The notes below the pieces were generated by a model. The model was not told where the DNA came from, searched no databases, and worked only from the letters and a program-made list of their open reading frames with translations. DNA of 64,000 nt from Tubulanus polymorphus (lineage: Eukaryota; Nemertea; Palaeonemertea; Tubulaniformes; Tubulanidae), in NCBI RefSeq assembly GCF_964204645.1, contig NC_134035.1, positions 8,432,501-8,496,500 on the forward strand, written 5' to 3'. The position numbers and the translations under genes were made by a program. Each line of letters begins with the position of its first letter. Within the stretch, counting starts at the first letter, position 1. This document shows, one piece after another, positions 1 through 64,000 of this stretch.

Positions 1-1502
1 GAAATAAGACAGACTTAGATATGTAATATCATCTATATAGAAATTTTATCAGGAATTACAAAAACACACATACACCGCAAAGCTTAGTTGAGATATCGGG
101 ACGACGGCAATTTGAATACGATAAACCTATAGCTAACTGAACAATAGTGGATGCATAATTCTAGTAATCGAATCGCTGATTAAACAACAACTTCACCGTG
201 CGTGCCACACGGGTCTAGACAAATGGTCACCCCGTTAGTGTTGTGGCAGCTGGACCGGTCAACCGCCACAGACTACCTACGGGGGCTGCTGATACGATGC
301 GGGATCTTTGTGCCCAACTGATTTCCCATAGCTTGGATACAGTTGTATTGCACCAAACAATTTAACCCTCTCTGCATTGCGTGCACATTATGTGTACATA
401 GTTTTGCGCAATGACGTTCATAAATTCGCTGCTCTAGACCCCTTGTTGCGTTTTGTATTCACGAACATGGGCATATCTGGTGCCTAATAGTACCATCAAA
501 TGGTGATAGAATAAGGTTTTTTTGGTAACTTTGCCATCTTTTCTCTTACAGCGTATAGTGAATAAAGCACAATGTTTTTTTTTTTTTTGGGGGGGGGGGG
601 GGAGTTGGGCAAAAACAAACTGACTAGAAAAATGTAAATGGGTTAATTTTCGGCATGTTTAAACAAAAAATCACAATCAAGCAACCCTAGTCTTTCCTCA
701 TGCAATATAGGGTTAAAGTCTATAATACCAATCTATACATTTCGTTGCACCGTGATAGATTTAACCCCGAAGTCAAAATGATGTTACACTTTCATTCGGC
801 TAACCATGGACTCTAAAACGTTTTTAGAGTCCACGGGCTAACACAGTGCCGATTAGCTCGCAACGAAACCAGTTTGATACCGAATATCGTATCTTCTCTA
901 TCTTCAGTTCTTTAAACGTTTCTGTTGCTTCTGAAAACGTAATGACATTCTATCGTCGTTCTGATGCGTTGTTGCTAATTCTTCTCTGCGGGCGGTGTAA
1001 TAATAATTCAATTAATATTTGTCGCGGACAATGAGACGTAAGCGGTTGATTTGTGAACGATGCCACGCGCAACGTTCGACGCATCTTCAGGCGGTAGATT
1101 AAAATCTCCACATGTTTTCTGTAAATAAGAAACTATTATCATTTATACGAAATAGATTATTATCATTATTAATCATTGATCATATTTTTTTACGTTATCG
1201 CTCAATCCTTTTGTCACAAATCGATCGGAAAATCTATAGCGATTGTCGAACCTTCATTACTCTATCTTCGGGTTCCTATATCATCGATTACCTATATGAA
1301 TGTCGTGTATTCTTTGTGACCTCAGTTTAATTGATGCTTAAACAGATGTCAACGCGAACAGCCAAACGAAAACAACTATATACGAACGTGGCGAAATAAG
1401 TACGAACCTGAAAGCGCGCCACTGGTTGTAAAAATCGAAATGATATCGCAATTTCAATTTGCAATTTCATTATCATCCTAGAGTTACTATCTATATAATT
1501 TA
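1..1502. other. no gene seen
   Basis: AT-rich sequence with only short open frames that look like chance. The one distinctive element is a homopolymer run at 575-602. I see no domain, splice-supported exon or RNA gene here. Confidence 0.5.
575..602. repeat. poly(T)-poly(G) run
   Basis: Fourteen T followed directly by fourteen G. This is simple sequence, prone to slippage and to assembly error. Confidence 0.9.
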
Positions 1503-1901
1503 GATTCATTTGATAGATCGCTAAAATAGTCGAATCATTCGAAATTCTTTTATTATTTCTTTTATTATTAACCATATTTAGCGCCGTATTATGAGTAACA
1601 AACACAGTTCTAAGGCACTTATAAAATATTAGAACATCAGTATAATAAAAGGTGACTAGTTATTGTAGTCTACTAGTGACTAGAAGTACTTTCCATATAC
1701 CCTCGATTCATTTGATAGATCGCTGAAATTAGTCGAATCATTCGACAATCTTTTATGGTTTTTTTATCATTCACCATATTTAGTACCGTATTACGAGTTA
1801 CAAACACAGTTCTAAGGCACTTACAAAATATGTTTTATCAATAAGATATTAGAACATCACAATAAAAGGTGACTAGTTATTCTAGTCTACTAGTGACTAG
1901 A
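1503..1901. repeat. tandem duplication of a ~190-bp unit
   Basis: Two adjacent, slightly diverged copies lie at 1503-1684 and 1705-1901. Both begin with GATTCATTTGATAGATCGCT, pass through an 'aaacacagttctaaggcact' segment and end in 'ggtgactagttatt..agtctactagtgactag'. The second copy carries a ~16-bp insertion (around 1831-1846). No coding potential is visible. Confidence 0.85.
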
Positions 1902-1905
1902 TAAC

Positions 1906-4377
1906 ATTCGACGTGTACGTCCCGTAAGCGGCAGACCGTTTGCCGTTGAATCGATGAGACCTATCGTTATTCGCTCCGATGGGTCGGAGATGACGTACGT
2001 ACATATTAGGAAACGGCTGAAATGGCGGTTTTGCCTGCTGGCCGCCAGCGCGTCCCCTGGCGCTCGGCGGTTTCGACGTTCGCTGACAGTAGATGATAAA
2101 ACGAACGAGACCCGACGTCGATAATCAACCGTTCCGCAACCGCGAACAACCATTTCGATTCTAACTGCGTTCTAGCACGAACACCGCGTAGATATACTGA
2201 GAAAACTAACTTGAAAGTTTATTGATGTCTTGCGAAATAACACATCGTCTGATATTGTCGATAATGGATGATATTATGATTCGAATTATATAATATTAAA
2301 TAAACAATAAAGTTATTTTAGATTTGAATGTACTGATTATTGAATTGAATTGACCGGCAACCAGTCCAACCCCGATATATTGATGACGTAGTGCACTTGC
2401 TCTCAAAAAATAACGATCAGAATTTATCAAAAATGATATTACAGTTATGAAAAATTTCTAATTACAGAACAAATGTCAAAATTCCTGATTGTTATTGTTA
2501 TTTTGAAACGCCGATATTGATGACGTAGCGCACATCGACTCGCACAGAACCCCTTGGATAACGCGTACTAGGAAAAGATGTATATGAACATTATTGTAAC
2601 GGTTTTTACGGCGTTGAACAAATCTGTTAGTTCTTTTGTGTTTAATAGCGAGTGTTTTTTTGGCAGCTGGTATAAGAGCTCGATTTTGCTAAACAACGGT
2701 AAAAGGGTTGTTGAGATACATTTGAACAACGTATCCGGTATCTATTGACTTTGAAGTTGTCATCTGTGTATACTACACGTTGTAACGTAAGGCTGATACC
2801 GAGTTGTTTGACGACTCCGAATACCGTTTCGCAGGACCGGCGGAGGCGAGTTGACATTGGCCCGGCTCATATCATCCGGCTGCACAAGGCCACCGCGTGA
2901 AAATCTCGCACCTATCTTTTTCAAGGGATTCGGAGATGCTCCCCGGGAAAATTTCTGTTAAGCAGTTGTATTTCAAAGACTCCAAGGCTATAGACGATAG
3001 TTTTCCGGTATCATGATTCAGGTCGATTCAGTCGCTTTGTTTATGAATTTGACGGATCTAGACGCGCGTAGTTGTTCCATAGTCGACCACAAGAAAAATC
3101 ATCATCGACGCAAAATGATTGGCTCGGTGAAAGCGGTATTCAATTTACTACTAGTTATTAGCGATAAGACCGTATAATGCGATTCTTATCAATAATTGCG
3201 ATATAGCAAAGTTAGTTAAAAAGCTGTAATTATCTATTTCTTCATTATCTCGACGAGGCAATACTGACATTCATTTCTATGGTAATTCAAAACGATGTAT
3301 ATATGTTCACGGACATAAAAGCGACTACCGAGAAGTTGTACCAGGATGTAATTAATCGACTGGCTACCCCCAGGTATATATCGTAATCACTTGTTTATTA
3401 CCCCGAGTCAATACGTACCAACTCATTTATCTTTCTTGTCGTGTCTTAATCGCGAGTGCTGCAGGCAATCTCTCGAACGGCGCCCGTTGCGCGCGTAGTT
3501 CTAATTAGCGAATCCTGGAAATCGTGCCACCGCCCGATATAATGCGATCATCGCGTGCCAGTTGTGTCTGTGTAAAATACGCCGGGAATTTATTTCTCGT
3601 GTTTTACCATGTCAACAGACAATATACTATACACAACTACGAAATTAAATATAGCAGCAAAGCAGCGATAACGGGATTTCTGACCAACTATGCTGTCTAA
3701 ACTCAAAGTATTATAGAAAATGAAAATATTTCATTTCAAAATATATAATTACGGTAACGATGATAATATTCAGCAGAATTACGATAGGGTTTCTGACGAA
3801 TTAACCAGTTACCCAGTGGCAGATTCATGGGGGCCTAAGCCGCCCGGGCCCGGCCTTTGTTTTTGCCGAGATAACATTTTCACAGCCTGACTCCACCCCT
3901 GCGTTTCAATGTCAACGAACAATTTTACCCTCGTTTCAACCCGTCACTAAACAAACGTCAAGGGCATTTTGCACTTAGTCAAACCGGGTAATACTTAATA
4001 CACCGCTAATTCAAATCTTGAAATTCGCATTAAACACACTGAGTATCGTATTTATAGTTTTGATGCTTCGATACCTAAGTTGGAAAAGTTTAACGCCGAT
4101 ATCAGTGGGATGTATTAATTTTAGAGACTGCAGTGCTTCATTCATATGTCTCATCATCCTCGCTTGCCGGTATCACTCCCGAACTCGCTTCCACCAGCCC
4201 CCTGGCCTCACGAAGCGTGATTTCATTACTGGCGCATGACGTCATATATCGATTTGCGAAATACTTCCTTGTTCAGCAAAACGTTCGCTGATTGGTCTAT
4301 AATAACGGGAAAACCAATAGAAGCCTAAAGTCGTTTGTTACAAGCGCTGTGATTGGTACGACCGGATTCTGGTCGGC
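1906..4377. other. no confirmed gene
   Basis: Upstream flank or intron of the fucosyltransferase gene. A GC-richer patch at about 1902-2150 is open on both strands (plus-strand frame ending in TAA at 2122-2124) but matches no family I recognise and has no convincing splice frame. No GT10 exon encoding the donor-binding motif was found here. Confidence 0.35.
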
Positions 4378-4450
4378 TAGTAACGACTCCAACGACTCGT
4401 GAGGTCAAGGGGTTCGGCGAACAGCTTTAGCGTAGTGGGTTCGAATCCCT
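4378..4450 (+). repeat. tRNA-like SINE head (possible)
   Basis: A perfect B-box-like segment, GGGTTCGAATCCC, lies at about 4437-4449, with a loose A-box-like stretch some 30 bases upstream. The sequence does not fold into an obvious complete cloverleaf, so a SINE relic is more likely than a tRNA gene. Confidence 0.35.
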
Positions 4451-4764
4451 TGATGGGTGAAGATGATGTCTCATACGCCACTATAAAATATTTGAAAATT
4501 ACGTTTCTGCGTGTAGTACCTAACTGTTCTCTATAATAGATCGTTTGGTAGCCTTCGGAAAATTGGTGAAGGTCCGTGAAAACGCTTTGTTGTTTTATGG
4601 TAACCATTAACGGACCCATAATCTAAATAGAATTACAGAATTCAATGAAAATGGATGCGCAATACTCTGTTCGATCGTTAGTCTCCCTTGCACTGATTCA
4701 AGCATTTTCAAGCTGCGTTGATACTCGTTTCCTAAGAGCGATGCATTTTCTTCTATCGTTTCAG

Positions 4765-5113
4765 TCATGACGTCGTACCGATAGTGATGGGCGCGCACAA
4801 GATCGACTACGAACGAGCGGCGCCTCGTCATTCGTTCATTCACGTCGACGATTTCGAATCTCCGCAACACCTGGCCGCCTACTTGCACAAACTCGACAAA
4901 AACGACGCGTTGTACAACGAGTATTTCCGCTGGAAGGGCACCGGTCGTTTCATCAACACGTATTTCTGGTGTCGTCTGTGCACGATGGCGAACGCCGACG
5001 ACGCGCTGAAACGACGCTCGTACGCCGACATCGAAAACTGGTGGCGCGGACCGGGAGTTTGTAACGGTAAAAGTCGCTGGACTGAGGCTACATACGGCAA
5101 AATGTGGTCTTGA
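4765..5113 (+). CDS. alpha-1,3-fucosyltransferase (GT10), last coding exon
   Basis: C-terminal part of a GT10 fucosyltransferase, a Golgi type II membrane enzyme that moves fucose from GDP-fucose to glycoprotein or glycolipid N-acetylglucosamine. The exon follows a polypyrimidine-AG acceptor at 4763-4764 and opens in a split codon, reading HDVVPIVMG, then HSFIHVDDFESP, then a YNEYFRWKGTG stretch and FINTYFWCRLC. These blocks are typical of the end of the GT10 catalytic domain in invertebrate FucT proteins. The stop is TGA at 5111-5113, giving 115 residues in the exon. The cytosolic tail, membrane anchor, stem and donor-site exons are not in the window or could not be found, so which FucT subfamily this is stays open. 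The gene is convergent with the class B receptor that ends at 8013. Confidence 0.9.
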
Positions 5114-5723
5114 GTTTCGGCCGGCTGAATTAGTTGTTAAAATTAGTTTTTTTTTGTTAATTCAATTGTTCAACAACCTGACGGAAGATGGCAGCTCCCG
5201 CGATCTATAACGCAACGTGGGTAATTTCTTGAGGCGTCAACTTCTGAAACGGTTGATTGTGTTTGTTTATTTGTATTTTGTGAAATTGGTTCTTGTCAAT
5301 TCGGAAATATGTTGATGCTGAGTTTTTCCAGCTGACCGGGGCAATTTGATCAAGTCTCATGATTATTTTGACTATACGAACATATCTGGGCCCAGTCCTA
5401 TAGTTCAAAGTACTATTTAGCTCTAGGGTTAGAATAAGTAAATTTTCCGATTGCAACATTCCAACTGATAACTGTGCACCAAAAGACCAAGACCCGGTCA
5501 TTGGTTAGTTTGAGGTGAAATTGGTTCATTTTCAATGTTATATAGCTTTGTATCTACCACAACCTATACAAGAATATGAAGTCCTGGCTAATCTATATTT
5601 CACATAGGCCAAATTAAAATGTGTCTTATGACGGAAAACGTTCTTAGTTGTTTGATGGTTTTTTGAGAATGTAGCTTTTCCTTTAGGAAGTAATGTTTAA
5701 ATCCTATTATTGCTTTGTGTTAA

Positions 5724-5729
5724 AATAAA
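5724..5729 (+). promoter_or_regulatory. candidate poly(A) signal of the fucosyltransferase
   Basis: Canonical AATAAA about 610 bases after the stop codon, on the coding strand. It is the first clear hexamer I noticed downstream, and is not proven to be used. Confidence 0.35.
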
Positions 5730-6465
5730 GTAGCTTACGTTTCCTCGCCAATTTGGTCGACGATTTGCAACAATTTGATTTGACACGATTTGCTTTTCTT
5801 GTTACGAGTTCATATCTTCAGGCGAATTTAATTAACACTTAGTTCGTATATCATACGTTTTACTCCATGGCGTTTTGAATTATCCTCACTCGAATTTCAT
5901 CGTTGTATCTGGCTATCTAGGCGTTGGCCGACCGTCCAGTAGTTGACACTTAACGGCGTGGTTGTGACAAAACGCTTGCTATTATTATTGTATATAGCGC
6001 ATAAGATGACTTGACTTCGTAACCTTCCATCGCGCAATGTGATATCTGCTATCTATGTGTCTACAGTTAGGAATAGCAGACCTGACTACGATTACTATTT
6101 GAAAATAGTTCTACCCTTTTAAGAGCTATACTACTCATAGACATATCACAATACTCCATCGTCGGTCGTTCTCAATTATGATACTATTTCAGATGTTTAA
6201 TTGTGTTGAAAACTACATGCACCACAAAGGTAAATATTTAAGTATAGCCAGGCCTGGAGTACGAAAGCGGTAGGGGACGAATATAACACCGATTTACTGA
6301 ACATGAAAATGAAAATTTGAACCCTTCCCTATAATGCCCAAGATAAGACGAAGGTGGCAAATAGAGATTGAACCACACTGATGGCCTTAGAATTATATTC
6401 TAAAACGAAAACCAGAAAACGAAGAAAACACTTTCAAGCTATTCTTGCGTGACATCCTAGACAGC

Positions 6466-6570
6466 CTGGACCCAGTTCCATGAGTTAACTCTGAGTTAAA
6501 TTAGTTCATTTTCAATGAGTTAACGCTAATGAATTGAATCTCAACTGAGAACTGTGGAGCTGGATCCCGG
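6466..6570. mobile_element. inverted-repeat MITE, family 'CTGGACCCAG', copy 1
   Basis: About 105 bp with ends CTGGACCCAGTTCCA and, inverted, AACTGTGGAGCTGGATCC. The centre holds GAGTTAACTC-type palindromic units and TTAGTTCATTTTCAATGAG. It has no coding capacity. Better-preserved copies lie at 6951 and 27703. Confidence 0.75.
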
Positions 6571-6950
6571 TGTATTATATTTCACGTAAGCAGTTCATGC
6601 CCCCTACGCCATCTATCCAAATAGGCTGCAATTACCTGTATCATATTTGATACAAAGCCGGTATTAGAGGGTTTCAATATTCAAGAACCGGTGTCGTGGT
6701 TGTTTCGGTCGCCACAGCTTTCGCTATGATTACCATATCTACGTCTCGGCGAGCGACAGCTTCGATAACGACAGTTTGACAAACGTGCGTGTATGGTTTC
6801 TGGTAATCCGTCATTTTTAAGATTGTCGATCTGTTTGTTACACTAGTTTTTTAAATATACATTTACATCGACTATAATGAGATATCGAAGTGATGACGAG
6901 AGTGTGTATGCCCGGGGTGACAGCGGAGTGAATGATGTAGCACCATATAC

Positions 6951-7064
6951 CTGGACCCAGTTCCACAGTTGTGAGTTAGAGTTAACTCCGAGTTAAAGTT
7001 AGTTCATTTTCAGTGTGTTAACTCAGAGTCAAATCTTAACTCGGAACTGTGGGACTGGACCCAG
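6951..7064. mobile_element. inverted-repeat MITE, family 'CTGGACCCAG', copy 2
   Basis: The best-preserved copy: both ends read CTGGACCCAG in inverted orientation, with inner AGTTAACTC units. It lies 380 bp from copy 1, so this intergenic gap was hit twice by the same family. Confidence 0.8.
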
Positions 7065-8012
7065 TATTTCAAAACGTTTCTTCTCGTATAAAATTTCTAA
7101 TAAGTATGGAAATCTCTGGCTGTTTTTTTTTTTTAATTCGGGAATACTTTCGGTATGTTGGTAGAATTCGGTTTACTTTTTGATTACGTCGTATCTGGTG
7201 TACATTTGTAATTTTCTAGATAGATATTTCGAATTTTGTTCCGGATCGGGGTACACCGATTTTGTTGAAGTCAAGTTCAATTCAATTCGAATAGAATATG
7301 GTTCCGTGATGTTTTACTCATTATAAAAACCGCATAACGGTACGAATAAACAAGATTAGTTAGCCTTTGTTAGTCCTGATTTGAGCACGGTACCCTCATT
7401 ACTGAAATATAATTTATCGGGTGGCGGAATAAAAATGTCCGTTATTAGAAAATCTGTCTTTACGTGTGATAAGATTTTGACATGAAACGTATCGTTGAAA
7501 TAAAGTTTATAATATATATATATTATTTAAGATAAATCCATTCTTGCTTGTTGTTGGTATGTAATGTTGAAGAAACGACTGTCACTGGTTAAAGATGATA
7601 CCTGTCTATCAAACTTGGCACAGTGGATTTACAAACTTCTGGCCCACCACCAATATGGCGTTGTCAAGTTTAAAAAAGCACATGGCTGTACGATCTCTGT
7701 ATTATCATCCTCACTCGGATGCTCTTCTAAGACGTCGTATCAGTTGAAATGAGTATTTTTCCTTCGATTTTTTCCCCCAAAATGAACAATTCAGTAAATA
7801 AACAAACCAGATCAGTAAACTTTTCATTGTTTTCTATACGGAAAGTAACGTCAAGTATATTCTAAAAGTCTTCACTGCCTTCGCACTGAATTTCATATCT
7901 TTGTATTTCATTACGAAAATATCTAACCAACACTGATAACAAATTTCAATTTTAACACAAAAAAATATCACACATAGGCCCCGTGGGTACACGCTATACC
8001 CCGGAGGGTCGA

Positions 8013-22160
<14,148 letters not shown>

Positions 22161-22684
22161 CTGTATACGCAAAGAGAGATGAGAAAATGAGGTGAAACGA
22201 AACGGACTCCGAAACGGACTCCGACTGCAAATATCGTAATTCACGTTACGGAAGATGCGAAAGAAAACTCAGTAATTGGCCACCAGAAAATAACGGCACT
22301 TGGAAGCGTCCAATTTACACTTCAGCTACAACGGAATGCGTATACACATATATGACAAGGGCAACGTGGAGGACTAGACAACACGTCTTATTTTCGTTTT
22401 GTAGTTAGCAAACGTTGATAGGAAACCGCAGAAGTTCAACGGGAAGATAGATCGATTCCGCCGTATGTTAGAAGACTCGCGTCGCATCGCGGTTAATCCC
22501 AAGCTAAATCACATACGGCGAATAGGTCTCGATTAAAGGGTCTCAACTTCTATTACGCGTGTGACATGTGCGCATTTCTGAGGTTTCGATCTCGCAGTTC
22601 CGACGATGAGTTATAGTTCCCCAGCCCCAGTAACTGACCGGCGATTGATTCAAACTATTCGCACTTTTAAAACTATCATACAAC

Positions 22685-22803
22685 AGGGCCCGGTTTTATG
22701 GACTGGTATATTATCCCTTATCCTGAGGCCAATTCGATTCATTTTCAATTGGGCTATTCTTCGAGTTGACAACGTTTATACTAGTCTATAGAACCGGGTC
22801 CTC
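22685..22803. mobile_element. inverted-repeat MITE, family 'CCCGGTTTTATAGACTGGTAT', copy 1
   Basis: Ends 'ggcccggttttatggactgg' and, inverted, 'aggacccggttctatagact'; about 118 bp, non-coding. A related copy is at 41411. Confidence 0.65.
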
Positions 22804-24899
22804 AAGCCCATACCTCTGAGGGCTGATTCATTTTTCGTGATGAAATCATCATTTTATTTCTAACCACAAATATATTTCTAATTCGATCACTTTTTTCTAT
22901 AACGAAATAATTTTTGCTCACGTGCATATTTTGAATGCGATGTTAGGCATAACAGCGATCTATTTTTTTCATAGCCGAATCATTCTTACTCGCAAATGAA
23001 ATAAATTTCGACGGAAATTCATTTTTCGTATGTCGGACTTATTTTCTCGTCAGGCCCCTTATCGACCTGCATTCTGTATAAATATTCTGGTTGAAGAATT
23101 CGTTTTCGAAAGGAACATGCATCAAGACATTGTGCTAAAGATTGAGGTCGCGCTGTTGTTAGAGGGCGAAGGCACAAGCGATCGATCGGTAGCAAACGTA
23201 GCCTGATGTGACGCTTAAGGTCTTAAAATAGCGAACAAACATTGTTAATACCGCGTCTCCAAGCGTAGTTTGCTATATTTGTTGGATAGGTTTTGTTATG
23301 ACACCTGCGTTACATCTCTATGGTTACTAGCGGCAGAAGTCTTTGGAAATATGTCATCAACAGGTGGTTATATTAGGGCGGAATCTTGCATACAGATTTC
23401 TGAACTAATACTACCAATAAACAATGAACGAATTCACAATTGCTTATAGGCACCGTGTTCACTAAGTCACGATCATTTTCTTTTTTTTTTGAAAAAAAAT
23501 ATTTTTGATACGTGGCCATCTTCTTTTTTCTCAGTTTTCGGTAAGATTCATTTCACTATCCTTCTCAGACATTTTGTATGTATGCGAAGGTTTTTGGCAA
23601 AGTCGTCACTTATACGTATATTCTATCATCTCGAGCGCGAATATCCGATTTAAACGAAATGCATTTCGATTACTTATTCCCATATTAAGCCGTTGTTGGT
23701 TGACACATATTTTTGGTTAGTTTCAAAGAACCGCTCATTGAAAGCGATAATTCATTGTGCGTATTTATAAGCTAACATATAAATATTCGACGAATGCTAA
23801 ACGAAGATCTATTTTACGTAAACCGAACCTTTTTTAACACATTATTCGAAGCCCAAAGCCGGAAGTGTAAAAAAAGAGATTATATTTTGTAGAAACAACG
23901 GATTATCTATTCCGTAAATGGATATAAGCTGGGTCCCCACGAATGCGGATTAATAGAAACTTCTGTTGACTATCAATTAAAGCGTGTTCTCGATGTACTA
24001 GCACATTGAGAAGCGTATAACTATAACGTGGAAATCATCAATCAGAATTTATGAAATGATAGCTTTCGACTGTAAGAGCATATACGACGTGATTTAATTA
24101 GGGTGATCATAGACTGTTTGTCAGTACAAACATTAATTACACGGCCTTACTATTGCAACACGCTGTTTGATTATTAATTAGTAAATCCGAAAGTTGTCCT
24201 AGTTTGTTTTGTCTTATTTTCTTGGACGCGGGGAATCTCGTTCGGATATAGTAACGATTTGATCTACATATTATATCCAGTGTTTAAACTGCATGATTAC
24301 AAACAAACGAATTTCAATTTACATGTATATTAAAAGCAATATATGTGGCTTGACATAATGATAATAATGATAATGATTTTATTTCCACAATAAGTTACAA
24401 CATGTCATAAAGATATATACGAGACTATACAAATATGAAATAGTTTAATATAATGCGTTAATTCCATCCTCAATAAGAAGTTTTATTCGCGATACTATAA
24501 ATTGAAATTCGTTAACACCGGCGAAATGTAAATCACGCTTCTAACGAAAGTCGAAGAAAATTAGTCAATGAATAGGACAACTTTCGTTACTTGATAAAGT
24601 AATGAACCCTCAACAATAATGTCGTTGAAATAAATTCATTCGTTTAACATTTTAGGGCATCTAAGGCTTGGGAAAAATGATATCATGTTGCTCCTAATCG
24701 GCCGGGTCATTTTCTAAACCGTAATTAAAATTCGTAATCAGTTCATTTCTATAGCTGTCAGATCTGTTATGGTTAGCTTGATCATGATTTCAAAAAGTAA
24801 TGTACAGGGTAATGTGCAGGGTAATATGGCGGCCGATCGGGTCAACTTGTAAACTCAGCACAAATGAGAAACAATTTTCTAAGCCTAACTAACCCTTAT

Positions 24900-24965
24900 T
24901 ATTTCGTCTTAATTGTGGCATTCTCGTTATATTATCTTCACAGCACGGATATAGTGTTTCATCGA
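24900..24965 (+). repeat. fragment of the 'cacggatatagtgtt' tail repeat
   Basis: 'attgtggcattctcgttata...cagcacggatatagtgttt' closely matches the sequence just right of the 13621 foldback (13808-13855). A shared 3'-tail-like segment of a dispersed element. Confidence 0.6.
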
Positions 24966-25954
24966 TGGCGATCGCCGTTGGTTTTCAAGCACATCTGGAT
25001 TTCTTTAATAGTTTGACAACAATGACAAATTTTTATCTTAATAACGGAAAACATCTTTGTTTTTCTTCGAAGTGAGCTGCAAGGATTGCATGTCACGAAA
25101 AATGATATTGATTGTCGACAGATATGCATTTTAATGTAAAACATTCTTCGCTCACACGCGGACAATCAATTTCGGTCAAATCTTGATCGTTATTATGCGC
25201 AAAGTTGAATTGAAATAACGAAGAATCTTTGCCAGTAAGTAGTTTATAAGTTATTTATCAAGTAAAAAGCTGATAACGTTTTAACGAGGTGGACCTTGCA
25301 CAACATATTGAACTCCGATTTTGTTGCAATATTTTCCTGACTCTTTATAGAATTAGATACCATCCAACTCGGCTATCGCACTCGAGTCGGACTGCTTTCT
25401 ACGTTTCGCAATTTTACTATATTTCAAATTAAATGTTTCATAACAAAGCCTATCGCACGTGATTTTTAAGATAAAAAAGACCTACCGAAGCTCGGCTGCT
25501 GTCCACCACGCACCCGACTGCATCCCAACGATGTTATTCTAGTTCAGACGTTCGCTTGCGACCTCAATCGTAGATCAACTGAATTCACCCTAGTTTTAGA
25601 TCAGTTTCCACAGTAACGTATAACAAATGTACATATTGACACCAATTAGATACGTAACTATGATGATGGCTGATAAGAGAACGCGCGGAAATAGATTTCA
25701 CTTGCCAGGACGAAAATCTTGTGCGCGCGTGCGCTACGACAAAGTTAGAGATATAGTAAAAATTTGTTGAAAACATTTTTTTAGCGCGCTCTCGTGAACG
25801 GGATAATAAAAAATGAATCCACGTGGCCAGATTCAACCACTATAAATATGGTGACTGATTCGCGACATTGGTATATGAAATAAATACGCCAATATTAGAC
25901 TGATTGAATCTTACGACATTACGCTATATGGACGTGCGGAGACGTATGGACGTG

Positions 25955-26027
25955 CGACATACCGACAAACCGACGAACCGACAAACCGACATACTGACAA
26001 ACCGACGAACCGACGTACCGACATACC
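25955..26027. repeat. tandem 8-bp repeat (CCGACAAA/CCGACGAA)n
   Basis: About nine imperfect octamers. It gives the Thr/Asp/Arg-rich open frames seen on both strands. Confidence 0.9.
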
Positions 26028-26666
26028 CGTGCATGGATTACCCTTATATAAGGTGGCTGCAATCGAGGGGTCGAAAACGTGCGAAAACAAATCTCAGCGC
26101 GCAAAAACGAATCATTTCATTTTTGCTTCACCGAGAACCTAAGTGTCCAACACTAGGATCGTAGAGCGACGGAGATCTCTGTGGGCTGCCACGACTGGGT
26201 GAAATTTTTGTGCGCTATCTATTTGTTTTTGCGAATTATACGGTCATTGGTTCACCATTAATAAGGTTCATTTCTGCGTTCTGCAATATATTTTTTTGTG
26301 CGGCATATTGTACGGACTTTTTTTTCTAACTTGGCCCGAATCGGCCACCATAGTCACACGTATAAATTCGGTTTGATTTCTCCCTGCCCTGAGACTGTTC
26401 AGACTATACCCTTACCGAAGGGATTATACCCTTTACCTAAACCAGAAATGAATACTGAGCACGCTTTTCGGGCTTGTTTCTTGCTTCGCACGAGTTGCTT
26501 CGAAATACGAAACAGCGTTTCGGTAAACCGTGTTTCGTGAGAAATCTTGTGGCACCAATCAGATTGCTCGTTGTATATTTGCTTAGCTAAATCCAGGCTA
26601 AAATAAGACACATGATTTCTGATTTGTTAATAATCGTCTAAGCTGCCTAAGCATAGCTGCAAACTC

Positions 26667-26732
26667 GGGCTGGTGTGGCAGGGTTTCGTACCGTGGCGAG
26701 TCGTGCCACCAGGTTCGAATCCCTACCAGAAT
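26667..26732 (+). repeat. tRNA-derived SINE head (possible)
   Basis: 'ggtgtggcagggtttcg' followed about 30 bases later by the B-box GGTTCGAATCCC. The flanking 'gctggt/accag' pair imitates an acceptor stem, but the cloverleaf is incomplete. Confidence 0.4.
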
Positions 26733-27702
26733 GGAGAATGGGCTCATCGCGCTCTTAAAAAACCCACCCGCGACCTATTCAACGCTACCACTAATCTGTT
26801 TACGGAGGTGACATGGTTAGAAAGATAAAAATTGTTCGTTCCCACGTTAAGATTACTTCGTAAAAATCCGGGAAATCCGTAAATTTTCTTTGATAAAATC
26901 ACGAATACACTTCAAAGCTTACCGGGGCCAAAATCGTTTAGTTAAATATGTCTCATCAATAGAGCGACGCCCAAAAATGAATTTCCCTCACGCAGCTTGA
27001 ACACAATATTCAAAAGCCAAGAAATTAAGCGGGACTTCTTCACGGCGTTGAAAACGATAAGCCATACACCTGTACTTTCTCAGCTTTCCACCGTTTGTAC
27101 AATTAAACGGAGATTTTAAAACGATCGGTACTTGTGTAACTGCTCGTAAATGTATCGTATCGAGCCGTAACCGTGTATTATGCGGCTACTGTGCAAGGCG
27201 TCTTTTCAGTTGAAGTACCCGCATCAACGAGCCGTTTAGCCGGGGGTGATATTTAATGAAGTAAAAAATCTCCGAGAACCATTAGCACAAAACACCTTAT
27301 CCACTTGTACCTCATCGCATTACTGGAGTGCTTTTATATAGCCCGTCACCTGGGCACGCTGGCAATTATTAGTACGTATCGCCGAACACAAAAACGAGGT
27401 AAAAGAACATCACGGTAAAGTCACGGAGCCAGCTTCGTAAAATATCCTCAAAGGCGCCGCATTTCGATTGAAGAATTTGTCAAAATATGAATAAACAAAA
27501 ATGCACCGATGATGGTCTTACGATTTATTCACTGACAGTTTCGAAGTTTTGATTTCGAAACTGCTAGAAAATGAATTGTAAAATCATCAATCATCATCGT
27601 TTTGTTCGTTAACTCTGGAATACTGAGATCAATTCGGTCTAACAGTCTCGTCATGTCTTAATAGTTATCATCGAATTTATCCAGAGGATAGCCAGTACAT
27701 AC

Positions 27703-27817
27703 GGGACCCAGTTCCGCAGTTGTGAGTTATAGAGTTAACTCTGAGTTAAAGTTAGTTCATTTTCAATGAGTTAACTCAGAGTCAAATCTTACCTCACAAC
27801 CGTGGAGCTGGACCCAG
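27703..27817. mobile_element. inverted-repeat MITE, family 'CTGGACCCAG', copy 3
   Basis: About 115 bp, very similar to the copy at 6951, with GGGACCCAGTTCCGCAGTTG and its approximate complement at the ends. Confidence 0.8.
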
Positions 27818-28034
27818 TTTCACAGAATGTAACCGGAAATTCGCGAAATTTAAATTGGTTGAAATCTTTTTGATTCGGTATCAAGTAAAAATGTATCGTC
27901 GATGAAAAGTTAACTATTTCCACATAGGTGCGTGAAAAATCCACTACGAGTGAGAATCCACGGACATAAACTCTACTTTCCTAACGTTTCCAGGAGTAAG
28001 AAGATTCGCAGGTTTGGACTAAATACAAACGAGA

Positions 28035-28183
28035 CGAGTAGTGCTGAGGTTAACTATTTTATTTGACGCACGAGCTTTCGCTACTAATGTATTGTAGCTT
28101 CGTCAGGTGAATAAAGCTACTACACCTAGGGTAGCGAAAGCTTGCGCGTCAAATAAACTAGTTAACTTATGAAGTACTACTCG
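28035..28183. mobile_element. foldback element with hammerhead-like motif
   Basis: Imperfect inverted arms 28035-28084 and 28131-28183, including 'tatttgacgc..cgagctttcgctac' and its complement. On the minus strand CTGACGA (28106-28100) is followed by a GCTAC/GTAGC stem and GAAAG (28079-28075). It has the same architecture as 13621 with a different sequence. Confidence 0.6.
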
Positions 28184-28300
28184 ACGTCCAGAAGTAAGAA
28201 TGTGATTCTGTCTTGTTTTACCGGTGTCATGGAATCAGATAGTATGATTTATTTTCATATAGAATTTTTCACAAAATTGACGAACAACAATAGAATATAG

Positions 28301-28424
28301 TCCATTGGCCAGTTCGACAGTTGTGAGTTCACAAAATCATTACTCATTTCATTTAACTACTCATTGAAAACGAACTAATTCAAACTTCCGAGTTAACTCA
28401 CAACCTGTTATGGAAATAGGCCTT
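28301..28424. mobile_element. inverted-repeat MITE, family 'CTGGACCCAG', diverged copy 4
   Basis: Retains 'ccagttcgacagttgtgagtt' and an inverted 'gagttaactcacaacc' end. The middle is rearranged. Confidence 0.5.
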
Positions 28425-29981
28425 TTGAAGCAAAGGTTAGCCGGTACTAATGAAAATAGACCTCAGATAAAGAAAGGAAATATGAAATCTGGAAGGATCA
28501 GATTTTCATCGTCTTTCACTGTTGGATACATGAATACAGACGAAAGTAATTTCTATTTATAGGCGGTTTGTCGATGTTATTGTCACAGTCGTAATTGCAT
28601 CAGAATTTGCGGAGACTTAAAACCTTTAAGAATTAGAAGGTATATTGATGGTAATAATAGTCAAGAGTAGAACAATAGAGTTTTCTGCCGTACCGACGGA
28701 AACCCTAGATATGCCGAAAAAACTAAAGCAGGAAATGAAAACACTAATATGAGACATGATACATATCTATTTATCTATCATCCCCATGCACATGAGATCT
28801 AGCGTATTGAATTCAGAAATAGGGATGTTATTTTTTTTGTCTCGAAAATGACAACACGCTTTTCGATTTTTTACATCTTTATCTTATCCGAAGCATTGGG
28901 GAATACGTACGTAATTTGATAATGGCGGATTCGGTCTATCCGGTCAGTTTTTATCGCTCATTCATTTCTGTCCGAACGAATTAGAAAAATTGCGTCGCAA
29001 TAAAGTCCGTCGTATAAATAATGCTGGGTAAATCTATTTTCGGTGGCCACATATAGATTGATCGTCCATCGGCCTCTATTCCAACACGAGAGGTTTTTTC
29101 GTGTATCCCGTGTAGGAGACCTTCTGTCTGGTATCGCGCAAAAACATCGCCCGCGGGCGTAGTCGCGAGCGTACCGATGCGCTTTTGATGAAATTATTTA
29201 GTTATACGAAATGGGGAAGTCACGAAACCGTATTATTTTACGTAACAGCTCGCGGCTGGAAATTAGTAGCAGAATAATCGCCGGGCTGATTCGATCAGCA
29301 ACGATAGGAAAACGTAACAAAGCAGTTAGGTGACTTCATTGAAAAAAAACAGCAAAAATAAAGATAGAGGTTGGAATTAATATGAAAAGTTTCGTCCATC
29401 AGCTCGAAGCCGTTTGGAAGTACCGCGAGAAAATGTGCAAAATGTCGATGAATTTTCCTCATTCTACTAATCGATGCTTGACCTTGTTTCCTGAAGATGA
29501 CATCACAAGCCATTCGGAAGGGCTTTCCCAGTGATTTCCATATCAAGAACATAGTATTGATTGTTCTGCCATGTGCTGAGTCATAGGGAAACCCCGTTAT
29601 GTATATCATCAAAGCTGAACATGCTTACTTGCGCACCATGATTCATCTTTATCAGCTGTTTATACGTTATTGTATATGCGAGAACAAATCGATATTTGTT
29701 CTTAAAAGTCACGTCATTCATATTCATTTGTATTCTCTGGCGAGAATTCAAAAGTTTTTGTTTTCCCGCGCGAGAAAACAAAACATTTCGGTTTTCTCGG
29801 GCGAAAATTGAAAAAAGGGCCAATTTATCGTGCCTCTAGCCGTACAGAAAAAATGTATTAACAAATTATGACCCGAAACGACCAACATATTTAGATGATC
29901 GTACGTTTTCGAATTCGAATTGCAATCTACTTTATTCATTTTTTTATATCACTGGTAAAATGAGGGAAAGTAATGTTTGCC

Positions 29982-29982
<1 letters not shown>

Positions 29983-30034
<52 letters not shown>
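29983..30034. repeat. (TA)26 microsatellite
   Basis: Uninterrupted TA dinucleotides. Confidence 0.97.
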
Positions 30035-30035
<1 letters not shown>

Positions 30036-30547
30036 CAAAAAAAAGATATACGTGATATAAATACGTATTGTAAATATACAGACTTCGTTAGCACGAGCTT
30101 ATAGAATAGAAGATGTAATAACGAGTGAATGACTATTATTTCCTCGAATCGTCGGTTAATACGTAGGTGTTTGAAGACGCATTATCGCTCGTCTCGTGGA
30201 CGGACATATTAGGAGTTTTATGCGCGCCCGCTCTCAATGGAACGATTATCGTTCACGAATAGCCGGCCGTTTCATCCGTTTAATGCGACTATCTCAATCG
30301 AAGTCGACGGCAACCGCGTCTTTCACGAATTAAGCCACTCGCCATCAGTCGGTATTGGCTTTATGATATTTGCACGAGGGATTTCCAACGCGCCAGTCGC
30401 ATACATATGTCCGATGCGACCTTATCGCCTCGCTAATTATGTAAAGTATTGTATACGACCGCCTTGGCTCGAGTTACACAGAGCCGTGAACAATATTTCA
30501 CGTGATTTAAAGGTTCGATCCAATATAACCAAAAGGTTCGACCATAA

Positions 30548-30640
30548 AGCCCGCCGCACACGGCACAACATTTTTGTTTCGCCAAAACAGAAAACACGTT
30601 TTTCAGAAAACGTTCTTTTCGGTGACGTGTGCGGCGGGCT
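30548..30640. mobile_element. PIF/Harbinger-type MITE, 93 bp
   Basis: Perfect 14-bp terminal inverted repeats AGCCCGCCGCACAC / GTGTGCGGCGGGCT, flanked by direct TAA on both sides (30545-30547 and 30641-30643), the 3-bp target duplication of Harbinger elements. The interior is a further imperfect hairpin. It looks recent because both ends are intact. Confidence 0.85.
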
Positions 30641-31772
30641 TAAGGTGCCAGTTTTATTGAGCGACATGTAACGTTATATCCGTATGGCGCTATCATCGCC
30701 AATGTCTTTATGGCTTGCGGTGGCAATTGACTCACAGCCGGCAGGTGGTTGGTTCAAACTTAAATAAACCCGTACGATCCGACCAGGACTTTTGTAGGGC
30801 CAAATTCGGTTTTCGTATCTATTCGACTAGTGGTCGGAAATGGTAACCGAATGCGCTTCATTTCCGAACTATTTCCAGAATATAGTTCCGACTAATTTAA
30901 CTTCGGTTTCATTTAGTTCGACCATAGTCGACTAACACCAGTTCGTTCAGGGGCTGATTTGCAGTCTTTATAATGTAATGTTCCCCGACAAGCTGATTTA
31001 ACGAAGGATATCCGATGGCTATCCTACCGATTCGGGATGGCAACTGGCTTAGATTTAAACACAGATGATACAATAACGTACGCAAACGTAAACGTGCGTC
31101 TTTTTTAAACGAACAAAAAAAAACTAACGGGAATCCTTTAGAAACAGCCCCTCCCTAACCATGCAATAAGTCAGCGACCAAGGCTTCAATTCCACGTGAA
31201 AATGTCGAATAATTAAAAAGAACTTAACCGCGGAATCTATTGCCTGTAACTGAAGTGTTGTAACTTTTTTTGAAAAGAACGTTCAAATATTATTCACGGT
31301 AAATGGGATTACACGGCTCGCCTGCTATACTTAGCACACATACTTCATTAAACATGACCCAGAAAAAAATTGACTTCTACTCTTCGTATCGGTACTTTGA
31401 AACCCTTGTAATGGCAATCGATATAAGCTTTTAGCTTTGATAGTTCGTCGTATCGAATATTTTTCTGGTTTTTTTTCGTCGGAATATGATTGACCCAGAT
31501 TCTGCGGCGTGTCAAAGCAGCACCATCGATGTCATTACGAAACTCGCGGCGTTTCGCGTATTTCGCCCACGAGTCATTTTCAAAATCGCATTTTCAAAAA
31601 GACCTGCAGCGATTTTTCATTCCCGGGAGTCGACCAAACGCCATTAGTCAGCCGGATTATTTACATATTATCGGCGTTACGCCAACACGCTTTGGCATCG
31701 GGATGTTCGACGAGCTTTGCATTTTTTTCCTAATTTTGCGAAGGAAAAAAAAAACCAACGAGATATGGACTA

Positions 31773-32016
31773 TTACGGAAGCGTCCTGGGGACATATCTA
31801 TTAAAAAGATTTTTCGAGGTTAATTCCGAGTTTGTAACTCGGAATTTACTAGTTTTCTCAATTAAATGCGATTTTCGAGGTTAATTCCGAGTTTGTAACT
31901 CGGAAAAAAAATAGTTTTCTCAATTAAATGCGATTTTCGAGGTTAATTCCGAGTTACAAACTCGAAATTAACCTCGAAATTTTTTTTTATAGATATGTCC
32001 TCAGTACGCTTCCGTA
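31773..32016. mobile_element. foldback MITE, family 'ACGGAAGCGTCC', copy 2
   Basis: A 244-bp hairpin with ends TTACGGAAGCGTCCTGGGGA and its near-complement. It contains three TTCGAGGTTAATTCCGAG units in one direction and one in the other, so it looks internally amplified compared with the copy at 12974. Confidence 0.85.
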
Positions 32017-32507
32017 GACTATGAATGGATTCATTTTCAACATAGCATAACATTAACAGCATAGTATAACAAAATGCAGAATACGAAATACAGTAAATTA
32101 AACCTGAGGGGTCTAAAGAAACTAACAACTATCAATAGAACCAGTCTAGTCATATTCGTAGTAAAAATAGCGGTTGTTCGGTTGTTGACTTTGATGAGAA
32201 TTTGTTCTGATAGGGGATACGACTAATGGAACGATACCAAAATTGCAAAGAATCCTTTCTCATTCTCGTCAACTAAGAAACAAAAAAAGAATATGTAAAT
32301 TCGAGCACGAATTGGCTGTGACATAAATCTCGCGGTTCGCCAGTTGTAGGTAGGTTGGCTCTCTTTAAGAGATCCAGTTCCACCCAAGTACCCAAGTCAC
32401 GGCTAGTGCTTCTACATTAGGATTACCGGAACTCAGGAAATGCGCGTGAGCAAAATGTAGATTAGTCCTTATGAAGAGAAAAAAAACGAATGGTCCGTAT
32501 ATACAGA

Positions 32508-32590
32508 ATCCAATTCCATAAGTTGAAACGAATTCATTTTAAATGACTTAACTGAATCAAATCTTAACTCAGAACTTAATTAAACTATAG
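32508..32590. mobile_element. degraded 'CTGGACCCAG' family copy 5
   Basis: Keeps 'ccaattccataagttg', 'attcattttaaatga' and 'caaatcttaactcagaac' in family order. The ends are lost. Confidence 0.45.
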
Positions 32591-33368
32591 CAAGGCACCG
32601 CAATATTCTCATTCCATATTAAATGGCTGATCGGTTTTGTTGTTCGCTTATAGTTCTATCTTATAACGAAGGTCGAACCGTATGAATTTAAGGATCATTC
32701 TTAAGACAGGTGTCTGACGCGGCATTACCGTAGGTCCAATTACGTCGTCTTTTCGCTGACACCGAGTTAGCTTATATATCTATTATACCGAGCTATTTCT
32801 GGCGCTATCCTAACTCACAGTTGGTTAGCGCGACAGCGGTACGGCTGCGCGGCTGTTTTTCCAGAAGTCAACTCAATTTTTCGCTTCGTGGAACTGATTT
32901 TCTGATCAAAGGCTTATATTATTCAAAGAGGGCATGTACAAGGTATTACATCGATCATTAAATATACCGGTACACGCACGCACATGTAGAATGTGCGTCG
33001 TTGGTATCTCTTTGGGAACGTTTTACCCGAAAAATATTGAGGTCGAAAATGTTTATCATATTTTTGTCTCATTCCTCACCCGACACAACCGAATTACCTA
33101 TAATCAGGACCTGTTTTCGGGGTCGGTCTCGTGGGGAGGTTGTTGCCCTTTTCGTCGAGACAGAAGTAATTAAAACCCATAAATTTACACTCATCGTCTA
33201 AGAAAAATTACATCTTTTGGGGTTTATTTCTTCAAAGTAATCTAATACCGAGGTTGGGACCCCATTATAGTGGCCATTGACATGTCTGCGTTATCCGCGA
33301 AATGCCTTATATTCAGGAACCTGGCCTGAATATATAAAGCATTGTTTCGGCGATCTTGTTGGATTTAG

Positions 33369-33538
33369 CTCCGATGTACGCGACCCAGAAAAACATGGAA
33401 ACGGGGAATGAAACATGTTCGATCTCGGGAACGTTGTTTTCCGAAACCTATTTTTCGCTTCTCCTATAAAACGGGACAGGGAACACTCGGAAACGTGTCT
33501 ACGTCTCCTGTTTTCATGTGTTATGCGCGTCGGGCTTT
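33369..33538. mobile_element. Harbinger-like MITE (probable, diverged)
   Basis: 'agctccgatgtacgcgaccc' at one end and the complement of 'gttatgcgcgtcgggct' at the other, followed by TTA. It is similar in style to 14168 and 40877. The ends are imperfect. Confidence 0.4.
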
Positions 33539-34287
33539 ATTGTATCTATATTATACACTGGCGCTTGAGCAGTTTTGATTACAGATCCCGCGGCGCGCAA
33601 AAACGAGATCAACGATAAATTCAATTTCCAACAGTGATTGACTGTCGGCTGCGAGTGGATCAAGCCGTGACTGTATACAATAGGGATAACGTCAGTCCGA
33701 TGTTGCGGGGTCGATGGAAAACGAGGAATGCTTCATTTCGGAAATAACATCGACACACCGATTTGACTGCGGAGTCCAATTTCCGGTTCTATTTGTCCAC
33801 ACAATATCGCGCTACGATAAAAAATGGTCGTCAGATAAAAATACACATTTCGTTCTCACCATTAAGTGCGGTAAAAGCAGCGACGGCCGCAAGTGCGACA
33901 TTTCCTCGGCACGGGTTTTTTTTCGCTACGTCAACAGAGACGGAGACGAATGAACTCCGATCGTAAAAATGATTGCAGTTTAAAAGGCAGCGGCGGTTCT
34001 AGGAAATTCGGAAGGCCGGGATTCAGAATATTTGTAGAGACATTTCTCGCGTAATAGGTCACTAGGGGGCACCACTTTCCGTATTGAAATATTTTTGAAG
34101 AAATACATCCCAAAAGATGAAAGTATGACTGTCGAATTTGCCAACATCTGTCTTGACGAGGGAAACCTTAGTTGAAAGGCAGCGATCCGGATTCCCGAAA
34201 CCACCCCTAAATCTACCCCTGAACGGGTGTATATAACCAATCGTTTTTTGGGCACTTTTATTTCGCGACACGGTCTTACGTTAAAAC

Positions 34288-34355
34288 ACGATGGGATTCG
34301 AACCCTCTGTTACTGACAAAACCGGCGTTTCAAAACCATTTTAACAACGGCATTT
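34288..34355 (-). repeat. tRNA-like SINE head (possible)
   Basis: The minus strand reads a B-box GGGTTCGAATCCC preceded by 'gttaaaatggttttgaaacgc', which resembles an A-box region. No full cloverleaf. Confidence 0.4.
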
Positions 34356-35058
34356 ATCATACATTGCCATTATTAGTTACGAAATTGTGAACGAAAAACT
34401 CGATGAAACTTTTGACGAAAAATTTAGACATATCAAGACACTATTAGATTTAAAGAGAGCGATACGTAGTTTTAATAGTGTATTCGATGATTAAGCCCTG
34501 TTTCCAGCAGGAGTATTTAAATCGCAATTTTCAACTGAGATCTTCAATGAGTGTATCTATTTGTGTACACACTGGAGTGTGTGATGGGCCGGGATAGGTC
34601 GTTCACATGCCTCACTAAGGAATTTAAATATGGCGGCTCTCATCTGCCGTAAATTATGCTGATAACAGTATCAAAATCGTTGTATACAAGTTAATTAGGA
34701 AGAATTGGAAATTTCAACTAGCGTTATGCTAAACAACAACAAGAGTAGAAATGAATGGCCAATTATAATTGTTTGACTGCAGTTCCCCTTTAAGCCCTGT
34801 CTACATCACAAAGAGCGGATGCGCTTGGAGTTTATCTTTACACGTGTGCTCTATACACGTGTGGGATTCGATGACGCGCGTAGATTCTCGCAGAATTCTC
34901 GCTCGCAGCGATATCGGTGCCGGTGCCCCATTCAAAGCAGTCCTTCATTTAATATTATTACGTTTTTACTGTATTTTCTTATTCATTAATTTTGTAAAAA
35001 TTTTACTTGAACATAAATCATAAAAATCATAAGATTCGGAAAGTAATCTGAAACGCGT

Positions 35059-35280
35059 TTATGAACGGCTCGTAGGTAGGCATCGCTTTAATACACTGTC
35101 AATGGCCAACAGGGAAACGGCATCTCTCTTCTCTGCACCGAGATCGACCAAACCTTCCAATTTCTCAACTGCCTTACTCTGGTCACGCTTTAATACATAG
35201 CTAGTACTTGTAAAGGACCGGGAAACTAAACAACGAAATAAAGTTGGACCGCCCAACCACCTGACAAGTCCCATAAGCAT
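35059..35280 (-). CDS. short unrecognised open frame
   Basis: A 73-codon ATG-to-stop frame whose first 30 residues (MLMGLVRWLGGPTLFRCLVS and on) are hydrophobic and basic without acids, like a mitochondrial targeting sequence, followed by a Lys/Glu-rich helix-like stretch. I recognise no family and no splice site supports it. It could be a small gene, the first exon of a larger one, or chance. Confidence 0.15.
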   Translation of the reverse strand: MLMGLVRWLGGPTLFRCLVSRSFTSTSYVLKRDQSKAVEKLEGLVDLGAEKRDAVSLLAIDSVLKRCLPTSRS

Positions 35281-35865
35281 CAGCCGTGGGAATCATTTAA
35301 CGCCAATCGCGCGTCTTATATACCGTAACAATAGCCTCGCTAATGTCTGTATGTTTTTGACGATGTATCACGCAGTATCAGTGTTCGCGCAGGTGACACT
35401 GCACGAAAAATAAACAACTGACGCTCATTCACTTTCTGTATCGAGCAAAACACTTTCGGTGCCGAGTTTCGTTCGTCGTGTTCCGATATCGTGTTTTGTC
35501 AACACAAGAGAAATTAGATTCGCGGGTACGTCGAACTTCCTGTAATTTCATCACGGATCCGTCCACGCGGTACACACACGACCGGGCGTCGCGCATTTAC
35601 GCGCGCGATTTCAAGGTCGCTTAAGGAATGGGAAATTGTTTCCGAAAATATCATTGCGTATAATTCGATACGGCCATATTCACACGGCTTTTGATCACAG
35701 GATTCAATTGTAAATTTCCCTCATGCTCGCTACGAGTGGGAGGTAATATCATCGTCGACTAAAAGTAACGTTCACTTTCAATACTATAAACCGCGCTTAT
35801 TTTACTTTTCTACTCAATATAAAACGGGAAGTTTTGGTTTCCATTGACAATATTGATTGTTGATC

Positions 35866-36110
35866 GGTGTGGGCGAGTGGTTAGAGCGTTCGACTCTGGG
35901 TAGCCAAGTCATGGGTTCGAACCCTGTAAATAACCGTAAATACCCTGTAAATAACCTCGGGCAAAACACTTATCCTCATTGACTCTTTCCACCCAGGAGT
36001 AAATGGGTCTGGTCTGATACATGACTCCTGAGCGCCTTCTTGCATGTCACTTCTCACCAGGACGGATGACTGATAAATGGTTAGATTTAAAGGCTGGGGT
36101 AAAAATAGCA
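35866..36110 (+). mobile_element. tRNA-derived SINE
   Basis: The head is a clear pol III promoter: A-box-like GGGCGAGTGGTTAGAGCG and B-box GGGTTCGAACCC, correctly spaced. The body holds 'cacccaggagtaaatgggt', a segment I recall from lophotrochozoan tRNA SINEs. An open frame on the minus strand through it is incidental. Confidence 0.8.
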
Positions 36111-36170
36111 ATTCAATGGTAAATGCCGTTGAACATTGACATCACAGTAAAAACAATCAATATTATCTGG

Positions 36171-36410
36171 GTAAAAAAGTCCACAATTTAAAGAAAATGA
36201 GCATTTGACGTTTTCGACCCACTTCTATATGCCAGATTTCCAGATACATAATATCTGAGTGTTTGCGCTTGTATGACAACGACAAGTAATAATGCAGATT
36301 GCGTATTTCTCACTGCATAATAAATCAGTTTTGGAAATTACCCATAGAATCGGGTCGAAACGTCAAATGCTCATTTTGATTATTCTTTATATCGCGGACT
36401 CTTTTTTTGA
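36171..36410. mobile_element. foldback element
   Basis: Arms around 'gagcatttgacgttttcgacc' and, inverted, 'gggtcgaaacgtcaaatgctc', with a further outer match 'aaaaagtcc.../...ggactctttttt'. The inner copy keeps an ACCC/GGGT stem before CGAAAC, a decayed form of the hammerhead-like motif. Confidence 0.65.
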
Positions 36411-38860
36411 CGCCGTAAAAACTGAATAACGTTTATATAGGCCTACATTGATACATAGTACACGTTATAAGATAAGGGTTCTGTGTGTCGATGTACACTA
36501 CGTCATCAATATTGGCGTTTCAAAATAACAAAATAACAAAATTACACTTGTGAATTTCGGCGTTTGTTTTGTAATTAGATAAATTTCGCGACTCGTATTC
36601 CAGTTTTGATAAATTTTGATGATTTTAGAGTGTGGGATGTGCACTATATACGTCATCAATGTACCGGGCTAGACTGGTTGCCGGTCAATTCAATCCAATT
36701 TTCGATATATTCAAATCCAAAATAACGTTGATTTCACTTGACATTAATATTATACAATTTATATTTCAGTATTCATTGCTGGCAATGTATGCGTCATTTT
36801 TCAAGGCGTCAACGTGTGAACTTTTAGTAAGTTTTGAATTTTCTTTTTTTTTACTTCAACCGCGTCTGCTTCGGATCCGCGCGAGTACATTATGGCAATC
36901 TCGAGAATCGCGTCGCGTCAATTAAACGGATGTCGTTTTCACTTCAATTTAGAATCAATTTCGCTGACATTCGTGCGTGGATAGAAACAATCGAAGCAAC
37001 ACTGAACTAATGAGGAGAGAGAGAGAATTAATCAATAGAAATGACGTATACATCAGCTCTATTTACACCGCATCTTAAACACTTTCGTCAAATGCGCGGT
37101 CGTCTCCGGCGTCCAGAGAGTAGAGAGGCCGATCCGGTGCAGATTCGTGTTGAGAGTTCGTGTAACGGCGTGTTGCTAATTATTCATGACTTCCTGATCC
37201 GGAATAATTGCTACTCAATTACAATCGATAAAAACCAGTTAAAATATCTGAGCGCGAACTGTTGCTGCGCTCGCGTCCTGGCGCAGCCTCGTCCTTCTAG
37301 CCGGTGGTCAATGTTGCCGGTCGTTTTCGCCGAAATCCCCCGGAAATTGCAGATGTTTAACGGTAACACGTATTTCGTGCACGTTTATAATACAATATCG
37401 AGTGGCGAACGCTTTTGCGTAAGCGTGCATTCGACGACGTTTTAACAGGAAAATCTCATTATTTTCTCCGAGTAGCGGCGATGACGAGATTGCGATCGAT
37501 AATATCATCAGTTTTTATTATAACTTCGATAGTCGGTGTTTGTTTCGCCCAATGCAGGTGTCGCATGGATATTCCATTCATGATTTAGGAAATCTGAGAA
37601 CATCTTCGCGCAGTCGGTGTAGCGATTTTATTCTTAAAATGTCGGGTTGTAAAAAGCGTCGAGTTTTTTTCCTGTTATGGGCAATGATGGGACTCGGGAA
37701 TGTGAATATCCCGAGACATACCATGAACCAATATCAGAAATAAGAGAACTGAAAAAATATTTGGATTTTCGGTTTTTGAAATGGTTTTTTAAAGTGAGAT
37801 TTTTGATGATACTAGAAATATTAATACTTTGGTGTTAGCGCTATTTTGATTCGGATTTCTTTGATTTGAATTCATTTGTAAAGTTTTCAGTACAAGGCTA
37901 TCTTGGTTAAGCGACATGTAAATGTATATCAACGAATAACGCTCCCGGATCTGGAAGACTTTGATATTCGCGACGCGTAGCGAAATTGCTTAGAGTCACT
38001 AATGATGCAGATAATCTCAAAACCATAATTCGAAAACGACCGAAGACTATTCACTGCAGGCTTTTTCAAATGATCTGTATACACGTTCTTTTTTCGGGGC
38101 AACTGACGCGCGAGTCATGAGGCATTCTTACTGAAGCGATATTGACGGGAACAATTCATTTTAGACTATTTTGATTCGTACAAAAAAATTTCGAAGAAAA
38201 ATCGCCGATGTACTTACCTAGATTGCCAGTGTCGTCACGCATCGAAGTAGGCAATATATCCGTTTAAACTGATTTGAATATGACGAAAGCAAGAATGCGT
38301 TCAAGAAACATGATGTGTCTCGCGGTACCAACAGCACCGATGCCGCGTATGTCTCATTACACAAATGATGACAGCGGCGAAGCGACCCGCTTCTCACTGC
38401 GTGGACTTTCGTTCAAACCTCTCTAATTGAATAATAGAGCGCAGCGTCGTCGCTTTCGTACCGAAATATACTTTCAGTTGCTGGCCGGGTCACATCCTAT
38501 TACGGCCGGGAAACACCGCAGACGACGATAGCAACGAGATAACACTAAAACACGACGAATGACATTTCGCGCTAGATATTTTCAGCGTATTTAGTGTAAA
38601 CTGTAAAACAAGTTGTCATAGAATCAACTGCAGTCAGTACTGGTTGTTCGGGTTATATTTTGAATCAACGACAAAACTGGTAACCGTGTAATAAGAATTT
38701 CCGAATTTCCGAATTCGTCTGAATGTGTCAGTTTCAATATCCACCTCATTTTTTTGATTGGGCGACCGAAAACTATCAAGACGTTAATTGAAAATGGACT
38801 TATTTCTAATCGAGTTATTTATCATTTTCTATTTCTATTTTATTTACACTCAAACCCATT

Positions 38861-38955
38861 TACGGAAGCGTCCTGGGGACATCACTTACGAGAAACAGCA
38901 ATTCTTATTTTTAGTTGAGATATATCTCAACATTACGGAAGCGTCCTGGGGACAT
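38861..38955. repeat. two direct fragments of the 'ACGGAAGCGTCC' family
   Basis: TTACGGAAGCGTCCTGGGGA occurs at 38861 and again at 38934 in the same orientation, separated by about 50 bp. They are solo ends rather than a full hairpin. Confidence 0.75.
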
Positions 38956-40876
38956 GAGAAAAGAAATTTTACTGATTGTATTTCTCTTCAGTTAACACCG
39001 GTACTTAACCAACAGTCTATCAAATTAGTGGCGTCTGACGATTGTGCGTTTGAGTCTCATAACAGTGTTAATTGCTCGAGAGATATAGTTTCACGTACTC
39101 GCGTCACTGTCGGGAGATATCATTATTTGTATTCGACTCGGAGCGTTCGAAGGACGAAGGTTCGCGTCCAGTTTCTTAGAAAATTGCCTTGACCGTTACA
39201 TATGTAAGGCAACATAAGTGTCGGATAAATCTGGAACAACAAAATTGTGTTCATTAGGTTTTGCGAAGCTTCCCGTCTACAATTCTTATTCCTACTGGTA
39301 TTTCTATATCCGATAGCGTAGATAGACTCCGCTGAAGTCGTATCCGATCTGATAGCCGGTCAAGTCGGACAAGTTTCCTCGACTAAACTTTATCATACAG
39401 AAATCCAAGTTTGATCCTCTTAATTCCGACCGACGCGGAATAATTTATCTTGCATGATCCTTCCCTTTGTACTATTACCATTTCGCACAAAATATTTCCA
39501 TATTTTTGCTAAATTTCGTATCAGAATAGAAAATGATTTTCAATATAAAATGACATTTCAAATCGGTAAATGTTTGGTATCTCAATTGTAGTCGATGTAA
39601 CATCAGCTTAATTTAAAACCCTTTACGCTGCTGAGGTCTATTTTCGCCCTATGCTGAGCCTTTTTGTAAAAGTTTGCCTTATTTTTAAAAACTGCAATTG
39701 ATCTATTTTTCACACGAGACACATAAAACTAATAGTGAATATATATTTTCATAATTATGACATTTTGCATCCGATAGCGGCCATTTTGATACATATGGTT
39801 GACCATACTAAAAACCACCATTTTCCGAAAAATATATCTCGAGAAATCGAAAATGAAAACCAGTAAAATGATTATGGAGAGATGGCAGCACTGTACGGCA
39901 ACGGGAGTGATAATATGGAACGAACGCCAGAATAGAAAAGAAATTCAAATTTTTGGTTATTATTTCGATTTTCCCGCTGATACCCATGAGCAATCTACAA
40001 TATATTGACGATTGCAAAACAATATTATTGAAAGATTTTTTTTTTGTAAAGTGCTGACAATTCAAAACAAAACGTTCGCCGTTGTGCTGCAGTCATTTCG
40101 AAAAGAATAGCTAATATGCGAGCTCTGCACGTCAGCCGCACAAAAAGTGACGCCCTAGAAGCGTGCATAGCACGTCGATAGCACTGAAAGGATAAAAGTC
40201 GACCAAATTGGAGACCTCAACTATCATATGTTACTATTTACAAGCCCTATATGAGTTAGCCTAATTAAGGGAACCAAAGTTGTACGTCGGTCATTGACTG
40301 AATTACGCACGTCATGTAAGCCTGTTGGTCACACCCAGTTAGTGAAAAAGAAATGTACCCGTTTTGTACACACGATATATACATTCTAATACCAATATTA
40401 CCTCATTCCTTGAATAATACAACTAGTCACTGAGTCTTAAATGTTACAACATCGAAAATTTATGTAAGCGAAAAATTCCAAATTGTATGATCTTTAATGA
40501 GAGTTCACGGTAGTTGCTGACAAAGAGACAGTCACTGTCAAAGTCAAAATCTTTTCTTCAATTTCAAGTTCATATTGATGATGGTGAGTTTATAACTCAC
40601 TTTAAACAGAATTTAAACACCTGACAACGATTTGATAGTGAGCGTTCGAAACGTCGTGTATTTCGATTTTAAATCTTAATAAATGAAATTGGTTTTTAAT
40701 CTTTTAACTTCTGAGTGGGTTTTAAACTTATCTGTTCTCCGAGTTAGAGTGTACCGGCTATATGGCTACCATCATATTAATGAAATTTTTTCCGGTGCTA
40801 AGCAGAAATAAACCATTAATGCGGGACTGTTAATTTTCCTGGAGACAGATTGATTAGCGTCAGCGAAATAATTGTT

Positions 40877-41060
40877 AAAGCCCAACGCAAACGACGGAAG
40901 GAAACGCGGAAACAAGCAACAGAAACATATTTCCAAGCGTTTTTCTGTGTCGTGTGTGTTTACGGGAGACGTGGCTTTGAGAAACAGTGCTTCCGAGACC
41001 AAACATGATTGATTCCGTGTTTCTGTTATTTTGCGTGTTTTTCTGCATCGGGTTTCAATA
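40877..41060. mobile_element. Harbinger-like MITE (probable)
   Basis: 'aagcccaacgcaaacgac' at the left and the complement of 'cgtgtttttctgcatcggg' at the right, preceded by TTA. It lies just beyond the stop of the minus-strand gene ending at 41090, so it may be part of that gene's 3' UTR. Confidence 0.45.
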
Positions 41061-41089
41061 ACAGTCTTAATAATAAGTCTTCCCGCGTG

Positions 41090-41392
41090 TTATTCTTCAC
41101 CCTGGTATATGACGTTACACGGTGATTGGCAGACGACTCCGAAAGCGGTGAAAACTCTGTTTTTCGCGTTTGAAATCGTGCCCGCCAATACGGGTTTGAA
41201 CAACCGACTTCTCTCGACCCATTCCGAAGCCGTGACGGTGCCATTCGACCACGTGACGCGTATCTTCACGTCTTCCTTCGTGGTACCAAAAACAAAATCT
41301 GATGGATAGCCCGGCTCTACGTGACCGTCAGCGCCATCTCTGTATTCATTTAATACACCGTACTGCATGTCCAACTGTAATTCGAGAGCATT
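41090..41392 (-). CDS. PAN-like protein, exon 3 (C-terminal)
   Basis: Starts in phase 0 after TTTTGTAG with NALELQLDMQYGVLNEY and ends YQGEE before TAA. It contains one sequon (NGT) and two cysteines near the end. No transmembrane segment. Confidence 0.72.
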   Translation of the reverse strand, partial: NALELQLDMQYGVLNEYRDGADGHVEPGYPSDFVFGTTKEDVKIRVTWSNGTVTASEWVERSRLFKPVLAGTISNAKNRVFTAFGVVCQSPCNVIYQGEE

Positions 41393-44300
41393 CTACAAAA
41401 TAAAAGTAAGGGGTCGGTTTTACTCACTGGTATTGACTAAATCTAATAAACCCAGCGGCAAGTTTTATAGACTGGTATTAACTCTAACCGGGGCTAACTC
41501 AATTCTTTTTCCGATTGATTTAATCCCCGGGTTAAAGTTGATACCAGTTTAGGGTCTCATGTCGAGCATTTTTGAGGGACAGTTCTATTTCATCAAGAAG
41601 GAGGGCACTTTTTCGCCTTAAAACCTTCCTATTGAAAAGAGGTCAGATCTCAAAATATGAAGTGCCCTGAATGAATAATTTCAGAATGGATTACTTTTCA
41701 TTTTCCAAAAAACATCAAAATTTTATCCAACAGGTCTCAAACAAAATTCTTTGACACTGACTTTTGAAGGGCACTTTGAAAATTTTAGGGGGGGGGGGCT
41801 CGTTCGCTACCTCTGAAACCCCTCGGCAGGGGCCTATAAAATGGCGTTAAAAATGGCAGCCGTATTGGATTTTGGAGTTGGTCCCATATGTGATATTTGA
41901 GCTCGTCAAACTCTATCATTCCTGTAATATGCATGCTTTTGTTGCCAAAATGGAATAATCTTTTCACCGAACTCCCTGACTAGCCGCATATACTTAGATA
42001 TTAATATAACTGTTCAAAATTTACCGGTGCCGTGGATCCTTGGACACTTTCTCAATCACCAAAGGCGTGTACATGTGTTGTATATATTGGTATTGATATT
42101 TGAGCACATTCAATGCACATTTGCAATAGGTTCATCTTCAGAAATCCCAGCGTTGGTATTTGATATTTCAACGAAAGCTCGTATTTCTGTAACCTGACGA
42201 ACAAGAAATCGCTTTTGCAGGCCCGACTCAATAGTCCCCGTAGTCGCCCCCAGCATTGACTAAAAACGTCGAAGAAATCCCGACGATTACCCAACAATGC
42301 AGGACAAAAGTACCCTAACAAAATGGCAACTGTAAAATGGTTTACTCTTTGTGTATATAATTTTTGTTTAACGTAATTACCTCTGGCAACGGCATCCATC
42401 CAAACTCATCGACAACGTTTGGGTTTTATTGTGTGTTGTGCGGGCTAGGCCTGAAGCTTTTCACTCGTTTCACGACTGTGTGTGGTGTCCCATAAACAGG
42501 AACTATGGTTCAGCGAAATGTCGTTTCGCGAAATCCTGCTGTTTTGTTTCGTAGAAAAACATTTTGCCAAACACAATATTCTACCAGAAAGCACCGCACC
42601 CAGTTGCGAAACGTGCAGAAAAGCGCCTTAGTTTCGTATTTCATATGTTTATATCGTGCTGCGCGCGCAATACCTGACCCTAGGCGGGATTGAATATTAG
42701 GTATTTCAAACATGAGAACTAGCACTCGGTTAAGCGCGGACGTCACATGCGTCGTGTCCACCTTAGAAACTTCAGTCAGCCGTTTACACTTGCCGGACAA
42801 TACACAGTAAAGGCCTAGACGTATCGGCCCCACTCCGCGCAGTGGCGCCACCCCGCGGATTTACGCGAAGCAGCAGAACACAAACACGGCCATTCTCTCA
42901 ATTTTCAATGATAGAAATCGTGTGTGTATTTCAATTATTTCGACTGTTAGGGTTTTAAGGCACAATATAAGTTGATGATGTGATATGGCGATGTTAATTA
43001 ATGATAATTCCGCAGTGAAGCTTGTCACGAACGGTGCCGATTGAGTGTACAGCTGCCAAAAACACTGAAATGTGCGTAGTTGAGTAACTATTTGCAGTGA
43101 ATTGCAGACGAAACATGAAGCCTTAACGGCCGTTTAAAAAAAATTATACCAATCGCAATTGTAAAATAAAAATGAGATAGAACCTAACTTAAAATTCTGG
43201 CCATTTCTAAAATGTTATTGATTATTATTACTAATTTTTAGTCAGTGCAGAACGTTTAGTTTTCCAACAATAATGAGGGGTGGTAGGTAGTCATGCAATT
43301 CAAGTCATCATTTATTACACGTTACTTCCGTGTTGTTGAAAATCTCGCGAGTCCTGGACTAAACCCCAATGAACAATGTGATCTGTGTGCTGGCCACCAA
43401 AATGCACACAGATCACACTACACTACACATTACACACTCCAGTACCCACAGCTTTCATATATCCATCCAAATATTTAGTGGCTTTCTTCCTGGATTTCCT
43501 TACCGAAAGTTTTCGTGTCTGCCGACTACGATTCAATTAAAGTTCACCGGTTCAGGTTTTCAATAGGAATTTTTCTCACAAAGATTATAGATTATATTAT
43601 ATGCATTCGCTTGCCTTTTCCATCATTGACCAATGACAACAAGGAGTATTGTATTTTCAAATAGTGATTGGCTCTGCCAAACAGCGTCTAATGTGATATG
43701 AACCACCGTGACGTCACGTGAATTGAGCTCTTAATACTCTGATAGAAGATATGCATGCTCTAGATTGAAGAGTTCTATATTCTATATTTATAAATGATAT
43801 GAAAACGATATACATATAAACTTACCGAACGGTCGCCATATTCGGGGGCTATGATAATTAGGATGAATATAGCCGGCGTCACTACCAAGTCAATAGAGCC
43901 GGTGGTCGGGAGGAAATATCGAATCCAGTCCACTCGCGGTTTATTCATATCGCGACCAGATAAAGAATAGACTCGACCGCGATCATCTGTAAAACAGTCG
44001 TTGTCAAAGAATGGTTGGCACATTTAAACGATTGATGACTTCGTCACCGAATGTAACTTTAACCAGAGATTCCGAAAACATAAATTTCAGGCTTTCGTCG
44101 AGCCCTATGATTGACCCATATTAGGTACCTATAATACTCTGGTCAAATCTTTGATTGATTTTGGATCGCCAAGCTATCGTGACAAGCCCCGGTGATCGAG
44201 CCATACGTTTCCACCGCACAACCCTCGATATAGATTTGGGCCAGAATGAAATATTGAAGAAAAAAAATTAGTTTATATAATAATTTATTTTGTTGCGATT

Positions 44301-44689
44301 AACTCTCGTAGTGTACGTGCAAACCTCCAGAATCTTCGATCTCTACCGCTTGTGTACTTACGTTTCATATATAACTGGCCACATTTCCCGACCGCTGGTC
44401 TCGCCACCGGTGAAAGATTTCGCAATTGTCGACGGTTTACGATCACACATTCGCCGCGAAGAGAATCGTAGACTACGCCGACACAGCCGGCAATCCGGTT
44501 CAGACAGTTTCCCATGCAAACGAGCTCGTTGGCATCTTTCGCTTTTTCGCTCGGTTCGAAACAGTACGATCCTTTCTTCAAAACGAAAATCGCATCTGGC
44601 TTACCGGACTCGCTCACGGAGGCCACTGATTCACCGGTCAGCTTTGCCACGATTAGTAAACAAGTTAAACTACGCAAAACGTGCGACAT
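41090..44689 (-). CDS. secreted PAN/apple-like domain protein (gene span, 3 exons)
   Basis: Three exons with matching phases give 263 residues. The start is ATG at 44689, followed by a signal peptide (hydrophobic core TCLLIVAKL, small residues near 22-24). Residues 40-105 hold six cysteines, five of them in C-x(15)-C-x3-C-x7-C-x10-C spacing, with CVGVVYD after the central pair. That pattern resembles PAN/apple modules, which bind protein or carbohydrate. Exons 2 and 3 form about 150 residues I do not recognise: predicted beta-strands with two very hydrophobic runs (LVVTPAIFILIII), then DVKIRVTWSNGTV and a C-terminal VFTAFGVVC. The strand layout loosely recalls the farnesoic acid O-methyltransferase-like sandwich found in secreted invertebrate proteins, but this is only a guess. 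There is no GPI or membrane anchor at the end. The likely location is the extracellular space. Confidence 0.72.
41411..41556. mobile_element. inverted-repeat MITE, family 'CCCGGTTTTATAGACTGGTAT', copy 2
   Basis: 'agttttatagactggtatt' and, inverted, 'ttgataccagtttaggg', with 'ccggggctaac' / 'ccccgggttaa' inside. It begins about 20 bp upstream of exon 3 of the minus-strand gene, in its intron near the branch point. Confidence 0.55.
42946..43490 (+). repeat. dispersed ~540-bp repeat, copy 1
   Basis: Reads from GTTAGGGTTTTAAGGCACAA to 'atccaaatatttagtg'. A highly similar copy lies inverted at 57715-58249. No terminal repeats or coding frame are recognised, so its class is unknown. It lies in the intron between exons 2 and 3 of the PAN-like gene. 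Confidence 0.85.
43826..43986 (-). CDS. PAN-like protein, exon 2
   Basis: A 161-base exon following TTTTACAG; the first His codon is split with exon 1. It reads DRGRVYSLSGRDMNKPRVDW and ends APEYGDRS at GTAAGT. The hydrophobic stretch in the middle is more beta-strand than transmembrane in context, but a membrane segment cannot be excluded. Confidence 0.7.
44362..44689 (-). CDS. PAN-like protein, exon 1: signal peptide and cysteine-rich module
   Basis: Starts MSHVLRSLTCLLIVAKL and ends GKCGQLYMK plus one base at a GTAAGT donor. Cysteine-rich motifs include VCMGNCLNRIAGCVGVVYD and GECVIVNRRQL. Confidence 0.78.
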
Positions 44690-48325
<3,636 letters not shown>

Positions 48326-49271
48326 ATGAATTCTACTCAGATGCAAATTGGTCAGACTTATCAAAGCTACATTGTCATCATGTCTGTAGCGAACAGGTCT
48401 GGTAGCTACCTCGTGGTGTCATTGGTCATTCTACCTATCTTGTTTCTGTTTGGAGCCTTCGGGAATTCGGCTACTTTCCTGATAATGTTGAGTAGCAAAT
48501 TTTGGAGTTTTTCTTACGCTAACTATCTTGTCGCTTTATCGGTCAATGATTTTATGTTCTGCATCAATCTATCTTTGATGCCTGTTTTACAATTTGCTCT
48601 CCTGGAAGTAGAAATCGGTCCCATATTCGTGATGAATTCACTGATCAGTTGTCAAGTCTACGAATTCATAATACTCCTCGCATGTTTTAACAGTTCGTGG
48701 TTAATCGTGGCAATATCTCTAGAACGTGCGGCAGTTGTTCTCTTCCCGTTCACATCTCGTTTGATATGCACACCTAGATTCGCTAGATTCGCTATACTAA
48801 TTATCACAGGAGTGAATGTACTGATTTTATATCTTATACCTATCCATACATTTTTCCAACCAGTCTTTCGGATGTTACTATGAATTACATGACCATTTAA
48901 CATACTATACCATTGCAGTCGTCCAAGCTTACATTCTACCATTAGTATTGATAATAACATCAAATTCTGTTATAATATTTCAGTTATTCAGAGGTTCAAA
49001 AATAGTTTCGTCCGATCAAAAAACTACTAAATCAAAACGCACAACAATGATGCTTGTAACAGTTTCACTCGCATTTGCAATATTTACACTTCCGACCACT
49101 GTTACTCTATTCTTACCAATCTCTAATGAGCGGAAGGATTTTCTTTTCGATATTTTCACTCAGGTCCAACAATATAACTATGTTGTGAATTTCTACATAT
49201 ATCTTTTAATGGGACGCGAAATTCGTGCGTATTTCTGTACAAAAATCAGTTGCAAAAAATCAGTCAAATAA
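48326..49271 (+). pseudogene. rhodopsin-type GPCR, array copy 1, frameshifted
   Basis: Homologous along its whole length to the intact receptors at 51420-62591. The first frame runs from MNSTQMQIG through TM1-TM4 and stops at 48881-48883. The rest (TM5-TM7, ending at 49271) is in another frame. Compared with the paralogues, about 5 bases are missing near 48840-48848, between TM4 and ECL2, and that causes the shift. An in-frame upstream ATG at 48296 would add ten residues. Divergence is otherwise moderate and no other stops are seen. It may be a recent pseudogene, or a sequencing error or segregating allele could hide an intact gene. Confidence 0.8.
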
Positions 49272-51419
49272 CTATTGATTTTAACCTGTGTTTTCGCAGC
49301 CCGTCAGAAGATTTCACGTTTTTTCTATGCAACTGTAAATGGTTATTTAAACCTTTGGACAATTGAAAGTTTATTTTTCGATGAATCATTGGAATTTAAC
49401 AATAGATGCCAATCTTTCTACAAAATAAACAAAGACTCAGGTCAAAAATTGAATGTACGCATGTTTTGTATATGCCCACTTTTTAACTTTCAAGAAGCTA
49501 ATTTGGCGCTAGTCCTGATCCAGTATGATATATATAGTTTATTTTCAAGAGAGATTATAACAGATGGTAATGCATTACATTTCGTTAAATATGAATACAG
49601 TGAAGGATAACCCGATAGAAAGCAGGAACCTTGTTTGAATCACTGGGCCACCTTAAACACTTAAGCACACAATCACACATAATTAATTGCCCTCGCATAG
49701 ATTCCAACAGCAAGTAACATAAATTAATGAAAAGGCGGATGGATGTCATACTTTGTCTTCTTCGGTCAGTGTTAACAGCAGTTGACCGTTGACAGTCGAC
49801 AGCTTGAGTCGACGAGGCAACCTGTCAACAAGAACAGAAGTTATGAAAGTTATTCCACCTAACATTTTTGTTCATGATTTTCATTGTCTCTCATAAATCC
49901 ATTGCATGTATACTTAGAAGGTTTATGAGGTTGCGAATGATTTTGATGATATTAATATTTCAAAACACAAACAGGTACTTATACATATCATTGAAATATA
50001 ATATATATTTAGATAACTATATCAATTGGTTAGAGGTTTTTTGAGGACACATCACGGTTATTGGGTGGGATGTTTAATGTTCATGTGACGATTCTTTGGT
50101 CCTAGATAACGTTGGGAAGGTTTTGGCATATAATAGTTTAGACTGTGAATGATAACAAGAAGGCATTCAATTTTGTAAAAGAAAATCATGACCAAATGAA
50201 ATAAAAATATCGCGCATCAGCTACATTTCTACCATGTGGAAGATGTCTCTTTGAGGAAATTAGTGAACTATTAATATTATTCTTTGTTTGGAAACATGAA
50301 TTATCATTGATATTATTGACATGTAACGCTAGCATATAATAATACAATATAAAGAACACAATAATGATAATTGATTTTTGGAGTGATTGACTAGGTAAAA
50401 GATGTCCTCGAAACAAAAGATAAAGACTATAAGTATACGGAACTTAACTGACGTGTAGGTTGTCATGTGCACATAAGTTATTACCTTACTACTAGTGTGC
50501 AGGGTGTCTACCTGTCAACCGTCCTGTGCAGTCATCGTGTGTAGGGTGTCATTTGTCAACCCTCCTATACAGTCATCACCTCTTGTAGGGTGTCCGCTGT
50601 CAACCGTAGTGTGCAGGCACCACCTAACTGGCGTGTAGGGTGTCATCTGTCAACCGTCCTGTGGAGTCATCGCCAAACTGGTATGTAGGGTGTTTACTGT
50701 CAACTGTCCTGTACAGTCATCACCCTAGTTTGTAAGGTGTCGCCTGTCACCAGCTGTAGGATATAGATCCTCAATCTAGGGTCTATATGATTGTGGACTC
50801 CTTTTAGTTCCATATTGCTACGCTTTTATACTTCAGCTTGCGCATAAATTCCTTGATTTACTGCAAAAGTAACTCTTCGCGTTGCACTATAATGCCGTAT
50901 ATCGGACTTGGGCCCAATTTATAAAACAGGTGTTTATTTAGATCCAACAAGTCTTCAGACCATGGACGTATGAACTAGATAATTCAATGTATAAGCAGTA
51001 TTATAATGTTAATGTTATCGGGATTCGATGGCATTCTGACCTCTGGGAATAAAATGAAAGACGTAGTTATTTTAGGCCTAATAACCTGCTCGGGGTTTAC
51101 TAGATATTTCACCATCGATATTACTTTGTGTCCGAGATTTCTATTCAATTTAGTAACCTTTGTATCTAAAACATTAGCAAAATTTACAAATTCGAAAAAA
51201 ATTATGTTTAATATTTCAGAAAATTGATCTTCATTGTCGGTCCACAAGGAATTGCGGACAAAGCTATAATTTCACCGTTTCAAAACCTATCGAATGACAA
51301 ATGAATATTAGCTCCACAAATGAGACATAATTGTGGATCTATTTCACCCTAAATTTATTTTCCAATAAACAAGCGGGTATACTCAAACGTAATCAGTTAG
51401 TTCTTCGACTCCGTCAATC
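49272..51419. other. spacer between receptor copies 1 and 2
   Basis: 3' flank of copy 1 (with 'ctttggacaattgaaag', also found after the copy at 61635), a degenerate minisatellite at 50450, and the 5' block of copy 2 at about 50920-51300, which recurs near 56000 and in part at 62905-62985. No gene recognised. Confidence 0.55.
50450..50765. repeat. degenerate minisatellite, ~45-bp unit, ~7 copies
   Basis: Repeated 'gtgtagggtgtcatctgtca' followed by 'accgtcctgtgcagtcatca' with many substitutions and small indels. Unit starts are near 50453, 50497, 50540, 50584, 50632, 50682 and 50730. Confidence 0.85.
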
Positions 51420-52370
51420 ATGAATCTTACTCGGATACAAACTGCTCGAACGTATCACAGTTATATGGTCATCATGTCTATAGCAGACAGATCTGGCAGC
51501 TACCGCGCGATATCGTTGTTCATTCTACCGATTTTGTTCCTATTCGGAGGCTTTGGCAATTCTGCTACTTTCCTGATAATGATAAGTCGCAGATTCAGAA
51601 GTTTTTCATACGCTAACTACCTCGTCGTTTTATCAGCCAGTGATTTTGTGTTTTGCATCAGTCTATCTTTGATGCCCGTTTTACAGTTTGTTCTGTTGCG
51701 CGTACAAACTGGCCCAATATTAGTGATGAAATCAGTGATCAGTTGTCAACTGTACGAATTCGTAGTAATACTCGCTGGCTGCAACAGTTCCTGGTTAATC
51801 GTGGCTATATCTGTAGAACGCGCAGCAGTTGTTCTCTTCCCGTTCACATCTCGTTTGATATGTACACCGACATTCGCTAGATTCGCTATATCCATAATAA
51901 CCGGAGTGAATGTTCTGATTCTTTATCTTTTACCTACTCTATCGATGCATTTTTCCGACAAGTCTTTTGGATGTTATTATGAATCAATTGACCGATTAAC
52001 GTTTTTTACGAATATTGTTATCACCCTCTACCTTCTACCTTTGACGCTGATTATTGCATCGAATTCTGTTATAATATGTCAGTTATTCAGAGGCTCAAAA
52101 ATGGTTTCGTCTGATCAGAAAACTGCAAAATCAAAACGTACGACCATAATGCTCGTAACAGTTTCACTCGCATTCGCAATGTTCACACTTCCGACCACTG
52201 TCACTGCATACCTACCGATCCCCACGAAACGGAAGGATTTTCTATTCGATGTTTTCACTCAGTTCCAACAGTGTAATTATGTGGTGAATTTCTACATATA
52301 TCTTTTACTGGGACGAGAAATTCGTGGATATTTCTGCACAAAAATCCGTTGCAGTAATTCAGTCAAATAA
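51420..52370 (+). CDS. orphan rhodopsin-type GPCR, array copy 2 (intact, intronless)
   Basis: A 316-residue single-exon 7TM receptor for the plasma membrane; its ligand is unknown. ATG at 51420 aligns with the start of all paralogues. Landmarks: NLT sequon at residue 2; TM1 GGFGNSA (N47); TM2 LSASD (D75); Cys109 and Cys185 for the TM3-ECL2 bond; ERA at 133-135 instead of DRY; Pro207 in TM5; FTLP (Pro258) in place of CWxP; NFYIY at 290-294 instead of NPxxY; cysteines 306 and 311 after TM7. The LLLGREIR end and ERA-plus-'LFPFTSRLICT' ICL2 resemble FMRFamide-receptor-like peptide GPCRs. The gene is a mosaic: codons 1 to ~130 match the broken copy at 54375, while the rest and ~400 bp of 3' flank match the copy at 56321. 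Confidence 0.92.
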   Translation: MNLTRIQTARTYHSYMVIMSIADRSGSYRAISLFILPILFLFGGFGNSATFLIMISRRFRSFSYANYLVVLSASDFVFCISLSLMPVLQFVLLRVQTGPILVMKSVISCQLYEFVVILAGCNSSWLIVAISVERAAVVLFPFTSRLICTPTFARFAISIITGVNVLILYLLPTLSMHFSDKSFGCYYESIDRLTFFTNIVITLYLLPLTLIIASNSVIICQLFRGSKMVSSDQKTAKSKRTTIMLVTVSLAFAMFTLPTTVTAYLPIPTKRKDFLFDVFTQFQQCNYVVNFYIYLLLGREIRGYFCTKIRCSNSVK

Positions 52371-52810
52371 CCATTGATTTCAACCCGTAATTGCACGTAT
52401 CGTCTGCAAATTACACATTGTTTTTTTTTTTCTGGCCATTTACTATGGAAAATCGTTGTTCTGATACCTCATAGAAAATGTATCGGCCCAAGTGTAGAAG
52501 TAGTTCCAGTAGTTTATATTCTACCGCCCCCCTACGGAGTATGTTCCTGCTTATCTTCGGGTCATGGCATTAACTGTAAAACTGGCCCTTGAATCACAGG
52601 GAACTGAAATAACTTTACTCTAAAACAATGTTACCATATTTGATCTACACTTTATTCAACAACAGCTATACAAAAAAAACATCTAAAATATTTGCTATGT
52701 ATTAGAATTAACAATTTCAATATATATGATCACAGGATCTCCAGAGTATATGTGCAGCTGACTGGATGGCTGGATGACTAATGGACAATGGATGATCCAA
52801 TGACTGTATA

Positions 52811-52930
52811 CTTTCGCTCACTTCAACAGTGCAACGATGTGGTGCATTTCTAGATATAACTTTTACTGAAACGAAAAATTCGTCAATATCTCTCGACCAT
52901 AATCCGTTGTATAGAAACTCATTCAAATAA
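52811..52930 (+). pseudogene. 3' relic of a receptor copy (TM7 end)
   Basis: About 120 bases match the last 40 codons of the receptors: 'cacttcaacagtgcaacgat', 'gtggtgcatttctagatata', 'cttttactgaaacgaaaaat', ending 'tcattcaaataa' like the intact C-termini. Stops and substitutions are plentiful. It marks a lost gene between 51420 and 53363. Confidence 0.75.
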
Positions 52931-53362
52931 CGATGATTTCAAGTTTGATTGCTCCATTAAACTAACGATTACACATTCATAGACGTTTCACTCGCGTTAA
53001 TGACTTAATTTGAGCGACTTTTTTACAACCACGTGTTTGACCATGACCTAGATCTATTTTTACAGTTAAAATTTACTTGCGAGATATATTGATTCACACT
53101 CGGAAAGCATATTCAATTTAGCTATATTTTATATTTTACACATCTAATTATCTTTCATATATCTGAGTGCATCGTGTTTTTATCGAAGATCTATCAACAA
53201 TGAATCGCGGACAAATGATAAAAATTGAATAACAAATGAAAAAGCTTCATAAATATATGATACATTATAAATATCTCTGTGTGAATTAAATAAATATCAA
53301 TATAAATTCATTTTCCAATACATGATTGACTACTGTCGGAGAGTGCATTGTCCGCATGAATC

Positions 53363-54319
53363 ATGAATTCTTCTCAGATGCAAATTGGTCGAAGTTATAA
53401 TAGTTACATTGTCATCATGTCTGTAGCGAACAGGTCTGGTAGCTACCTCGTGGTGTCATTGGTCATTCTACCGATCCTGTTTCTGTTGGGAGCCTTCGGG
53501 AATTCAGCTACTTTCCTGATAATGATAAGTCGCAGATACAGGATTTTATCTTACGCTAACTACCTGATCGTTTTATCAATCAGTGACTTTATGTTCTGCG
53601 TCAATCTAACTTTGATGCCTGTTTTACAGTTTGTTCTGTTGCACGCAGAAACTGGTCCAATTTTTGTGATGAATTCACTGATCACTTGTCAAATCTACGA
53701 ATTCGTTACAGCACTGGCGTCATGTAATAGTTCGTGGTTAATCGTGGCTATATCTATAGAACGTGCGGCAGTTGTTCTCTTCCCGTTCACATCTCGTTTG
53801 ATATGTACACCGAGATTCGCTAGATCTGTTATACTGATGATAACGACAATGAACGTACTGGTTATATGTTTTCTACCTATTCTATCGATGTATTTTACCA
53901 ACCAGTCTTTCGGATGTTACTATGAATTATTGGACCAATTTACGTGTTTTATCGTAATTGTCGTCCACGCTTTCATTTTACCTTTAACGTTAATCGTTAC
54001 ATCGAATTCTGTAATAATATTTCAGTTATTCAGAGGTTCAAAAATGGTTTCGTCTGATAAGAAAACTGCAAAATCAAAACGTACGACAATGATGCTTGTA
54101 ACAGTTTCACTCGCATTCGCAATATTTACACTTCCGACCACTGTCACTGTATACCTGCCAATCTCTACGGAGCGGAAAGATTTTCTATTTGATGTTTTCA
54201 CTCAGTTCCACCAGTGTAACTATGTGGTGAATTTCTACATTTATCTTTTACTTGGACGAGACATTCGTGAATATTTCTGTACAAAAATTCGTTGCAGAAA
54301 ACCAGTCAAATATCTATAG
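53363..54319 (+). CDS. orphan rhodopsin-type GPCR, array copy 3 (intact, intronless)
   Basis: A 318-residue 7TM receptor. It differs from the copy at 61635 at about 11 residues (roughly 96.5% identity by my count) and more strongly from 51420 and 56321. N-terminal sequons at residues 2 (NSS) and 23 (NRS); GAFGNSA in TM1, LSISD in TM2, SIERAAVV, FTLPTT in TM6 and NFYIYLLLGRDIR at TM7/helix 8; the tail ends CRKPVKYL. An out-of-frame ATG seven bases upstream (53356) opens a 14-codon frame overlapping the start. The intronless structure plus spliced neighbours elsewhere suggest an ancestral retrocopy or a naturally single-exon family. Confidence 0.92.
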   Translation: MNSSQMQIGRSYNSYIVIMSVANRSGSYLVVSLVILPILFLLGAFGNSATFLIMISRRYRILSYANYLIVLSISDFMFCVNLTLMPVLQFVLLHAETGPIFVMNSLITCQIYEFVTALASCNSSWLIVAISIERAAVVLFPFTSRLICTPRFARSVILMITTMNVLVICFLPILSMYFTNQSFGCYYELLDQFTCFIVIVVHAFILPLTLIVTSNSVIIFQLFRGSKMVSSDKKTAKSKRTTMMLVTVSLAFAIFTLPTTVTVYLPISTERKDFLFDVFTQFHQCNYVVNFYIYLLLGRDIREYFCTKIRCRKPVKYL

Positions 54320-54374
54320 ATTTCAACCTGAATTTGCACAGAACGTCACACAATTAATACACAATTTATTTATA

Positions 54375-54982
54375 CTATAGCAGACAGATCTGGCAGCTAC
54401 CGCGCGATATCGTTGTTCATTCTACCGATTTTGTTCCTATTCGGAGGCTTTGGCAATTCTGCTACTTTCCTAATGATAATGATACGTCGCAGATTCAGGA
54501 GTTTTTCATACGCTAACTACCTCGTCGTTTTATCAGCCAGTGATTTAGTGTTTTGCATCAGTCTATCTTTGATGCCCGTTTTACAGTTTGTTCTGTTGCG
54601 CGTACAAACTGGCCCAATATTAGTGATGAAATCAGTGATCAGTTGTCAAGTGTACGAATTCGTAGTACTACTCGCTGGCTGCAACAGTTCCTGGTTAATC
54701 GTGGCTATATCTATAGAACGTGCAGCAGTTGTTCTCTTCCCGTTAACAGCGTGATTGATTTGTACACCGAGATTCGCTAGATTCACCATATTGATAATAA
54801 CCGTAGTTAATGCACTGATTCTGTATTTTCTACCTACTCTATCGATGTATTTTTCCGACAAGTTATTTTGGATGTTATTATGAAGCAATAGACCGTTTAA
54901 TGTTTGTTTTTATGAAAATTGTTTTCAGCCTCTACGTTTTACCTTTAACATTGATTATTATTTCGAATTCTGTCGTAATATT
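54375..54982 (+). pseudogene. truncated GPCR pseudogene, array copy 4
   Basis: Begins abruptly 55 bp after the stop of copy 3, at the point equal to codon 20 of 51420 (ADRSGSYRAIS), and is almost identical to 51420 up to ERAAVV. An Arg codon has become TGA (54752-54754), a base is inserted near 54865, and homology stops at ~54982 within TM5. It has no start, TM6 or TM7. Its 5' half being closer to 51420 than 51420 is to 56321 shows conversion between copies. Confidence 0.85.
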
Positions 54983-56320
54983 TGTGATACCCCTTGCTCC
55001 GTGAGAATAAAACGCCGAACAAGATTTGCAGCAAATTTAAGAAGATTGGACTACCGAGGCTGTATCAAATTTCAACCTTTCAGTGCTGCCCCTATGAATA
55101 ACGATAGCGGGATTTCTGTGAACTAAAATATTCGCGCATATTTAACACGGAATGTGAATTTGATGAAAGTTGCTTGTTATGTACAATACGGACAACTGTT
55201 GCGCCCAATTCTAATAAACTATGATATTTTGAATCCTTAATCCTTAATTTTGAATGATATTTCCATATTTCTTAGGTAATTCTATTTCTTGCAAAATCTC
55301 TCTTGCTTATCTTGATTTGTATTTTTATACAGGATATATAGCAATTAAATTTTTGAATGATCTGATTCATTCACTAGCTGAGATACTGACAAAACTTCCA
55401 ATTTTTGTCTTCCATGATATATATTGCGAGAAAAAAAGCCGAATGAAGACAACCAACATCCGTCGCCCTCTCCCAAGTAAAATGCAAATACCCGAATTGT
55501 AGAAAAATTGCCAGTGAAGTATATAATTGTGCTGTTTTAAGAGTCTGATAATTTTTTTCGGAATCCGGCCCGCAAATCTGTAAATAGTTTGTTCAAAGAC
55601 TTTGGCAAACGAGTATTCTGTTAGTTCACGTTTTCCCCGCTGTCTATATACTTAGTGGCAGCACTAGACAGGATAGGATTTTTTTTCTGTGGCGGGAGAA
55701 TTCAATAACGTTCCATCATGTGCTTATCTGTTTATGGGGCCCCCGGAGCACAAGGTGAAAAATTACATTTTTGCGTGGGATTGAAATAATCTTTTCGTTC
55801 GAATGAAATGTTTTTAGCGGGAATTTTTATAAAAGTTATGTACAAGTAGTCTCTTTTTTCAACAAAAGAAACAAGAACAAATGATTGAGAATGAACCGAT
55901 ACAAGTAGAATGTAGGTAAACGAATATTTGTGCTCGAACTCTCGACAGTATCATTTGATGGGATGCATTTAGATGGCATTCTGACCTCTGGGAATGAAAT
56001 GGACGTTCAGTTATTCATGTCTGTTCGGGTGTTTTACTAGACATTTCACCATTGACTTGTGTTCGAGAATTCTATATCTGATACAATAGCAAGAATTAAC
56101 AAATCCGAGTAAATTGTGTTAGATTTCAGAAAATTGATTTTCGTTCGCTGTCAACAATGAATCGTGGACAAAGTGAAAATTTCAAAAATTATCAAAACTA
56201 ATTGAATAACAAATGAATATCAGCTTCACAAACAAGACGTTATTGTGGATCTATTACAATCTGAATTCATTTTCCAATAAGCGACCGAGTACGTTAAACG
56301 GTTCTTCGATCACGTCAATA
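54983..56320. other. spacer and 5' flank of array copy 5
   Basis: Sequence right after the broken copy is unrelated. From about 55970 it matches the flank upstream of 51420 ('ggcattctgacctctgggaa') and copy 1 ('gtgttttactaga.atttcac'). No gene is recognised; an 82-codon frame at 55254-55502 has no features. Confidence 0.5.
56020..56205 (+). promoter_or_regulatory. conserved 5' block shared by receptor copies
   Basis: 'gtgttttactagacatttcac', 'tgtgttcgagaattc' and 'aacaatgaatcgtggacaaa' occur in the same order 115-300 bp upstream of the start here, before 48326 (47970-48150) and, partly, before 51420 (51090-51260); the last element also lies before 53363 and at 58340. It is a candidate core-promoter/5' UTR region, but recent duplication alone could explain it. 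Confidence 0.35.
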
Positions 56321-57271
56321 ATGAATCTCACTGAGATGCAAATTGCTAGCAGCTATCATAGTTATATGGTCATCATGTCTACAGCAAACAGATCTGGTAG
56401 CTACCGTACGCTTTCATCAGTCATTCTGCCTATATTGTTCGTGCTTGGAGCTTTCGGGAATTCAGCTACTTTCCTGATTATGATAAGTCGTAGATTTCGG
56501 GGATTATCCTACGCTAACTATCTCATCGTTTTATCAGTCAGTGATTTTGTGTTCTGCATCAATCTAACTTTGATGCCTGTTTTACAGGTAGTTCTCTTGA
56601 ACGTAAAAACTGGTCCAATATATGTGATGAATTCGCTGGTCGGTTGCCAGATCTACGAATTCGTAGTACTACTCGCAGGCTGCAACAGTTCCTGGTTATT
56701 AGTGGCTATATCTGTAGAACGCGCAGCAGTTGTTCTCTTCCCGTTCACATCTCGTTTGATATGTACACCGACATTCGCTAGATTCGCTATATCCATAATA
56801 ACCGGAGTGAATGTTCTGATTCTTTATCTTTTACCTACTCTATCGATGCATTTTTCCGACAAGTCTTTTGGATGTTATTATGAATCAATTGACCGATTAA
56901 TGTTTTTCGCGAATATTGTTATCACCCTCTACCTTCTACCTTTGACGTTGGTTATTGCATCGAATTCTGTTATAATATGTCAGTTATTCAGAGGTTCAGA
57001 AATGGTTTCGTCTGATCAGAAAACTGCAAAATCAAAACGTACGACGATAATGCTCGTAACAGTTTCACTCGCATTCGCGATATTCACACTTCCGACCACT
57101 GTTACTGCATACCTACCGATCCCCACGAAACAGAAGGATTTTCTATTCGATGTTTTCACTCAGCTCCAACAGTGTAATTATGTGGTGAATTTCTACATAT
57201 ATCTTTTAATGGGACGAGAAATTCGTGGATATTTCTGCACAAAAATCCGTTGCAGTAATTCAGTCAAATAA
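56321..57271 (+). CDS. orphan rhodopsin-type GPCR, array copy 5 (intact, intronless)
   Basis: A 316-residue 7TM receptor when started at the ATG shared with its paralogues (MNLTEMQIASSYHSY). The frame is open for 36 more codons from 56213, but the same flank carries stops before 51420, so I take it as 5' UTR. Motifs: GAFGNSA, LSVSD, SVERAAVV, FTLPTT, NFYIYLLMGREIR. From about codon 125 to past the stop it is nearly identical to 51420; before that about a quarter of residues differ. The 3' flank to ~57715 also matches 52371-52790. Confidence 0.92.
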   Translation: MNLTEMQIASSYHSYMVIMSTANRSGSYRTLSSVILPILFVLGAFGNSATFLIMISRRFRGLSYANYLIVLSVSDFVFCINLTLMPVLQVVLLNVKTGPIYVMNSLVGCQIYEFVVLLAGCNSSWLLVAISVERAAVVLFPFTSRLICTPTFARFAISIITGVNVLILYLLPTLSMHFSDKSFGCYYESIDRLMFFANIVITLYLLPLTLVIASNSVIICQLFRGSEMVSSDQKTAKSKRTTIMLVTVSLAFAIFTLPTTVTAYLPIPTKQKDFLFDVFTQLQQCNYVVNFYIYLLMGREIRGYFCTKIRCSNSVK

Positions 57272-57714
57272 CCATTGATTTCAACCCGTAATTGCGCGTA
57301 TCGTCTGCAAATTACACATTGTTTTTTTTCTTCTGGCCATTTACTATAGAAAATCGTTGTTCTGATATCTTATAGAAAATGTATCGGCCCAAGTGTAGAA
57401 GTAGTTCCAGTAGTTTATATTCTACCGCCCTACGGAGTATGTTCCTGCTTATCTTCGGGTCATGGCATTAACTGTAAAACTGGCCCTTGAACCACAGGGA
57501 ACTGAAATAACTTTACTCTAAAATAATGTTACCATATTTGAGCTACACTTAACAACAGCTATACAAAAAAAAAACATCTAAAATATTTGCTATGTATTAG
57601 ATTTAACAATTTCAATATATATGATCACAGGATCTCCAGAGTATATGTGCCGCTGACTGGATGGCTGGATGACTGGATAGACTGGTCGTCTGGACAATGG
57701 ATGACCCACGTAGA

Positions 57715-58249
57715 AAGACACTAAATATTTGGATGGATATATGAAAGCTGTGGGTACTGGAGTGTGTAGTGGGTAGTGTAGTGTGATATGTGTGCATTTG
57801 TGGCCAGCACACAGATCACATTGTTCATTGGGGTTTGGTCCAGGAGAATAACGTAGGTGGAGATTTTCAACAACACGGAAGTAACGTGTAATAAATGATG
57901 ACTTGAATTGCATGACTACCCACCACCCCTCATTATTATTGGAAAACTAAACGTTCGGCACTGACTAAAAATTAGTAATAACATTTTAGAAATGGGCAGA
58001 ATTTTAACTTAGGTTCTATCTCACTTTTATTTTGCAATTGCGATTGGTATAATTTTTTTAAACGGCCGTAAAGGCTTCATGTTTCGTCTGCAATTCACTG
58101 CAAATAGTTACGCAACTACGCACATTTCAGTGTTTTTGGCAGATGTACACTCAATCGGTACCGTTCGTGACTAGCTTCACTGCGGAATTATCATTGATTA
58201 ACATCGCCATATCACTTCATCAACTTAAATTGTGCCTTAAAACCCTAAC
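57715..58249 (-). repeat. dispersed ~540-bp repeat, copy 2 (inverted)
   Basis: Reverse-complement copy of 42946-43490. In the paralogous flank after 51420 this place holds instead 52800-53110 (including the receptor relic), so the repeat was inserted, or replaced that piece, after the block duplication. Confidence 0.85.
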
Positions 58250-59384
58250 ATATTCAATTTAGCTATGTTTTATATTTTACACATCTAATTATCCTTCATG
58301 TTTCTGAGTGCATCGTGTTTTTATCGAAGATCTATCAACAATGAATCGTGGACAAATGATAAAAACGCAGTCTCAAATGTTTTGTGACTTTCTCAAAATG
58401 TATCAAAAATTTAACTAATTTTTAGTTCATAAGTCCTCAAATATTCATAAATGAACAGTTAAAAATTGTTGGAACTTGTCGACTCTGCCGTAAAATAAAC
58501 TTATCAACAGTCCGGAATGTGGGATAATGTCGGGCTTTAGAGAACATCATGCCCCCGAGGTCTTCACATTTACAGAAAAGATTACGTAAGGGATTCACGT
58601 GCAGCGCACGATAGGCGCACAATAGAAATCCGCTCGTTCTTTGAGTGTCACCAATTAAGAGGACCGCTTTTGTGAAAATTGACTTTGGGAGGAATATTCC
58701 TCCCAAGGTCAAACGAAGAGAATTTGACCTTCAGGTCTGATATTCAAAGTCAAGCAAAGGAAACTGGACCTGGTCTGTTATTCGAAATATAGACTTTGGG
58801 ATGAATGATTTTCCAAACCACTAAACGCTTAAAACCTGAGCTTATATTAATTATATTGGTGTAATCAATGTTTTTGATAAGTAGTATACTATAGTGACGA
58901 CACCAGACATATTTAGGCAATTTGGGTGATAATGTACACGGTATACACGGTATTCGAGGGTCTGCGACAAATGATTTTTAGAAAGTTAAATAGCTGTAGT
59001 GCAGGTTCTTATGTTTAGCCTAATATAGTCTTCACATCGCAATCAGTTGTTATAATGCTTCTTCCTTTTTCTTGACTTGATCTTGAGTCTTTGACTAGTT
59101 AAATTTTTTCTTGATTGATTGACGCTGGGAGGTCTAAATCAAATCATATTGTTAATCAAATCAATTATTTTTCAACTGCAAATTCACACTTAATATTGAT
59201 ATTAATGATGAATATTACTTATTTCATTATATAGCGCACTGCTGCAAATTGTAATCACTGTGCATTGCATGATTATAAAATTAACACAAGCTGAAAAAAT
59301 TGGAATGTAAATACGTGGATGATAAAAATCAAGTTAAAAGGTGTAGGGGCGGAGACATCTGGCGAAAAAAAAAAACAGTAATGG

Positions 59385-59820
59385 GCGCAAAATGGACCCG
59401 TGCCTAATTGCCCGACAAAAAACGACGGACCAGACCTGAGTCAAATTAAGCGTGTTAACTTAAACTGGTTCTGGAAGTCAGTCACTTCGCTTTGTTTAAG
59501 TATGGACTCGTTTTAGATTCCATGGTTTAAGCATTGGTTAGTATCGAATGAATGGGTTTGAATTTGAATGTGAAATGAATTTGATCATGAAAATCGGCGC
59601 GCTCATTGGTAAGCCATGCGTAAAATTTAAGTCGGACCTCATTCGAGCCAAATTAGCCCCGACAAATCGTCTCTATAGCCGCGATCACACGTGCATTTTT
59701 GGGCCGTGCCAATTTTGGCCCGTGTCAAACAACTGTTCACACGGGTACCAAATGGGCCCGAGCCTATTTAGAGAGCGCGTTCACACGCAAACCATTCACT
59801 CACTGATTGAGTGACGTCCT
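59385..59820. repeat. dispersed repeat with GGCCCGTG-type units, copy 2
   Basis: The right half (59665-59820) matches 10218-10345 directly; the left half holds the inverse of 10345-10400 ('acttcgctttgttta'). The arrangement suggests a foldback element. Confidence 0.55.
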
Positions 59821-60234
59821 GTTGCACAGGCTATATTACACCATGCTAAAAAGCCTATTATAGACGAGTTGGATTCCTCGATGTATAAATGCAGGGAGGG
59901 TCGGTATCTTTATGTTCAATAACATTAGGTTCCTATAAATGGTTGCTCTATGCATTTCAAAATAAATTAAAAAAAATCTACGTTAAACGCGATATCTGTT
60001 TCATTACATTTCATTGTGATATATCGGGGAATCTCTGCAATAAAATTTGACGACTACAAAACTATTACCAAAATGAGCAAATTGCGATTCTTAGTGATAT
60101 TTGCTAACAGTATGAATTCTAGCGTATACGCGGATTTGTGTGAAATGTAATAAGTATCGTAGCGAATAATCAATGAGAAAAGTAGCTAGATACCGTAGCT
60201 AGATATGACAATTAAAAATCCCATATCCAGAATA

Positions 60235-61010
60235 TCTCCCTCAAAATACCTTGATCCGTTCAAAAAAGACCCCCCTGGTAAAAATCTCCTGTGTAGAAAT
60301 CTAAAAAATCTAAACCCTGAATAAACATGGTAAACATACCCTGGGTAAAAATCCCCAAATATTCATCCCTACTTGGTAATTGTCAAGAACATTTCAAATC
60401 ACGATGTTTCTCCAATTTAATTTATTTGCAATGAGACTGAAATATGTTTGAAATTTTTAATGAGATCTTTCGTTGCGATAAATTCTTGAGGATAAAATAA
60501 ATTGTAAGAATTAATAAGAGTAATAAACTTTTATTTGTAATATCTTAAGATTCGAACTGGAATATTTTTGAACTGCGGACTCTTGTTAACGTGTGGTATA
60601 TTTCAGCTGTGCGATGCCATGAATTATTAGAAATAATGTACTTTTGATATTAGATATTTTAGATTGAAGCTAGTGTAATATATTTGAAATGTGCAATGAA
60701 CCCCTTCACTAAGCTGTGCAATAACTACATGTATATGTACTAATTTAGTATGAATGAAACGTTAATTTGTAGTATGTTTTAATTCAAAAAGCATATTTTG
60801 TATGGGCATATTGATATCCTTAAGGTGTTCGACAGTAAAATATGAATAAATTGGATATACGTATCGATAATACGAATTAATTGACCTTTAGAATGTATCT
60901 ACTTATAATCCCTTCAAAGGGGGGATTGCCTACTTTGAAGAATTGGGGATTTTTACCGAGGGGATTTTACCTAGGGGATTTTTACTCAGGGGATTTTACC
61001 ACTTACCCTT
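60235..61010. mobile_element. possible TIR element, ~775 bp
   Basis: The left edge carries 'ctggtaaaaatctcc' and 'gggtaaaaatcccc'; the right edge carries the complements 'ggggatttttaccgagggga' and 'ggggatttttactcagggga'. Multiple short inverted copies at both ends resemble the ends of a non-autonomous DNA transposon. No transposase. Confidence 0.5.
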
Positions 61011-61634
61011 AGCAATGCACTGCGATGAACAATTTACTTTGTTTTGCTAAATTAACTACTTGTATTCAATTCACTATAGAACTGTGGTCGATCCTAACAA
61101 AAGGTCCGGCCTGCTATTCTAAACTTCATTGGACATAAATCTCTTTCTAAAAATTATATTGCTAAGATATTCCTAGTCTTCATCCTTCAGCATGAACTCT
61201 AGATTTTGGGCCTGGATATATTTCAGACTCATTAAATGGTATCATGTGTGTGTAGAACGTTTGGGCGAAGGTATTATCCCCCGGTTTCACTCGTAAAACC
61301 AACAGAAAAAATATTTTCATACATAGGTCACCGCATTATAGAAATTGAACTGTTGACAAGTTGTATTAAATATCTATAGATGAAACACTTTAAAGCAAAA
61401 CGCATTATGTTTGTAGTTTCTTTATATCTCCTATTGACTGTGCGCCTCGGGCTCAGTCAACTCGTCATCTCCATGATTGAAATATTTGATTAGGCAGTCC
61501 TATGAAAAGTGGCGTAAATTCATACAAGCGAATAATTTGTTGTTTCCAAAGATTGAATAACAAATGAAAAAAAAATAATACATTTTCCAAAACACGGTTG
61601 ACTACTGTCGTAGAGTGCATTGTCCGCATGAATC

Positions 61635-62591
61635 ATGAATTCTTCTCAGATGCAAATTGGTCGAAGTTATAATAGTTACATTGTCATCATGTCTGTAGCG
61701 AACAGGTCTGGCAGCTACCTCGTGGTGTCATTGGTCATTCTACCGATCCTGTTTCTGTTGGGAGCCTTCGGGAATTCAGCTACTTTCCTTATAATGATAA
61801 GTCGCAGATTCAGGATTTTATCTTACGCTAACTACCTGATCGTTTTATCAATCAGTGATTTTATGTTCTGCGTCAGTCTAACTTTGATGCCTGTTTTACA
61901 GTTTGTTCTGTTGCACGCAGGAACTGGTCCTATTTTTGTGATGAATTCACTGATCACTTGTCAAATCTACGAATTCGTAACAACACTGGCGTCATGTAAT
62001 AGTTCGTGGTTAATCGTGGCTATATCTATAGAACGTGCGGCAGTTGTTCTCTTCCCGTTCACATCTCGTTTGATATGTACACCGAGATTCGCTAGATCTG
62101 TTATACTGATGATAACGACAATGAACGTACTGGTTCTGTATTTTCTACCTATTCTATCGATGTATTTTACCAACCAGTCTTTCGGATGTTACTATGAATT
62201 ATTGGACCAATTTACGTGTTTTATCATGATTGTCATCTACGCTTTCATTTTACCTTTAACGTTAATTGTTACATCGAATTCTGTAATAATATTTCAGTTA
62301 TTCAGAGGCTCAAAAATGGTTTCGTCTGATAAGAAAACTGCAAAATCAAAACGTACGACAATGATGCTTGTAACAGTTTCACTCGCATTCGCAATATTTA
62401 CCCTCCCGACCACTGTCACTGCATACCTGCCACTCTCTACGGAGCGGAAAGATTTTCTATTTGATGTTTTCACTCAGTTCCACCAGTGTAACTATGTGGT
62501 GAATTTCTACATATATCTTTTACTTGGACGAGACATTCGTGAATATTTCTGTACAAAAATTCGTTGCAGAAAACCAGTCAAATATCTATAG
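61635..62591 (+). CDS. orphan rhodopsin-type GPCR, array copy 6 (intact, intronless)
   Basis: A 318-residue 7TM receptor, near-twin of 53363, with the same start context (an overlapping out-of-frame ATG at 61628) and C-terminus CRKPVKYL. Differences include a Tyr-to-Phe change in ICL1, Glu-to-Gly in ECL1 and a few in TM4-TM6. All landmark residues are kept: N of GAFGN, D of LSISD, the two disulfide cysteines, ERA, FTLP and NFYIY. Its distal promoter region is split off by the 3.2-kb insertion, so its expression may differ from the twin. Confidence 0.92.
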   Translation: MNSSQMQIGRSYNSYIVIMSVANRSGSYLVVSLVILPILFLLGAFGNSATFLIMISRRFRILSYANYLIVLSISDFMFCVSLTLMPVLQFVLLHAGTGPIFVMNSLITCQIYEFVTTLASCNSSWLIVAISIERAAVVLFPFTSRLICTPRFARSVILMITTMNVLVLYFLPILSMYFTNQSFGCYYELLDQFTCFIMIVIYAFILPLTLIVTSNSVIIFQLFRGSKMVSSDKKTAKSKRTTMMLVTVSLAFAIFTLPTTVTAYLPLSTERKDFLFDVFTQFHQCNYVVNFYIYLLLGRDIREYFCTKIRCRKPVKYL

Positions 62592-64000
62592 ATTTGTGTG
62601 AAACTCTAAATGAATATATGAAACTTTGGACAATTAAAAGTATATATCAAAACATCATTTTACAAAATACAACTACAAAGAGGTCCACATTTTTGTTCCG
62701 TATACGTCGGTTTGGTATACTTCATTTTCAATCTTCAATTAGTTTGTTTGAATGTTCTATCTTATTACAAATTACATGTATTTTGCAGTAAAATCACCAA
62801 GCTCTTTATTGTCTCTTCGAGTTTTGGCTAATATCCATTCGAAGACTCAATCATTCGATGCATTTAGAAGCACAACACCTACTTGATAGTTGAACCTAAA
62901 ATTTGTAAACGGGATGTTTGTTTAGATCCAACATCCTTCAGCCGATGGACGTATAAGCTAGGAAATTCAATATAAAACCAAAATACAGGTCAATGTGAAA
63001 TCTTTTATCGTTTCTCTTGGCGTACGGACAAAAAAAAATGTTTAAGTATGGCCCGCATCAATTTCAATGGGATACCGGCACCACTAGATGGCGCAACAAA
63101 CACTGGGTCGTTCATAGTGAAAAAAACAATTCATTTTCGATGAAATTTGAACTTGATTCTTAGGCTTCCAAATACCAAAATTATCAAGCGAGTCGTCAAA
63201 CAAGATTGCTTTTCTCAATCGGTGCATCATTTTTTAGCAAAAATAATAGACATGTATACTTTTAATCGCGCTGTTGTTTTAATTCACCATTAATTAATTA
63301 TTACTCACACAATCAGTTAGACATCTGTCAATTCGACACCTGTGATAACAGTTTGTTTTGTAATTAATTGTGTGCTCAAACATGTCTGTCAACTTTTATA
63401 GTATTATATAAATAGAATGTAAATCCATGAACAGCAGTTGAGTTTGAGACGAGTCTTGGAGCCTGATACATCTTTCAGGCAAATTCCCAAGCTACTCGAT
63501 TGAGAATCTAAAGAATAAAATCGTCTACGTTTAGTGCTGAAAACTACTAGCTTTCTCATTGTTGCATAACTCAGGATTTAATCGTAGCTGGAGCTTCCCC
63601 GAAAGACGAGTTAGAACAATTAGTTTTGTTAAAATTTTGCTGAGCAGGAAGGTTGAACGAATTTAATCGAAATATAGAAGAAATCGAAGCGCGGTAGGAT
63701 TAGTATTAGGATTAGGATTTTATTTACACTCTAACCATTTCTATGGTACACGGAGGGAGACTTATACAAAGTATACAATATTGACAATTAACAGAAAGTA
63801 TAAACTGGTTTTGATAAAATATAACAAAGTTATTAACAATATATACATACACTATTTACAACATACTAATTATTGGAGGGATCTATATACATCTTAGCCT
63901 TTTTTAATGAATTTTGCAAGGTGGATTGTAGGATTTTTTAGAATATCAAGATTGCCAAAAGAGTTCAGATTCAAAATATTTTCACGGATTTCATTCAGTA
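62592..64000. other. 3' flank, no gene recognised
   Basis: Near 62620 a 'tttggacaattaaaag' segment matches the 3' flank of array copy 1. At 62905-62985 'tttagatccaaca.ccttcag..gatggacgtat' matches the far 5' flank of 51420, which hints that another receptor unit began or continues beyond the window. The remainder is AT-rich without features. Confidence 0.5.

Follow-up and report, generated by a model that had tools for sequence, protein, structure and literature searches.

The window analysed here, a stretch of 64,000 nucleotides from contig NC_134035.1 of the nemertean Tubulanus polymorphus, contains a run of closely similar receptor genes, which raises the question of what these receptors might sense and how their number and their likeness to one another have come about.

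The array and its receptor class

Six-frame ORF analysis, tblastn, and nhmmer and hmmsearch runs with filters off recovered seven copies of one class A GPCR gene on the forward strand between 48.3 and 62.6 kb, thereby confirming the originally predicted tandem array of six full or partial copies and one relic on a single strand. The description of these genes as intronless stands for the coding sequence and extends no further than the CDS. The four intact single-exon genes (316-318 aa) are c2 (51420..52370, 316 aa), c3 (53363..54319, 318 aa), c5 (56321..57271, 316 aa) and c6 (61635..62591, 318 aa), whose proteins are 74-97% identical by tblastn, c6 being 97% identical to c3. The remaining three of the seven copies are dead, namely c1 (48326..49268), which is detected by ORFs, tblastn and nhmmer and is full-length apart from the loss of 5 nt at CDS nt 521, which breaks the frame; c4 (54375..54986), which is truncated to CDS nt 59-663, carries a stop at 54752-54754 and differs from the other copies by one 1-nt and two 3-nt insertions; and a relic of 120 nt (52808..52927) left from the 3' end of another copy (nhmmer E = 5e-18; tblastn identity 58-61% over 33 aa). 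An in-frame ATG upstream of c5, at 56213, would give a protein of 352 aa. Rfam and NCBIfam scans of the window yielded no match and nothing above cut-off, respectively.

The family is assigned to the class A rhodopsin-like GPCRs by the Pfam 7tm_1 profile, which the four intact copies match with 57.1-62.5 bits against a cut-off of 30.5 (E = 2.5e-15 to 5.5e-17), and which also detects the front piece of c1 and the scanned piece of c4 (E = 2.2e-5 and 1.2e-5). The class A marks that were sought, namely GN in TM1, D in TM2, the cysteines of TM3 and ECL2, (D/E)R, and P in TM5, are invariant in the intact copies in the form of GNS, SD, C109 with C185, ER and LP. The DRY position is occupied by E in these four and in 44 of 44 copies compared across the genome. 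The CWxP motif of TM6, the NPxxY motif of TM7 and the tryptophan of TM4 are absent; the intact copies have FAIFTLP or FAMFTLP in TM6, NFYIY in TM7 and a TM4 devoid of W, the commonest forms among the 44 copies being AFAIFTLPT (21) and VVNFYIYLL (31). As many class A receptors differ in these three motifs, membership of the class stands on the profile. The ERA, FTLP, NFYIY and LGREIR motifs noted in the original prediction are real, being directly visible in the sequences of all four intact copies, the last as LGR[ED]IR. The Pfam Srsx profile is passed by only one of the six window ORFs (25.6 versus 24.1 bits), and the Srw profile by none of the six (best 10.1 bits versus 22.2). Single-sequence structure prediction gave no usable model (mean pLDDT 37.2), and the pocket positions considered below therefore rest on helix limits that are approximate; the hydropathy scan missed TM7.

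A family spread across the genome

The array is a small cluster within a far larger family, which numbers well above a hundred copies genome-wide. In a protein search of the 268-Mb genome, all 125 scored places matched over nearly the whole length with at least 68% identity, and 107 of them have no listed in-frame stop by our own count, in a list that favours good copies. A second, divergent query gave 126 matches, 93 of them common to the first search. The union of four genome searches amounts to 173 loci on 14 contigs, including eight known only by a 71-nt stretch and leaving aside four short matches from one 45-row search. The genome-wide count of paralogues, proposed earlier as a check, is thus large, and the view of the array as part of a tandem family that is expanding and includes dead copies is supported.

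Most loci are clustered: 111 of the 173 have a neighbour within 50 kb (62 have none listed), and 76 of the 125 fall into groups, as against a mean of 5.9 and a maximum of 16 in 500 runs of random placement in which the size of one contig, C5, was guessed. Neighbours in the 125-locus set share a strand in 51 of 58 pairs. The family as a whole is marked by a single coding exon, many paralogues and tandem clusters. Sequence adjoining the gene is shared by few pairs among 28 copies (28/378 upstream, 14/378 downstream), and a CCAAT-like upstream box occurs in only 13 of 36 copies and is therefore no promoter element of the whole family. A scan of viral and prokaryote public contigs, by a method that finds close relatives only, found none. 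The family appears to be lineage-specific. The 44-copy set used below leaves out broken or partial copies in L009, L010, L014, L016/L050, L021 and L027.

Variation, exchange and the ICL2 island

Across 945 pairs of the 44 copies dN/dS has a median of 0.28 and a range of 0.15-0.51, with values of 0.23-0.39 for ten window pairs and 0.23-0.31 for c1 against the intact copies. The copies are under purifying selection throughout, and signs of an arms race are absent from whole-gene dN/dS; the pathogen-facing mode of evolution that had been entertained for the array is accordingly not supported, no whole-gene pair of the 945 exceeding 0.51. Variation is greatest in the extracellular loops and TM4-TM5 and least in the intracellular parts, entropy over 28 copies being lowest in ICL2 (0.15), ICL1 (0.40) and ICL3 (0.41) and highest in ECL1 (1.10), TM5 (1.05) and ECL3 (1.02). 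Between c3 and c5, codons 152-222 hold 39.7 non-synonymous changes versus 21.6 expected (0/2000 shuffles; reached in 4/2000 when taken as the best of all 71-codon windows), and synonymous changes are not raised there. This excess and the entropy profile fit a ligand-sensing family. Clade-fixed differences are also in excess in TM4-TM5; they are set aside because they are confounded by exchange between c2 and c5, and the c3-c5 shuffle test is relied on instead.

Exchange between copies is seen in c2, a clean mosaic of c4 and c5 with its breakpoint at 51800..51813 on the forward strand (CDS nt 381-394), in front of which 58 of 60 informative sites favour c4 and behind which 41 of 44 favour c5. 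Heterogeneity within the CDS at nt 639 in other pairs (1-2/500 shuffles) is attributable to the slow evolution of the 3' part; the c2-c5 signal alone goes far beyond this type, and c3-c6 gives 389/500. The c2 breakpoint lies 20-35 nt upstream of the ICL2 island described next. A recombination hotspot at ICL2 was considered and rejected: with the best triplet taken for each of the 44 copies, a set from which c4, the partner of c2, is absent, breakpoints are spread along the gene, five of 44 falling at nt 357-423, which is not clearly above the three or so given by length share. The permutation counts for these triplets carry no correction for the selection of the best one.

The stretch coding for ICL2 is almost identical at the DNA level in the 44 copies, with synonymous diversity at 0.06 of expectation in codons 139-149 (0/2000 shuffles) as against 0.42 overall. 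In the window this island lies on the forward strand at 48740..48787 in c1 (codons 139-154, coordinates computed from the start codon; two synonymous changes), 51834..51881 in c2, 53777..53824 in c3, 54734..54781 in c4, where it is decayed and contains the premature stop, 56735..56782 in c5 and 62049..62096 in c6. Search bias does not account for it, as the 16 copies from the protein search give 0.05 (6/2000) and the 28 others 0.07 (9/2000); codon bias was likewise rejected, 12 of the 18 consensus codons in codons 136-153 not being those preferred by the family.

Repeated conversion between copies is the likeliest cause of the island. Synonymous and amino-acid variation covary along the gene (Spearman 0.70-0.86), which is what local conversion would give, and which selection on the nucleotide sequence could also explain. 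Such selection, acting on a cis element, small-RNA target or recombination site in DNA or RNA, is a tentative alternative for the island itself. It is favoured by the sharpness of the 0.06 window, by the non-preferred codons, by synonymous diversity that stays low when only near-invariant amino-acid columns are compared (0.117 in 14 block columns versus 0.357 in 83 others, 2/5000), and by a 71-nt stretch of c3 (53758-53828) that is at least 97% identical in 40 of 40 scored genome places, from 444 first-look candidates. Against it, the block is no better kept than the rest of the gene between L071 (C12) and c3 (11/16 codons unchanged, versus 48/70 and 82/108), synonymous diversity is low in other intracellular segments too, as conversion predicts, and no alternative reading frame is clearly conserved; one antisense frame is open for at least 56 aa in every copy that allowed anchoring, 38 of the 44, a count made without a control. 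A more speculative and rather doubtful extension is that the island of about 48 nt doubles as a shared cis element, through which one factor or small RNA would address most copies, for instance in silencing all but one receptor per cell, or which would allow in-register recombination of TM1-3 and TM4-7 halves, as in c2.

Affinities and proposed function

Among the genes of this genome, the closest distinct relatives detected are L068-L070 and L023 (at 122-1204), which together with the family are split from the eight highest-scoring 7tm_1 genes with 100/100 support in an unrooted comparison of these genes only. L068 passes the Pfam Srw profile (28.2 versus 22.2 bits), whereas the family proper does not; the likeness to the srw genes of C. 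elegans and the Srw chemoreceptors of planarians (PMC4862687) is seen in this neighbour. The same source describes C. elegans srw as the sole chemoreceptor group that can be recognised as resembling FMRFamide receptors. Among receptors of solved structure the best matches are galanin receptor 2 (E = 2.3e-10), CCK receptor A and then NPFF receptor 1; the peptide-receptor likeness is generic, since leukotriene B4 receptor 1 likewise appears in this set. The earlier suggestion of an FMRFamide-type peptide-receptor branch hence survives in part: the Srw-passing L068 and the likeness of Srw to FMRFamide receptors favour it, and the failure of the window ORFs to pass Srw, with galanin receptor 2 and CCK receptor A as best solved relatives, does not. 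The ancestor was probably a peptide-receptor-like relative of Srw.

Several described repertoires resemble this family in organisation. The Aplysia AcCR b and c genes, as described in PMC2700072, are uninterrupted class A genes of 319-364 and 324-433 aa respectively, expressed in rhinophore or oral tentacle, and share with the Tubulanus genes clustering, a short N-terminus and the conserved R at the end of TM3; they number 38 and 24 full-length genes, unlike the 173 loci here, and the likeness is one of description. Biomphalaria is reported to have 241 7TM chemosensory GPCR-like genes in fourteen clustering subfamilies, one scaffold holding 14 genes of which two are truncated (PMC5440852); here, again likened by description, one subfamily comprises 173 loci, most about 70-80% identical to c3. 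The ApORs of the crown-of-thorns starfish and the surreal GPCRs of sea urchins likewise form tandem rhodopsin-like arrays, e.g. 12 in 140 kb, although by the account in PMC5442662 they average 522 aa, as against 316-318 aa here, and the likeness is again one of description. The flatworm PROF1/Srfb receptors are also intronless, and the Tubulanus genes have F...T.P in TM6 and NF..Y in TM7 in common with PROF1-II and LS..D in TM2 in common with PROF1-I (PMC3261222, PMC6114109), the TM2 D being a trait of groups I and III, not II, in Table 3 of PMC3261222. According to that source they carry D at the DRY position, and for most of them BLAST finds no match among other GPCRs, unlike the E-R-A and clear 7tm_1 matches seen here. 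Speaking against membership of PROF1 are the E at the DRY position, the 7tm_1 and galanin receptor 2 matches (E to 5.5e-17 and 2.3e-10), and a motif set that no single PROF1 group has as described there.

The reading we prefer, with a probability of roughly 0.6, is that the array is a cluster of a very large, apparently lineage-specific single-exon class A GPCR family serving as a repertoire of receptors for chemical cues. A chemoreceptor-type family distantly related to the Srw-like group fits best, the sensory role being deduced from sequence. The variable helices and loops of each receptor would line the pocket in which its ligand binds, and all receptors would switch the same G protein through ICL2, ICL3 and helix 8, which are near-invariant. 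E-R, where TM3 ends, would be a putative ionic lock, and FTLP and NFYIY would take over as switches from CWxP and NPxxY. New specificities might arise by tandem duplication and swaps of gene segments, for which c2 would be an example, while repeated conversion between copies would keep the intracellular parts alike, the ICL2 island included. Purifying selection throughout, the failure of the family to pass Srw and the spread of mosaic-triplet breakpoints over the gene are points against the chemical-cue reading.

The family might instead be an enlarged group of receptors for the animal's own peptide hormones or neuropeptides, tuned to endogenous, perhaps RFamide-like, peptides, which we regard as unlikely: hormone systems usually keep far fewer receptor loci than 173, and the match to leukotriene B4 receptor 1 makes the likeness to galanin receptor 2, CCK receptor A and NPFF receptor 1, which would otherwise favour it, generic. 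It draws further support from the Srw-like neighbour group, given the Srw likeness to FMRFamide receptors reported in PMC4862687, and from flatworm PROF1, which has similar TM6 and TM7 motifs and which the classifier in PMC3261222 scores as all peptide-responsive. By analogy with planarian ophis, a chemoreceptor-family GPCR described as acting in the somatic gonad (PMC4862687), a reproductive or cell-niche role could be envisaged; it is improbable, as ophis is a single gene. Least probable is that a mobile element carries the copies, most of which would be inert, their number reflecting transposition and not function: the spread over 14 contigs, the 62 loci without a listed neighbour and a 92% repeat pair near and inside the array (42945-43493 and 57706-58250) favour this, and the dN/dS of 0.15-0.51, the rarity of shared flanks, in which no travelling element is seen, and the 107 of 125 scored places without a listed stop, in a list favouring good copies, oppose it.

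Large chemoreceptor repertoires arise repeatedly in animals from different class A stocks, and the Tubulanus family fits this known kind of receptor expansion, with the synonymous island as its most unusual feature. Its repertoire is unusually large and uniform, with 173 loci in one subfamily, and its Srw-like relatives in this genome could illustrate how a stock resembling peptide receptors becomes a repertoire. The ICL2 island poses a testable choice between concerted evolution of a G-protein-coupling segment and an addressable element common to the receptor genes.

The receptor array and its surroundings

Six-frame ORFs, tblastn, and unfiltered nhmmer and hmmsearch runs concordantly recover seven copies of one class A GPCR gene, all on the plus strand between 48326 and 62591, which bears out the original prediction of a one-strand tandem array of six full or partial copies and a relic. 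Four copies are intact, namely c2 (51420-52370), c3 (53363-54319), c5 (56321-57271) and c6 (61635-62591); c1 (48326-49268) has a 5-nt deletion, c4 (54375-54986) is truncated and carries a stop, and the relic (52808-52927) is 120 nt long. The intact proteins match Pfam 7tm_1 (E 2.5e-15 to 5.5e-17); galanin receptor 2 (E 2.3e-10) and CCK receptor A are their best solved relatives, followed by NPFF receptor 1. The motifs named in that prediction, ERA, FTLP, NFYIY and LGREIR, are present, helix 8 reading LGREIR or LGRDIR; NFYIY occupies the NPxxY position, and tryptophan is absent from TM4 and TM6. Between c1 and c2, units of 41-50 nt are repeated in tandem (50491-50749).

The window also contains a class B (secretin-type) GPCR gene of several exons on the minus strand (8013-21875), recognized by HRM pieces at 21654-21875 and, just below the cut-off, 20632-20811, and by a 7tm_2 piece at 13238-13477. 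Calcitonin receptor is the best match of the first of these HRM pieces and secretin receptor that of the 7tm_2 piece; the ORF at 8013-8558, judged by eye, may be the C-terminal end of this gene. A family 10 fucosyltransferase exon lies at 4736-5110 on the plus strand (Pfam Glyco_transf_10, E 5.3e-27), and a minus-strand ORF at 44288-44722, with a signal-peptide-like start by eye, gives a weak PAN match below the cut-off (E 0.038). The multi-exon and GPCR genes point to animal DNA, and searches of the window returned neither Rfam matches nor tRNA genes.

Exchange and selection within the array

By tblastn, c3 and c6 are 97% and c2 and c5 88% identical. At the 104 sites distinguishing c4 from c5, c2 is a mosaic, with 58 of 60 sites favoring c4 in its front part and 41 of 44 favoring c5 in its back part, the switch falling at CDS nt 381-394. 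None of 500 shuffles reaches the contrast between front and back in the c2-c5 comparison, and the two copies, nearly identical throughout the back half, remain so for about 400 bases beyond the stop. The mosaic is the product of unequal exchange or conversion among neighboring copies. An inverted repeat pair of 0.55 kb (42945-43493 and 57706-58250; 92% identical), one copy of which lies within the array, looks like a mobile element; a 117-nt piece adjoining the latter copy (58249-58365) recurs at 53108-53224.

Ten array pairs, c1 among them, have dN/dS of 0.23-0.39, so the broken c1 was under purifying selection for most of its existence. Between c3 and c5, non-synonymous differences are in excess at codons 152-222 (39.7 versus 21.6 expected; 0 of 2000 shuffles, or 4 of 2000 with the choice of window allowed for), and synonymous differences show no pile-up there (589 of 2000).

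A genome-wide family with a conserved ICL2 block

The expansion foreseen from the array extends across the genome (268 Mb, 77 contigs), in which the window corresponds to C11:8432501-8496500. The c3 protein, with 1941 first-look candidates, gave at least 125 matches from 125 of 125 scored places at identities of at least 68%, a lower bound since the last listed matches still stand at E 4e-139. Of these matches, 107 list no stop and 18 list one, ten of these 18 running to query residue 317-318, the expected normal end. A divergent copy as query gave at least 126 matches, 93 in common with the c3 search; together with a whole-gene DNA search the union is at least 165 loci, and eight more known solely by a 71-nt stretch (53758-53828 in c3) raise this to at least 173 on 14 contigs. 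First-look candidates number 554 with the gene and 444 with the 71-nt block as query, which suggests further copies; a mark-recapture estimate of 204 is rough, its samples being non-random, and at most a hint. Another listed locus lies within 50 kb of 111 of the at least 173 loci; among the 125 listed, 76 are grouped where random placement would give 5.9, and neighbors lie on the same strand in 51 of 58 pairs. In a tree of the family copies, L048 (C2:7514838) and L049 (C2:7498886) are almost identical and lie 16 kb apart, pointing to a very recent duplication.

Directly 5' of the ATG, short tandem repeats around CAGTACACTCTCAGACAGT occur at L018, L024, L025, L049, L051 and L055. Both copies at L023 (2953 and 7446) have a TTATTTTCAG stretch about 17 nt 5' of the ATG. 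This stretch could be a splice acceptor; some family members may thus have a 5' UTR intron.

Forty-four full-length copies, of which the window supplied 4, the DNA search 24 and the protein search 16, gave 945 usable pairs of 946, with median dS 0.55 and median dN/dS 0.28 (range 0.15-0.51). In the first 28 copies, with approximate helix limits (hydropathy did not flag TM7), entropy is lowest in ICL2 (0.15), ICL1 (0.40) and ICL3 (0.41), and highest (0.91-1.10) in ECL1, TM5, ECL3, ECL2 and TM4.

At codons 139-149, within the ICL2 block (codons 139-154), synonymous diversity in the 44 copies falls to 0.06 of what the family's own codon usage predicts, versus 0.42 across the gene, a low reached in none of 2000 shuffles; the island is present both in the 16 copies from the protein search and in the other 28. 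A single base makes up at least 0.95 of the copies at 7 of 8 fourfold sites in the block versus 11 of 56 others, and synonymous diversity at near-invariant amino-acid columns is 0.117 in the block versus 0.357 elsewhere (2 of 5000). All 40 scored places for the 71-nt stretch, on nine contigs, match it at 97% identity or more. Repeated local conversion of intracellular segments is the simplest explanation; synonymous and amino-acid variation co-vary along the gene (Spearman 0.70-0.86). Selection on the nucleotide sequence itself is a less likely alternative; the consensus codon differs from the preferred one at 12 of 18 positions of the ICL2 stretch. Strict DNA-level constraint is disfavored by L071, with 5 of 16 block codons changed (2 of 16 in L072), no fewer than elsewhere in that gene, and by the broken c1, with two synonymous changes in the block.

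Relatives and probable role

An ORF beside the two L023 copies (122-1204) is 28% identical to c3, 41-43% to loci L068-L070 and about 25-30% to many family members. A midpoint-rooted tree of 19 proteins, all from this genome, splits the family and this group from the eight top-scoring 7tm_1 genes with support of 100/100, reached by 3 of 16 inner branches; against c3, L068 scores E 4e-27 and the best of those eight genes only E 0.005. L068 exceeds the Pfam Srw cut-off (28.2 versus 22.2 bits), and Srw is described as the one C. elegans chemoreceptor group recognizably like FMRFamide receptors (PMC4862687). Given these relationships, descent from a peptide-receptor branch, as originally proposed, is plausible at the sequence level.

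PROF1 shares the TM6 and TM7 motif variants, but its TM3 variant differs and it does not resemble other GPCRs as clearly as this family does; hence the family is not assigned to it.

Repertoires of clustered class A receptors, in many cases single-exon, have been reported from Aplysia (PMC2700072), Biomphalaria (PMC5440852), crown-of-thorns starfish (PMC5442662) and flatworms (PMC3261222, PMC6114109); among the open-licence papers listed by literature searches, we recognized none on the T. polymorphus family. The kind of receptor is known, and this member is new and very large, the ICL2 island being what would surprise a specialist. With a probability of about 0.6, the family would serve the worm as a repertoire of receptors for chemical cues.
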